A program made the position numbers and the translations under genes. From Barnesiella sp. (GTDB lineage: Bacteria; Bacteroidota; Bacteroidia; Bacteroidales; Muribaculaceae): a stretch of 54,775 nucleotides of DNA. The notes beneath the pieces are model-generated. The model saw only the letters and a list, made by a program, of their open reading frames with translations, was not told the origin of the DNA and did not search any database. Where the stretch lies: the NCBI GenBank assembly GCA_014800945.1, contig JAAVFD010000020.1:1-54775 (forward strand). The letters are read 5' to 3'. This document shows, piece after piece, positions 1 to 54,775 of the stretch; position 1 is the first letter of the stretch, and every line of letters begins with the position of its first letter.

Positions 1-330
1 ACCGTTGATCCCAAGAACCTCTACAAAGGTCCGTTCGAGATGCCCGGAGGAGGTGTTGTGCTCGCTATCCTCAAGGAAGCCGCTAAAGAACTCCCCGGCA
101 AGGTGGCAAGCCTCAATGTGTGGTATGTTCCCACCGGAATTGACGGTATCGATTCTGACCGCACCGACAGCGACGCTGTTCGCGCAGAAGGCGGAAACAT
201 CATCGCTCCCGAAGGCAGCGAGGTGTATGACCTCAGCGGTCGCAGAGTCAACGCTAACGGTCTCCGTCGCGGCATCTACATTGTTCGCGTGCCCGGAGCT
301 GCTAAAGCCGTCAAAATTAAAGTTGACTGA
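1..330 (+). CDS. C-terminal end of a T9SS-sorted secreted protein (5' truncated)
   Basis: The frame is open from the first base of the window, so the start and most of the protein lie upstream. What remains is about 109 residues. The last 35 or so form a type A sorting tail of the type IX secretion system: a short hydrophobic strand (EVYDLSGRRV), a Gly-rich turn, a GIYIVRV strand and a basic KAVKIKVD end. Such tails direct proteins through the outer membrane, after which they are usually removed and the protein is anchored at the surface. The catalytic or binding part is missing, so the function cannot be stated. A strong terminator follows, so this is the last gene of its transcript. Confidence 0.8.
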   Translation, partial: TVDPKNLYKGPFEMPGGGVVLAILKEAAKELPGKVASLNVWYVPTGIDGIDSDRTDSDAVRAEGGNIIAPEGSEVYDLSGRRVNANGLRRGIYIVRVPGAAKAVKIKVD

Positions 331-405
331 AAAAATTATGCATATGATATTTATATTAACTCTCAAGCTTAATAAATAAAGCTTAATTTAATTGATGTAA
401 TGATT

Positions 406-445
406 GTCGGAGGTGAAGATGTGAATCTTTGCCTCCGACCCTTTT
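406..445 (+). terminator. Intrinsic terminator after the truncated T9SS gene
   Basis: A 13-bp stem (406-418 with 427-439, including two G-U pairs) closes an 8-base loop and is followed directly by CTTTTT. It lies 76 bases after the stop codon. Confidence 0.85.
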
Positions 446-523
446 TATACCCTATCCCCGGGAGGGGGCTCGGAATTTTCGGAAGATTCCGAGGATTCGG
501 ATTCCTCCGAGGAAGGGAGCCGA

Positions 524-555
524 TTTGGGGCATTTGCATTTTTTTAGTAATTTTG
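524..555 (+). promoter_or_regulatory. Bacteroidota-type promoter for the DUF3078 operon
   Basis: TTTG at 524-527 is separated by 20 bases from TAATTTTG at 548-555, matching the -33/-7 consensus (TTTG, TAnnTTTG). The predicted RNA start is about 28 bases before the ATG at 590. Just upstream (about 455-518) is a GC-rich stretch of imperfect GGATTC/GAATCC inverted repeats whose role is unknown. Confidence 0.65.
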
Positions 556-589
556 TGCGTCACAGATGCTAACGTTCAACTTATTTTGC

Positions 590-1963
590 ATGAGAAAGCT
601 TTTTTGCTCATTAACATTGGTGCTTATCTCCCTTATTGCCGGCGCACAGACCGTGGATATTTTCCGACTCGGTAACAATACCCGCGCGATTAAAAGCGAC
701 ACCCTCGTTATCCTACCCTGGTTTGACGACGGAACCCCCGCCGATTTATGTGTGCTCGATGACACATCAAATGCTCCGGATACTGTCATGACCCAACCTC
801 TGCGCCGATTCTACTCCATTCCCAAAGGCGCATTAGGAGCTCCTGTGGTTTATGATAACTGGCAGATACTCGACTCCCTCGAACTAATACCGGCAAAACG
901 CCCTGAATATGTGGGCAGAGCGTTTGACTGGATCGATGACCTCAATTTCGGCTATCTCCTCTACAACAGGGCGCGACAGAATTTTATGGCTAACTCTCCC
1001 GATATGGTGAGATATAACGTGCGCGATCTTCCCGAGCCTCCCGCCCACTATAACGCATTCGTCGATCCGACAACCACCAGAATAGTGCTCAAGGAAAAGA
1101 TTGATGCTCCGGACAAAGAAAGCATCAATAGCCTCCTCAACGTAAAACGCATCAACTGGCTCAAGGATTTCAGCGCTTCGGCTCAGTTCAGCCAGGCGTA
1201 TGTGTCGCCAAACTGGTATCAGGGCGGCAACCGGTCTTTGATTGCCTTGATAAACATTGTCTATAATGTGAAACTGAACCAGAAGTTTCACCCCAACCTG
1301 CTTTTTGAAGCGAATATGTCTTACAAACTCGGCACCAACAGCGCTCCGGACGATTCGCTCCGCTCCTACAATATCAGCGAGGACCTGCTGCAGCTCAACA
1401 CCACCTTCGGTTACAAGGCGTTCAGACGATGGTTCTACTCTGCCAACGCACAATTCAAAACCCAGCTGCTTCAGAGCTATAACACCAACTCCACCACCCT
1501 GCGCTCCGCCTTTATGTCGCCCGGTGAGCTCAATGTGGGTCTCGGTATGACCTACGACTTCACCAACAAGCGCAACACATTCACCTTCAACACCTCAATC
1601 GCTCCGCTGTCTTGGCAGCTGCGCACCTGCTTCAGCAGCCGCATGAACCGCGCCAACTACAATATCAAGCCGGGGCATCACACCGTTAACAAAATCGGTA
1701 GCAGCGCGGAGTACAAAATCAGCTGGAAGATGACCTACAATATCGTTTATACCTCGCGCCTGTTTCTCTTCACTGACTACGAGCTCTTTCAGGGTGACTG
1801 GGAGCACACCATCGCGTTCAATATCAACCGTTATCTCTCCACCCAGATTTACGCTCACATGCGCTATGACACCTCTACCCCCAGAGCCAATGAAAAATGG
1901 CGCAAATTCCAGTTCAAGGAGATTTTCAGCCTCAACGTAAGCTATAAGTTCTCCAACAACTGA
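590..1963 (+). CDS. DUF3078 domain-containing outer-membrane protein
   Basis: 457 residues. I chose the ATG at 590 rather than the in-frame ATG at 566 because it opens directly on a signal peptide (Met-Arg-Lys, hydrophobic core, Ala-Gly-Ala-Gln cut site) and sits a normal distance from the promoter. The C-terminal two thirds contain the DUF3078 pattern: W-L-K-D-F, N-W-Y-Q-G-G-N, then alternating aromatic/polar strands such as NVSYKFSNN at the extreme C-terminus, typical of an outer-membrane beta barrel ending in an aromatic-rich strand. The family is common in Bacteroidota and has no established biochemical role. The next gene starts two bases after the stop, so the three genes are probably one transcript. 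Confidence 0.8.
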   Translation: MRKLFCSLTLVLISLIAGAQTVDIFRLGNNTRAIKSDTLVILPWFDDGTPADLCVLDDTSNAPDTVMTQPLRRFYSIPKGALGAPVVYDNWQILDSLELIPAKRPEYVGRAFDWIDDLNFGYLLYNRARQNFMANSPDMVRYNVRDLPEPPAHYNAFVDPTTTRIVLKEKIDAPDKESINSLLNVKRINWLKDFSASAQFSQAYVSPNWYQGGNRSLIALINIVYNVKLNQKFHPNLLFEANMSYKLGTNSAPDDSLRSYNISEDLLQLNTTFGYKAFRRWFYSANAQFKTQLLQSYNTNSTTLRSAFMSPGELNVGLGMTYDFTNKRNTFTFNTSIAPLSWQLRTCFSSRMNRANYNIKPGHHTVNKIGSSAEYKISWKMTYNIVYTSRLFLFTDYELFQGDWEHTIAFNINRYLSTQIYAHMRYDTSTPRANEKWRKFQFKEIFSLNVSYKFSNN

Positions 1964-1965
1964 TT

Positions 1966-2562
1966 ATGCGCCTTGCAATAGCTATTTTGCTGAGCTTCTG
2001 CTGCCTGAGCCTCGCTGCGGAGTCAACCGTAAGCCTTCCGGCAGAATCACCCGCACCGCAGAGCGGTTTTGCTGACGTAAAAGCGGTGATAACGAGGATA
2101 GCCGATTCGGGACCGCACCGCATAGAGGGTATCTGGCAGTTTCCCGGCAGCGGTGCTACAGTTGCCATAGAGAGAATAACCGACCGGAGCAAGCTCCCCG
2201 GAGCCGTTACATACAACATGGTTGTTGTCCGCAGCGAAAACCGCACCATCAAGCCCGGCACTCTCATGGGAGTGCTGGCGCCAACAGCCAAAAGCCATAC
2301 CTATGATGCCGCCATATATACCTCGGCGGGACGCAAGGCTCGCCTGACCGCTCCAAAGCATTTCACACTGACTCTCGGCGAAGAGAATTCTCGGCTGATT
2401 TTCAAGCGGGTAAAATCAAAATATTCCCTGAACCTGTGGAGGATTCTCCCCTATATGTTTCGCTATGCGGTGAGACAAAACAACAACACCGGAGAAGCGC
2501 CTGTGGGGTGCATAAAAATATTTCCCTTACCCGACGCACCCTCAGAACCGAGATACCTATGA
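1966..2562 (+). CDS. Small exported protein, function unknown
   Basis: 198 residues with a clear N-terminal signal peptide (MRLAIAILLSFCCLSLAAES). The middle contains a G-I-W-Q-F segment, then V-A-I-E-R-I and P-G-T-L-M-G-V-L, a beta-rich pattern that recurs in uncharacterised Bacteroidales exported proteins and could be a small barrel or lipocalin-like fold. No catalytic motif is visible. It begins two bases after the DUF3078 stop and its own stop overlaps the next start as ATGA, so translation is probably coupled on both sides. A role in envelope assembly with the DUF3078 protein is only an inference from context. Confidence 0.6.
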   Translation: MRLAIAILLSFCCLSLAAESTVSLPAESPAPQSGFADVKAVITRIADSGPHRIEGIWQFPGSGATVAIERITDRSKLPGAVTYNMVVVRSENRTIKPGTLMGVLAPTAKSHTYDAAIYTSAGRKARLTAPKHFTLTLGEENSRLIFKRVKSKYSLNLWRILPYMFRYAVRQNNNTGEAPVGCIKIFPLPDAPSEPRYL

Positions 2563-3023
2563 GGCTTGTTTTCACTATATTGCTCATTGCCGCCACCCTG
2601 AGTGCCTCTGCCGACAAAACCACCCGCAAAGGGCTTAAAGCTATTACGGTGAAGGAACAGACTGTTAAGACCGACTCTATCGACACCTTCGTTCCATCTC
2701 CCGGAATGATTCGTCTGAGCGGATATGACAAGCCGCTGCGCTCTTACAAGGAGAGCATTTATGCGACCAACGCCACGCGCCGTGTGCTGAGCTACATAAA
2801 TATTGAGATAACCTATTTTGACGAATCCGGCAGACAGATGCACAAGCGCAATGTGAAACTGAATGTGCATATCCCGGCAGGAGAAACCCGCCAGATAACA
2901 TTCTCTTCATGGGACAAGCAGAGGAATCTCTACTATATAAAAAGCGGAAAGCCGCGCACAAGCGACGGCACTCCATATTCTATTTCGGCACAGGTGATTG
3001 AAGCGGCTTACGGCAAGGAGTAA
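2559..3023 (+). CDS. Small exported protein, function unknown
   Basis: 154 residues. I chose the ATG at 2559, which overlaps the previous stop as ATGA and opens on a signal peptide (MRLVFTILLIAATLSASA); the longer reading from 2436 lies wholly inside the previous gene. The mature part contains Y-I-N-I-E-I-T-Y-F-D-E-S-G and a later basic strand, resembling Ig-like or FxLYD-type small beta domains in which an exported protein changes with its redox or binding partner, but this is a loose resemblance. It ends 9 bases before the convergent pilus operon and I see no strong terminator between them. Confidence 0.6.
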   Translation: MRLVFTILLIAATLSASADKTTRKGLKAITVKEQTVKTDSIDTFVPSPGMIRLSGYDKPLRSYKESIYATNATRRVLSYINIEITYFDESGRQMHKRNVKLNVHIPAGETRQITFSSWDKQRNLYYIKSGKPRTSDGTPYSISAQVIEAAYGKE

Positions 3024-3032
3024 TTGCCGGCT

Positions 3033-5468
3033 TTAATTGCTGACACCATCGGCTGTCCTTATAGCTCTCACCCTCAGCTTCTGAGTCCTCAAAGTCCTCC
3101 CCCCGTTCGGGTAATTAATTGAAGAATAGTCACCCGACACATAATCACCCGTAACTTCAGAGTCCGATGTGGAACTTGGATAAGCTGCAACTGCGTTTGT
3201 GACTTCACTAAGAAGGAAACTGCCTGAGACATATTTAGCTGCTCTTGCTCTGTAGGGATTCTCGTGAGCGTATATAGTTCCAAAACTACCGCCACCCGAC
3301 ATTGTTCGATTAGGATTTCGGGCTGTATTCGCTGTCCAATAATATTGCTCTTTATACCCCGGTATCCTCTTTATCATTTCCTCAGCCTGACTTACACTTG
3401 GAAGAAACCATTTTAAGGATTGGGAACCTGAAACAGACCTTTTATTTTTTGAACATGCGAGAACAACAGCCGTATTTGGGCTTATCGAAGCATATATCTG
3501 CCTGAGAGACAAGGTTGGTAGATTATATCCTGAGTATGATTCATAACCCATCAAATACCTACAGATAGCAGCACCATCTCCTGAATGAATAACATCAACA
3601 GGTTTCCAGCTAAAATTTCCTGCTATCAACTGGTACCATGTGGCAGATGCCTCGGATAGAGCTTTATTCTCCAATCCGCTACCTTCTGCAGCCCAGGGGA
3701 TACCGTCGGGTGAGTAATTTCCGGATTCACCGTGTGGATCAAGCGGGTCGTAGTGCATTGCATACTCCTCATAGGCTTCCATATAATAGGTCGTGCCATT
3801 GTAAGTAAACGGCAGCAGCCCCGCCTGTTCAATCTCGATATAGTCGGTGCGCTCCTCAGTGGCAGACTTATAATGAATCTCCACGCGACTCATTCTCGGC
3901 TTTGTAGAAGCGTTTTCATCCACATAAAAGTAGATTCTGTCGCGGCTGCGGGTAACAGTAGCTGCGGTATTCGGCACTAATTCCCACATATTTTCAGTGA
4001 AATAGTCCTTGCAGCCCCAGCCGGCTACAAACTGCTCGTCCGTCATCCCCTCCGAGCTGCAATGATCCAGGTGAATCCAATCCCTGTCCTGCTCCGGAAT
4101 AGTGACAGTGCATTCGCCGGATGCTCCACCAAGAAAATACACGTCCATCGGCAGTACGCACCAGTGCGCGTCAAGGTGACGCTCGTTGAGAACAGAGATA
4201 TACATTTCATTGTAAGTCTCCACATTAACTCTCGCGTCAAAAGTGACATAGCTGTCATTCGGGCTGATATTATTGAGACCGCGAATGTAAATATTGTTCT
4301 TATAGCAGTGGTTGCGACGCACCTCAAAATTGTCAATCACATCGCTACCGAGATAAACGGTAAATTCAGCCTTATAATTAAACCCTTGGTGGTCAACATA
4401 CTCACCCTTCATCACAAAGGCACTCGCATTGCCATCAGCTACCAGCGGTTTCCACCGCTGACGCACATCCTCGCCCATGCTCTTCACCGCCTCCGGATAA
4501 ATTTCCTGCGGGTCGCGAGTGCGCAAACGCACATTCTCGTAAGTATAATAGGTGAATATAGCAGACTCCTGCCCCTCGATAATGTCACGGTCATCCACCC
4601 TCACGGTTTTCTCCTTGATAATCTCGGCGGGCGACACCTCCGAAGCAGCCCCCTCGGCGATTTCTGTAAACGGCACACAGTCAGGCATATTCTTAACACC
4701 ATATTCCGTCACCTTCAGAGTGGGGAAAAGATGATCCTCACTGGTTTCCTCGGGGCTCAGCTTCACAACCACATCAACACGAGCCATCAGCGCGCGCATA
4801 TTAAGCTGAATCTGCCCCTCGTGTGACAGAATCTTGGAATCGCCGGCAGGAGCGGTGAAATGTGCAAACATGGGCATCCCTCCGTCCGGCAGTGCGGTAA
4901 TATCCTCTCTCGGAGCGGGACGGTAATACCATCCGAGCAGATCATCAAGACAGGTTATGGTTTTCTCCGCCGCCGGGTCGGCTTTGTCTCCGTGGCATAT
5001 ATGTCCGTCCGGATTCAGCCCCTCCACCCTGAAAGAGCAGTCGGTGTGGTCGCACTCCGCGCTATTGCAGATAGGGTTAGCAATGGCAACAATGTGCACT
5101 CCTTCGAGATTCTGCTGATTGACAAAGGCATTTTTCGGCACAACAACTGCTGTTGCACCGCTGCTTGCAAGGTCAACGATATGGTAAGCTCCGAAAGGCT
5201 CCTCGCATTGAGGATCTGGTGTGAGAAAATTGCCATCCTTGTCAAAAAAGAACAGATGGAGGCGATTTATTTTCTTCTCCTCCGCTTTCTTGGGCTCTGA
5301 GCCGGCTCTTGATGATACGATCTGCGGCAGCATATCCACCGCCTGAGCGGTAATGGTTATCGAGGAAACTGCCTCCGGCACTTCCGGTGCCAGAGTGTCA
5401 TTGCTGCATGAAACTGCTGAAACAGCAACCGCGGCAAGCCCTAATATGTGTTTGAAAAACCGATTCAT
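3033..5468 (-). CDS. DUF4906-type pilus tip or adhesin-like lipoprotein
   Basis: 811 residues from the ATG at 5468; the earlier possible start overlaps the previous gene and has no signal. The lipobox ends at Cys21. A Ser-Ser-Arg-Ala motif at Arg54 matches the processing site of type V pilins. The N-terminal half has fimbrillin/DUF4906 features (LHLFFFDKDGNFL, then a long beta region ending around FDARVNVETYNE). A middle block around residues 440-560 resembles a BACON or Ig-like domain, and the C-terminal 200 or so residues carry a Fib-succ-major/C-type-lectin-like pattern (KWFLPSVSQAEEM, YYWTANTA, RVRAIRT). It is the last and largest gene of the operon, the usual place of a tip adhesin. The ligand is unknown. 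Confidence 0.7.
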   Translation of the reverse strand: MNRFFKHILGLAAVAVSAVSCSNDTLAPEVPEAVSSITITAQAVDMLPQIVSSRAGSEPKKAEEKKINRLHLFFFDKDGNFLTPDPQCEEPFGAYHIVDLASSGATAVVVPKNAFVNQQNLEGVHIVAIANPICNSAECDHTDCSFRVEGLNPDGHICHGDKADPAAEKTITCLDDLLGWYYRPAPREDITALPDGGMPMFAHFTAPAGDSKILSHEGQIQLNMRALMARVDVVVKLSPEETSEDHLFPTLKVTEYGVKNMPDCVPFTEIAEGAASEVSPAEIIKEKTVRVDDRDIIEGQESAIFTYYTYENVRLRTRDPQEIYPEAVKSMGEDVRQRWKPLVADGNASAFVMKGEYVDHQGFNYKAEFTVYLGSDVIDNFEVRRNHCYKNNIYIRGLNNISPNDSYVTFDARVNVETYNEMYISVLNERHLDAHWCVLPMDVYFLGGASGECTVTIPEQDRDWIHLDHCSSEGMTDEQFVAGWGCKDYFTENMWELVPNTAATVTRSRDRIYFYVDENASTKPRMSRVEIHYKSATEERTDYIEIEQAGLLPFTYNGTTYYMEAYEEYAMHYDPLDPHGESGNYSPDGIPWAAEGSGLENKALSEASATWYQLIAGNFSWKPVDVIHSGDGAAICRYLMGYESYSGYNLPTLSLRQIYASISPNTAVVLACSKNKRSVSGSQSLKWFLPSVSQAEEMIKRIPGYKEQYYWTANTARNPNRTMSGGGSFGTIYAHENPYRARAAKYVSGSFLLSEVTNAVAAYPSSTSDSEVTGDYVSGDYSSINYPNGGRTLRTQKLRVRAIRTADGVSN

Positions 5469-5469
5469 T

Positions 5470-6567
5470 TTATTCAATAATTGTGTTGCTGTCAGAACCA
5501 CTCTCCCAATACTCCACATCATCGGCGGTCAGCATCAGCATAATGTCATTGCCAATGAAATTGATATTGAGAGTGTAATTGACACCCGGCAGCGGTACTC
5601 TGCCGAAATTGAAGTTTGAACCCTCCTTGGGTATGCGTATATCTATTGTCTGCCCCCTGTAAGTAATACTTCCGGTGAGCACTTTTGACGAACCAAGATA
5701 GTTGCTTTCGGTTCCGTGGGAATTAGCAAGCACAAAGAACGTGTCCTGCGCCTTTGCCGAAGCCTCCCGGGCAACGGTAACCGGCTGATTCACGAATGAC
5801 ATGGTTGCCTGTGCGAGTGCATTGTCGGTAACTCTTACAGTGGGATCCGGTTCTGAAAAATCAATAGACGCCTGAGTGTAGAAACTGCCTTCGAGCTGAA
5901 GGTTGTTCACAACAATATCCTCATCGCGGTTATAATTATTGAACTGCACGCTCAGAGCGGTGAGAATGTGGTGAAACTGAAGGTCAACAGCACCCCACTC
6001 GCGCTTATGGTCAGTAAGGAAGGAGTACATGGCATCCTCATTGCAGGGATAGTTAACCTTGTAAGCCAAAGTCGGGGCGCCCACAGCAGGGTGATTGATT
6101 GTAAAATTCTCACCGGCAGGAGCAAAGGCGATAAAAGAGTACTTGAAATCCACCGGGTCAGCCTCCTTCCGCACCTTGGGATTATTTGGTGTGTACCATC
6201 GCGCCGGAGTGCCGGTGTAATAGCTTCCGAGTCGGTCAACCTTAAGGTCCGCACCGTTAATCACGTCAGGTGTGAGTAAATCTTTCTTGGCATTCCACTC
6301 CAGCTCACCACCCTTTGGGTTGAATCTATCATCGGAAGCAGCGCCCTGATTGTCAATGAGCGGAATGCAGTAGCCATAAACGCTGAAAACCGAACCCTCA
6401 GGCAGAGCAGACTGCACCAGCTCGGCTCTTGATGATGATTCCACCGCCACAGCGGGAGTAGAGAAAAGAATTATATCCTGCTTGTCTCCGTTATCGGGTT
6501 CATTGTCATTGCAGGCTGAAAAAATCAGTCCGCAACCCAGCAGCATATACAGTGTTTTTTGTTTCAT
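5470..6567 (-). CDS. Fimbrillin family lipoprotein (third of three)
   Basis: 365 residues from the ATG at 6567; a second ATG nine bases upstream (6576) is possible. The lipobox F-S-A-C puts the lipidated cysteine at residue 19. A Ser-Ser-Arg-Ala motif at Arg47 fits the trypsin-like cleavage that matures type V pilins. The body has the fimbrillin pattern: V-F-S-V-Y-G-Y, a YSFIAFAPAG strand, L-Q-F-H-H-I-L-T-A-L and NLQLEGSFYT. It is probably a minor or accessory pilin, since it follows the other two fimbrillins and precedes the tip-like gene by one base. Confidence 0.75.
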   Translation of the reverse strand: MKQKTLYMLLGCGLIFSACNDNEPDNGDKQDIILFSTPAVAVESSSRAELVQSALPEGSVFSVYGYCIPLIDNQGAASDDRFNPKGGELEWNAKKDLLTPDVINGADLKVDRLGSYYTGTPARWYTPNNPKVRKEADPVDFKYSFIAFAPAGENFTINHPAVGAPTLAYKVNYPCNEDAMYSFLTDHKREWGAVDLQFHHILTALSVQFNNYNRDEDIVVNNLQLEGSFYTQASIDFSEPDPTVRVTDNALAQATMSFVNQPVTVAREASAKAQDTFFVLANSHGTESNYLGSSKVLTGSITYRGQTIDIRIPKEGSNFNFGRVPLPGVNYTLNINFIGNDIMLMLTADDVEYWESGSDSNTIIE

Positions 6568-6577
6568 AGACAGCATA

Positions 6578-7618
6578 TTAAAGCGGCAATTTGATATCCA
6601 GATCAGGACCGTTCACGGGTGCCGAAATCCAATCGTCAACCTTCGGAGTATCAAAGAAAATATGAGCATTAATAGTGAAACTGTATGAATAGCTCTTGCC
6701 CGGGAGCCATGCACCTGACAGCTCTGCTACAGCACTGTGAACAACCGAAGGATCATCCGTGTAAGAATATTCAATTTCAGCCTGAGCAGCCTCAAAAGTC
6801 TGAGGAATAGCGAAAATGATATCATCTCCGTCAAAGAGTCTTACCGGAGTGTTGCCCACAGCTATCCCATCATCCTGAATATCCGCTATGTAAGATTCAT
6901 TTTGATCCGCAACCGTCCACTTGCCGAGTGAAGAGCCATCTCTGCCGTAAGCATCTCCAACCCAGCTACCGTGTCGTGCTATTCCGCTGATTTTGAATCC
7001 GACAATGCGCAGACGCCTTACCGGATTACCGTCCGAACCCAGATAACGGTCATCGGTTTTAGCCGAAAAAGTGACGCGGCTGAGAATGTGTCGGAATCTG
7101 AGCGCAACCGCCGGTCGCGGAGTATCCTGTCCACGCACAATCACCAGTCTCTCAGAAGCCACCATCAGGTCCGTGCCATCTGATTCAAAGGAATTTATAT
7201 TCAGGTGGCTGTCAGAGCCTTCCCCTTTATCGAACAAGACCTCAGCACTGTTTGGAAGCGATGCCGGATAAACAGCCTTGAAATCATAAGTGAATCCGGA
7301 TAGCCAGTACCGCAACGGCTCATAGGTCCACGCATCGAAAGTTCTGGTTACCACCGTTCCGTCAAACAGGTTAAAGAAGCCCGATTTTGTCGGGTCGTAG
7401 TAAAGCCCGTACACCTTGATTCGAGTGCCCTCCTGCTCAAATACCGAAGATGCAGACTCTGCCCTCGAAGCCGATTCTGCAACGGCAAAGTCAAGCGGTG
7501 AGCCGGTTTCCTCCGGCAGCGGGGTATCCGCAATATTTCCCGAGCATGACCATAAGGCGAAAAGGCACCAAGCAGCGAGTGCTCCGGCAAAAAAGTTATT
7601 TATCCGCACAAAACGCAT
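6578..7618 (-). CDS. Fimbrillin family lipoprotein (second of three)
   Basis: 346 residues from the ATG at 7618; a TTG start at 7630 would overlap the previous gene and is less likely. Signal peptide with lipobox ending at Cys25. A Ser-Arg-Ala motif at Arg52 again suggests proteolytic maturation. Diagnostic fimbrillin segments are K-V-Y-G-L-Y-Y, RYWLSGFTYDFKAVYP and L-R-F-R-H-I-L-S-R-V-T-F. It starts nine bases after the end of the preceding fimbrillin, consistent with one transcript. Subunit role (stalk or accessory) cannot be told from sequence alone. Confidence 0.75.
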   Translation of the reverse strand: MRFVRINNFFAGALAAWCLFALWSCSGNIADTPLPEETGSPLDFAVAESASRAESASSVFEQEGTRIKVYGLYYDPTKSGFFNLFDGTVVTRTFDAWTYEPLRYWLSGFTYDFKAVYPASLPNSAEVLFDKGEGSDSHLNINSFESDGTDLMVASERLVIVRGQDTPRPAVALRFRHILSRVTFSAKTDDRYLGSDGNPVRRLRIVGFKISGIARHGSWVGDAYGRDGSSLGKWTVADQNESYIADIQDDGIAVGNTPVRLFDGDDIIFAIPQTFEAAQAEIEYSYTDDPSVVHSAVAELSGAWLPGKSYSYSFTINAHIFFDTPKVDDWISAPVNGPDLDIKLPL

Positions 7619-7626
7619 CAGATAAA

Positions 7627-8706
7627 TCAATTAAAAGACTGGTCAAAGACAAAATTACCTGTAGAACCACTGATAATCCATCCGTCCTCGGCAGCTCCCT
7701 GCTCAGGAACTATAGAAGCAGTGAAGCGGATGGGATCCATACCCGTCGCACTACCGTTTAGTGTAATGACATTATTCACGCTGTAGCCCTTAAGCCAGTT
7801 CGGTTGCCATGTGGCAGTGATGTGGCTACCCATAACATCCTTAAGCTGACCGTTAGAATCAGGAGCCTGCATATCAAAGTCAAACTCAATAATAACATTC
7901 GCCTCGCGGTAGGCGTAAGGAATCATGAAAACGGCATCGGTTGTAACAACATCTCTCTGCGCCTTACCGTTAACCGGCTTCTGAATCACGCCACCCGAAG
8001 GGAGAGTGAGCGGTAGCTCCGGTGCCGAGCCAGCCTCCGCAACTCGCGCGTGAGAAGTCCACTCTCGAGTAGAACCAAGGAAGTTGGCTGAATTATAATA
8101 GTTTACAATCTTGACATTAGAAATCTTGACAGTGTAATTATCGCCCGGTATCTCGCTCTTGAAAGAGAAGCGCAAACGGGTGAGGATATGCTTGAAAGAG
8201 AATGCCACCGGCTCTGAAACCGTACCTTCCACATGAGCGGGTCGCGACTGATGGAGAGCATAAGCATACACAAGGTCGTGAGAACAATGATCCGGCGTTA
8301 CCATGAAGTCAACCAGATTGAGGTAACGTCCGTTAAGGCTCGCGTGTCCGCTAAGCGCCACAGCCAAAGCTGAATTCTCGCAGCTGTAGGCATAGAAATC
8401 ATAAGAACCCTGTGGGTTCCAGTAACGGTCGTTTGAATATGTCCATGCACCGTTAGAGTTCTTATTGACCCTGTCACCCATAAACACCTGCACGGGCTGA
8501 GATGATGTGCCCACAGTGTAAGTGCCATAAACGAAGAAATTTGAAAAATTGGAATTGTCCATAGCACGGCTATTCTTATTCATATTGGTGCTGAATCCAA
8601 TTTTTGTACTTTCGCTTTTCTTCACATCATCAATCACATCAGTGCTCGAACATCCGGCGAGAGCTGTTACACAAGCGACTGACAAAAGAGATTTAATAAA
8701 TTTCAT
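7627..8706 (-). CDS. Fimbrillin family lipoprotein (first of three, candidate main pilin)
   Basis: 359 residues. Lipobox L-A-G-C at Cys19 and a Ser-Arg-Ala motif at Arg47. The core contains F-F-V-Y-G-T-Y, DRYWNPQGSYDFYAYS and F-S-F-K-H-I-L-T-R-L-R-F-S-F, the strand pattern of Mfa/FimA-like fimbrillins. Pilins of this kind are exported as lipoproteins, clipped after the arginine at the surface and polymerised by donor-strand exchange. It is the first pilin in the operon, 20 bases after the DUF5119 gene, which fits the main structural subunit, though I cannot prove this. Confidence 0.75.
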   Translation of the reverse strand: MKFIKSLLSVACVTALAGCSSTDVIDDVKKSESTKIGFSTNMNKNSRAMDNSNFSNFFVYGTYTVGTSSQPVQVFMGDRVNKNSNGAWTYSNDRYWNPQGSYDFYAYSCENSALAVALSGHASLNGRYLNLVDFMVTPDHCSHDLVYAYALHQSRPAHVEGTVSEPVAFSFKHILTRLRFSFKSEIPGDNYTVKISNVKIVNYYNSANFLGSTREWTSHARVAEAGSAPELPLTLPSGGVIQKPVNGKAQRDVVTTDAVFMIPYAYREANVIIEFDFDMQAPDSNGQLKDVMGSHITATWQPNWLKGYSVNNVITLNGSATGMDPIRFTASIVPEQGAAEDGWIISGSTGNFVFDQSFN

Positions 8707-8726
8707 ATATCGTCAATGTTATTTTT

Positions 8727-9743
8727 TCAACGTATTTCAATATCGGGCAATTCAACATCGGTCCATTCCCCCCAGTCATCGACAGATACATCGAAGCCGG
8801 AATCAACCTGACTGTCCTCATCAATAAGATATAATCCTTTCACTACAATCAGACCTCCACGCGGCTGCTTGCGCACCTGGGAAGTAATATCGTGCTCAAA
8901 AGTAGTCATCTTTCCATTAGCACACAGCACTTCAAGATTCAGCTTGAAGTCAAGCGCCGGGTCAACCATAGCCCCGTCGCGGAATTGCTCACCGGGGAAA
9001 GATGGCACTCCGAATGTTGTCACCCTGGCAAGGAATCCCCACTGACAAAGTTCGCAGTCAAACAGCACTGTAGCCTTATCCGAAGTAGTAGATCCATCCT
9101 TAAGCATCACTTTTTCCGCCATCCCGGCAATAGCACCTCTGGCAAGTTTGGCGTATTCAAGCCCCTCATCAAATTCGTATCTTATAATATAGGTATATAC
9201 CAAGGGGCGCAAAACCGCAGTGAGTGTGGTGTCTCTATGCGGGTCAGCACCCTGCATATCTGTGAGATACGCACCGTAGAGCACATCAGGCGGACTCACT
9301 GTACGCTCTCCGGAGTGAAGCGGATTGAGCGTTAACCTTGAGCGGGTGGTAGTGGTTGCAGTCATTTCAGCGACAGATGCATTATCGTCCACCACCACAT
9401 ATTCTGTATCGTTGTTATACAGCAAAATATCGCATTTACCGGAACGAAGCCCTGCAACTCCTCCCTGTCTGTCAAGAAAATAGAGACTCGACTCACCAGA
9501 CTCCTGCGAATAGGCGTGCATACTGACAGTTTCCGGTAAAGACGGGCAATATGACCGGTACTCCCCGTTGGCAACTGTATCCCAGCTCTGAGCGTGATTC
9601 ATTCCGTAGTCTCGCTCCCATACCTGCTCGTAGGAGAGTGACACAGCCGTGTTGCGGAAGTGGTCATAACAAAGATCCTCTCTGCACGATGTGACAGCAA
9701 GAAGAACTAAAACACAAAGAAAAGATGTTTTAATAATCTTCAT
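8727..9743 (-). CDS. DUF5119 lipoprotein, candidate pilus anchor
   Basis: 338 residues with a lipoprotein signal ending at Cys20 (L-A-V-T-S-C). DUF5119 is recognised from C-R-E-D-L-C-Y-D-H near the N-terminus, D-I-L-L-Y-N-N-D-T-E-Y-V, PPDVLYGAY and the long beta region after it. The family occurs in Bacteroidales pilus operons between the DUF3575 barrel and the fimbrillins. Unlike the four pilin-like proteins here it has no Ser-Arg-Ala site near residue 50, which would suit a protein that stays lipid-anchored. Its start overlaps the previous stop by four bases (ATGA). Confidence 0.75.
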   Translation of the reverse strand: MKIIKTSFLCVLVLLAVTSCREDLCYDHFRNTAVSLSYEQVWERDYGMNHAQSWDTVANGEYRSYCPSLPETVSMHAYSQESGESSLYFLDRQGGVAGLRSGKCDILLYNNDTEYVVVDDNASVAEMTATTTTRSRLTLNPLHSGERTVSPPDVLYGAYLTDMQGADPHRDTTLTAVLRPLVYTYIIRYEFDEGLEYAKLARGAIAGMAEKVMLKDGSTTSDKATVLFDCELCQWGFLARVTTFGVPSFPGEQFRDGAMVDPALDFKLNLEVLCANGKMTTFEHDITSQVRKQPRGGLIVVKGLYLIDEDSQVDSGFDVSVDDWGEWTDVELPDIEIR

Positions 9744-10990
9744 TTTTTACCTTTTCCCTTCTTCGTCTCACCGCCCCAGGGATGCCATACTATGGCGAAC
9801 TTAATTTTGAGCGGTCCGAAATAACCGGTTGTTTTTTCGCGACTGTAAACATGATGACCGTCAACAGGTTCATAGTCCTTATATCTGAGATTCATATATC
9901 CTACACCGAGACCTGCCTCAAATGCCACCTGCGAGGATATGGGATGGGAAAGTCCGAAACTAATGCCTCCGAAAACTCCTGAGCCCCTATGCCCGGTGCC
10001 TCCATTTTCAAAATCATACCAAGTGTAGCCGGGGAAAGCACCGACATAATACCCTTTCAACGGAGTAGCAGTCGGGAACCACCAGCGCACTTCGGGTGAA
10101 ACCAACGCCAATTCAAAACATTTGTTCTTGCGCTTATTTTTCCACCAAGCCATATCATATTCCAGAGCGGCACTCCAGTTGTTGTGGAACCGATATTCAA
10201 GTTCAATGGACGGCACGGTGACAAAGTCATAAATTAGATTTGTCTTTATGGCAAAATCTCCGGCATAAGAAAATCCGGCAGGCTCCGGATATACTACCGG
10301 CTTATGTGGACTCAGTGCCTGAATTTTAGCAGCGCACACACAATTTTCGCCGCAGATTTTATCTCTATTATTTATGCCGAGTTCAACCATTCGAACCGCA
10401 CTGAGAACAGAATCAACCGCTGCCGGCGAACCAAAGGTGACATTAACGCGTCCTCTCAACTCAGGAAAAACAGTTTCTTTCAGATAAGCATATGTCTTAC
10501 CTTTGTTCAGTTTTTTAAGGCGACTCAAACGTTTTGCCGGATCACCGTTAATAATCTCAACTACCGCCTCGGCATCATTTATATCCGAACTTGAAATGAC
10601 GGATAGCAGTTCCGCCCAGCCTTCCTCACCGTCAATGATATAGAAAACGCTATCCGGCAAACCGGTTTTAGCCACCAAATCCTTAATCAACATTGCAGCT
10701 CTGGAATCTCCGATGCCCCTATTGATAGAGTTCACCGCTCCCGGACCTGAGAAATAGGTTATATCAACCGCCACACTATCAGCATTTATGCTAAATGCCT
10801 TAAGGTTGCGAATTAGACTGCTAAGATTAACTTTGTTGCTATGAACTGTCATATCGGGAGCATTCTGCCCGATTCTATATGTTAGCTTTGTTCTCCCGAC
10901 TGAGTCAGGCAACAAGACATTATTCTGAGAAAAGGCTACCGGAGAAGATATTAAGCACACCCCCAGCAAGAAATGCCATAGATTCCTCAT
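9740..10990 (-). CDS. DUF3575 outer-membrane barrel protein, first gene of the pilus operon
   Basis: 416 residues with a signal peptide (MRNLWHFLLGVCLISS, cut after Ala-Phe-Ser). The N-terminal half contains a repeat resembling OmpA-type periplasmic sequence (V-D-I-T-Y-F-S-G-P-G, R-G-I-G-D-S-R-A-A-M-L). The C-terminal 170 residues are DUF3575: FAIKTNLIYDFVTVPSIELEY, LEYDMAWWKNKRKNKCFEL, V-R-W-W-F-P, YVGAFPGYTWYDF, G-G-I-S-F-G-L-S-H-P. Such barrels head pilus loci in Bacteroidales and are thought to help pilin export or anchoring. A good promoter lies just upstream, so it probably starts the six-gene transcript. Confidence 0.8.
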   Translation of the reverse strand: MRNLWHFLLGVCLISSPVAFSQNNVLLPDSVGRTKLTYRIGQNAPDMTVHSNKVNLSSLIRNLKAFSINADSVAVDITYFSGPGAVNSINRGIGDSRAAMLIKDLVAKTGLPDSVFYIIDGEEGWAELLSVISSSDINDAEAVVEIINGDPAKRLSRLKKLNKGKTYAYLKETVFPELRGRVNVTFGSPAAVDSVLSAVRMVELGINNRDKICGENCVCAAKIQALSPHKPVVYPEPAGFSYAGDFAIKTNLIYDFVTVPSIELEYRFHNNWSAALEYDMAWWKNKRKNKCFELALVSPEVRWWFPTATPLKGYYVGAFPGYTWYDFENGGTGHRGSGVFGGISFGLSHPISSQVAFEAGLGVGYMNLRYKDYEPVDGHHVYSREKTTGYFGPLKIKFAIVWHPWGGETKKGKGKK

Positions 10991-11025
10991 TCGTTGAGTT
11001 TACTGATTGTTGTTTATTATCAGCG

Positions 11026-11059
11026 CAAATTTAATAAAAAATAACAACTTGCGCTCAAA
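11026..11059 (-). promoter_or_regulatory. Promoter of the pilus operon
   Basis: Read on the minus strand: TTTG at 11059-11056, 22 bases, then TAAATTTG at 11033-11026, a perfect -7 element with a slightly long spacer. The predicted start gives a leader of about 30 bases before the DUF3575 ATG. No invertible-repeat pair flanking this promoter was seen, so there is no sign of phase-variable inversion. Confidence 0.6.
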
Positions 11060-11191
11060 AAAAATGCCATTAATATTAATCATGCCCCGAACTGACGGTA
11101 GGCATCAAGGGTAAAACGACCCATAATTCTTCGGCAAACTCTGTTGGAGACCGTGCAATCTTAAATGTCAAAAGAATCCAACAAATATAAG

Positions 11192-11215
11192 ATAGCCGCA
11201 GATAAATCCGGCTAT
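11192..11215 (-). terminator. Weak terminator-like hairpin after the CotH gene
   Basis: ATAGCCG (11192-11198) and CGGCTAT (11209-11215) form a 7-bp stem overlapping the CotH-family stop codon. The following bases on the minus strand are CTTATATTTG, a poor U-tract, so termination would be weak. Confidence 0.35.
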
Positions 11216-12750
11216 TACAATCGTGAGAATTCTTTTTTGAGGCTTTCAAAGCGCTGAGTTAGCCAGACCTTAATATGCTGAACCTCGTTGGTATAGTTAC
11301 CCCAGACATCGGTGTTTGGGCCAATGCTCGAATATAATATATTCCACTTATAGTCATTCTCCCTCACCGAGTATCGAAGATACTGTGCGTTAAGATTGAT
11401 ATCGTTAAAAATATCATTCTGCCTACTATAGAAATAGTTAAACCGCTCTTTAACTTTTGCCACAAAGACGGGATCCTGAAACAGCCTTGAATACCACTGA
11501 GATTTAATGACCCACAATCCTTCGGGAGAAGAAACATCCGAATTGTACACATTACCCATTGCAAGGTCAAAATCCCATAGCGGCCCCATCTTGAGCTTTT
11601 CGCCACGCTTAAGATTCATGAAACAGCTGGTAGTGAAAACAGCATCCAAATTTTTAGTAATTTCATTTATTAGATACCAGTCAACAAAGGAATTAATATC
11701 CAGATATTTCTGCCATCCATGCTCCGAATCGGTAAACTTTTCGCTGAACAGAGCCGCATCCGCGTCAGATAAGAATTGCCTGATATAATGATAATTTCCA
11801 TCACCAATTGCCACATCCGGGTCTTTTATACTTACTGAATTTTCAATATGTTCAACATTAAATATAATGTCATCGAACTCGGTTTTTCCATCTATCTCCA
11901 ACAAGAATCCATCCTCTCCCACATTGACGCGGTCCGGTGAAATTTTCAAATGATCGCATAGCTGATATGTGCCGTTATACCTGCCATTCATCATCACCTC
12001 AACAAAGTGACTCTTAGGCGTATATTCAAGGTTGCTTATTGAACCCATATAAAAGGCGGTTGAATTACGGAGCATAGTCTTATCCATATAGTTGGCAAGA
12101 AGCACCCAAGACTTATCCTTTGGCTCATCCAATAGTGACACGCTGCTGTTGAATTTAATACGATAAGGCTTTTTAGCCGCCGCCCATGTTGAATTTCCAC
12201 GCCCCTTAATCTTACCTTCAACCTTTATTACCTCACCGGCAGAGCGGGTAGCGACATCCTCAATAAGAGTAAAGTGAGCGTCAATATATGAATCTTTTGA
12301 AATAATCTCTTTTTTCTCCTCCGTTTCAATCCATAAAACCGGTAGTCCGGTAAAGGCATGGACATATACAGAGTATCGCTTCATCTTATCTTGAGATTTT
12401 ACGATAAGCAATACGGGTGTCGTGAAGTCTATAACAGACACCCGGCTTTCAATCAGCTGATTTTCAGCATACACCCTCTCCCCTTCAAACGAAAAGCAGG
12501 GTATCAGCTGCTTATGCTGCATTATATTGGGTATCCAGCAATGCACCACGCTATCTCCAATTATTTCACACACAGCATTTTCCACCATTTCACGAGGATT
12601 GTCGGTAGCAAAAAACTCCATAGAAAGCAGTCTTGGCTCTATGGTGTCGTCAAGCGGAATGTCAGGTTTATCATTTACTTTTGCCGAGTTGCTGCAGTTG
12701 GATAGTAAAAGATTCCCCAGTAAGATAAAAATCCAGAAAAGATGGCGCAT
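11215..12750 (-). CDS. CotH kinase family lipoprotein
   Basis: 511 residues with a lipoprotein signal ending at Cys19 (L-L-L-S-N-C). An Ig-like or cadherin-like N-terminal region is followed by a CotH protein-kinase-like domain from about residue 165: K-G-R-G-N-S-T-W, K-K-P-Y-R-I-K-F, LLANYMDKTMLRN, E-V-M-M-N-G-R-Y-N-G-T-Y-Q-L, and late G-P-L-W-D-F-D-L-A-M-G-N, the Asp-containing block typical of the family. CotH proteins of Bacillus phosphorylate spore-coat proteins; secreted Bacteroidota versions have no settled substrate, so a surface or extracellular protein kinase is only an inference. It is single-gene, with its own -7 promoter box upstream. Confidence 0.8.
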   Translation of the reverse strand: MRHLFWIFILLGNLLLSNCSNSAKVNDKPDIPLDDTIEPRLLSMEFFATDNPREMVENAVCEIIGDSVVHCWIPNIMQHKQLIPCFSFEGERVYAENQLIESRVSVIDFTTPVLLIVKSQDKMKRYSVYVHAFTGLPVLWIETEEKKEIISKDSYIDAHFTLIEDVATRSAGEVIKVEGKIKGRGNSTWAAAKKPYRIKFNSSVSLLDEPKDKSWVLLANYMDKTMLRNSTAFYMGSISNLEYTPKSHFVEVMMNGRYNGTYQLCDHLKISPDRVNVGEDGFLLEIDGKTEFDDIIFNVEHIENSVSIKDPDVAIGDGNYHYIRQFLSDADAALFSEKFTDSEHGWQKYLDINSFVDWYLINEITKNLDAVFTTSCFMNLKRGEKLKMGPLWDFDLAMGNVYNSDVSSPEGLWVIKSQWYSRLFQDPVFVAKVKERFNYFYSRQNDIFNDINLNAQYLRYSVRENDYKWNILYSSIGPNTDVWGNYTNEVQHIKVWLTQRFESLKKEFSRL

Positions 12751-12775
12751 ACATTTTGTTTTATAGAAAACGCCG

Positions 12776-12783
12776 CAAATATA
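12776..12783 (-). promoter_or_regulatory. -7 promoter box for the CotH-family gene
   Basis: TATATTTG on the minus strand, a perfect TAnnTTTG. No TTTG is found 19-22 bases upstream, where there is only a U-rich terminator end, so the -33 element is weak or absent. Confidence 0.45.
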
Positions 12784-12800
12784 TAAAATATCCTATATAA

Positions 12801-12835
12801 AAAAATGAGAGGCTGCGAATCAACCTCTCATTTTT
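12801..12835 (-). terminator. Terminator of the phosphohexomutase gene, probably bidirectional
   Basis: A 12-bp arm AAAAATGAGAGG (12801-12812) pairs with CCTCTCATTTTT (12824-12835) around an 11-base loop. On the minus strand it sits 20 bases past the mutase stop and ends in a long U-run. Symmetry would allow it to work in either direction. Confidence 0.85.
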
Positions 12836-12854
12836 AGAATATTTCAGTATTTTA

Positions 12855-14609
12855 TCAATCGATTCCCAAATCTTTTTTGATAACCTCGATTTTTGCATCT
12901 GCGGCAGCTACGGCTGAATCATACTGTTCGGCAGACTCCATTTTGCCTCTTACCTCGACATAGAATTTAATTTTAGGCTCTGTGCCTGAAGGACGTACTG
13001 AAATTTTGGTACCATCCTCAGTGAAGTACTGAATAACATTTGATGTTACAGGCATATCAATCTTGACAGTCTTACCGGAAACAGCATCAGTCACATTGAG
13101 GGTTTCATAATCCTTGATAGTGATAACGGGGCTTCCACCGATGGTTTTGGGCGGATTAGCGCGGAAGTTCTTCATTATCTGCTGAATTTCCTCAGCACCC
13201 TTTTTGCCCTGACGCACGAGCGAAATACCCTCTTCGCGTGAGAAACCGTACTTGATGTAAATATCCTGAAGCATCTGCATGAAGTTCATGCCCTTCTGCT
13301 TAGCCCAGGCAGCAGCTTCCGCGAGGAGCGACACAGCCGAAACAGCGTCCTTGTCACGTGCAAAATCCTCAGCAAGGAAACCGTAGCTCTCTTCACCTCC
13401 ACCGAGATAGCGGGCAGTGTTTTCATGGTCGCGGATAACAGCAGCAATCCATTTGAAGCCTGTGTAACAGTCAAACATACGGATATTGTTCTTATCGGCA
13501 ATACTCTTGATAGTTTCTGTTGTGACAATTGTCTTGACAATATATTCGTTGCCGGTGAGTTTGCCAAGCTCGGCATTTCTGGTCATGATATAGTTGAGGA
13601 GAATCATCACAATCTGGTTGCCGTTGAGCAGCACATACTCTCCGGCAGCATTTTTGGTTACCGCACCGATACGGTCAGCGTCCGGGTCAGATGCCATAAC
13701 AAGGTCGGCGCCCACCTCCTTAGCTTTTGCAATAGCCATTGCCATAGCCGAGGGCACTTCGGGATTCGGAGACGCTACAGTGGGGAAATTTCCGTCGGTA
13801 ACATCCTGCTCCGGCACATGGATGATATTTTTGAAACCGTAGTTTTTGAGAGATTGGGGTATGAGATTGACACCGGTGCCATGGATAGGAGTGTAAACAA
13901 TCTTCATATCAGCGTTTGCCTCAACAGCCTCGGGGCTGAGCTGAAGTCCTTTGATTGCCGCGAGGAAGGCGTTGTCAACCTCTTTACCAATGATGGTGAT
14001 ATTTGATTTATCGCCCTTAAACTTTATTTCGCCAACACCTTTGATGCGGTTAACGTGGTCAATGATATTGGTGTCGTGAGGAGCGATTATCTGGGCACCG
14101 TCCTCCCAGTAAGCCTTATATCCGTTGTATTCCTTGGGATTGTGGCTGGCTGTGATATTAACACCGCTCTGACATCCGAGGTGACGGATTGCGAAAGACA
14201 GTTCGGGAGTGGGGCGGAAACTGTCGAACAGATAAACCTTTATACCGTTTGCCGAGAAGATATCTGCAACAATTTCAGCGAAAAGACGGCTGTTATTACG
14301 CACATCATGTCCAACAGCCACCGAAATCTGAGGTAGATCGGCAAAAGCCTCCTTGAGGTAATTTGCGAGTCCCTGTGTAGCGGCTCCTACAGTGTAGATA
14401 TTCATACGGTTAGAGCCAACGCCCATAATACCGCGGAGACCTCCGGTGCCAAATTCAAGGTCTTTATAGAATGCTTCGATAAGGTCGGTTTTATCTTCCG
14501 CCTCAAGCATCTTTTTGACTTCCTTTTTAGTAGCGTCATCATAGCCCTCACCGAGCCACACATTTGCCTTTGCCACAACGGCATCGAGCAGTTCCTTGTT
14601 ATTTTCCAT
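12855..14609 (-). CDS. Phospho-sugar mutase (phosphoglucomutase/phosphomannomutase family)
   Basis: 584 residues from the ATG at 14609. It interconverts hexose 1- and 6-phosphates in the cytoplasm, feeding glycogen and cell-surface sugar synthesis. All four family signatures are present: the active-site phosphoserine loop T-A-S-H-N-P (Ser near residue 155), the magnesium loop D-P-D-A-D-R-I-G, the sugar-specificity loop G-G-G-E-E-S-Y-G-F, and the phosphate-binding R-P-S-G-T-E-P-K near the C-terminus. Length matches the long form found in Bacteroidota and Gram-positive bacteria. It is flanked by its own promoter and terminator, so it is monocistronic. Which hexose it prefers cannot be told from the sequence. 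Confidence 0.92.
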   Translation of the reverse strand: MENNKELLDAVVAKANVWLGEGYDDATKKEVKKMLEAEDKTDLIEAFYKDLEFGTGGLRGIMGVGSNRMNIYTVGAATQGLANYLKEAFADLPQISVAVGHDVRNNSRLFAEIVADIFSANGIKVYLFDSFRPTPELSFAIRHLGCQSGVNITASHNPKEYNGYKAYWEDGAQIIAPHDTNIIDHVNRIKGVGEIKFKGDKSNITIIGKEVDNAFLAAIKGLQLSPEAVEANADMKIVYTPIHGTGVNLIPQSLKNYGFKNIIHVPEQDVTDGNFPTVASPNPEVPSAMAMAIAKAKEVGADLVMASDPDADRIGAVTKNAAGEYVLLNGNQIVMILLNYIMTRNAELGKLTGNEYIVKTIVTTETIKSIADKNNIRMFDCYTGFKWIAAVIRDHENTARYLGGGEESYGFLAEDFARDKDAVSAVSLLAEAAAWAKQKGMNFMQMLQDIYIKYGFSREEGISLVRQGKKGAEEIQQIMKNFRANPPKTIGGSPVITIKDYETLNVTDAVSGKTVKIDMPVTSNVIQYFTEDGTKISVRPSGTEPKIKFYVEVRGKMESAEQYDSAVAAADAKIEVIKKDLGID

Positions 14610-14652
14610 ATCGGTAATTATATTTAATGATTTCAAAATTCGGGGTATGTGA

Positions 14653-14683
14653 CAAATTTACAGCAATTTCACGGAAAATCAAG
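14653..14683 (-). promoter_or_regulatory. Promoter of the phosphohexomutase gene
   Basis: On the minus strand, CTTG (14683-14680) is followed by 19 bases and TAAATTTG (14660-14653). The -7 element is perfect and the -33 element has one mismatch to TTTG. Confidence 0.6.
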
Positions 14684-14713
14684 CGTGTTGAATCTAAAAA
14701 AACAAAAAAAGAA

Positions 14714-14737
14714 TCCCCGGCACTTTCGCGCCGGGGA
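14714..14737 (-). terminator. Terminator of the OmpA-family gene
   Basis: An 8-bp GC-rich stem (14714-14721 with 14730-14737) closes an 8-base loop. On the minus strand it is followed by TTC and a run of Us, 40 bases past the stop codon. Confidence 0.9.
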
Positions 14738-14778
14738 CTCAGAGTCACTTATTTATATAATTCTTACGAGATGTCTCG

Positions 14779-15975
14779 TTAGGGCTGTGTGAAGATTACG
14801 ATACGGTTCCAGTTGTTTGTTTCGTAAGGCTGAACATCTGAGCCGTTAGCCTGGATTGAGAGGCGAGAAGCATCAACTCCGTAATTTACGATTGCATCAA
14901 CTACTGACTGACCGCGACGCTGAGAGAGCTCCATGTTGTAAGCTGAAGAACCGGTATCCTTATCAGCGTAACCCTGAACAATCACATTAACAGAGGGGTT
15001 AGCTTTCATCCATTCAGCAACGTTGTAAACATTGACCATTTCTTCGTCTGTGATATTCGCGCTGTTGATAGCGAAGCGAACTGAGGCGAGCATAGGAGTC
15101 TGAACAACTACTTCCTGAGCTACTACTTCGGGGCAAGGAAGCTGTGCTTCTGCTGCTGCGAGAGCGGCTGCTGTTGCAGCGAGTTCGCCACGGAGTGCAT
15201 TTACCTGACCGTTAAGCTGGTTGATATAGCCGAGGTATTCGCAGGGGTTGTAAGCTGTGTATTTACGTCCGCCGATGTTGTAAATGAAACCACCATAAAC
15301 ATTCACGTTAGCTTCGATGGGGTCACCTGATGCAACATTGTTGAAGTTGTCGCCGTAGAAGTTAACTCTACCTTCAGCGAAGAAGTCAACATATTTGCAG
15401 AGGCGGAAGCGGAGCTGGATACCAGCAGATACAGGGAGAGTCCATTCTTTAGTCTTGCGGTGTCCGTCGCCATCATAAATAGAAGCGGTAGCGGGATCAA
15501 ATCCCCAGGTGTATGTGCCGCCTAATCCAACGAAAGGAACGATGCTGAACACACGGTCGGTTTTAGGTCCTGAGATTGAGTTGAACATATCCCACATAAG
15601 GTCAGCATTGAAGTTCAACATGTTAGCGCTCTGTCTCTTAATCCAGTCCTGGTGCATCTTGCCATAGTAACCGGTAACACGGAATCCCAGATAAGGGCTG
15701 AAGTAGTGACCGAAACCTACATTGTAGAGGGCTGTTACGTGACGTTTGTCTTTACCGTTTGCGAGGTAGTGGTCTCCGTAAGGCACCTGCATACCTGCAC
15801 CTGCCTGGATAAACCAGTTGTCTCTCCAAGAAGAGGTGTAGTTTGTTTTGCACTCTACCGGAACTTCGGTAACAACAGTTTCTTCTACAACAACTGCTTC
15901 CTGAGCATTAGCTGTGTTCGCTGTGAACATCATAGCACCGCATCCTGCGATCGCTAAAAGAAGGTTCTTTTTCAT
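14779..15975 (-). CDS. OmpA family outer-membrane protein
   Basis: 398 residues. Signal peptide of about 25 residues ends in A-N-A-Q. The N-terminal part is a beta barrel with the conserved N-W-F-I-Q-A-G-A-G start, P-Y-G-D-H and F-S-P-Y-L-G-F-R-V. The linker holds an Ala-rich coiled segment and ends in V-A-Q-E-V. The C-terminal OmpA peptidoglycan-binding domain shows V-R-F-A-I-N-S, V-I-V-Q-G-Y-A-D-K-D-T-G, and S-Q-R-R-G-Q-S-V-V. It ties the outer membrane to the cell wall and is usually abundant. The leader is over 130 bases long; an imperfect -7 box (ATAGTTTG, 16120-16113) is the best promoter guess. It is transcribed away from dxr. Confidence 0.9.
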   Translation of the reverse strand: MKKNLLLAIAGCGAMMFTANTANAQEAVVVEETVVTEVPVECKTNYTSSWRDNWFIQAGAGMQVPYGDHYLANGKDKRHVTALYNVGFGHYFSPYLGFRVTGYYGKMHQDWIKRQSANMLNFNADLMWDMFNSISGPKTDRVFSIVPFVGLGGTYTWGFDPATASIYDGDGHRKTKEWTLPVSAGIQLRFRLCKYVDFFAEGRVNFYGDNFNNVASGDPIEANVNVYGGFIYNIGGRKYTAYNPCEYLGYINQLNGQVNALRGELAATAAALAAAEAQLPCPEVVAQEVVVQTPMLASVRFAINSANITDEEMVNVYNVAEWMKANPSVNVIVQGYADKDTGSSAYNMELSQRRGQSVVDAIVNYGVDASRLSIQANGSDVQPYETNNWNRIVIFTQP

Positions 15976-16173
15976 CTCTCGTAATTTTTTTTGTTAAACT
16001 TATTTTTTTAATTATTTCTTTTTTTGTTCCGCTTCCCCGGTGGTAAAACCTTGATAACCGTGCCGTGGGTGGCGTTTTGATTTAATAACATATCCTTACT
16101 TTTTTTTGTTCGCAAACTATTGTAATTTTTTTTGATTTTCTTTAAATATTCCCTCAGATTGGACTTTTCTCAC

Positions 16174-16181
16174 TAAATTTG
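16174..16181 (+). promoter_or_regulatory. -7 promoter box for the dxr operon
   Basis: TAAATTTG, a perfect -7 element, 30 bases before the dxr ATG. No clear TTTG is found at the expected distance; ATTGG near 16157-16161 is too close. It lies in the 236-base divergent gap with the OmpA-family gene. Confidence 0.55.
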
Positions 16182-16211
16182 CACCTTAATTTATATAATA
16201 TCCCGAAAATA

Positions 16212-17375
16212 ATGTATAAAAAAAATATAGCTGTTATCGGAAGCACCGGCTCTATCGGCACTCAGACGCTCGATATTGTCAGCGAAAATCCGGATAGATT
16301 CGGGGTGAGTATTCTTGCCGCCGGGAGCAGAGTGGATGAACTCATAGAGCAGGCAAAGAAGCATCGCCCTAATTTAGCAGTGATTGCCGACGAATCGAAA
16401 TACAGCACCCTGCGCAATGCGCTTGAGCCGCTCGGTATTGAAACCGCTGCCGGTAGCAAAGCACTTGCCGAAGCTATGGAACGTGATGACTTTTCAACGG
16501 TTGTCACCGCTACTGTGGGCTACAGTGGACTTGAACCCACCATCCGAGCGATTCGCTCCGGCAAAGATATAGCACTTGCAAACAAGGAAACTCTTGTTGT
16601 TGCCGGTGAACTTATCACTAGGATGCTCTCTACCTCAACTGCGACAATTCTGCCGGTTGACTCGGAACATTCGGCTATATACCAGTGCCTTGTAGGTGAA
16701 GACCCTGCCACAGTTGACCGGCTGATCATAACCGCATCCGGAGGTCCTTTCCGCACCCGCTCCGCACAGGAGCTGCTGAATGTCACCGTGGCAGACGCGC
16801 TTAAACACCCGAACTGGAACATGGGAAACAAAATAACCATCGACTCTGCCACAATGATGAACAAGGCGTTTGAAATAATTGAGGCTCGCTGGCTTTTCAA
16901 TATTCCCGGAAACAGAATAGAGGCGGTGGTGCATCCCCAGAGTATTGTTCACTCCATGGTTCAATTCTGCGACGGAGCAGTAAAAGCTCAGCTGGGAGTG
17001 CCCGACATGCATCTGCCTATCAGATACGCCCTCGGTGACGCCCGCAGAATGGAATCCCCGGAAAGGCGGCTGACACTCAGCGACTATGCATCGCTGACAT
17101 TCGAGAAGCCAGATGTTGAAAAATTTCCCTGCCTGAATCTTGCCTATCGGGCTTTAGATGAAGGCGGCACAACTCCTTGCGTTATAAATGCCGCCAATGA
17201 GATAGCCGTTGCAGCCTTTCTTGAGGGCAGAATCAAATTCCTTGACATTTACAAGGTTATCGAATCAACACTGGCACGTACTGAATCAACAAAACACCCT
17301 TCTTACGATGACCTCGTGCAGACAAACACAATCGCAAGAACCAGAGCAAACGAAATAATCAATTCACTGAATTAA
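16212..17375 (+). CDS. dxr: 1-deoxy-D-xylulose 5-phosphate reductoisomerase
   Basis: 387 residues from the ATG at 16212 (the upstream TTG is inside the promoter). It makes 2-C-methyl-D-erythritol 4-phosphate, the committed step of the MEP route to isoprenoids, using NADPH and a divalent metal in the cytoplasm. Visible signatures: the NADPH loop G-S-T-G-S-I-G (residues 10-16), the metal-binding P-V-D-S-E-H-S, the S-G-G-P-F-R loop, N-M-G-N-K-I-T-I-D-S-A-T-M-M-N-K and V-V-H-P-Q-S-I-V-H. Length is normal. It is followed after five bases by rseP, a pairing common in bacteria, so the two are probably co-transcribed. Confidence 0.97.
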   Translation: MYKKNIAVIGSTGSIGTQTLDIVSENPDRFGVSILAAGSRVDELIEQAKKHRPNLAVIADESKYSTLRNALEPLGIETAAGSKALAEAMERDDFSTVVTATVGYSGLEPTIRAIRSGKDIALANKETLVVAGELITRMLSTSTATILPVDSEHSAIYQCLVGEDPATVDRLIITASGGPFRTRSAQELLNVTVADALKHPNWNMGNKITIDSATMMNKAFEIIEARWLFNIPGNRIEAVVHPQSIVHSMVQFCDGAVKAQLGVPDMHLPIRYALGDARRMESPERRLTLSDYASLTFEKPDVEKFPCLNLAYRALDEGGTTPCVINAANEIAVAAFLEGRIKFLDIYKVIESTLARTESTKHPSYDDLVQTNTIARTRANEIINSLN

Positions 17376-17380
17376 TTAAT

Positions 17381-18748
17381 ATGGAAGCATTTCTTATAAA
17401 AGCCGCTCAACTCGTTGTTGCCCTCGCCTTTCTGGTGATAATACATGAGTTTGGACACTACATCATAGCGCGAGCATTCGGCATAAAGGTTGAAAAATTT
17501 TATTTATTTTTCAACCCCTGGTTTTCTCTTGCCAAATGGAAGCCGAAAAAGACTAAAGTAAAATATGACAAGAACGGTAACGAGAAGGCATCGTGGCGCG
17601 ACACTGAATATGGTATTGGCTGGCTGCCCCTCGGCGGATATGTGAAAATTGCAGGAATGATAGACGAGAGCATGGATAAGGAGCAACTCGCCAAACCTGC
17701 ACAACCTTGGGAATTCCGCTCAAAAGAGGCATATAAGCGTCTGCTCGTTATGCTCGGCGGGGTTATTTTCAATTTCATTCTTGCTATCATCATTTATGCC
17801 GGCATAGCGTGGCACTGGGGTGAAAAATACATTCCTCTGGAAAGCGCTTACGAGGGAATGGATTTTGTACCTGCCGCCATTGAAGCGGGTTTCAGAAACG
17901 GAGACATCCCCTTACTTGCCGACGGCGAGAAAATCGACGCTTCAAAAGGCGATTTCATGTACAAAATAGCTTCAGCTAAAGAAGTTACTGTCATCCGCAA
18001 TCATAAGGACACAGTGAGCATCACTCTTCCGGAAAATTTCTTGCTAAAACTGAATGACGAGAAAGGATTTATGGCTTACCGCGTGCCGGTGTTCATTGCC
18101 CGACTCCAGCCCGGAGATGTGGCAGCCAAAGCGGGTATGAAAGAGGGTGACAGAATCATAGCCGTGGACAGCACTCCTACTCCTTCTTTCACGGAACTTG
18201 TGCCGGCACTGCTTGATAAAGCCGGCAAAAAGAGCATAATCACGCTTCTGCGAAATGGTGAAACCGTAAAGGTTGAGGCAACACCCTCTCAAACCGGTAA
18301 ACTCGGATTCCAGCTGATGGGTCCGACTGACATATTCGAGACCGTATCCGTGAAATACGGTGCTTTTGAATCTGTGCCTCAAGGATGGAAAATAGGCACA
18401 ACCACACTGAGCAACTATGTGGGCTCAATGAAATATGTCTTCACTTCAGACGGAGCTAAAAGCATCGGTGGATTCGGTGCTATCGGCAATCTCTTTCCAG
18501 AAAAATGGAACTGGTACAGCTTCTGGCAGATTACCGCTTTTTTGAGTGTTGCACTCGCATTTATGAACATCATTCCTATACCCGGTCTTGACGGTGGACA
18601 TGTAATGTTCCTTCTATGGGAGGTTATAACTCGTCGCAAACCGAGTGAAACAGTTATGGAATATGCGCAGTATGCCGGTATGGCATTTCTCCTTCTCCTC
18701 CTTGTGTACGCAAACGGCATGGATTTATTCAGAGCTATAATAAAATGA
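17381..18748 (+). CDS. rseP: RIP metalloprotease RseP (site-2 protease)
   Basis: 455 residues. An inner-membrane zinc protease that cuts transmembrane anti-sigma factors and leftover signal peptides. The zinc motif H-E-F-G-H lies at residues 22-26 in the first membrane segment; the second metal motif N-I-I-P-I-P-G-L-D-G-G-H is near residue 405. Between them lie two PDZ-like regions, the clearer one around L-Q-P-G-D-V-A-A-K-A-G-M. The stop overlaps the next start by four bases (ATGA). No anti-sigma factor gene is nearby, so its natural target is unknown here. Confidence 0.95.
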   Translation: MEAFLIKAAQLVVALAFLVIIHEFGHYIIARAFGIKVEKFYLFFNPWFSLAKWKPKKTKVKYDKNGNEKASWRDTEYGIGWLPLGGYVKIAGMIDESMDKEQLAKPAQPWEFRSKEAYKRLLVMLGGVIFNFILAIIIYAGIAWHWGEKYIPLESAYEGMDFVPAAIEAGFRNGDIPLLADGEKIDASKGDFMYKIASAKEVTVIRNHKDTVSITLPENFLLKLNDEKGFMAYRVPVFIARLQPGDVAAKAGMKEGDRIIAVDSTPTPSFTELVPALLDKAGKKSIITLLRNGETVKVEATPSQTGKLGFQLMGPTDIFETVSVKYGAFESVPQGWKIGTTTLSNYVGSMKYVFTSDGAKSIGGFGAIGNLFPEKWNWYSFWQITAFLSVALAFMNIIPIPGLDGGHVMFLLWEVITRRKPSETVMEYAQYAGMAFLLLLLVYANGMDLFRAIIK

Positions 18749-19935
18749 CAAATATTTATAAGACCATAAAACTGAAACGTGGCAAAGAAGAGTCACTCAA
18801 ACGTTTTCACCCCTGGGTTTTCTCCGGTGCCATAGATTTTTTACCTGAGGATATTGAAGAGGGGGACACTGTCAAGGTTGTCTCCTCAACCGGAGATTTA
18901 CTCGGTATGGGGCATTACCAAATAGGAAGCATCGCCGTGCGTATGCTATCCACCGTCGATGAAGCTATTGACGGCGATTTTTACGCAACCCGCCTGCGCA
19001 ACGCTTGGGCTCTGCGCACCTGCCTCGGCCTTACGGTTAATCCGGAAAACGCTTTCAGACTGGTGCATGGAGAAGGTGATTTTCTTCCTGGCTTGGTGGT
19101 GGATGTTTATGGTGACACCGCCGTCATGCAGGCACATTCTCCCGGCATGCACTTTGCAAGGAACATCATTGCAGACGCATTGACAACACTTGCCGATGGC
19201 AGAATAAAAAATGTCTATTACAAATCAGAGACTACCCTGCCCTATAAAGCAAGCCTTGACCCGCAGAACCAGTACATCAAGGGAGGATTCACCACTGATA
19301 TTGCCATTGAAAATGGCTTGAAATTCAGAGTTGATTGGCTAAGAGGGCAAAAAACCGGTTTTTTTGTTGACCAGCGTGATAACCGTTCGCTGCTTGAACA
19401 TTACAGCAACGGGCGCAATGTGCTGAATATGTTCTGCTACACCGGAGGATTCTCTGTTTATGCCATGCGTGGAAATGCACGGAAGGTTGTATCGGTAGAT
19501 AGCTCTGAAAAGGCAATTCGCCTCACTGAAGCCAATATCGAACTGAATTTTCCTGGAGATACCCGCCATGAGGCAGCTGCCGAGGATGCATTCAAGTATC
19601 TGTCTTCTATAAGCAAAGGTGACTTTGACTTAATTGTACTTGACCCGCCCGCATTTGCAAAACACCGCTCTGCTATAAAAAATGCATTGAGAGGATATCA
19701 GCGGCTAAACGCCAAGGCGCTTGAAAAAATTGCGTCGGGCGGCATTATCTTCACCTTTTCATGTTCCCAGGCTATTACACGCGAGCAATTCCGGCTGGCA
19801 GTATTCTCGGCGTGTGCACAAACCGGAAGAAAAGTGCGCATCCTGCACCAGCTCACTCAGCCTGCCGACCATCCTGTGAATATCTACCACCCCGAAGGTG
19901 AATACCTCAAGGGACTCATATTATATGTAGAATAA
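18745..19935 (+). CDS. Class I SAM-dependent rRNA methyltransferase (RlmI-like)
   Basis: 396 residues. The N-terminal 80 residues form a PUA-like RNA-binding domain (F-H-P-W-V-F-S-G-A, I-A-V-R-M-L-S). A methyltransferase fold follows with the AdoMet loop L-N-M-F-C-Y-T-G-G-F-S-V-Y-A and the catalytic-loop motif L-D-P-P-A-F-A-K, then the cysteine-containing F-S-C-S-Q. Proteins of this architecture make 5-methylcytidine at position 1962 of 23S rRNA in E. coli. The exact target here is inferred. It overlaps rseP by four bases and precedes the M49 peptidase by 11 bases, within the dxr operon. Confidence 0.9.
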   Translation: MTNIYKTIKLKRGKEESLKRFHPWVFSGAIDFLPEDIEEGDTVKVVSSTGDLLGMGHYQIGSIAVRMLSTVDEAIDGDFYATRLRNAWALRTCLGLTVNPENAFRLVHGEGDFLPGLVVDVYGDTAVMQAHSPGMHFARNIIADALTTLADGRIKNVYYKSETTLPYKASLDPQNQYIKGGFTTDIAIENGLKFRVDWLRGQKTGFFVDQRDNRSLLEHYSNGRNVLNMFCYTGGFSVYAMRGNARKVVSVDSSEKAIRLTEANIELNFPGDTRHEAAAEDAFKYLSSISKGDFDLIVLDPPAFAKHRSAIKNALRGYQRLNAKALEKIASGGIIFTFSCSQAITREQFRLAVFSACAQTGRKVRILHQLTQPADHPVNIYHPEGEYLKGLILYVE

Positions 19936-19946
19936 TCATATCTATC

Positions 19947-21959
19947 ATGAATTCATTTTTTATCAAGGCGACCGTTGCTATGACTTTCGCCGCTTCAATT
20001 ACAGCTATGGCTACTGAAAAAAAAGATTTCAATTATGTTGTTGACAGATTCGCCGACATTGAGGTGCTCCGCTATCAGGTGCCGGGCTTTGAGAATCTCC
20101 CCCTGCAACAGAAGAAACTCATTTACTATCTAACCGAAGCAGCTCTCAGCGGCAGAGATATTCTTTGGGATCAAAACAACAAGTATAATCTGCAGCTTCG
20201 CTCCCTGCTTGAAAATATCTACAAAAATTATTCCGGCGACAAGAACAGCTCGGAGTTCAAAGCTTTCGAGAAATATCTGAAACAGGTGGAATTCGGCAAC
20301 GGTGTTCACCACCATTATTCAATGGACAAGTTCACACCGGAATTTTCACGTGCATTTTTCGACACTCAGGTGGCAGCACTCCCCGCTGACAAGAGACCGG
20401 CAGAAATTGAAATTCTCTCTAAAGTGGTCTTTGATCCAACCTTCATGGCAAAAAAAGTCAACCAGGCTGAGGGTGAGGATTTGATTCTGTCATCAGCCAA
20501 CAATCTTTACGAAGGCGTAACTCAGGCTGAGGTTGAAGCATATTATGCTGCCAGAAAAGACACGACAGACGCTACTCCGGTGATGCACGGACTTAATACA
20601 AGAGTGGTGAAAGATTCAAACGGCAATATCGTTGAACAGACCTATAAAGTTGGCGGAGTTTACTCTTCCGCTATCGAAAAAATTGTAGCCAATCTTACCA
20701 AAGCAGTTGAATATGCTGAAAATCCCAAACAGAAAGCTGTTATCAATTCACTGATAAAGTTCTATACTACCGGCGACCTCAAGGATTTTGACGACTATTC
20801 CATACTTTGGACCGGTGACACTGATTCAAGAGTTGACTTTATCAACGGATTCATTGAGAGCTATGACGACCCGTTGGGTATGACCGGCTCATGGGAGTCT
20901 ATCGTCAACTTCAAGAATCTTGATGCTTCACACCGCACTGAGGTTATCAGCTCTAATGCAGACTGGTTCGAGGCTAATTCACCCGTAGATCCCCGATTCA
21001 GAAAAGATGAAGTTAAAGGTGTTACCGCAAAGGTTATCAACGCCGCTATTCTTGCAGGCGACTCATATCCAGCCACACCTATAGGCATCAATCTGCCGAA
21101 CTCAAACTGGATAAGGGCTGCCCACGGCTCAAAAAGCGTTACCATTGAAAATATTACTCAGGCTTATGACGAGGCATCACACGGCAACGGCTTCAACGAA
21201 GAATTTGTCAACGACCCGGCTATGCGCGAAATGATGGACAAATATCTCTTCATCACCGATAACCTTCACACCGACCTTCACGAGTGCCTCGGTCACGCTT
21301 CCGGAAAGCTCCTCCCCGGAGTTGATCCGGACGCCCTTAAAGCCCACGGTTCCACACTCGAAGAGACCCGCGCTGACCTTTTTGCACTTTACTACCTCGC
21401 TGACCCGAAACTCATTGAGCTCGGACTTATCGACAATCCGGATGCCTACAAGCCTCAGTACTACAAGTACCTTCTTAACGGACTTATGACTCAGCTCATG
21501 AGGATTGAACCGGGCAAGGATGTTGAAGAGGCTCACATGCGCAACAGAAAACTCATATCAGAATGGGTGCTTGAAAAAGGAAAGAAAAATAATATTGTAA
21601 GCCTTGACAAAATTGATGGCAAAACCTATGTCAACATCAAAGATTACGAAGGATTACGCAATCTCTTCGGAGAGCTCCTTGCTGAAATCCAGAGAATCAA
21701 GAGTGAGGGTGACTATGATGCCGGCTGCAAGCTGGTTGAAACATACGCGGTAAAAGTTGATCCTGAACTGCATAAGGAGGTTCTTGACAGATATGCCACA
21801 TTGGATATCGCACCATATCGCGGATTTGTTAACCCTGTTTATACCCCTGTTATCGACAATAATGGCAATATCACAGATGTAACTATTTCTTATACCGAGG
21901 ACTACCTGCCTCAGATGTTCAGATACTCATCTGATTATTCAACTCTCTCAACCAAATAA
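19947..21959 (+). CDS. Dipeptidyl-peptidase III family metallopeptidase (M49), exported
   Basis: 670 residues with a signal peptide of about 22 residues (MNSFFIKATVAMTFAASITA). It removes dipeptides from peptide N-termini, probably in the periplasm. The zinc motif of this family is H-E-C-L-G-H at residues 445-450, and E-E-T-R-A-D at 472-477 gives the third ligand. G-N-G-F-N-E-E-F-V and K-L-L-P-G-V surround the site as in Bacteroides homologues. It closes the dxr operon and is followed by a very strong terminator. Alternative: an exported M49 enzyme with a narrower substrate; the sequence does not separate these. Confidence 0.92.
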   Translation: MNSFFIKATVAMTFAASITAMATEKKDFNYVVDRFADIEVLRYQVPGFENLPLQQKKLIYYLTEAALSGRDILWDQNNKYNLQLRSLLENIYKNYSGDKNSSEFKAFEKYLKQVEFGNGVHHHYSMDKFTPEFSRAFFDTQVAALPADKRPAEIEILSKVVFDPTFMAKKVNQAEGEDLILSSANNLYEGVTQAEVEAYYAARKDTTDATPVMHGLNTRVVKDSNGNIVEQTYKVGGVYSSAIEKIVANLTKAVEYAENPKQKAVINSLIKFYTTGDLKDFDDYSILWTGDTDSRVDFINGFIESYDDPLGMTGSWESIVNFKNLDASHRTEVISSNADWFEANSPVDPRFRKDEVKGVTAKVINAAILAGDSYPATPIGINLPNSNWIRAAHGSKSVTIENITQAYDEASHGNGFNEEFVNDPAMREMMDKYLFITDNLHTDLHECLGHASGKLLPGVDPDALKAHGSTLEETRADLFALYYLADPKLIELGLIDNPDAYKPQYYKYLLNGLMTQLMRIEPGKDVEEAHMRNRKLISEWVLEKGKKNNIVSLDKIDGKTYVNIKDYEGLRNLFGELLAEIQRIKSEGDYDAGCKLVETYAVKVDPELHKEVLDRYATLDIAPYRGFVNPVYTPVIDNNGNITDVTISYTEDYLPQMFRYSSDYSTLSTK

Positions 21960-22007
21960 GAGATACACCTTATTATATAGATTATATAGGCTGTTCCGGT
22001 CAAGCAT

Positions 22008-22050
22008 AAAAAACAAACGGATTGTCATCGCGACAATCCGTTTGTTTTTT
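22008..22050 (+). terminator. Strong terminator after the M49 peptidase gene
   Basis: A perfect 19-bp stem (22008-22026 with 22032-22050) closes a 5-base loop. The stem ends in A6 on one side and T6 on the other, so it should terminate in both directions. Confidence 0.95.
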
Positions 22051-22184
22051 AACCTTAAATCTAATACCATGAAAAAACACAGTGCAAATATAGTAATTAT
22101 ACACTTAGAACATTCTGTAAACAGTATGGTTCACCCACTTCATCGTATTAACACGCTTTAACTAAATTTATCTATACTCTATTG

Positions 22185-22192
22185 TACCTTTG
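22185..22192 (+). promoter_or_regulatory. -7 promoter box for the two-component operon
   Basis: TACCTTTG, a perfect TAnnTTTG, 36 bases before the first response regulator ATG. The -33 region is weak. The 118 bases between the terminator and this box are AT-rich; the only open frame there is a 30-codon one at 22069-22161 with no support. Confidence 0.5.
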
Positions 22193-22228
22193 CATCTATT
22201 AAAAATATAATATCACCTACTGACCCCG

Positions 22229-22597
22229 ATGAATACAAAAATCCTGGTTATTGACGATGAAGAAGCACTTTGCGAGATTCTTAAATTCAACCTCACAAAG
22301 GCAGGATACGATGTGGAGTGCAGCTACAGCGCCGAAGAGGCATTGACACGCGACCTCACAAAATATAACCTTATGATTGTGGACATTATGATGGAAAACC
22401 TCAGTGGGTTTGACTTTGCCGAGAGAGTCAGAGAAAATCCGGAAACAGCAGAAATACCTTTCATTTTCTGCTCCGCACTCTCCGATGAGGACAATACCGT
22501 TCACGGTCTTGAGAACGGAGCCGATGATTATATTACCAAACCGTTTGTTATATCTCAGGTACTCGCTAGGGTAAGGGCCGTTTTGCGCAGAAGCTGA
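22229..22597 (+). CDS. Receiver-only response regulator
   Basis: 122 residues, just a phospho-receiver domain. The acidic pair D9-D10, the phospho-acceptor D52 and the K in I-T-K-P-F are all present, so it should be phosphorylatable. It has no output domain. By hand it is about 78% identical over its whole length to the next protein and stops right after the shared V-L-R-R-S, so it looks like a tandem duplication that lost (or never copied) the DNA-binding half. As a small receiver it could act as a phosphate sink or a competitor for the histidine kinase two genes downstream. Confidence 0.9.
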   Translation: MNTKILVIDDEEALCEILKFNLTKAGYDVECSYSAEEALTRDLTKYNLMIVDIMMENLSGFDFAERVRENPETAEIPFIFCSALSDEDNTVHGLENGADDYITKPFVISQVLARVRAVLRRS

Positions 22598-22642
22598 ATA
22601 CAAACCATTTTATTAACATTATTTAGCTTTTAGCCAAAACTA

Positions 22643-23353
22643 ATGAGAACAAAAATACTTGTGATTGATGATGAGGAACCGCTTTGCGAGATTCTCAAAT
22701 TCAATCTTGAAAAAGAGGGCTACGAGGTAGATTGCTGCTTCAGTGCCGAAGAAGCACTCTCGCTCGATCTATCCGAGTACTCACTCATGATTGTAGATAT
22801 AATGATGGAAAGACTCAGTGGCTTTGACTTCGCCAACAGAGTGCGCACCAATTCCGCCATCGAACATATTCCATTCATTTTCTGCTCAGCGCTCTCAGGA
22901 GAGGATGACACCGTGATGGGACTTGACATAGGAGCCGATGACTATATAACCAAACCGTTTGTTATTTCTGAGGTTCTGGCGAGAGTAAGGGCTGTGCTGA
23001 GAAGAAGCAATCCCAAGCGCACAACTCCCGATAAGGATTCAAATGCGGAGTATGAGCCGGACATCACTTTCGAAAACCTGCGCATTGACCGCAATGAGAA
23101 GCTCTGCTACCTCAACGGCGATGTTGTCAATCTCACAAAAACTGAATTTGACATTCTGCTTTTCCTTCTAACTCACAGAAACAAAATATATTCCCGAGAG
23201 GAAATCATTAAAGTGGTGTGGACCAACGATGTTGTTGTAACAAACCGCACTATTGACACCAATATTGCCCGCCTACGAAAAAAAATAGGCAACTATGGCA
23301 ATAATATTGTAACTCGACTCGGTTTCGGATATGGCTTCAAAGAGACGGTTTAG
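22643..23353 (+). CDS. OmpR/PhoB-type response regulator
   Basis: 236 residues: receiver domain (1-122; acidic D9/D10, acceptor D52, conserved Lys in T-K-P-F), a charged linker, then a winged-helix DNA-binding domain from about residue 140 (L-T-K-T-E-F-D-I-L, S-R-E-E-I-I-K-V-V-W, R-T-I-D-T-N-I-A-R-L-R-K-K-I). It should dimerise when phosphorylated and bind direct repeats. It starts 45 bases after the receiver-only copy and overlaps the kinase start by 23 bases, so the pair is co-translated. Targets are unknown; it resembles Bacteroidota regulators without a specific named role. Confidence 0.93.
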   Translation: MRTKILVIDDEEPLCEILKFNLEKEGYEVDCCFSAEEALSLDLSEYSLMIVDIMMERLSGFDFANRVRTNSAIEHIPFIFCSALSGEDDTVMGLDIGADDYITKPFVISEVLARVRAVLRRSNPKRTTPDKDSNAEYEPDITFENLRIDRNEKLCYLNGDVVNLTKTEFDILLFLLTHRNKIYSREEIIKVVWTNDVVVTNRTIDTNIARLRKKIGNYGNNIVTRLGFGYGFKETV

Positions 23354-24794
23354 CTATCAGTGGCGTCAGTTTTTGCCCGTCCTCGGTCTCACTTGGACCG
23401 CGGTGGTGCTTTTCTTTGTGTATTTCTACAACAGAGAGCTTGAAGCAAGAACAACCATCTACCGAAATCACCTTGAGTTTATTTGCGACAGAATCCTTGT
23501 TGCCTGCCAGGGAGATGAAGATGTCATGAGATTCGCCAACTTTACATCACGGTACTTTGAATCCACACAGTTCAGTGAAGTAAAGGTTTTCGTTTATGAC
23601 AGCCAGAACAACAAACTCCTTTATAATATCGGCACATCTATCCTTCAGGATTATTCGGATGCAGCCCCGCTGCCTGAATATAAGGAGGCAGAGCTGACAG
23701 GTAGAGGCGAAGCCGTCACCAAAGCTGATGAGGAAGTAAACCTATCCATCATCAAGCGTAGCGAGGATGGCAAATACTTTGTACATGCAACAGTGCCATT
23801 CAATGTCCCATTCAAAGACCTTTTCGGCAAAAAATCATTCTGGCCTCTGATTATTCTGCTCATTGTTGCGTCGGCATTAAGCTACATATCCACCAAACTG
23901 CTTACCCGAAACGTAACACTCCTACGCGATTTCGCTCAGAAAGCAGCTGATGGCAAAGTTGATTATGATGTCAGCAAATTCCCTCATGATGAACTCGGCG
24001 ACATTTCCAGAGAAATAATCAAAATATATCAGGAAAAAGACGCCGCTGTAAGCAAGAGCGAAAAAGAGCACAAGGTTGCCATCAATGCAATTGAAGAGAA
24101 AGCAAGAGTCAAGAAGCAACTAACTAATAATATAAACCACGAGCTCAAAACTCCTGTTGGTGTTATCCGTGGATACCTTGAAACCATACGCTCCAATCCC
24201 GATATGGACAATGACACCAAAAATCATTTCCTCAACAGGGCCTACGAAAATGTCGAGCGACTTTGCAACCTGCTCACAGATGTCGGAGCGATTACCCTGC
24301 TTGAGGACGGAGCCAAGAACATTCCGGTTTCCGAGGTGGATTTCCACGACCTCGTCTTCACCATTGAGCACGATTTAAGAGTGACAGGTATTGCCGGAAA
24401 TATGAAATTCAATTATGACATACCTCTTAACTGCTATGTCAAAGGAAATTCAAATCTACTCACCGGACTCATTTCCAACCTCATTAAAAATGCCGCCCAG
24501 TACTCTCACGGCACTGAAATGGGAATTAAACTCGTTGTCGAATCTGAAAAGCATTACACTTTCAGCTTCTATGATAACGGTGTCGGAGTAGAGCCCGATC
24601 ACCTCCCGCATCTGTTCGAACGCTTTTACCGTGTTGACGCCGGACGCTCAAGAAAAAGCGGTGGCACAGGGCTCGGACTTCCCATTGTAAAAAACACCAT
24701 CGAAGCACTCGGTGGATCCATTTCAGTTCACAACCGCACAGAAGGAGGTCTGGAATTCCTGTTCACGCTTGAAAAATGGACAAGACACAGCTAA
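23331..24794 (+). CDS. Sensor histidine kinase
   Basis: 487 residues from an ATG inside the end of the regulator gene. Two membrane segments (about residues 13-31 and 170-190) flank a periplasmic sensor domain of about 140 residues. A HAMP-like segment leads to a dimerisation helix with the phospho-accepting H270 in N-H-E-L-K-T-P, then the ATP-binding domain with N-box L-I-K-N-A-A-Q-Y, G1 box D-N-G-V-G-V, F-box L-F-E-R-F-Y-R and G2 box G-G-T-G-L-G-L. All catalytic blocks are intact. It would phosphorylate the two regulators upstream. The signal it senses is not apparent. Confidence 0.95.
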   Translation: MASKRRFSYQWRQFLPVLGLTWTAVVLFFVYFYNRELEARTTIYRNHLEFICDRILVACQGDEDVMRFANFTSRYFESTQFSEVKVFVYDSQNNKLLYNIGTSILQDYSDAAPLPEYKEAELTGRGEAVTKADEEVNLSIIKRSEDGKYFVHATVPFNVPFKDLFGKKSFWPLIILLIVASALSYISTKLLTRNVTLLRDFAQKAADGKVDYDVSKFPHDELGDISREIIKIYQEKDAAVSKSEKEHKVAINAIEEKARVKKQLTNNINHELKTPVGVIRGYLETIRSNPDMDNDTKNHFLNRAYENVERLCNLLTDVGAITLLEDGAKNIPVSEVDFHDLVFTIEHDLRVTGIAGNMKFNYDIPLNCYVKGNSNLLTGLISNLIKNAAQYSHGTEMGIKLVVESEKHYTFSFYDNGVGVEPDHLPHLFERFYRVDAGRSRKSGGTGLGLPIVKNTIEALGGSISVHNRTEGGLEFLFTLEKWTRHS

Positions 24795-24850
24795 TAATTG
24801 TTAAATTTTAGCTGCGTACCAAATTGACACAACATTGTAACAGCTTTGTC

Positions 24851-24881
24851 TTTGCCGTGTAATATTTCCGATATAACTTTG
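24851..24881 (+). promoter_or_regulatory. Promoter upstream of the U32 peptidase-family gene
   Basis: TTTG (24851-24854), exactly 19 bases, TAACTTTG (24874-24881): a full match to the Bacteroidota consensus. The RNA would start near 24888, giving a leader of about 175 bases before the ATG at 25065. Confidence 0.8.
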
Positions 24882-24997
24882 CATCAGAAAACAAAACCAA
24901 GCACTCGCTTAGGTAATAAAATATAGGATCTATACCTCCAATCAGAAAAAACAACATTTTTGCATAATAGTAATTAGAGTATATTACAAAAACCTTG

Positions 24998-25036
24998 CGC
25001 GCGGAATGTCGGACGACATCACCGCGCGAACTTTTT
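24998..25036 (+). terminator. Terminator-like hairpin inside the U32 leader
   Basis: An outer 7-bp stem CGCGCGG/CCGCGCG (24998-25004 with 25022-25028) stacks on an inner ATGTC/GACAT stem, followed by AAC and TTTTT. It sits between the promoter and the U32 ATG. It could end a short RNA of about 150 bases, attenuate the gene, or both. Confidence 0.6.
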
Positions 25037-25064
25037 ATATAGAGACATTATAATACCCACCACA

Positions 25065-26903
25065 ATGACATATCCGCGACCGATAGAGCTACTCGCCCCC
25101 GCAAAGAATGCCGAAACAGCCATTGAAGCCATAAAGCATGGCGCCGACGCCATCTACATTGGAGCACCGACAAATGGAGCAAGAGCTGCGGCAGCAAATT
25201 CCATCGCAGACATAAAATCTGTTGTGCAATTCGCTCATCTTTTCAACGCACGTGTTTATGTTACAGTCAATACCATCATTTACGACCACGAACTTAAAGC
25301 TGTTGAAAAAATGATTCAGGAGCTTTACAAGATCGGTGTTGACGCAATCATTGTGCAGGATATGGCGGTGCTGAATATGAACATACCGCCCATAGCTCTC
25401 CACGCAAGCACGCAATGCGACACCCGCACTCCGGATAAAGCCAAGTTTCTCGAAGCCGCCGGCTTCAGCCAGATAGTTCCGGCAAGAGAACTGACAATAG
25501 AAGAGACAGCTGCAATATGCTCAGCGGTTAACGTACCGGTGGAAGTATTTGTACATGGCGCGCTATGCGTCAGCTATAGCGGAGCATGCTATGCCAGCCT
25601 CGCCACTACCGGAAGGAGCGCCAACCGTGGCGAGTGCGCCCAATTGTGCCGACTACCCTACACCTTATTTGATAAGGACGGCAAAGAGCTGATAAAGAAC
25701 CGCCATCTGCTGTCACTCAAAGACCTTAACCGTATTGCCGATATTGAAAAGCTACTTACCGCCGGCGTTACATCTTTCAAAATCGAAGGCAGACTAAAGG
25801 ACGTAAATTATGTAAAAAATGTGGTAGCAGCTTATCGCGAAGCCATTGACTCCATTATAAAAGCTAATCCCGAGCTCTACACTCGGGCAAGTTCCGGAAC
25901 CTCACGGCTTACATTCACACCAGACCTCAGCAAAAGCTTCAACAGAGGCTTCACCGGATATTTCACCGGCAGTCCACAGCCATCAACAAAAATAGCATCT
26001 TTCAATTCACCCAAATGGATAGGCGAGAAAATCGGCACCGTCCGTTCATCTTCCCCAAGCAGCTTAATCATCAACACCCGCGAAACAATAAACAACGGTG
26101 ACGGACTCGGATACTTTGACACGGATGGAAAATTCTGCGGATTCAGAGTCAACAAAGCCGAAGGAGGGAAAATCTACCCTGCAACTCCTGTCAGCCTCTC
26201 TCCAGGCACAGAAATATTCAGAAACAACAATAAGAGCTGGAATGACAAGCTGAGTGCAGACACCGCAACCCGGACTCTTGACATTGAAATAACGCTCCGG
26301 GTAAAGCCGGACCTTGTTATCATAGACATTAAAGATGAGGACGGCAACACTCTCACAGCCACTGCACCTGCAGAAATTTTCCCCGCTGCAAAACCACAGG
26401 AAACACGGCAGAATGAGATACTCGCAAAAACCGGAGCGACAATATATAAGGTTGTAAAAATCACCAACCTTGCCGCCGGAATGTTCATACCATCGTCTAT
26501 CCTGACAAACCTAAGAAGAGATGCATTGGAGAAGCTTGACAAACTGAGGCTAAACAACCATAAATACACCTACCGCCTACCGGCCAAACCTGATGTCAGA
26601 AAATTCATCGAAGGCAAGACACTATCTGCCGGCGAAAATATTTCAAACGCCATTGCAGAGAAATTTTACCGTGACCTCGGAGCAAAAGCCGCCTCCAAAG
26701 CCTTTGAATGCAATAAAAACAGCATTAAAAAGGGCACTCCCCTCATGACTACACGCTACTGCCTGCGGCGCGAGTGCGGCAAATGCCTCAAAACACCGGA
26801 GGGAGCTCAATGGAAAGCTCCTCTCACCATTAAATCCGGCAACTACACTTTCGCGCTCACTTTTGACTGTGCCAACTGCCGCATGAACGTCAACCACACA
26901 TAG
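25065..26903 (+). CDS. U32 family peptidase-like protein (RlhA/TrhP-type RNA hydroxylation)
   Basis: 612 residues. The N-terminal 300 residues hold the U32 fold: E-L-L-A-P-A-K-N-A-E-T, G-A-D-A-I-Y-I-G, and the signature E-V-F-V-H-G-A-L-C-V-S-Y-S-G-A-C, plus Cys-rich G-E-C-A-Q-L-C-R. The family is annotated as a collagenase-like peptidase, but characterised members make 5-hydroxycytidine or 5-hydroxyuridine in rRNA or tRNA; which one applies here is not evident. The C-terminal third carries a cysteine cluster (R-E-C-G-K-C-L, D-C-A-N-C-R) that could hold an iron-sulfur or zinc centre. The long form is normal in Bacteroidota. It has its own promoter and leader. Confidence 0.85.
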   Translation: MTYPRPIELLAPAKNAETAIEAIKHGADAIYIGAPTNGARAAAANSIADIKSVVQFAHLFNARVYVTVNTIIYDHELKAVEKMIQELYKIGVDAIIVQDMAVLNMNIPPIALHASTQCDTRTPDKAKFLEAAGFSQIVPARELTIEETAAICSAVNVPVEVFVHGALCVSYSGACYASLATTGRSANRGECAQLCRLPYTLFDKDGKELIKNRHLLSLKDLNRIADIEKLLTAGVTSFKIEGRLKDVNYVKNVVAAYREAIDSIIKANPELYTRASSGTSRLTFTPDLSKSFNRGFTGYFTGSPQPSTKIASFNSPKWIGEKIGTVRSSSPSSLIINTRETINNGDGLGYFDTDGKFCGFRVNKAEGGKIYPATPVSLSPGTEIFRNNNKSWNDKLSADTATRTLDIEITLRVKPDLVIIDIKDEDGNTLTATAPAEIFPAAKPQETRQNEILAKTGATIYKVVKITNLAAGMFIPSSILTNLRRDALEKLDKLRLNNHKYTYRLPAKPDVRKFIEGKTLSAGENISNAIAEKFYRDLGAKAASKAFECNKNSIKKGTPLMTTRYCLRRECGKCLKTPEGAQWKAPLTIKSGNYTFALTFDCANCRMNVNHT

Positions 26904-27001
26904 CCTCCAATACCATACACCCAGCCATAGATGCGTTGGAGGTGGTCAACCTCACATATTGCCGCTTACCCGCATTGTGCAACGCGCAGCCCTATTGCAC
27001 A
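26904..27001. repeat. Inverted repeats between the U32 gene and the RNA promoter
   Basis: Three hairpins or inverted repeats occur in this stretch: CCTCCAA (26904-26910) with TTGGAGG (26936-26942); GAGGT (26939-26943) with ACCTC (26949-26953), which competes with the first; and TGTGCAA (26976-26982) with TTGCACA (26995-27001). The third spans the -33 region of the next promoter and could be an operator. None has a good U-tract for a terminator. Confidence 0.55.
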
Positions 27002-27025
27002 CTATCACAATTATATATAACTTTG
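26994..27025 (+). promoter_or_regulatory. Promoter of the structured RNA
   Basis: ATTG (26994-26997), 20 bases, TAACTTTG (27018-27025). The -7 element matches TAnnTTTG exactly and the -33 element has one mismatch. The next ATG of a credible gene is over 400 bases away, so the promoter seems to serve the RNA in between. Confidence 0.7.
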
Positions 27026-27031
27026 CAATCG

Positions 27032-27392
27032 CAGACCGCTTGGACCACGCCTGTAGGGTGAGGTTCTTAACCGAGCCAACCCCCGGTCCGGGGATTGAGG
27101 GCGGGATGTGACATACATAGAAAGCGTTTATCCGCGCTGATTCTTGACACTCTGAAATGTCTCGCAAACTTTTCTTATCTATGTCAAGGATTGAGCAACG
27201 GTAGATGCCCGTGGATATGTAAGATATCGGCAACTCCTATGGTGACATGATGTATCATGTCCGCCTGAGTCCGTCATATTATTGCATATACAGGCGTGGG
27301 CTTCTGCGTTACCGTCCGACATCTAAAGGGCAATGCGAGAAGCCTCGATTCGTAGGACGGTAACAGATACAGATTCCTACGCTTTTTGTTTT
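27032..27392 (+). ncRNA. Candidate free-standing structured RNA of about 360 bases, family unknown
   Basis: This is not a convincing protein gene: the longest open frame is 38 codons. Stems visible by hand include CCCCG/CGGGG (27081-27093 region), an ATAG/CTAT plus TGAC/GTCA arm pairing near 27109-27120 with 27177-27185, GACA/TGTC (27146-27161 region), a GCC-GATAT/ATATC-GGC hairpin (27207-27231), a perfect 7-bp GACATGA/TCATGTC hairpin with a 4-base loop (27244-27261), and CGCCTG/CAGGCG (27262-27267 with 27291-27296). At the 3' end GGCTTCT (27299-27305) pairs AGAAGCC (27338-27344), interleaved with a perfect 10-bp pair (27308-27317 with 27355-27364), giving a pseudoknot. CGTAGG/CCTACG (27351-27356 with 27376-27381) before the U-run ends it. 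I see no tmRNA tag or tRNA-like ends, no RNase P core motif, and it is too long for 6S RNA. Confidence 0.7.
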
Positions 27393-27395
27393 TTT
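27351..27395 (+). terminator. 3' terminator hairpin of the structured RNA
   Basis: CGTAGG (27351-27356) pairs with CCTACG (27376-27381), or GCGTGGG (27294-27300) pairs with CCTACGC (27376-27382), followed by C and a U-run broken by one G (27383-27395). The two pairings exclude each other, and the first overlaps two bases of the pseudoknot. Confidence 0.6.
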
Positions 27396-27439
27396 ATAGA
27401 CGCCAACGAGGGGAAGACCGCGGCACAAAAAAAAACATT

Positions 27440-27871
27440 ATGAAGATCTTATTAATTTACGGCGAACAAGACGCCGGAAAAACCACAGTGTGCAAGCGAG
27501 TATTTTCTGCACTAAAAGGTTTGGGAGCTACCCTCAATTATTACGAACTGTTTCCGTGGGGAGATGATTTCAAAGCAATTTTTACCGTAAATGGTATCAA
27601 AATCGGCATCTCTTCCGCCGGTGACTCAAAGCAACTTATAGCCGATGCGAGACAGTTCGGACAGGAAAATGGATGTGATATTTTAGTTGGAGCGGTAAGA
27701 TATCATACCCATTACAACGAGGTATTTACTGATCTCACCTGCAATAAAGATTTTTTCTGGCTCGAGTTTAGCAAAGGTGAAGTAACCGATGAAGAAAAGG
27801 ATAAGCGCGGGTTTATTATGGCACTTGAAGTCCTTAGTAAAATCAAAGAAAATCTAAATTTCTGCTATTGA
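27440..27871 (+). CDS. Small P-loop NTPase-like protein
   Basis: 143 residues from the ATG at 27440 (an upstream frame start would sit inside the RNA terminator). A Walker A motif is at residues 8-16 (G-E-Q-D-A-G-K-T-T). After it comes a strand I-G-I-S-S-A-G-D, which could serve as a Walker B-like or switch motif, and C-D-I-L-V-G-A-V-R. The layout resembles short uncharacterised P-loop proteins of Bacteroidota. No partner domain is present, so the activity is unknown. It starts about 45 bases after the structured RNA and five bases before the lipoprotein gene. Confidence 0.6.
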   Translation: MKILLIYGEQDAGKTTVCKRVFSALKGLGATLNYYELFPWGDDFKAIFTVNGIKIGISSAGDSKQLIADARQFGQENGCDILVGAVRYHTHYNEVFTDLTCNKDFFWLEFSKGEVTDEEKDKRGFIMALEVLSKIKENLNFCY

Positions 27872-27876
27872 TAACA

Positions 27877-29337
27877 ATGAAAACGCTTAAAAAACTTATG
27901 AAAGTGATGGCTATTATGATGTGCGTAATAGCCATGAACAGCTGCGATGACGGTCCTGACTACGGAAAGATGCGCGTATCGCGAATGGATATTGTAGGTG
28001 CCAAAGCTGTCGGATTCATTGACGCTGACAATAATTCTCGCGGTGAAGCAATCTCATCAGGACTCTACAAAATCGATGCCGACGGAAATATCACCGCAGT
28101 AGCAGTCTATTTCACCGAAGATGAGAGCGGCAATCAGTCCAAGCACGAATCTGAAGTTAAATTGGAATATGCAGTCATGCATGATGTCTGCAACGACTTT
28201 ATCTATTTTACTGGTTGTCATTTTGTAGATAAAAAAGGAGAGTGGATCGAAGAGCTTCCCTATCATATTTTAGTTCGCAAATCTGACGGCAAAATGTGGA
28301 ACCTTGATGAAAAAGCATGTGGACTTAATATTTATAACTTTGAAGACTGGCAATTTTTCCAGTCCTACGACGGCACTTTGTATTATGCCCCTTATAATAG
28401 TTATAATGGGATAGTTGGTAACATCTACAAGTTTGACCTAAAAACCGAACCGGCAACAATTCAACAAGTGACAGCAAATATAAAACTTTACCCACCATAC
28501 GCAGTTGATTCTAAAGGAGTTATTTGTGCCCCAGTTAATGAATTTGAAAATCATCGACATCCAATTACAATAGCATGGCCTAACTCCGGATTTCAAGAAT
28601 TTGAGAGTGTAAGTACAGCCCGCACTGACTACAGTGATCAAGTTGAAGGTTTGGTAATTGAACCGAGTGATTATTGTTCTGTTGTCTGCTTCCGGGGTCA
28701 GTTCTATCAGTTAGGGGCATATTCATATAAAAGTAATATATCAGAATACCCGTTTGTTGATTTGGCAACCTGCAATAAGATTTTGATTGGAGACACACCC
28801 GGCAGCGCGAGTGTGGACGTATCTGAAACAATCAATCTCAAAAATGACATTCTTGCCAACAGTGGTTTCTATGACCCAGAATATCATTCATCAATTATGG
28901 TTACACCGGACTATATCCTTTTATCCACAAGACTTCCTAAAGATTACCATGGAGGATATAAATGTTGGATTTCAGCCCTCAACCCTGAGAAGAAAGAGTG
29001 GAAATGGATTACCGAGACCACTGTTTTTATATCATTTGATGATAGTATATTTTATAATAACCGCTATTGGAGCATCACTAAGCAGGATGGTGCATTGGGT
29101 GCATTCTGGTTCCACCCCGGTTCATTCGAATCAGGCTTTATCAAGTTCAACGTCACCTTACCTGACTATATAGATTCATCAAAGTATAAAGCAGTTGACG
29201 GCAAAGTAATCTACTCCGGCATTAATCCTGCCGATTCACACCTTGTAAAGGTGGTGGTAGATCTTATGACCGGTGATGCAATCACCAACGACGAAGCACC
29301 GGAAATGCTCTTCTCAACACTGATTTCGCTCAACTAA
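27877..29337 (+). CDS. Lipoprotein, function unknown
   Basis: 486 residues from the ATG at 27877. The lipoprotein signal ends at Cys23 (A-M-N-S-C-D-D). The rest has no motif I recognise; repeated Trp/Tyr-rich strands (for example L-Y-Y-A-P-Y-N-S-Y-N-G) about every 40-50 residues suggest a beta-propeller-like surface protein. Codon use in the middle is more AT-rich than the neighbours, which may point to a more recent acquisition. It is the last gene before a strong terminator and probably shares a transcript with the P-loop gene. Confidence 0.6.
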   Translation: MKTLKKLMKVMAIMMCVIAMNSCDDGPDYGKMRVSRMDIVGAKAVGFIDADNNSRGEAISSGLYKIDADGNITAVAVYFTEDESGNQSKHESEVKLEYAVMHDVCNDFIYFTGCHFVDKKGEWIEELPYHILVRKSDGKMWNLDEKACGLNIYNFEDWQFFQSYDGTLYYAPYNSYNGIVGNIYKFDLKTEPATIQQVTANIKLYPPYAVDSKGVICAPVNEFENHRHPITIAWPNSGFQEFESVSTARTDYSDQVEGLVIEPSDYCSVVCFRGQFYQLGAYSYKSNISEYPFVDLATCNKILIGDTPGSASVDVSETINLKNDILANSGFYDPEYHSSIMVTPDYILLSTRLPKDYHGGYKCWISALNPEKKEWKWITETTVFISFDDSIFYNNRYWSITKQDGALGAFWFHPGSFESGFIKFNVTLPDYIDSSKYKAVDGKVIYSGINPADSHLVKVVVDLMTGDAITNDEAPEMLFSTLISLN

Positions 29338-29384
29338 ACGCTAATGGCTATCGGTAAACCGACCGACACCAAAGCTACCCCACT

Positions 29385-29416
29385 ACGGGCTGCCCCTCGG
29401 CAGTCCGTATTTTTTT
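29385..29416 (+). terminator. Terminator after the lipoprotein gene
   Basis: A 10-bp stem (29385-29394 with 29399-29408, one G-U pair) with a 4-base loop is followed by A and seven Ts. Confidence 0.9.
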
Positions 29417-29432
29417 GCTTGCCGTCAATTAT

Positions 29433-29464
29433 TTTGCATAGCACGGCAGAATTAATTACATTTG
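29433..29464 (+). promoter_or_regulatory. Promoter of galE
   Basis: TTTG (29433-29436), 20 bases, TACATTTG (29457-29464). Both elements match the consensus. The ATG is 36 bases further on. Confidence 0.75.
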
Positions 29465-29499
29465 CACCATAAATAAATATACTTAAATCAAACGTACAA

Positions 29500-30537
29500 A
29501 TGAAAAAAGAAAGAATTCTCGTTACCGGAGGCACCGGATATATCGGCTCACATACTGTTGTTGAACTTCAGAATGCCGGATATTCGGTCGTTATTATCGA
29601 TAACCTTTCAAACTCCAACAAGGAAGTGCTTGACGGCATTGAAAAAATAACCGGAATCCGCCCCGACTTCGTTGAAGCTGACTGCACAGATATTGACGCA
29701 CTCAAAGCGCTATTCGCCCAGTACCCTGACATTAAAGGCATCATCAACTTCGCTGCAAGTAAGGCTGTCGGCGAATCTATGGAGAAACCCATTCTATACT
29801 ACCGCAACAACCTCAACACTCTCATGAACCTGCTTGACCTTATGGCGCCAAATGGAGTCAAAGGCATAGTATTCTCCTCATCCTGCACCGTTTATGGTGA
29901 ACCGGACGTAAACCCCGTAACCGAGCAGTCGCCTATTAAAAAGGCTACCTCTCCTTACGGTAACACCAAGCAGATTTCAGAAGAAATCATCACCGACGTT
30001 ATCAATGCCGGCGCACCATTCAAAAGCGTTATCCTCAGATACTTCAACCCCGTAGGAGCACATCCCTCCGCTGAAATCGGCGAGCTGCCCAACGGTGTTC
30101 CCCAGAACCTCATACCCTACATCACACAAACAGCTATAGGAATTCGCAAGGAGCTAAGTGTGTTCGGCAACGACTACCCCACCCCTGACGGCTCATGCAT
30201 CCGCGACTTCATCAATGTTGTTGACCTGGCAAAAGCCCACGTCAAAGCTATGGACCGCATGCTCGAAAACCCAGAGGCTGCTCCTATTGAAATTTACAAC
30301 CTCGGCACAGGCAACGGAGTGAGCGTGCTTGAACTCATCAACACATTTGAGAGCGCAACCGGTGTTAAAGTTCCTTATAAAATTGTTGGAAGACGCCCCG
30401 GAGACATCGAAAAAGTCTGGGGTAATCCCTCACACGCCAACGAAGTGCTCGGTTGGGTTGCCGACACCCCGCTTGCCGATACCATGCGCAGCGCATGGGC
30501 ATGGCAGTGCAAGCTCAGAGAAAGAGGAATCATGTAA
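29500..30537 (+). CDS. galE: UDP-glucose 4-epimerase
   Basis: 345 residues. It interconverts UDP-glucose and UDP-galactose with bound NAD+, supplying galactose for surface polysaccharides and galactose breakdown. The NAD loop G-G-T-G-Y-I-G is at residues 10-16; the catalytic Tyr153 and Lys157 lie in Y-G-N-T-K; the SSS-containing V-F-S-S-S-C-T-V-Y and the R-Y-F-N-P-V-G-A-H block are in place. Length is standard. The next gene begins nine bases after its stop, so it may be co-transcribed with it. Confidence 0.95.
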   Translation: MKKERILVTGGTGYIGSHTVVELQNAGYSVVIIDNLSNSNKEVLDGIEKITGIRPDFVEADCTDIDALKALFAQYPDIKGIINFAASKAVGESMEKPILYYRNNLNTLMNLLDLMAPNGVKGIVFSSSCTVYGEPDVNPVTEQSPIKKATSPYGNTKQISEEIITDVINAGAPFKSVILRYFNPVGAHPSAEIGELPNGVPQNLIPYITQTAIGIRKELSVFGNDYPTPDGSCIRDFINVVDLAKAHVKAMDRMLENPEAAPIEIYNLGTGNGVSVLELINTFESATGVKVPYKIVGRRPGDIEKVWGNPSHANEVLGWVADTPLADTMRSAWAWQCKLRERGIM

Positions 30538-30545
30538 ATACCGAC

Positions 30546-31784
30546 ATGCATCGCATTATCAGCAAAATATTACCACTTATGGCGGTGATGCTTTTCGCAT
30601 TGCCGCCATATACATTCGCTCATCCTACTGAAACAGACACCATTATCAGCCTTATAACCTGTGCGCCGGGAGGTGAGGTATATGAACTTGAAGGGCACAC
30701 CGCCCTGCGCATACAGGACAAGCAAAACGATGTTATTGTCAACTGGGGACTATTTGATTTTAACGCCCCGTTCTTTGTATATCGTTTTGTAAAAGGTCAA
30801 ACCGACTATATGTGCGGAGAAATGCCAACCGGGGCATTCCTGAGCCATTACATCCAGTCACGCAGACAAGTCACCGAGCAGGTACTGAATCTAACTCCGG
30901 AAGAGAAACGAAAAATCATAGACGCGATAAACGAAAACCTGAAGCCGGAAAACAGAATATACCGCTATAACTACGTTAAAGACAACTGTGCCACAAGGCC
31001 GCTTGACATAATCTCTGCCGCGCTCGGCGACACCATTCGGCTTGCAGTCCCTCCGGAAACACTCACCGGCGAAACACCTACATATCGCTCTATTATGCAG
31101 GCGAATCACCGAAACTATCCGTGGTATCAGTTCGGAATTGACCTGCTCCTCGGCAATGGCATAGATTACCCGATTACCAGGAAGGAAGCAGCCTTTGCAC
31201 CGGAAGTACTCATGCACATGATGAAATTGTCTGCCGTAGGAGACCGACCGCTTGTATCAGACACCAATATCCTTTATAAAAGCAGTGATGCTACCGAGGA
31301 GCCCACACCTTGGTTTCTGACACCGCTTGCTTGCTTTTCACTTCTACTTGTACTCACCATATTTGTCACCCTCGTTGATGTAAGAAGCAAAGAAATATCA
31401 AGATGGTTTGACACACAGTTGTTTATAGTCTTCGGACTGGTCGGATGCCTTATTACATTTCTCGTATTCTTCTCAGCACATGAGGCTACAACGCCAAACC
31501 TGTTGATTCTCTGGCTCAATCCGTTCTGCCTTTTGGTTCCGGCATTGATAAGGGTCAAGAAATGCGCCATTTTCCTGGTTATATACCAGATAATCAACAT
31601 TATCGCAATTTGTGTAATGATAATTCTTATGGTGAGAATGAACCAAAACATCAATCCTGCATTTATACCCTTGTGGGCTTGTGATATTATTCGCGCCTGG
31701 AGCTACATCCACATAACCTTATGCGTAAGAAAAAGGAAAAATTTATATCGGATAAGATACTCGGGATACTCCTCGTATCGCTGA
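30546..31784 (+). CDS. DUF4105 domain-containing membrane protein
   Basis: 412 residues from the ATG at 30546; the longer reading overlaps galE. A signal peptide (M-H-R-I-I-S-K, hydrophobic core, ending near T-F-A-H-P) precedes a periplasmic DUF4105 domain of about 200 residues (Y-E-L-E-G-H-T-A-L-R-I, W-G-L-F-D-F-N, Y-V-K-D-N-C-A-T-R-P). The Cys in N-C-A-T and the His of G-H-T recall NlpC/P60-like cysteine hydrolases, though this is a guess. Four to five membrane segments fill the last 150 residues. Its last 64 bases overlap the next gene in another frame. Confidence 0.8.
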   Translation: MHRIISKILPLMAVMLFALPPYTFAHPTETDTIISLITCAPGGEVYELEGHTALRIQDKQNDVIVNWGLFDFNAPFFVYRFVKGQTDYMCGEMPTGAFLSHYIQSRRQVTEQVLNLTPEEKRKIIDAINENLKPENRIYRYNYVKDNCATRPLDIISAALGDTIRLAVPPETLTGETPTYRSIMQANHRNYPWYQFGIDLLLGNGIDYPITRKEAAFAPEVLMHMMKLSAVGDRPLVSDTNILYKSSDATEEPTPWFLTPLACFSLLLVLTIFVTLVDVRSKEISRWFDTQLFIVFGLVGCLITFLVFFSAHEATTPNLLILWLNPFCLLVPALIRVKKCAIFLVIYQIINIIAICVMIILMVRMNQNINPAFIPLWACDIIRAWSYIHITLCVRKRKNLYRIRYSGYSSYR

Positions 31785-33331
31785 TAGGCTTTGCCGCAGA
31801 GGCTCAGAATGTGCCTGCCAGACCCAAACTTGTTGTCGGCATTATGGTTGAAGGACTGAATGCCGATTACCTCTCGTTGCTTGAAAACCGTATGTCATCC
31901 GGAGGGTTCAGGAGGCTGATGAGCGAAGGGGCAAACATTGCTGACCTTGACTACGGCACACACCTTGACGCCGCTGCCGCTACCGCACTTATCTTCACCG
32001 GCACAACTCCGCCTGTCAATAAAATATCCGCAGCAAAGATATACGATCCCGCAGCAAAAAGAGTGAACTACACCCTGCTGGACACCGCTACTATCGGAAA
32101 TTTCACTGAGCAGAAATTCTCACCGGCGGCTATCGCTGTGTCAACACTCGGCGATGAAGTAAAAATAGATGCAGGAGGCACCGGATGGGTATATAGCATA
32201 GCTTCCGACCCCGAAACCGCCATCATCATGGCAGGCCATGCCGGCAACAGCGCCTTCTGGATTGACAACAAGAACGAGAGATGGGCAACATCCACTTACT
32301 ATAAAGATGTTCCGGCAACTGTAACCGCAAGAAATTACCAGACACCGCTATCTGCAAAAATCGACACGATGTCATGGGAAACGCATCTTGCCCCTCAGTT
32401 ATACCCCGACGTTCCATCCTACAAGGTTCAATATCCTTACCGTCATACTTTTTCAAGAAAAGACGCCAACAGAATAGAGCAATTCAAGGCTTCCCCGAAA
32501 GTAAATACAGAAATAACACGGTTAGCCTGCGACTACCTCACATCAATGCAGTTTGGACAGCGAGAGGCTATTGATATGCTGAATCTGGCTTACACACTTG
32601 CACCTTATCCATACACAAAAGATGGAGACAACAAGCTTGAAACCATGGATGCCTATATTCGGCTTGACAGAGACCTTGCAAGCTTGTTCAAGACTATTGA
32701 CGCTAAAATAGGAAAGGAAAATGCTCTGATATTTCTTGTCGGGCATCCTACCGTGGATACAAGTCGGAGAGATGACGACAAATGGGGCATTCCCACCGGA
32801 GTTTTCTCGGCTAAAAAGGCGGCATCGCTCCTCAACTCCTACCTCATGGCGCTGCATGGCAACGGAGAATGGGTGCAAGGATATTACGACAGAAATTTCT
32901 ACCTCAACAGACAGACTATAAAAAATCATAGTCTTGATCCCGCTTACATAAGAGCCGAAGCAGCGGAATTTCTGGAGCGCATGAGCGGAGTCAGCACGGT
33001 ATTCACCATTGACGACATCATAGCTTCGCGCGCCGGAGACAACGCGGCAGCACTGAAAAGAAACACCTCTATTAAATATTCCGGTGATATAATAGTAAAT
33101 GTAACCCCCGGATGGGAAATTTGTGACGATTTCAATCTCGCAGGGGTAAGCGGCTCAACCACTGTGTCAAGAGATAATTTTGTCTCCTCACCCGCATTCA
33201 TCATGGGACCCGGCGTTTCCGCCGTCAAAATCAATACACCTGTTGACGCCCGCACCATCGCGCCTACAGTAAGCCGCATTCTCAGAATACGCTCCCCTAA
33301 TGCGGCTTCTTTGCCCGCAATCAAATTCTGA
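31721..33331 (+). CDS. Alkaline-phosphatase-superfamily protein, probably catalytically degenerate
   Basis: 536 residues with a signal peptide ending near A-E-A-Q. It matches the PafA-like phosphodiesterase/phosphatase fold: V-V-G-I-M-V-E-G-L-N-A-D-Y-L, G-G-F-R-R-L-M-S-E-G-A, F-T-G-T-T-P-P-V-N-K-I, A-R-T-I-A-P-T-V-S-R-I-L. However, the usual metal Asp of the first strand is Glu, the nucleophile segment that should read like T-x-P-T/S-x-T reads G-T-H-L-D-A-A-A-A-T-A-L, and the D-H-G block is replaced by V-G-H-P-T-V-D-T. I infer a binding or scaffold role. An alkaline-phosphatase-type gene just before secA is common in Bacteroidales. Confidence 0.8.
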   Translation: MRKKKEKFISDKILGILLVSLIGFAAEAQNVPARPKLVVGIMVEGLNADYLSLLENRMSSGGFRRLMSEGANIADLDYGTHLDAAAATALIFTGTTPPVNKISAAKIYDPAAKRVNYTLLDTATIGNFTEQKFSPAAIAVSTLGDEVKIDAGGTGWVYSIASDPETAIIMAGHAGNSAFWIDNKNERWATSTYYKDVPATVTARNYQTPLSAKIDTMSWETHLAPQLYPDVPSYKVQYPYRHTFSRKDANRIEQFKASPKVNTEITRLACDYLTSMQFGQREAIDMLNLAYTLAPYPYTKDGDNKLETMDAYIRLDRDLASLFKTIDAKIGKENALIFLVGHPTVDTSRRDDDKWGIPTGVFSAKKAASLLNSYLMALHGNGEWVQGYYDRNFYLNRQTIKNHSLDPAYIRAEAAEFLERMSGVSTVFTIDDIIASRAGDNAAALKRNTSIKYSGDIIVNVTPGWEICDDFNLAGVSGSTTVSRDNFVSSPAFIMGPGVSAVKINTPVDARTIAPTVSRILRIRSPNAASLPAIKF

Positions 33332-33377
33332 GTCATTTTTTCAAGGATTGATTCCCTTATTTTTCAGCTATTTAAAC

Positions 33378-33385
33378 TATCTTTG
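33378..33385 (+). promoter_or_regulatory. -7 promoter box for secA
   Basis: TATCTTTG, a perfect -7 element, 72 bases before the secA ATG. A TTTG at the normal distance is not seen. Confidence 0.5.
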
Positions 33386-33456
33386 CACTCGGTTTAACAT
33401 TAAGAATCCGTGCAACTAAATACATATTTGTAAATAATTAAAAATCATCATATTAA

Positions 33457-36400
33457 ATGTCACTAAACTCTTTTTTAAGCAAAATATTCGGCAACAAGTC
33501 GCAGCGCGACCTCAAGGAGATTCGACCGATTGTTGATTCAATCATTGCTCTCGCACCTGAATTGCAGCAGCTCACAAACGATCAGCTGCGTGACAAAATC
33601 ACTGCGGTGAGAACCGATATCAACAATGCTATCGCTGAAGATGAAAAAGCTATTTCAGAAAAGAAAGAGCTAATTGAAACATTGCCTTTTGACCAGCGTC
33701 AGCCACTCTGGGACGAGATTGACAGACACGAAAAAAATATCATTGACACCCTCGAAGACAAACTCAATGAGCATCTGCCTGTGGTTTTCGCCACACTCAG
33801 GGAGACCGCCGCACGATTCTCCGCTAATGACACCATTGAGGTTACTGCCACTCAGATGGACCGCGACCTCGCCGCTCAGGGCAAGGACTTCGTGACTATC
33901 GAAGGTGACAAAGCCATTTATAAAAACCGCTGGGTAGCAGGCGGCAACGAAATAAAGTGGGACATGACCCACTACGAGGTTCAGCTCATCGGCGGTGTGG
34001 TTCTCCATCAGGGCAAAATCGCCGAAATGGCTACCGGTGAAGGTAAAACCCTTGTTGCCACCCTCCCGGTTTTCCTTCGCTCGCTATCCGGCAAGGGAGT
34101 TCATGTGGTCACTGTCAACGACTACCTCTCGAAACGAGACAGCGAATGGATGGGTCCGCTGTATATGTTCCACGGTTCTACCGTTGACTGCATCGACAAG
34201 CACCAGCCTAACACACCCGCAAGAAGAGCCGCTTACAATTGCGACATCACTTTCGGCACTAACAATGAATTCGGCTTCGACTATCTGCGCGACAACATGG
34301 CTATGTCGCCGGAAGACCTCGTGCAGAGAAAGCACTATTACGCTATTGTCGATGAGGTTGACTCGGTGCTTATCGACGATGCCAGAACACCACTTATCAT
34401 ATCAGGTCCCGTGCCTAAGGGCGATGACCAGATGTTCAACGAATATCGTCCCAATGTAGAGAAAGTTGTAGCTGCCCAGAAAAAACTCGTCACCCAGTTC
34501 CTCAGCGATGCCAAGACAAAACTCGCTTCCGAGGATAAGGATGTGAGAAAAGAGGGAGCGCTGCTCCTGTTCCGCGCATTCAAGGGACTTCCAAAAAACA
34601 GCGCACTGATTAAATTCCTCTCTCAGGAGGGTATGAAAAATATTCTTCTCGAAACAGAGGGATACTATCTGCAGGACAACGCACGCGAGATGCCCAAGGC
34701 TACAGAGCCGCTCTACTTCGTTATTGATGAGAAAAACAGAAGCGTGGAGCTCACCGACAAAGGCATTGACCTGCTCACCGGAACAAGTGCCGACCCTGAA
34801 TTCTTTGTACTCCCCGACATCGCTGCCCAGCTCTCGGAGGCTGAAACCATTGCGAATATTGAGGAAAAGAGCGCGAAGAAGGATGAACTCATGCAGAACT
34901 ACGCGGTTAAAGCGGAGCGTGTTCACACCGTAACACAGCTGCTCAAGGCATACACCCTCTTTGAAAAAGATGTGGAATATGTGATTGACGACAACAAAAT
35001 CAAAATCGTTGACGAGCAGACCGGCCGTATTATGGAAGGCAGAAGGTATTCCGACGGTCTCCATCAGGCTATCGAAGCCAAAGAAGGTGTTAAGGTTGAG
35101 GCGGCTACACAGACTTTCGCCACCATTACACTGCAGAACTACTTCAGAATGTACCATAAGCTCGCCGGTATGACCGGTACCGCAGAGACAGAAGCCGGAG
35201 AGCTCTGGGATATATACAAGCTTGATGTGGTGACAATACCCACAAACCGTCCCATCGCGAGAAAGGACATGGACGACCGTGTCTATAAAACCAAGAAAGA
35301 GAAGTACGCTGCCGTTATCGAGGAAATTGAACGTCTCAGAGGTGAAGGCAGACCTGTGCTCGTGGGCACTACCTCCGTGGATATTTCCGAGCTCCTCAGC
35401 CGAATGCTCACCATGCGCCGTATCCCCCACAACGTACTCAACGCCAAGCTTCACCAGAAAGAGGCGGACATTGTGGCACTCGCCGGTAAAGCGGGCACCG
35501 TGACTATCGCCACAAACATGGCGGGTCGTGGTACCGACATCAAGCTCCCTGCCGAAGTTAAGGATGCCGGTGGTCTCGCAATCATCGGTACGGAACGTCA
35601 CGAAAGCCGTCGCGTTGACCGTCAGCTCAGAGGTCGTTCAGGACGTCAGGGCGACCCGGGTTCTTCTGTTTTCTATGTGTCATTCGAGGATCAGCTCATG
35701 CGTCTGTTCGCTACAGACAGAGTGATGAAGATGCTCGACACTCTCGGACTCAAGGAGGGCGAGATGATTGAAAGCCGAATGGTGACTAAAGCTATCGAGA
35801 ACGCACAGAAGAGAGTGGAGGAAAATAACTTCGGTATCCGTAAGCGTCTCCTTGAATATGACGACGTGATGAACAAACAGCGTACATACATTTACGCACG
35901 CCGTCACCATGCCTTGCTCGGTGAAAAAATCGGTATCGATATCGCCAATATGTTCTATGACGTTATCGAAAACCTTATCAACACTTACGATCAGCCCTCT
36001 GACTACAACGAACTTTCGCTCGAGCTTTTCAAGGTGCTTTCTATTGAAACTCCATTCACTGAGTCTGAATTCCGCTCACTCAGCAAAGAGGAGGCTATTG
36101 ACAGAATTCATACCGCTGCGATGGAAGCTTTTGACAGGAAGAGCCGCAAAATCCGCGAAATCGCTATGCCGGTAATAAAGGATTGCGTTGAAAACAGAGG
36201 AATGAATTCCATGATTGTTGTGCCCATGACAGATGGCAAACGCATATTCAATCTGCCGGTTAACATCATGGAGGCTTATGACACCGAATGTCGCGCCATT
36301 GTCAAGGAATGGCACAAGGCTGTACTCCTCGTTACCATTGACGAACTCTGGAAAGAGCACCTGCGCGAGCTTGACCAGCTGCGTCAGAGCGTGCAGAACG

Positions 36401-36786
36401 TAAGCTACGAGCAGAAAGACCCGCTGGTGATTTATAAAGTGGAGTCGTTCCACCTCTTCGAGCAGATGCTCAACAACCTAAACATCAAGGTTATCTCCGC
36501 ACTTATGCGCGGCACAATATATGTGCCCCAGCGTCCGGCTGGAGAACATCCCGATGCTCCTGCGCAGCCACAGGTACAGAAGCCTATGCCACGCCAGGCG
36601 GCGCCGGCTTATAAAGAGAGCCGCGAATCGCTCCCCGGTGATGCCAACAGAGCCGCAGCTTCAGCACCTCAGGGCGAAAAGCAGCGCCCCATGCCAATGC
36701 AGGCGGGACCTCGCATCGGCAGAAACGATCCATGCCCCTGCGGAAGTGGCAAAAAGTACAAGAACTGCCACGGTAAAGGACTATGA
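33457..36786 (+). CDS. secA: Preprotein translocase ATPase SecA
   Basis: 1109 residues, the long form usual in Bacteroidota. It drives secreted proteins through SecYEG by ATP hydrolysis. Walker A M-A-T-G-E-G-K-T lies at residues 191-198, the DEVD Walker B at 299-302, with [14 protein letters not shown] between them. Later blocks include R-G-S-D-like [21 protein letters not shown] and the helical wing domain. The C-terminus has a proline/alanine-rich linker and a zinc-binding [14 protein letters not shown] tail. It heads a run of five same-strand genes with 4-30 base gaps. Confidence 0.98.
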
Positions 36787-36816
36787 TTTAAGTAAAATTC
36801 ATATCGCATTTTCAAT

Positions 36817-37728
36817 ATGAGTAATAGAAATTCAAAAATCAATTGGTTTGGGCTCCTCATGATTCTCTTGTTAATCGGAGCTTTATGTGTGACCCTGTTT
36901 CAAGTTACATCGCTTAAGCTTGATGTTGATTCGGTTAAAGCGGAAAATGAACAGCTACAGCTTACAAACGAGCAGCTGCAGCTTGCTAATGAATACGAAG
37001 CTATCAACTCACAGTTCGCCCAATACGAGGATCAGGTTCTTAGGCTGGAAGGCGACACCATTGTTGCAAAATACAATGCCGCAAAGACCAAAATCGAACA
37101 GCTTATCAATGAACTGAATTCCGAAAAAAAGAAAAGTCAGTCAAGAATCAACCAGCTGCAGAACGAAATTTCAACTTTGAAAGGACTATTACGCCATTAT
37201 ATAGCACAGGTTGATTCACTCGGCAAGGAAAATGCCGGACTGAGAGCCGAAAATGAGGAAATAAAATCTCAGAATCAGCAGCTTTCATCCAGAGTGGAAG
37301 AAGTTTCCAAGACTAACGCCACACTCAGCGAGAGAATTTCACTTGCCGAAAAGCTCAACATCTCGGGACTGTCGCTCACACCACTTAAAAAGAACGGAAA
37401 AACCGAGAAAAACGTAACCAAGGCCCGTCAGCTAATGGTGACATTCACAATCACACAGAACAATTCCACTCCCGTGGGTAATAAAACCATCTATCTGAGA
37501 ATCACCAGTCCGGAAGGAGCTTTACTTGGAAACGGTGGCTCGTTCACCTTTGATGGAAGCAATGTGCCCTGCACCGCAAAAAAGGACATTGAATACACTG
37601 GTGAGGAGATGCCGGGAGTGAAAATCTACTGGGATGTGAACACCGCGCTCACACCGGGTGATTACACCGTTGAGCTGTTCGCCGACAATTACCGTATTGC
37701 ATCACGCCACTTCACCTTGAAGAAGTAA
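36817..37728 (+). CDS. Membrane-anchored coiled-coil protein
   Basis: 303 residues. One membrane segment (about residues 10-30: W-F-G-L-L-M-I-L-L-L-I-G-A-L) is followed by a long coiled coil (about 35-185, rich in heptads of Leu/Glu/Gln) and a C-terminal beta domain of about 110 residues ending in H-F-T-L-K-K. Homologues are sometimes mislabelled as chromosome-partition proteins; no ATPase motif is present, so that name is wrong here. The coiled coil suggests a periplasmic spacer or scaffold. It sits 30 bases after secA and five before the mgtC-like gene. Confidence 0.7.
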   Translation: MSNRNSKINWFGLLMILLLIGALCVTLFQVTSLKLDVDSVKAENEQLQLTNEQLQLANEYEAINSQFAQYEDQVLRLEGDTIVAKYNAAKTKIEQLINELNSEKKKSQSRINQLQNEISTLKGLLRHYIAQVDSLGKENAGLRAENEEIKSQNQQLSSRVEEVSKTNATLSERISLAEKLNISGLSLTPLKKNGKTEKNVTKARQLMVTFTITQNNSTPVGNKTIYLRITSPEGALLGNGGSFTFDGSNVPCTAKKDIEYTGEEMPGVKIYWDVNTALTPGDYTVELFADNYRIASRHFTLKK

Positions 37729-37733
37729 TTGCA

Positions 37734-38459
37734 ATGACATCTTTGATTCAGGAATTCTACGCTGCGGTAAACTCCGTTGAAGTAACAACCTCATCCACCA
37801 TATTCAAGCTATGCCTGAGTATGCTTTTGGGGTGTTGCGTCGGAGTAGAGAGAAAGCGCAAGGGACAGATTGCCGGTATTCGTACATTCGCGCTCATATC
37901 CATGGGCGCCACACTTGCCATGCTGCTGTCTATCTATGTGCCGCAGGAATACCTCGGGCTGAAAAACGGCGACCCGGGGCGTATCGCCGCCCAGGTGATT
38001 ACCGGTATCGGTTTTCTCGGTGCCGGAGCCATTATCCAGATGAAAGGCTCGGTGCGAGGACTCACCACTGCTGCAAGTATCTGGATGGTTGCCACCATCG
38101 GCATGGCAGTAGGCGTGGGAATGTACCTTGTGTCGCTTGTCGCCACTGCCCTTATCCTTGTAGTGCTCCTGTTCATTGAAATTATTGAGCGTAAAGTTCA
38201 TGTAGGCTGGGAAACAAGAATCATCCGTATCCGTGTGCACGGCATCGTTGAGAATATTGAAGTGTACCGAAACACTCTGACCGATTTTCACATAAATCTC
38301 ACAAACGTGTTTGCGGAGTACGACTACGAGCGACAGATTACCAGCCTCAACCTTGTGGTTCTCGTTAAGAGCACTACCCAATTCATCAAACTTTTTTCAG
38401 CACTGAGAAAACTCGGTGACACCCAATCTATTTCACTCGCAAATCAGGTTTCTATATGA
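37734..38459 (+). CDS. MgtC/SapB family membrane protein
   Basis: 241 residues. The MgtC domain has four to five membrane segments with the diagnostic L-G-C-C-V-G-V-E-R-K-R-K-G, A-G-I-R-T-F-A-L-I-S-M-G-A, Q-V-I-T-G-I-G-F-L-G-A-G-A-I and S-V-R-G-L-T-T-A-A-S-I-W. A C-terminal soluble ACT-like domain follows. Family members are tied to low-magnesium growth; the best-studied MgtC inhibits the F1Fo ATP synthase. Its stop overlaps the next start by four bases (ATGA), suggesting a functional link to the antiporter. Confidence 0.9.
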   Translation: MTSLIQEFYAAVNSVEVTTSSTIFKLCLSMLLGCCVGVERKRKGQIAGIRTFALISMGATLAMLLSIYVPQEYLGLKNGDPGRIAAQVITGIGFLGAGAIIQMKGSVRGLTTAASIWMVATIGMAVGVGMYLVSLVATALILVVLLFIEIIERKVHVGWETRIIRIRVHGIVENIEVYRNTLTDFHINLTNVFAEYDYERQITSLNLVVLVKSTTQFIKLFSALRKLGDTQSISLANQVSI

Positions 38460-40693
38460 TTCTTGCAACCGTTGAAGCAGCGCAGCTGCCAGTAGAAGGT
38501 CTTATTAAAGATCTTGCGTTTATTCTTATACTCGCCGCAATCACTACCGTTCTTTTCAAATGGATGAAACAGCCGGTGGTACTCGGATATATCGTGGCGG
38601 GATTCCTCGCAAGTCCGAATTTCACCTATCTACCGTCTGTAACCACAGAGAGCAATATCGAGTTCTGGGCACAGATAGGCATTGTGGTGCTGCTGTTTTC
38701 ACTCGGACTCGAATTCAGTTTCAAGAAACTTGTAAATGCCGGTGGTTCAGCGGTGGTCACGGCACTGATTATCGTCACCGGCATGATGTGTGTCGGATTT
38801 CTGATAGGCCATGTGCTGGGATTCTCCAATATCAACAGCCTATTCCTGGGCGGAATGCTGTCAATGTCCTCAACCACTATCATCATCAAGGCATTCAATG
38901 ACCTCGGACTCAAGCACATGAAGTTTGCATCCCTGGTGTTTGCGGTACTGATTGTTGAGGACCTGTTTGCGGTACTTATGATGGTGATTCTGTCATCGAT
39001 AGCCATCAACGACAGTGTTGCGGGAGGCGAGATGCTTTTCAGTATCACCAAACTCGCTTTCTTCCTGATAATGTGGTTTGCAGTAGGCGTGTTTGTTCTC
39101 CCCTCGCTGCTTAACAATACCCGACGCTTCCTTAATTCGGAAACACTCCTCATCATCAGCATGGGCCTTTGCCTCGGCATGGCGGTATTCTCGGTTTACT
39201 GCGGATTTTCACTCGCTCTCGGTGCCTTCGTAATGGGCTCCATACTTGCCGGAACAAGTTTTGCCGAGAGAATTGAAAAGGTTGTCACCCCGGTCAAGGA
39301 TCTTTTTGGTTCGGTGTTCTTCATCTCAGTTGGTATGATGGTTAACCCTTCGGTGATAAGCACTTACTGGGCGCCTATTCTTATTCTTTCCGGAGTGGTG
39401 ATTGTGGGCATGATTCTGTTTGGCACATCCGGAATGCTTGTTACAGGACAAACACTTAAGGTGGCTATTGAAGCGGGATTTTCACTCACACAGATAGGTG
39501 AGTTCGCTTTTATCATTGCAACACTCGGCATGAGCCTGGGTGTACTTGACCCATCCATATATCCTATAGTCGTTGCCGTTTCCGTGCTTACCACTTTCAC
39601 AACACCATACTTTATCAGGATGGCTGATCCGGTGTATGACGGACTGGTGAAGATTCTGCCAAAACGGCTACACTTCCTCATTGACAGATATTGCGACAAA
39701 GCATCCACAGAGAGTGAAACCGGCAACTTATGGAAATCGGTTATCAACAGATACCTCTGGCGTATAATGCTTTACTCTGTCATACTTGTGACTATAAGCC
39801 TCATATCCATCAACTGGCTCCTACCCTGGCTTATGAAGTTCAGTCCCTCCTGGGGCAAACTTATATGCTCGCTTGTAACTATAGTGGCTATGGGACCTTT
39901 CCTTCTCGCACTCACAATGCCTGCCTCCAAGCGCACTGAAAGGCAGAGACTCCTTGCGGCAAACGCCCATTTTGATGTTCCACTGATTGTCATGACCATT
40001 TTCAGAATGATTGTAGGACTCATTATCGTGATATACCTCTTCTCCGGAATATATTCTGCCTTCGTAGGAGTGGTGTTCGGGCTAACCCTGTTCGCTATTC
40101 TGATTTTCGGCTTCTCTAAGCAGGTTAAAAAGAGAATGCGAAGCATTGAATCACGATTTATGGATAATCTTAACGAGCGCGAGCTCCGCAGAAGCGGCAA
40201 GAAAAACAATGTGGTGAACAATCTCCACCTTGCTTATATGACTGTTGGCTATGGCTACCCATATGTGGGAGAGAAACTGCAGGACAGCGGCATCCGCCAG
40301 CGTTGCGGAGTAAACATATCCACCATTCAGCGTGGAGGTAATCTAATTCCAGTCCCGGCAGGTGACACCAGAATCTTCCCCGGAGATGTTCTCGGCGTAA
40401 TCGGCACGGATGAACAGATTCAAAATCTACTGGAAATTGTGGAACGAGACGTGGAGGAGCCCACGGAAGACACCTCTACCGACTACAAGCTCACTTCTGT
40501 ACAACTTTCAGAATCTTCTCCACTGATTGGAAAAACTGTTGCGCAGTCACGCCTCAGTACCGATTACTCCACACTGCTTGTGAGCATCAACCGAAACGAG
40601 GAATTTATCACACCGGCGGCAACAACCGTTTTTGAACCACACGACATCCTCTGGGTTGTTTCCACACCAAAAATCATAGCAACCCTACGCTAA
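38456..40693 (+). CDS. CPA2-type monovalent cation:proton antiporter with TrkA-C domains
   Basis: 745 residues. About 12 membrane segments fill residues 1-380 with the Kef/CPA2 pattern (V-L-G-Y-I-V-A-G-F-L, L-F-S-L-G-L-E-F-S, S-S-T-T-I-I-I-K-A, V-E-D-L-F-A-V). A second membrane block follows (about 420-560), and the C-terminus holds two TrkA-C (RCK-C) modules ending in D-I-L-W-V-V-S-T-P-K. These bind regulators that gate transport. No full NAD-binding TrkA-N domain is seen. It probably exports K+ or Na+ in exchange for H+. Co-translation with MgtC suggests a shared ion-homeostasis role. Confidence 0.9.
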   Translation: MILATVEAAQLPVEGLIKDLAFILILAAITTVLFKWMKQPVVLGYIVAGFLASPNFTYLPSVTTESNIEFWAQIGIVVLLFSLGLEFSFKKLVNAGGSAVVTALIIVTGMMCVGFLIGHVLGFSNINSLFLGGMLSMSSTTIIIKAFNDLGLKHMKFASLVFAVLIVEDLFAVLMMVILSSIAINDSVAGGEMLFSITKLAFFLIMWFAVGVFVLPSLLNNTRRFLNSETLLIISMGLCLGMAVFSVYCGFSLALGAFVMGSILAGTSFAERIEKVVTPVKDLFGSVFFISVGMMVNPSVISTYWAPILILSGVVIVGMILFGTSGMLVTGQTLKVAIEAGFSLTQIGEFAFIIATLGMSLGVLDPSIYPIVVAVSVLTTFTTPYFIRMADPVYDGLVKILPKRLHFLIDRYCDKASTESETGNLWKSVINRYLWRIMLYSVILVTISLISINWLLPWLMKFSPSWGKLICSLVTIVAMGPFLLALTMPASKRTERQRLLAANAHFDVPLIVMTIFRMIVGLIIVIYLFSGIYSAFVGVVFGLTLFAILIFGFSKQVKKRMRSIESRFMDNLNERELRRSGKKNNVVNNLHLAYMTVGYGYPYVGEKLQDSGIRQRCGVNISTIQRGGNLIPVPAGDTRIFPGDVLGVIGTDEQIQNLLEIVERDVEEPTEDTSTDYKLTSVQLSESSPLIGKTVAQSRLSTDYSTLLVSINRNEEFITPAATTVFEPHDILWVVSTPKIIATLR

Positions 40694-40712
40694 CCTCCTT
40701 AAACATAGGATT

Positions 40713-41685
40713 GTGGCTACACGAGATTACACTCTCGACTTCATCAAGGGGATTGCAACAATTTCGGTGGTGTTTCTTCACAATATGCCGAACTACTACA
40801 TCTGCTCTTCCCTTTGGATTGGACAAGCAGTGCCGTTATTTCTACTTGTAAGTGCCTATCTCGCATCGGCAAGTTTTGAGCGTGGCAAAACAATGCGGAT
40901 GTACTACTCAAAAGAATCCGCCTGCAAAATGCTCAATCGTATATTCAAACCATTCCTAAGTCTGCTCTGCCTGCAAATTATTATTACACAGACACTTAGA
41001 GGGGGGGGTGAATTTTCATGAAATTATTCTTGCAGGAGGCATTGGACCCGGCGCATACTATCCTTGGCTATACTTGCAGGCATGGTTTTGTTTACCACTA
41101 ATTGTATATCTGACAGATAAACTTTCCCCGGTAAAATCGTTCTTACTATTTCTATTCATCTGCATTATCTTACAACTCGTAAGCTGCCTAACTGACATAA
41201 ATACCTACTTTTATCGTCTCGCATTCTATAGGTATCTGTTCCTACTCTACTTAGGCTGTTACATACAAAAGTACAAAACCGGATTATCTCTGAAAATATA
41301 TATCTTAGCCACAGTTAGTGCCATCTTCATACTATTTTGTAATTATTCCGGCATTGATATGCGTCCGTTCTTCTTTAATCAGTGGCAAGGATACAGCTGG
41401 CCCGGCTACTTCTATACAGTATTCTTTTTCCTGATTCTGAAAGAGATATACAAAAAGTACGCTCACCGCAGAATAGTGAGATGGATTACCGATTTGGGAT
41501 CAATGTCTTATGAGATATTTCTTTGCCAGATGTTTTTCTTTTCATTCATCGGATATAATACATTCAGGTTCATCCCAAACAGCATCATCCAATATCTTGC
41601 CTTCATAGTGACTACTACCATCCTCTCAATCGCTCCGATTATCATATACAAGAAATATCTCAAACCCAAATTCACCAACCAATAA
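40713..41685 (+). pseudogene. Acyltransferase family 3 gene, split by a frameshift at a G run
   Basis: Two frames cover one protein. The first (GTG start, 40713-41021) has the N-terminal acyltransferase-3 pattern (D-F-I-K-G-I-A-T-I-S-V-V-F-L-H-N) and stops soon after eight Gs; the second begins at 41008 and carries the remaining membrane segments to 41685. Losing one G (or gaining two) would join them into a protein of about 323 residues, normal for membrane acyltransferases that acetylate surface sugars. It could be phase-variable, an inactive pseudogene, or a homopolymer sequencing error. It follows the antiporter by 19 bases. Confidence 0.75.
41001..41008 (+). repeat. Eight-G homopolymer tract in the acyltransferase frame
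   Basis: GGGGGGGG lies at codon 97 of the first reading frame. G runs of this length slip readily during replication, and the reading frame on both sides fits a single protein only with seven or ten Gs. Confidence 0.9.
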
Positions 41686-41808
41686 ACCACTCACTCACAC
41701 CACCAAAGACCAACGAGGATAGAACAGAAGAATTCCACTTTTGAAGCATCTCACCTTAATGCACACGCATTCCAATTTGCGTGAAGCAGAACTAAAACAA
41801 TCAGGACA

Positions 41809-43200
41809 CTAATCCGGAAGTGGCAGTTCCGGTAGTCTCCATATAGCATAAAGCGGTAAGATGCCAATTGCACGCTTGATTGTTTGTCCTTCATTATCAG
41901 TGTCTGAGACATCCAGTAATCCGAAATTTTCCAACGAACTGCGAATACCGGCAGTAAGTCCTTTTCTATCCATGAAAAGCCTTAAGCTTTTCATCTTTCC
42001 AGAGGTTCCCGCCTTAACCTCTATAGGCAGACGTCTTGCGTTCTTGGCTATGACATACTCAACTTCTGAAGTAGCGTTTCGCTCCAAATTCTCCCAATAA
42101 AACAGATCATATTTGCTCTGAGGATTAGAGGATTTCATAAGTTCCAGCCCAACCGCCAGTTCCGCCACTAAGCCTTTGTTCACAAGGTCTGGGGGATCTC
42201 CGGCTAATATGAGCCGAGTCAACTCTCTGTCATCATCGTAGTTCATAGCCAATACCCGAAGAAACAGACCTGTGTCGAGATAATCATATCTGGTGAACTT
42301 GGGATTGACCTGCGCTCCCAAGGGAAGACCGTTGGCTGCGGACATCTCTACCGGAATGATTATCCCGGCATCGCGTAGGAGTCTCAGTGCCTCCTTGACA
42401 TCTTCCGCCTTATACCCTCCTTCAACTCTGCTATATACAAACTTATGCCCCGACTGTCGTACGACCGCTGCCAATGTGTTGCGGAGAAGCTGTGGATCAA
42501 CTTTTTTCGCATATTTAGCGAAATCATCATAATAGCTTTGCTGGATGTCGTTTTGCTCGTCCTGGCAGGCAGAATAATCCTGAGTTTCAACCCAAGCGGA
42601 AACACTGGCAGGCATACCTCCTACCATCAAAAAAGACCGAAACTCCGAAACAAGACGCGAATGAATACTTTCCTCTACAGGATGGGTCCAATCCGCTGCA
42701 ATAATTTCCTCTATCCACATATTTTTACCGCGTGCCATAAGGAACTCCTTGAACGACATCGGGTACATGAATACTGATCTTACGCGTCCTACCCCATAGG
42801 AAGGCATCTCTTTCAATGCGAATTCCAGAAGCGAACCGGCTGCCACAACATGCAATTCAGGGTACTTCTCTTTGAAAAACCACAGGCTCTTCAATGCCGC
42901 CGGACAATTCTGAATCTCATCTATGAATAATAGAGTCTCACCCGGTATTACCTGCACATTATGCACTACTCCAAGGCGTTGGCTGAGTTCTTTTACATCC
43001 GCTATTTCTTCAAAAAGTCTGCAAAGATCCTTTTCTTCTTCAAGATTAATCTCTAAATAGTACTTAAAAGACTCTCCCAGATGCCTTATGGCTCTGGACT
43101 TGCCAACCTGTCTGGCACCTCGCACAATAAGAGGCTTTCGGCGAGGGGATTCTTTCCATTTCAGCAGTTCGGCATCTATGTTTCTTGTTAGATATGCCAT
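41809..43200 (-). CDS. AAA ATPase with DUF4143 domain
   Basis: 463 residues from the ATG at 43200; a longer frame to 43269 runs through the promoter repeats and is unlikely. Walker A G-A-R-Q-V-G-K-S at about residues 32-39 (R-G-A-R-Q-V-G-K-S-R), Walker B L-L-F-I-D-E-I-Q, and a C-terminal DUF4143 region (E-V-E-Y-V-I-A-K-N, P-I-E-V-K-A-G) with a restriction-endonuclease-like E-x-K core. Such ATPases are very common in gut Bacteroidota, often in many copies; roles are unproven, with defence or toxin-antitoxin functions proposed. It stands alone, convergent to the acyltransferase, behind an unusual repeat-containing promoter. Confidence 0.85.
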   Translation of the reverse strand: MAYLTRNIDAELLKWKESPRRKPLIVRGARQVGKSRAIRHLGESFKYYLEINLEEEKDLCRLFEEIADVKELSQRLGVVHNVQVIPGETLLFIDEIQNCPAALKSLWFFKEKYPELHVVAAGSLLEFALKEMPSYGVGRVRSVFMYPMSFKEFLMARGKNMWIEEIIAADWTHPVEESIHSRLVSEFRSFLMVGGMPASVSAWVETQDYSACQDEQNDIQQSYYDDFAKYAKKVDPQLLRNTLAAVVRQSGHKFVYSRVEGGYKAEDVKEALRLLRDAGIIIPVEMSAANGLPLGAQVNPKFTRYDYLDTGLFLRVLAMNYDDDRELTRLILAGDPPDLVNKGLVAELAVGLELMKSSNPQSKYDLFYWENLERNATSEVEYVIAKNARRLPIEVKAGTSGKMKSLRLFMDRKGLTAGIRSSLENFGLLDVSDTDNEGQTIKRAIGILPLYAIWRLPELPLPD

Positions 43201-43223
43201 GATGTATTGGTTATTTTGGATTT

Positions 43224-43255
43224 CAAAGATAATCAATGGTTTAGAAAAATCCAAA
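43224..43255 (-). promoter_or_regulatory. Promoter of the DUF4143 ATPase gene
   Basis: On the minus strand TTTG (43255-43252), 20 bases, TATCTTTG (43231-43224). The -33 box lies inside the first copy of a 33-bp tandem repeat. The predicted RNA start is about 17 bases before the ATG. Confidence 0.75.
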
Positions 43256-43328
43256 GGAATAAACCGCAATTTTTAGACAAAATCCAAAGGAATAAACCGC
43301 AATTTTTAGACAAAATCCAAAGGAATAA
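43246..43328. repeat. 33-bp tandem repeat, two full copies and a half
   Basis: The units start at 43246, 43279 and 43312; the first two are identical over 33 bases and the third matches for 17. On the minus strand each contains TTCCTTTGG, so the repeat brings extra -33-like boxes at 33-base steps upstream of the ATPase promoter. Confidence 0.9.
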
Positions 43329-43381
43329 TTGCGTACAATTCTGATTCAATATAATAAATACGCTTTTTTGAATAACTATTT

Positions 43382-43954
43382 TTACAAAATATTTTCTGCG
43401 TTATGAAATAAACCGCAGATCAGCGTGAGATATTCGGGTATATAACCGTCATTGCTCCATAGCAATGGGAAGCCAAATAGCTCTGATGCAGTCTTTCCGA
43501 GATCGAGGCCGTATGATTCAAGAGAAGGTCTCACCAATTCAGGATGCCGGCATGGTTGATTGTCAAGCCTTGAACAAGTACCTTCGGGACAATAAAGGCA
43601 ACTTCCAGCGTAAGCAAAAGCCTTTCCTCCGTATGCCATTTCCATATCCCTCAGTCGTTTTTCGATGCGCAGGCGTTCAGGACGAAAGAATCGGTTTACT
43701 TCCGAAAACGGGATTTCCTTGCCATACGGTGTAATTTTGGTAGCTACTAAAAGTACCCGGGCGTACTGCCGAAGTTCCGCCATCGTATCATGAGAAAACG
43801 GAGGACAGACCCATACCTTGCCATAATTCCGGCATTCTTTGCAATACTTTATAAAACACTCTGAATTACTGAATCTCCGGATGTATTCCTCTGTGGAGAC
43901 GGTAACTGTGAAATCCTGTACCTGATATGTAAATTTCATTTCCTGTTCTGCCAT
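43382..43954 (-). CDS. DUF2284 metal-binding protein
   Basis: 190 residues. Cysteine clusters C-x5-C-x2-C (around residues 33-42), C-P-P near 50 and C-L-Y-C-P-E-G-T-C plus a later Cys mark the DUF2284 family, predicted to bind a metal or an iron-sulfur cluster. No catalytic activity is established. It overlaps the end of the ABC ATPase gene by 19 bases, so it is the last gene of the transport operon. A role in processing the transported cofactor (for example cobalt or corrinoid handling) is an inference from context. Confidence 0.8.
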   Translation of the reverse strand: MAEQEMKFTYQVQDFTVTVSTEEYIRRFSNSECFIKYCKECRNYGKVWVCPPFSHDTMAELRQYARVLLVATKITPYGKEIPFSEVNRFFRPERLRIEKRLRDMEMAYGGKAFAYAGSCLYCPEGTCSRLDNQPCRHPELVRPSLESYGLDLGKTASELFGFPLLWSNDGYIPEYLTLICGLFHNAENIL

Positions 43955-44688
43955 AGCAATTCTTCAAAGCTAATATCCGGAGACGAGAATAATCTTTGTA
44001 TATGCCCACTATTCACCATTTCTGTTACTGAAAGATGATGAAGCACACCATTATCCACCAGAGCGATACTGTCACACATACGAAGTGCCACATCCAGCTC
44101 ATGTGTGGAGAACAGAATACATTTGCCGTTGACGTGTGCAAGGGTGCGGAGAAGCGAGACGAGTTCATAGCGGTTGGGCATATCAAGGAAGGAGGTGGGT
44201 TCGTCAAGCAGCATTACCGGTGTGTCCTGCGCCAAAGCCCGTGCAATCATAATGCGCTGGCATTCTCCGTCGCTCATGGTATCCATTGTACGCCCGGCAT
44301 AACCCTCCATCCCTACCGAGCGAATGGCATCCGACACAATGTGTCTGTCTATTTCCTGCATCCTGCCTATCCAGTTGGTGTACGGGGCGCGACCGATGGC
44401 TACGACGTCCTCGCAGCGCAGATTGGGAATCCGTGTGCGTTCAGTGGTGACAAACGCGAGAGATCTGGCGAGTCTGTCGGGAGTGAGTGAACGTATATCC
44501 TTGCCGTCAAGTATTATATCTCCCGAATATTGTCTGTTCAATCCGGCAACGGCTCTCAGAAGGGTCGATTTGCCTGAACCGTTGCGTCCGATAAGAGCAG
44601 TCAGTTCTCCTTTGCCGAAAGACGTATTCACCTTGTCGAGCAAGGTATGGGAGCCGAAGCCTATTGAGAAATCCTTGAGATGTATCAT
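43936..44688 (-). CDS. ABC transporter ATPase, BtuD/FecE type
   Basis: 250 residues from the ATG at 44688, which overlaps the permease stop by four bases; the longer reading lies inside the permease gene. Walker A G-R-N-G-S-G-K-S-T, signature M-S-D-G-E-C-Q-R, Walker B V-M-L-L-D-E-P-T-S and a late switch His (S-T-H-E-L-D) are intact. It powers uptake of cobalamin, iron chelates or heme. Its signature reads S-D-G rather than S-G-G, a tolerated variation. Confidence 0.92.
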   Translation of the reverse strand: MIHLKDFSIGFGSHTLLDKVNTSFGKGELTALIGRNGSGKSTLLRAVAGLNRQYSGDIILDGKDIRSLTPDRLARSLAFVTTERTRIPNLRCEDVVAIGRAPYTNWIGRMQEIDRHIVSDAIRSVGMEGYAGRTMDTMSDGECQRIMIARALAQDTPVMLLDEPTSFLDMPNRYELVSLLRTLAHVNGKCILFSTHELDVALRMCDSIALVDNGVLHHLSVTEMVNSGHIQRLFSSPDISFEELLWQNRK

Positions 44689-45686
44689 GCGGTAACGGAT
44701 TTGTTGCGAAGCACCACCCATACTACCACGGGGATACCGAGCAGTGCGGTAATAGCATTGACAGGCAGTGTGAATAACTTGGAAACGAGGTCGCAGAGCA
44801 GCAGGACGGACGCGCCGGTAAGAACCGTCCCGGGAATGAGTCTGCGATGGTCGCTGTTGTCAAAGAGCATCCTTGTGACGTGTGGCATGGCGAGACCGAT
44901 AAAGCCGATGGGACCGCAGAAGGCAGTGACCGTTCCTGCAAGCAATGTCGTTGAGAGGAACAGAAGTCCACGGGAGCGCCGGATATTCAGCCCCATAGTC
45001 ACGGCATATTCCTCGCCAAAAAGGAGCAGGTTGAGCGGTTTGATGGTTATAACCGCCACAGCCAGTCCTATCATCACCACAGGGACAAGGACATAGAGCT
45101 GGGATAGGGTGACATCACCGAGCGACCCCATAGTCCAGATGACAAAAGCCTTTAGTGATTCCTCCTTGCTGAGATATTGAAGAATCTGTACTATCGCGCC
45201 TACTCCCGACGAGAACATCATGCCGAGAATGAGGATCACCATAATATCCTTGATGCGGTGTCCAACGGCAGCGATAACGATGAGAACAGCCGCAGCCCCA
45301 ATCCATGCGGCTCCGGCAATGCCGAGTGAAGCAAAGGAAGCCGAAAGACCGAATAGAGGCGCACCAAGAATAAACAGAGCCACGCCGAGACTTGCGCCTG
45401 AGCTTATACCAAGGACGTATGGTCCTGCAAGCGGATTACGAAAAAGAGTCTGCATCTGAAGTCCGCTCACTGACAGAGCAGCCCCGGCAAGCAGAGCGAC
45501 TACCGCTTTTATGAGGCGAATGTTGAGAATGATTTTAGCAGTTGTCCGGGGGCAGTCGCCGCCGGTAAGAGCAGCCCACACATCACGCAAGGGCACAGCG
45601 ACAGCCCCCACGGACAGATCCAGCATGAACAGGAAGAGCGTGAGGGCAACCAGAACAATGAAAAGAATCGATGCTCTTGTACGCAT
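44685..45686 (-). CDS. FecCD/BtuC-type ABC transporter permease
   Basis: 333 residues with eight to ten membrane segments. Family blocks: R-L-I-K-A-V-V-A-L-L-A-G-A-A-L, S-G-L-Q-M-Q-T-L-F-R-N-P-L-A, P-Y-V-L-G-I-S-S-G-A-S-L-G, and G-P-I-G-F-I-G-L-A-M-P-H-V. It forms the inner-membrane channel for vitamin B12 or iron-chelate import, partner of the ATPase and the lipoprotein next to it. The start is 11 bases after the binding-protein gene. Confidence 0.92.
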   Translation of the reverse strand: MRTRASILFIVLVALTLFLFMLDLSVGAVAVPLRDVWAALTGGDCPRTTAKIILNIRLIKAVVALLAGAALSVSGLQMQTLFRNPLAGPYVLGISSGASLGVALFILGAPLFGLSASFASLGIAGAAWIGAAAVLIVIAAVGHRIKDIMVILILGMMFSSGVGAIVQILQYLSKEESLKAFVIWTMGSLGDVTLSQLYVLVPVVMIGLAVAVITIKPLNLLLFGEEYAVTMGLNIRRSRGLLFLSTTLLAGTVTAFCGPIGFIGLAMPHVTRMLFDNSDHRRLIPGTVLTGASVLLLCDLVSKLFTLPVNAITALLGIPVVVWVVLRNKSVTA

Positions 45687-45697
45687 TTCAGTAATTT

Positions 45698-46828
45698 CTA
45701 TTTCAGTTGCTTGTAATAGACGAAATCTTCTTCAACAAGTTCCGGATGGAAGATTTTAACAAGATCGCGCAGTAGAATATCGGGATTGACAACAGCAGAT
45801 TCGTAATAGTCGTTACCACCTGCGGCAGTTGTCTTCAGATTGTTATTCCAGACAGAGCCGTTACGGAAGCATCGGGTGTCTGAGAACTTCGGGCATGATG
45901 TCCTAAGTTCATCGAGTGTGTTTGCCATACCGACATTAAGCCACATATCCGCCTCGGAAGTCAGCTTATACGCTTCTTCAAGGTCGATAGGCAGTGAAGC
46001 ATTGCCGGTATTCTTCTTATAAATGTAGTCGCCTCCGGCATCCTTGACAAGCCGGGCCACATAGCTTTCGGTGGAAGGCATAAACCAGGAGTCTCCATAG
46101 GGAGTATTGAGCATCACGGAGGGAGCATCGAGCACAGTATCGGCTACTCTCTTTTTAAGGTCATTGTACCTGACTGGGATGCCGCCAAAAACCTGTTCGC
46201 CTTCTGTACGTTTTCCGACAACCTCGGAAAGAGCTACCATCCATTCGGCTTTGCCAAGCGGTGATTCTTCAAGATAGTCACCGACATACATAAACGGTAT
46301 TCCCAGTTCATTTAGTTTTCCTTCCATCGAGCTTGCACCGTTCACTCCGTAGAGTAGGACAAGATCAGGGTCGAGGGAAAGCAGCAGTTCATAATTGATG
46401 TTCCCTTCATAGCCTACGTCACCGATACTGTCACGGTTATCGGCGATGACCGGATTGGAAATATAGTCGATGCCGGAAACACCTACCACACGCCCGGCTT
46501 CGCCGACAGCATCGAGCATGGCTATATGAGTGGAAGACATAGCCACAATACGCGAAGCATCACCTTCGAGCACCTGACCTGTGAACCCTTCGGGAGCAGA
46601 CTCACCACCTCTTGCTATGAAGAGCTGAGTGGTTATGCTGTCCGCACCCTGCCACGGATTAGTGACAGTAATGATGGAGCTTTCATATCCGTCAGCGCCC
46701 TTGATACTGAAGCCGGAGGCATATTCAGGTGTATAAACGAGTTGGTTGAAGTCAGCAACGTCATATTTATTCGTTGAACAACCCACTATCAGGACACCTA
46801 AAATGATAATTTGTAAAAGTTTTTTCAT
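45698..46828 (-). CDS. ABC transporter substrate-binding lipoprotein, BtuF-like
   Basis: 376 residues from the ATG at 46828, with a lipoprotein signal ending at Cys17 (L-I-V-G-C-S). The cluster A-2/BtuF-FhuD-type fold is shown by I-V-A-M-S-S-T-H-I-A-M-L-D-A, V-V-G-V-S-G, L-L-L-S-L-D-P-D-L-V-L-L-Y-G and the C-terminal lobe W-F-M-P-S-T-E-S-Y-V-A-R-L. It delivers ligand to the permease. Ligand identity is not shown by sequence; the propeller proteins upstream favour corrinoids over iron. Confidence 0.85.
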   Translation of the reverse strand: MKKLLQIIILGVLIVGCSTNKYDVADFNQLVYTPEYASGFSIKGADGYESSIITVTNPWQGADSITTQLFIARGGESAPEGFTGQVLEGDASRIVAMSSTHIAMLDAVGEAGRVVGVSGIDYISNPVIADNRDSIGDVGYEGNINYELLLSLDPDLVLLYGVNGASSMEGKLNELGIPFMYVGDYLEESPLGKAEWMVALSEVVGKRTEGEQVFGGIPVRYNDLKKRVADTVLDAPSVMLNTPYGDSWFMPSTESYVARLVKDAGGDYIYKKNTGNASLPIDLEEAYKLTSEADMWLNVGMANTLDELRTSCPKFSDTRCFRNGSVWNNNLKTTAAGGNDYYESAVVNPDILLRDLVKIFHPELVEEDFVYYKQLK

Positions 46829-46885
46829 ATACGCATCTATGTGTTGCAAGACCCAAGTTGCTCACTCAAGTCTTGCATAGTTATT

Positions 46886-48289
46886 TTATCTTATGAGAAC
46901 CTTTCTCGTTGAATCACTGGATTTCCAGATGTAGATTCCCGGAGAGATGCCGGGCCAATCTCCATACTTGATGTTTCGTTTTACGATAATACCATTGATT
47001 GAATAAAGAGTCCCAACTGAGGATAACGATTCTGATAAAATATTATGAATTCCGGATTGCGAGCCGCCATCAGGGAATAACGGCAGCGACGGGAACCAAT
47101 AGTTCATTATCATTTCGTAGTCACGAATTTTCACTCCTTGTGGCGAGTAACGCCTTGTAATGTAGGTCGGAGTGCCAAATTCATGATAAAGAGCCATATA
47201 TATTTCATCGGTTACAGGATGCACACCCAGTGCACATCCGTAGAGCTTCCAGTTAGCGCCCTCTTTCTCAAGGTCTATGAACAAGGTTAGCTCTCGCTTA
47301 TCGCAATCGAATTTATATATTTTTGTGCCGGTGAACCATCTGTTCGGACCGCCTTTCCAATAAAGGCAATTCTGAACGGTTGAAGCCACAAAAGCGTCCG
47401 GAGTCCAAGCATACCAAGAATTGGAGGGCGGAAACATTCCTTCCGGAATGTCAACTACCTCATAATCCATGGTTTCAGGATCTACCTTGACGATACAGTT
47501 CAGAAAAGTTCCGGTCCCCTGAATATTCTTGGCTACTGAAAGCCAAAGATTACCATCTTTTGACTTCACGACAGAACCTATACCGGCTCCTTCCTGCACA
47601 ATATCCATGGGGATTACTTTGACAACCTTATCCCTATCAGGATCCACTACAAGCAGTCCATATTGCTGATGGGCCACAAAGATTTTTCCGGCAGCCGAAA
47701 CCATCATACCAGATTGTCCATGATAGAGCGAACCGGTTGGATCGGTATTGGGTCGGTCGTTGTCGCCACCGGCATTGGGATTGGAGGAGCCTTCAACCTT
47801 ACCGGTTACAGTAAAAGTGTCAAGGTCAAAAATCCAGACACCGTTACTTGAAGATATATAGCCCTTATGCTCGTTGACACCAACGAATCCCCTTCCATCA
47901 CATTGTGCGCCGGACGGGTCTATCAGACTTTGCTGATGAAGCACTTTCATCGTTTTTGCATCAGCAACGGTAATACGACCGCCGGTAATGGAGGCTCCGG
48001 GATCCTTATCTTGCTTTGCAATAAGATATAGTTTCCCATACCATAGCGCTCCATATTGATTAGTGCAACCTAACTCAACTCCGGGATTTTCAGATTGGAT
48101 AATCCGATATTTCCAGAAATTCCCATCGGGATCATCCGGAAGGAGATAATTGACTGTGGAGTTCTGATGTCCGTACCAGTCTTCATTCACCCATATAATT
48201 CCATGGGTATAATCCGCCTCCTGAGCGGCAATGACCGAGGTCATTGCCGACAGGACAGCAGATAAAAGGATTGTTTTCAGTTTCATCAT
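46886..48289 (-). CDS. Secreted beta-propeller protein (DUF5074/BtuG-like) with T9SS tail
   Basis: 467 residues. Signal peptide ends near V-I-A-A-Q. Residues 28-390 form a YncE/DUF5074-type propeller, starting G-I-I-W-V-N-E-D-W-Y-G-H and containing W-Y-G-K-L-Y-L-I-A-K-Q-D-K-D, R-I-T-V-A-D-A-K-T-M. The tail G-I-Y-I-W-K-S with a basic V-L-I-R end is a T9SS sorting signal. BtuG of Bacteroides, a propeller lipoprotein, captures vitamin B12 at the surface; this one would do so as a T9SS cargo. Its ATG overlaps the previous stop by four bases, so it is translated with the 1849-residue protein. Confidence 0.8.
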   Translation of the reverse strand: MMKLKTILLSAVLSAMTSVIAAQEADYTHGIIWVNEDWYGHQNSTVNYLLPDDPDGNFWKYRIIQSENPGVELGCTNQYGALWYGKLYLIAKQDKDPGASITGGRITVADAKTMKVLHQQSLIDPSGAQCDGRGFVGVNEHKGYISSSNGVWIFDLDTFTVTGKVEGSSNPNAGGDNDRPNTDPTGSLYHGQSGMMVSAAGKIFVAHQQYGLLVVDPDRDKVVKVIPMDIVQEGAGIGSVVKSKDGNLWLSVAKNIQGTGTFLNCIVKVDPETMDYEVVDIPEGMFPPSNSWYAWTPDAFVASTVQNCLYWKGGPNRWFTGTKIYKFDCDKRELTLFIDLEKEGANWKLYGCALGVHPVTDEIYMALYHEFGTPTYITRRYSPQGVKIRDYEMIMNYWFPSLPLFPDGGSQSGIHNILSESLSSVGTLYSINGIIVKRNIKYGDWPGISPGIYIWKSSDSTRKVLIR

Positions 48290-51200
48290 TTAATGAGAAC
48301 TTTTGAACTGAAATTAGAATCAGCTTTCAGAATGTAGATTCCTTTGTGCCCTCCGAAATCGAACACATATCGGTCAGAATCTACAGTGAAAGAATTAACC
48401 AAGCGTCCGGCAATATCATAGACAGAGAATTTATCGCCGGCAAAACCGGTTACATAAATTCGATGTCCGTAACAAGACACGAACCTGCTTGCTTCGGTGA
48501 CATTTTCAACGCCCGTAGTTTCGCTGTCGATTTTTACTGCAACAGTCTTAGCGATAGGACGACCGTTTGATTCGGCACAGAGGGTGAAATATTCTGTGCC
48601 TGCGGATTTGGGCGTAATCACAAGTTGCTTGCCATTCAGAACTACCTCAGCATGCTTTTCCTGGGAGTCATCATCAGACATTGAAGAAGGAGTGTCAAGT
48701 AAGGAAATCTTGATATTTGAATCAATATTATCTTTATCGGAAATCAACTCAGCCAGATCAATCACCTTTTCGCCGTCAGAAACTTTCGCCGTGACCTCAT
48801 CGAGAAGAATTTCAGCATCATGCTTGTCGGGGAAGATGGCAAATGACTGGAACCAGTAGTAAGGACGAAGAGCTATTGTCTTATTAATTTCACCGGTAGC
48901 AGGGTTGATGAAGTGAGTCCAGTTATAACGATAATGTCCCGATGCAGAATCTTCAGTGGTCATAACAATCAGTTCGCCTAAACGATCATCATATCGTAAA
49001 GTACCATAAGTCTTCTGTTTAACGCGAGAGTTTGAACCGGTAAGATTTGCGGCTTCCATATCAAATACGAGCTTGATATCACTTGCGGGCGTGCCGACTT
49101 CCCACTGATAATACTTATCCTTGGAGGATCCGCCTGCGATGCCACCGCCAGCGGAGAACCAGATACAGTTAGTTGTGTGACTTCCTACAAATGGAGTATT
49201 TCTCCATGCGCCCCATGTGCATGTGGGATAAGCCATACCCTCGGGAAGAATGATGCTCATATCTTCGTCTATCTCAAGAGTCTCCGGATTGATGCAGGTA
49301 AACACACCTCTACCTTCTGATGAAGATGCGAGCCATACGTTACCATCGGCAGTCTGAGTGATACCCTGAACAGATACCAGCGGATAATTCTTTACTACAC
49401 GGTCTGTCTCAGTATCAATCACAAAAGCACCGGTGGCCTGTTTGATACCGAACACATATTTACCGGCATGAACCATATCACCTATCTGTCCGCCATACAG
49501 GTCAGCTGCGGAAGAACCTTCTTCATCAAAGGCTGTGATTTTACCGGTAATCTTTACGTCATCAATGTCAACGATATATATACCGTTGGAGGTACCTACG
49601 TAAACCTTGCTTGGTGTTGCACCTACTACGGCACGACCATCGGCGCTCTTGGTCTCATCGCCAAATACGAGGTCGTCAATAGATCCCTGTCGCTTGAGAG
49701 TCTTCGCATCAGCGATAACCACACGACCACCCCCCGGCAGAGGGTCGCCTCCGTCGGCGGCCTGCTTAGATATAGCTATAAATTTGTCTGCCCATATAGT
49801 AGCATACTGAGAAGTGCATCCGAACGACATGCCGGGATTTTCACGCTCATACACCTGATACATCATTTCACCGTCAGCCGTTAGGTAATTCAGACCGCCG
49901 TTGGTATGACCGAACCATTCCTCATTCAGAAGAATTGTTCCGTCGGTATATCCGTTTTCGAGCGGAGTTCTGTCTTGTTCCTCTACTTTAACGGTAAAGG
50001 TTTTTGTGACGTTTCCACCATCGGTGGATGTAAGCGTAAGCGTACATTCTCCGCTACGGTGTGCGCTGAGTTCGTAGAACTGGATGCGTTTATTATTTTC
50101 ATCCCAGTAGTTCACTTTATACATTGTTGCGATATGATCTTCACGCGAAGTACCATTGCCGGTAAGTTCAACATTATAGTCAGGTATATCAGCATTTGCC
50201 GGAACCGGTTTGGCAATTACTCCTAACATCTGCTTAGGATTAAGAACGATGACATCGCCTTCTACTCCGTCAATGACAAAGTCGGACACATGAACTACGC
50301 TGTCGACTTTTACAGCTACAGTCTTAACGACAGGACGGCCGTTTGATTCGGCACAGAGGGTGAAATAGTCTGTGCCTATGGATTTGGGCGTAATCACAAG
50401 TTGCTTGCCATTCAGAACTACCTCAGCATGCTTTTCCTGAGAGTCATCATCAGACATTGAAGAGGGAGTGTCAAGTAAGGAAATCTTGATATTTGAATCA
50501 ATATTATCTTTGTCGGAAATCATCTTAGTCAGATCAATCACCTTTTCACCATCAGAAACTTTAACCGTGACCTCATCGAGAAGAATTTCAGCATCATACT
50601 TGTCGGGGAAGATGGCAAATGACTGGAACCAGTAGTAAGGACGAAGCGCTATTGTCTTATTAATTTCACCGGTAGCAGGGTTGATGAAGTGAGTCCAGTT
50701 ATAACGATAGTTACCCGATGAAGAGTCATCGGTTGTCATGACTATAAGTTCTCCCGAACGATCATCATAGCGCAGAGTGCCATAAGTCTTCTGTTTAACG
50801 CGAGAGTTTGAACCGGTAAGATTTGCGGCTTCCATATCAAATACCAATTTAATATCGCTTGCAGGTGTGCCTACCTCCCATTGATAATACTTATCCTTAG
50901 ATGAGCCACCGGCAATACCGCCACCCACAGAGAACCAGATACAGTTAGTTGTGTGACTTCCTACAAATGGAGTATTTCTCCATGCGCCCCAAGAGCAAGT
51001 GGGATATGCCATGCCGTCGGGTAAAGTAATGCTCATATCTTCGTCTATCTCAAGAGTTTCCGGATTGATGCAGGTAAACACACCTCTACCTTCTGATGAA
51101 GATGCTAGCCATACGTTACCATCGGCTGTCTGAGTTATGCCTTGAATAGTCGTGAAAGGATAGTTCTTTACAACTTGATCGGTTTCCGTGTCAATCGCAA

Positions 51201-53835
51201 ATGCACCGGTGGCTTGTTTGATACCGAATACATATTTGCCGGCATGAACCATATCGCCTATCTGTCCACCATACAGGTCAGCTCCGGCAGATCCCTCTTC
51301 ATCAAAGGCTGTGATTTTACCGGTAATCTTTACGTCATCAATGTCAACGATATAGATGCCGTTTGATGTGCCTACATAAACCTTGCTTGGTGTTGCACCT
51401 ACTACGGCACGACCATCGGCGCTCTTGGTCTCAGCGCCAAATACGAGGTCATCAATAGATCCCTGTCGCTTGAGAGTCTTCGCATCAGCGATAACCACAC
51501 GACCACCGCCCGGCAGAGGGTCGCCTCCGTCGGCAGCCTGCTTAGATATAGCTATAAATTTGTCGGCCCATATAGTAGCATACTGAGAAGTGCATCCGAA
51601 CGACATACCGGGATTTTCACGCTCATACACCTGATACATCATTTCACCGTCAGCCGTTAGGTAATTCAGACCACCGTTGGTGTGACCGAACCATTCCTCA
51701 TTCAGAAGAATTGTTCCGTCGGTATATCCATTTTCAAGCGGAGTTCTGTCTTGTTCCTCTACTTTAACGGTAAAGGTTTTTGTGACGTTTCCACCATCGG
51801 TGGATGTAAGCGTAAGCCTACACTCTCCGTTACGATGTCCACTGAGTTCATAGAACTGGATACGAGTATTGTTTTCGTCGAAGTAATTCACTTTGTACAT
51901 CGACGCGATAAGTTCATCTTTTGATGAGCCACCGCCCTCCAAAGTAACATTGAAATCAGGGATATCAGCATCCGATGGTATCGGGTCTGCAATTACACCT
52001 ATCATCTGCTTGGGATTGAGAATTATCACATCTCCTTCAACACCTTTAATTGCAAAATCTGTTACAGGATGACGAAGTTCAGACACAATGTTAAATGATG
52101 CTTTTACTTCAGGATTCCATGTTGAAGCCACGGTGATTGTCGCCGTACCGGGAGTTTTTGTTGTTTTAATCGCCGTAGCATTTGCTGTAGCTACCGTATT
52201 GTCACTTGTAGTATAAGTTAATGCCGTATATGTCGCATTATCAGGATATATAGTTATCGGATTATCAATCGTGGAATTGAGCGGCGCATCTACTGTTGCA
52301 TTCGCGAATTCAATGCGTTCAATGGGAATGGCTGGAGGAAGCAAGGTGAAGTGACAGGAGTTGCTGAACGAGTAAGATGCCCCCTTTCCTGTACGTACAC
52401 GGACATGAATATATAAATCACCTGCTTTATTACCGGCATATGTCAATTTACCGAATGTAGTTGCCGCAGTAGCGATGGACTTCACAATGTCACTTGAGTT
52501 GCTTGTCGTTACGGCGTTATTGTCCTCCTTGTTACGATACCATGAATAGTTGATAGCATCATATTCCTGTTCTCTCTGCACAAAGACAGGGATATAATTG
52601 TCAGCATCCGAGAGGGCAAATGCCATCTCATCAGGAATGATAGCACACGCCTCGCCGGCTATGGGAAGATAGACGTAGTAATCAGCGCCGGTATTTTCAG
52701 TGCCGGATAGCACCAGACAATCTTCAAACTCCGTGATCGTCCAGTCGCCGGATACTGAGGTGTCGTCACCTGATGTGTTGAAAGCGCCGTCACCATCTGC
52801 ATCTATACTGAGGGTGTTGCCTTCGACATTGAAAGCTGGGTCAGAGGCAAGAAGATTAAGGACGTCAGATGCTGCCGGCAATTCGCCACTGAAATTCAGC
52901 TTGAGCACGACATTATCTATTTTGGTCGGGTCACCGAACTTCACAAGCAGCGGCATAGAAATATTGCCAGTGCCTATTTCTCTAACACATTTTTTGATAT
53001 CTATGCCATTTCCGGTCGCACGCCCGGGCACATAGTATATAGCTCCTTCGCAGGGGGCGATACCCTCGCCCATACCACCTACCATTGCACTCTCAAACTG
53101 GGTAAAACTCCATCCATCGGCCGCACCGTTAGTAAGAGTACGTCCTGAAAATCCCGAGCCTGAGTACATCCAATCTTGAGATGGAGTATTGGCACACCAG
53201 TAGCTCCAGTAGCCTTCATACCATGCAGACAGCCACTTTGGTTCGAATCGTGAGCTGCCGACTTTTTGCTGAGCTTCTTCCTTAAGACTCCAACAATCAT
53301 AGTCGTAGGCCGGATATCCGTATGTGCCATAATCGAACGGGTGCTGAACATAGTGGTTGCCGGCAATAGCAGCGTTGATTGCTTCTTGAGCAATCGTAGG
53401 AGCATTGTCGCCGGGTGCAGATGTCTGTCCCATAAAACTATTGACTTTGTAATAGTCAAAATTGATAAACTCAAAGTTCTTTGCCTTTTCAAAATTGAAA
53501 AAGACATTTGGAAGAATTGATTGATTCAGCCCATAACCTACTCCACAAAGAGTGCTGCCCATACTTCCTGTGTATTGGGTGAGCATAGCTAACCTTGATG
53601 AATTGGCACATATCGCCTTCATCATAGTTTCACCGGTGGGAGTCTCGCCATTTTCCCAGCGATAGCCCCAGACGTAAGCGTCATTACCGTAGGTGTCTCC
53701 ATTAAATTGGATTACCAGAGCGGCCTCGTTACGCCCTGATCCGGTCCAATGCCGGATTTTTGAGAAGTCGATTGGATGTGCGGCTGCTGAAATTGCCGAT
53801 AATCCAAAGACTAATGAGAGTAGTTTTGTTCTCAT
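48286..53835 (-). CDS. Giant T9SS surface protein with two near-identical DUF5074-like propeller modules
   Basis: 1849 residues from the ATG at 53835, where a signal peptide begins; an earlier in-frame Met lies inside the upstream gene. Residues 20-260 form an N-terminal domain (H-W-T-G-S-G-R-N-E-A-A-L-V-I-Q-F-N-G, Y-V-W-G-Y-R-W-E-N-G) found in various exported proteins. An Ig/Big-type domain lies at about 503-587. Then two 592-residue modules follow (about 588-1179 and 1180-1771), each an Ig-like part, a propeller starting T-D-G-T-I-L-L-N-E-E-W-F-G-H and a second Ig-like part. The T9SS tail ends K-V-L-I-K. It would present two corrinoid-type binding propellers on the surface; ligand is inferred. 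Confidence 0.8.
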   Translation of the reverse strand: MRTKLLSLVFGLSAISAAAHPIDFSKIRHWTGSGRNEAALVIQFNGDTYGNDAYVWGYRWENGETPTGETMMKAICANSSRLAMLTQYTGSMGSTLCGVGYGLNQSILPNVFFNFEKAKNFEFINFDYYKVNSFMGQTSAPGDNAPTIAQEAINAAIAGNHYVQHPFDYGTYGYPAYDYDCWSLKEEAQQKVGSSRFEPKWLSAWYEGYWSYWCANTPSQDWMYSGSGFSGRTLTNGAADGWSFTQFESAMVGGMGEGIAPCEGAIYYVPGRATGNGIDIKKCVREIGTGNISMPLLVKFGDPTKIDNVVLKLNFSGELPAASDVLNLLASDPAFNVEGNTLSIDADGDGAFNTSGDDTSVSGDWTITEFEDCLVLSGTENTGADYYVYLPIAGEACAIIPDEMAFALSDADNYIPVFVQREQEYDAINYSWYRNKEDNNAVTTSNSSDIVKSIATAATTFGKLTYAGNKAGDLYIHVRVRTGKGASYSFSNSCHFTLLPPAIPIERIEFANATVDAPLNSTIDNPITIYPDNATYTALTYTTSDNTVATANATAIKTTKTPGTATITVASTWNPEVKASFNIVSELRHPVTDFAIKGVEGDVIILNPKQMIGVIADPIPSDADIPDFNVTLEGGGSSKDELIASMYKVNYFDENNTRIQFYELSGHRNGECRLTLTSTDGGNVTKTFTVKVEEQDRTPLENGYTDGTILLNEEWFGHTNGGLNYLTADGEMMYQVYERENPGMSFGCTSQYATIWADKFIAISKQAADGGDPLPGGGRVVIADAKTLKRQGSIDDLVFGAETKSADGRAVVGATPSKVYVGTSNGIYIVDIDDVKITGKITAFDEEGSAGADLYGGQIGDMVHAGKYVFGIKQATGAFAIDTETDQVVKNYPFTTIQGITQTADGNVWLASSSEGRGVFTCINPETLEIDEDMSITLPDGMAYPTCSWGAWRNTPFVGSHTTNCIWFSVGGGIAGGSSKDKYYQWEVGTPASDIKLVFDMEAANLTGSNSRVKQKTYGTLRYDDRSGELIVMTTDDSSSGNYRYNWTHFINPATGEINKTIALRPYYWFQSFAIFPDKYDAEILLDEVTVKVSDGEKVIDLTKMISDKDNIDSNIKISLLDTPSSMSDDDSQEKHAEVVLNGKQLVITPKSIGTDYFTLCAESNGRPVVKTVAVKVDSVVHVSDFVIDGVEGDVIVLNPKQMLGVIAKPVPANADIPDYNVELTGNGTSREDHIATMYKVNYWDENNKRIQFYELSAHRSGECTLTLTSTDGGNVTKTFTVKVEEQDRTPLENGYTDGTILLNEEWFGHTNGGLNYLTADGEMMYQVYERENPGMSFGCTSQYATIWADKFIAISKQAADGGDPLPGGGRVVIADAKTLKRQGSIDDLVFGDETKSADGRAVVGATPSKVYVGTSNGIYIVDIDDVKITGKITAFDEEGSSAADLYGGQIGDMVHAGKYVFGIKQATGAFVIDTETDRVVKNYPLVSVQGITQTADGNVWLASSSEGRGVFTCINPETLEIDEDMSIILPEGMAYPTCTWGAWRNTPFVGSHTTNCIWFSAGGGIAGGSSKDKYYQWEVGTPASDIKLVFDMEAANLTGSNSRVKQKTYGTLRYDDRLGELIVMTTEDSASGHYRYNWTHFINPATGEINKTIALRPYYWFQSFAIFPDKHDAEILLDEVTAKVSDGEKVIDLAELISDKDNIDSNIKISLLDTPSSMSDDDSQEKHAEVVLNGKQLVITPKSAGTEYFTLCAESNGRPIAKTVAVKIDSETTGVENVTEASRFVSCYGHRIYVTGFAGDKFSVYDIAGRLVNSFTVDSDRYVFDFGGHKGIYILKADSNFSSKVLIK
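48523..52074. repeat. 1776-bp tandem duplication within the propeller gene
   Basis: Sequence at 48523-50298 reappears at 50299-52074 with a constant offset of 1776 bases (592 codons, in frame). The propeller portions are almost identical in DNA over several hundred bases, while the Ig-like edges differ more. This implies recent duplication or ongoing gene conversion, and the repeat could expand or collapse by recombination or in assembly. Confidence 0.9.
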
Positions 53836-53869
53836 GATTGGCTTATTAAGTTGTTTATAAAAAGTTTTG

Positions 53870-54775
53870 TCAAGGATTTGGAATAGAGGGAAGGGAGATA
53901 TGAAGGTCTTGCGCCCGGCTAAGTTCGGTGGACGTTTCCCCAAGCCAGCCGCAATACTGATTGACCCCGGTATAAACACGGATGAAATCCACTCCGGGAA
54001 GTTCCACATGGATACCATCGGCATTTACAGCCCAGGAAATATCAAAAGAGTTCAGTTCTTCATATTCATTGGGATGATTATCTACATAGCCCCACGGGAA
54101 ACTGTATAGTACGTAGTAACTGCCGTTACCGCTTATATCCTCAGCATTATTGGAGAGCAAAGAGCCGGAAAATGTGATTTCATCGCTATTTATCCATTTG
54201 GGGAAATAGTCCTGATTGTGGAATATGTTTTTAGCGATATAGCCATTCTGACCGATATTGTCACTCCAACCGATATAATAAATATCGTCGAGGCTGTTGT
54301 CTTCATCAGCAACCACAGCCCTATTCGGGTCGGGGCGTTGATAGGTTATGGAATAGCAGTGGCGTGTTTTATCCGAATTGTATTCGCTACCTGCAAGTTC
54401 ATACCATTCATCGTCGGGCAGTCCATTACAATTGGTGTCGTAGCTCACCATTACAATTCCCGGTTCGGCAGAGCCGCCCCTTTTATCCGGTTGAAGCAAC
54501 TCGTAAAAGCAGTTGCCCCATATTCTGAAGTCCTTTTTGCCGGGTATATTTATGACCGTGTGGTCAAAACCAAACGTGACATATCCGCCATACCCGCCAA
54601 GCGAAATCATAATATCATTGGTTCCCGATATTGATTCCTCCACTTTTTGAAGAATGGATTCGTAAGTGTCTCCCTCTTCGTAACGCGGCATTTCGTTTAT
54701 GAACTGGCCGGGCGCAGGCTTGTATTCATATACCTTGGATATATATGGACTATATTCAATCTCTTCGTGAAGCAC
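53870..54775 (-). CDS. PKD-type cell-surface protein (5' end outside the window)
   Basis: The frame is open to the window edge, so the start is unknown; 301 residues are seen. Blocks such as S-F-P-W-G-Y-V-D-N-H-P-N, F-D-I-S-W-A-V-N-A-D-G, V-D-F-I-R-V-Y-T-G-V-N-Q and W-L-G-E-T-S-T-E-L mark a cell-surface protein family that, to my knowledge, accompanies B12-locus genes in Bacteroidota. It contains no visible T9SS tail and ends 34 bases before the giant propeller gene. Any TonB-dependent receptor and riboswitch would be further upstream, outside this window. Confidence 0.7.
   Translation of the reverse strand: MLHEEIEYSPYISKVYEYKPAPGQFINEMPRYEEGDTYESILQKVEESISGTNDIMISLGGYGGYVTFGFDHTVINIPGKKDFRIWGNCFYELLQPDKRGGSAEPGIVMVSYDTNCNGLPDDEWYELAGSEYNSDKTRHCYSITYQRPDPNRAVVADEDNSLDDIYYIGWSDNIGQNGYIAKNIFHNQDYFPKWINSDEITFSGSLLSNNAEDISGNGSYYVLYSFPWGYVDNHPNEYEELNSFDISWAVNADGIHVELPGVDFIRVYTGVNQYCGWLGETSTELSRAQDLHISLPSIPNP

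Follow-up and report, generated by a model that had tools for sequence, protein, structure and literature searches.

A leader RNA with two competing predicted folds and hypervariable pairing arms ahead of accessory genes in Bacteroidales, most likely a transcription attenuator

What kind of RNA lies at 27026–27395 of the window (the whole stretch of 54,775 nucleotides analysed here), and does it stand alone or belong to a gene? The initial annotation described a free-standing structured RNA with a promoter, several hairpins, a terminal U-tract and no convincing protein. The RNA is indeed structured: the folding energy of 27026–27395 has z = -3.6, and 0 of 100 shuffled sequences folded as well. 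It is not free-standing, as homology passes the U-tract to about 27425 in many copies and a gene begins with an ATG at 27440. We therefore treat it as a leader RNA of about 400 nt that extends from a promoter past a terminator-like U-tract as far as a hairpin that precedes the ATG of a small P-loop protein gene. Its parts and surroundings are as follows.

26895–29423 (+): accessory insertion made up of the RNA and both genes, absent here in four relatives and present in G001
26995–27025 (+): Bacteroidetes-type promoter read from the sequence, with TTG at 26995–26997 and the -7 box TAACTTTG at 27018–27025
27026–27123 (+): 5′ domain, from the fold, with GACCGC (27034–27039) facing GGCGGG (27100–27105)
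about 27043–27077 (+): optional 5′ insert of about 32 nt, containing CCACGCCTGTA (27045–27055)
27124–27210 (+): A arm, from GCGUUUAUC to GCAACGGUAGAUGCCC, delimited by alignment A3 and pair counts
27141–27146 with 27185–27190 (+): P_A, local hairpin of the A arm
27147–27155 and 27177–27185 (+): variable segments x and y of the A arm
27160–27166 (+): core of the A arm, UCUCGCA
27215–27289 (+): P3, whose stem (27215–27222 with 27282–27289) closes a sequence-variable hairpin that includes 27244–27261
27294–27382 (+): B arm and putative terminator hairpin, with the closing stem 27294–27300 with 27376–27382
27308–27317 with 27355–27364 (+): P_B, local hairpin of the B arm, from pair counts
27318–27326, 27334–27340 and 27345–27353 (+): segments y′, core′ and x′ of the B arm
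27383–27395 (+): U-tract, terminator-like site, with one G at 27388; a T-run follows the closing stem in the aligned copies
27402–27424 (+): post-terminator hairpin GCC-AACGAGGGGAAGACCGC-GGC, conserved in copies of the window's type
27440–27871 (+): RNA-led orphan P-loop protein gene (143 aa, GEQDAGKTT)
27877–29337 (+): second gene of the unit, with no Pfam match above cut-off

A leader RNA ahead of unrelated accessory genes

The proposed promoter recurs in most copies of the RNA. We identified the -7 box and TTG of the window by what we take to be the Bacteroidetes promoter consensus, and TAnnTTTG lies 25–190 nt upstream of the conserved GCGUUUA in 159 of 173 copies, compared with 8% of 2000 random positions. 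At the other end, the claimed U-tract follows directly on a GC-rich stem that ends at 27382. The statement that the unit holds no convincing protein was not supported by comparison across copies: in 139 of the 166 copies with enough sequence, an ATG-started open reading frame (ORF) of 60 codons or more has its start no further than 110 nt from the U-tract (median distance 56 nt), compared with 29.8% of random control positions. The RNA appears to be a 5′ leader, placed directly before a protein-coding gene and on the same strand.

No recognised family was detected for the leader, as the initial annotation had supposed. We found no Rfam 15 match at gathering score that overlapped the leader RNA anywhere in the window, and none that overlapped the RNA in 18 related loci (18 of the stretches found with the pattern described below). 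A search of 26900–27500 with E values up to 10 returned nothing but a 15-bit snoRNA match (E 1.7). ARAGORN detected 0 tRNA or tmRNA genes in the window, in keeping with the earlier exclusion of a tmRNA. The window's only Rfam match at gathering score lies elsewhere, at 22007–22080 (−), and is a copy of the paralogous small RNA FopS (RF04319; 66.5 bits).

The expectation that the RNA would be conserved in Bacteroidales was borne out. In a DNA search 47 of 101 related genomes gave matches, often at more than one site per genome, and a 19-base pattern from the 3′ half of the RNA gave at least 115 stretches. Because these stretches were found with a B-arm pattern, the conservation of that part of the B arm reflects how they were selected; the pattern does not extend to the segments x, y, x′ and y′. 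Among the matches listed, with 80 titles, all but four name Bacteroidales taxa, including three candidate genera that we presume to belong to this order. The four others are titled Pseudoflavonifractor (L056), Solimonas (L071), uncultured bacterium (L117) and Clostridiales (L120). The first of these titles may be wrong, and the Solimonas stretch lacks the rest of the B arm and is a chance match. Named isolates among the carriers include Paraprevotella clara, Hallella mizrahii, Barnesiella sp. WM24, Phocaeicola oris and Duncaniella muris; no A arm could be parsed in the D. muris stretch (L083).

We built a covariance model, R1, from 68 sequences of the 3′ half of the RNA. It matches the window at 27285–27387 with 107.9 bits, a score to which the window's own copy contributed as one of the sequences used to build the model. 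In the window's own genome R1 gave 16 matches, of which 13 are genuine copies and three are shadows on the opposite strand. At E values up to 0.001 it matched 34 of 37 sampled genomes of the window's family, with 1 to 17 matches each, and 38 of 61 genomes in the whole sample of relatives, in which most genomes are at least 90% complete and the matches were inspected in part. At E values up to 1e-6, it matched 35 of 256 genomes in a sample of the order (own genome included) and, in a sample of 218 genomes of the phylum, the own genome alone and 0 of the other 217; both samples were run with stricter filters, at which weak matches are lost. BLAST comparison with plasmid and phage collections gave no match to the leader. 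The pattern had a sole match in the viral collection, an IMG/VR contig (L162) in which the RNA leads a gene with strong matches to EF-Tu.

The genes that follow the RNA are unrelated to each other. Among 114 downstream proteins we counted 58 Pfam families, the commonest of which, the BspA-type LRR_5, accounts for 15. No shared pathway was visible among the 25 commonest families. This set comprises 114 of 116 references (L134 and one of L136 were left out), excludes L002, L103 and ORFs shorter than 60 aa or more than 130 nt away, and holds proteins cut at 400 aa. We also considered a role in defence and rejected it, with one of the 114 proteins matching PADLOC (AbiGi). By a simple hydrophobicity rule, export was predicted for 48 of 72 RNA-led proteins of at least 180 aa and for 139 of 478 control ORFs, which were chosen mechanically and may include non-genes.

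The window's own unit shows the same association of RNA and gene. The P-loop protein has 10 matching places in 34 genomes of the genus (the window's included), and in nine of these the B arm of the RNA lies directly upstream; Pfam gave only sub-threshold AAA-type matches for it. The second gene has an N-terminus that we take to be lipoprotein-like. On either side of the insertion lie what we presume to be a U32-peptidase-like gene and galE. We checked for an empty site at five loci (L260–L264) of the 12 other genomes with matches. In G010 and G020 the matches to window positions 26891/26893 and 29423/29424 lie 2–3 bases apart, so the 2.5-kb block of RNA and two genes is missing there. The two flanking genes are also adjacent in G028 and G025, and the block is present in G001, which is 96% identical over the piece compared. 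For two further copies in the window's genome, the upstream flanks are conserved in relatives to about 100–250 nt before the RNA and then diverge, so that only the window's empty site is clear. A separate intergenic repeat of about 60 bp (TCCGATTCCTCGGAATTTTCCGAAT...) occurs at 4500–4570 of L031 and in 13 other places in the window's genome, and in three cases (C6, C12, C23) it lies a few hundred bases before a leader copy.

Covariation and energies of two competing folds

The leader consists of the arms A and B around the variable hairpin P3. Each arm folds on itself, A into P_A, and B into P_B and a closing stem that adjoins the U-tract. A is also complementary to most of B. We assessed both arrangements in alignment A3, which holds 70 type-1 copies chosen from 187 sequences so that none are more than 95% alike. 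RNAalifold on the 70 copies picks the A:B duplex, with 58 pairs. In this duplex 98.5% of cells are paired, 18 of the 58 pairs show double changes, and covariation is 0.292 compared with 0.109 when shuffled (0 of 500) and at most 0.058 in slid controls. A combined model made up of P_A, P_B, the closing stem and P3 together with x, core and y has 97.4% of cells paired, double changes in 22 of 56 pairs and covariation of 0.322 compared with 0.128 when shuffled. Of the results named at the outset as speaking against the RNA, neither a strong Rfam match nor an absence of covariation was observed; covariation across the homologous copies is very strong.

The local stems differ in how much they vary. 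P_B alone has double changes in four of its 10 pairs, most of them beyond what A:B pairing accounts for; not all of this signal is independent, because column 270 of P_B shows covariation with the A arm as well (four cells). P3 has 91.8% of cells paired and double changes in three of eight pairs. No pair of P_A or the closing stem has double changes in the type-1 alignment, and altered P_A stems are seen by eye in more distant copies. The core, UCUCGCA:UGCGAGA, is invariant in type-1 copies save for one gap and is swapped as a matched pair in other copies, for example CCUGGAA with UUCCAGG. Across all helices we counted 332 G-U against 35 A-C combinations (211 against 3 in P_A, P_B and the closing stem; 48 against 24 in x, core and y), an excess that argues for selection on the transcribed strand folding as RNA.

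Predicted energies place the two folds close together. The unconstrained minimum free energy (MFE) fold holds half or more of each of x, core and y in 62 of the 70 copies; when the span is limited, P_B and the closing stem are present in 62 and P_A in 69. The free fold is better, with a mean difference of -6.0 kcal/mol over the 70 copies, where differences of a few kcal/mol are within model error. The gain depends on each copy's own arms: it falls below -1 in 65 of 70 native copies and in 9 of 280 combinations in which B halves were swapped between copies. Taken together, these results support two competing folds, a series of local hairpins that closes with the putative terminator and an A:B duplex of 58 pairs. 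Prediction and covariation thus suggest what marks an attenuator, a 5′ leader in which a terminator-like fold and an alternative fold exclude each other.

These folds also change how some features noted earlier are read. Many inverted repeats are present, as the proposed series of hairpins implied. The hairpin at 27244–27261, described as a perfect 7-bp one, exists and was counted here as an 8-bp repeat, but of the parts compared it lies in the one with the lowest conservation (mean pairwise identity 0.47). The supposed long 3′ pseudoknot is probably better read as the competing pairings of one segment. Past the U-tract, many other copies have a hairpin analogous to that of the window, with a loop that matches the 3′ arm of the terminator hairpin. 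This match was found at the cut-off in 79 of 174 copies, compared with 23% in cross-copy and 15% in shuffled comparisons; it is striking in single distant copies but not in the window's type, and moderately supported overall.

Hypervariable arms that remain matched within each copy

The segments x, y, x′ and y′ are only 55–58% identical between the 70 copies, whereas the core, P_A, P_B and the closing stem average 95%. An arm combination of its own was found in 65 of the 70 copies, a figure that is partly by choice because near-identical copies had been removed beforehand. We then scored arm matching in 130 parsed copies, more distant ones included (14 were unparsed, and copies without the GCGUUUA anchor were skipped). 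The score reaches 7 for x:x′ in 117 of the 130 copies and for y:y′ in 126, compared with 14% and 11% in between-copy controls and with 12 and 4 of the 130 for the wrong pairing within a copy; a few of the low x scores are parsing errors. In most copies the arms thus fit each other in such a way that two widely different folds come close in energy.

The same or nearly the same arm types precede different genes in different genera. In a set of 86 copies (88 of 93 in a companion analysis), both segments are shared in 1 of 378 within-genome pairs and in 10 of 3277 between-genome pairs, counts that are approximate because five x′ segments were wrongly delimited (L169, L170, L183, L188, L197). The two rarities are the same, and avoidance of shared arm types within genomes was not detected. 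One leader subclass (CGTGGGTCTTCTACTTTGC..., in L171, L202, L241 and L257) carries the same x′ (TCAAGACG) in several genomes, and precedes different genes where the gene was read.

The window's own copy departs from the rule. Its x′ and y′ match neither x nor y, and its free and local folds are equal, at -91.4, which leaves it with the local fold only. A:B pairing has been lost, and this copy would be locked in the local fold if the assembly is right. A near-identical relative, L002, is well matched and differs from the window in both x′ and y′, and B segments resembling those of the window occur in L023 (x′) and L031 (y′). The mismatch is perhaps a mosaic produced by gene conversion or an assembly chimera, explanations that we consider because the genome is a draft of 38 contigs, 82% complete, with many similar copies. 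Two further copies of the 70, L032:10791 and L149, gain nothing from A:B pairing.

A probable read-through switch, its alternatives and its relatives

We think that the 5′ leader of this accessory gene unit is probably an RNA switch over transcription read-through. Transcription would start near 27030, judging from the -7 box. In the first fold, the local row of P_A, P3 and the B hairpin, the closing stem set against the U-tract would terminate transcription. In the second, the A arm would join nearly all of the B arm to form a long, imperfect duplex; P_A, P_B and most of the closing stem would then be lost, and a 4-bp base stem would be left at the U-tract. Because most of the closing stem is opened, this fold should favour read-through into the gene and so act as an antiterminator; as it too ends in a short stem at the U-tract, it might also terminate. 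A signal that favours P_A, or that blocks the A arm, would tip the balance. We infer that some such signal exists, but the very mixed downstream gene families suggest no ligand or regulator. As the A arm is transcribed first, it could invade B while B is being made, so that read-through might be the default state as long as nothing holds P_A. The loop match to the terminator's 3′ arm suggests that the read-through transcript may refold too. Some copies have the 5′ insert and others do not; where it is present, its CCACGCC-type sequence could pair with the 5′ arm of the terminator hairpin, as in the window, where CCACGCCTGTA forms an 11-bp perfect inverted-repeat match to 27289–27299.

The same covariation could come from a single fold, in which P_A and P_B coexist and their loops kiss through x:x′, core:core′ and y:y′. 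This intramolecular loop-loop pseudoknot would make a compact aptamer or protein-binding platform, with ligand binding giving gene control. The slightly higher covariation of the combined model (0.322, 22 of 56 pairs) over the nested duplex (0.292, 18 of 58) speaks for it. We nevertheless find it doubtful: y and P_A share a column as modelled, and more if P_A is drawn with eight pairs, and full pairing of about 26 bp between two closed loops would be topologically awkward. The duplex also extends far past the loops (GCGU:ACGC, UAUC:GAUA, GCAACG:CGUUGC, GAUGCCC:GGGCUUC), although these outer pairs vary little and are a weak test of the nested model. A trans-acting small RNA with its 3′ end at the U-tract, to which the downstream gene is only a neighbour, would explain the terminator-like end, and FopS offers a precedent for a multicopy paralogous small RNA family of Bacteroidetes with a copy elsewhere in the window. 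It is an improbable account: an ORF starts close to the U-tract in 139 of 166 copies, the hairpin that separates U-tract from ATG has a loop that fits the 3′ arm of the terminator in 79 of 174 copies (against 23% across copies), and the P-loop gene is linked to the RNA in nine of 10 places.

Pairing might also serve the DNA rather than the RNA. Integron attC sites are imperfect palindromes with variable but paired arms, each with one diverse gene, and act as folded DNA; they come with arrays and an integrase and have no promoter or terminator of the leader's kind. The leader resembles them in its large imperfect palindrome, its variable but matched arms and the one diverse accessory gene behind each copy. 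A palindromic recombination site of the attC or MITE kind, mobilising accessory genes one at a time and with arms folding as single-stranded DNA, would fit this as well as the empty site in relatives and the same arm types before different genes. Such an element appears very unlikely to us. A DNA palindrome would lack strand preference, and the count of 332 G-U against 35 A-C points to pairing of one strand as RNA; a promoter motif lies upstream and a U-tract downstream, and the window's insertion reaches beyond the RNA-led gene to a second gene.

As an attenuator, the leader would be a device of a known kind, unusual in its hypervariable design. It shares with attenuator leaders and terminator riboswitches the position in a 5′ leader, a promoter, competing hairpins and an end like an intrinsic terminator before a gene. 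It differs from them in lacking an Rfam class, in its length of about 400 nt and in having several copies within a genome, which precede accessory genes that are unrelated. In riboswitches the aptamer is the part that is conserved, whereas the arms of the leader's alternative duplex are hypervariable between copies. CopA-CopT and RNAI-RNAII are antisense loops of plasmid copy control, in which kissing extends to a longer duplex. The leader is like them in keeping complementarity while the loop sequence diversifies, but has both partners in one RNA and is absent from the plasmid collection.

Comparative genomics has described other Bacteroidetes RNAs, among them the Bacteroidales-1, Bacteroides-1 and Bacteroid-trp motifs, listed with Rfam numbers in Weinberg 2010 (PMC2864571); the Rfam 15 library has no match to the leader. 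Bacteroides-2 stands without an Rfam number in the table of the same paper and so falls outside this comparison. BTncRNA_FopS (RF04319) is likewise a paralogous Bacteroidetes RNA family, but its 71-position model does not match the leader. We found no title or abstract describing the leader RNA in the literature searched (including PMC8040213 and PMC2864571); supplementary tables, preprints and subscription papers lay outside the search, and an earlier mention is possible. The leader is most likely an undescribed class of transcription-attenuator leader.

Within the attenuator reading, the variation of the pairing arms calls for an explanation, as changing arms with complementarity kept are unusual for a cis-acting RNA and raise the question of why the copies differ in sequence. 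The hypervariable arms might be addresses, a terminated leader pairing with a nascent leader of the same type and tipping its fold. This speculative extension, to which we give a small chance, fits the low identity of x and y beside 95% in the core, P_A, P_B and the closing stem and the single within-genome pair (of 378) that shares both segments; avoidance of cross-talk gains no support from the latter, because pairs between genomes share both just as rarely. If it were true, each accessory gene would sense its own or same-type transcripts and ignore the other copies in the cell (up to 17 matches per genome), and chromosomes would carry a set of self-recognition circuits made of RNA alone and orthogonal to one another, comparable to the incompatibility RNAs of plasmids.

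The accessory genes led by this RNA form a class that can be recognised by it; many belong to no family and export is predicted for many, and the leader therefore offers a handle on many unannotated genes. Two of them (L107, L111) encode Cys-rich peptides with an RRxFFK-type leader that resemble what we take to be precursors of peptide natural products. Three small RNA-led proteins (L223, L240, L258) have by eye the look of DNA-binding regulators, a possible clue to control.
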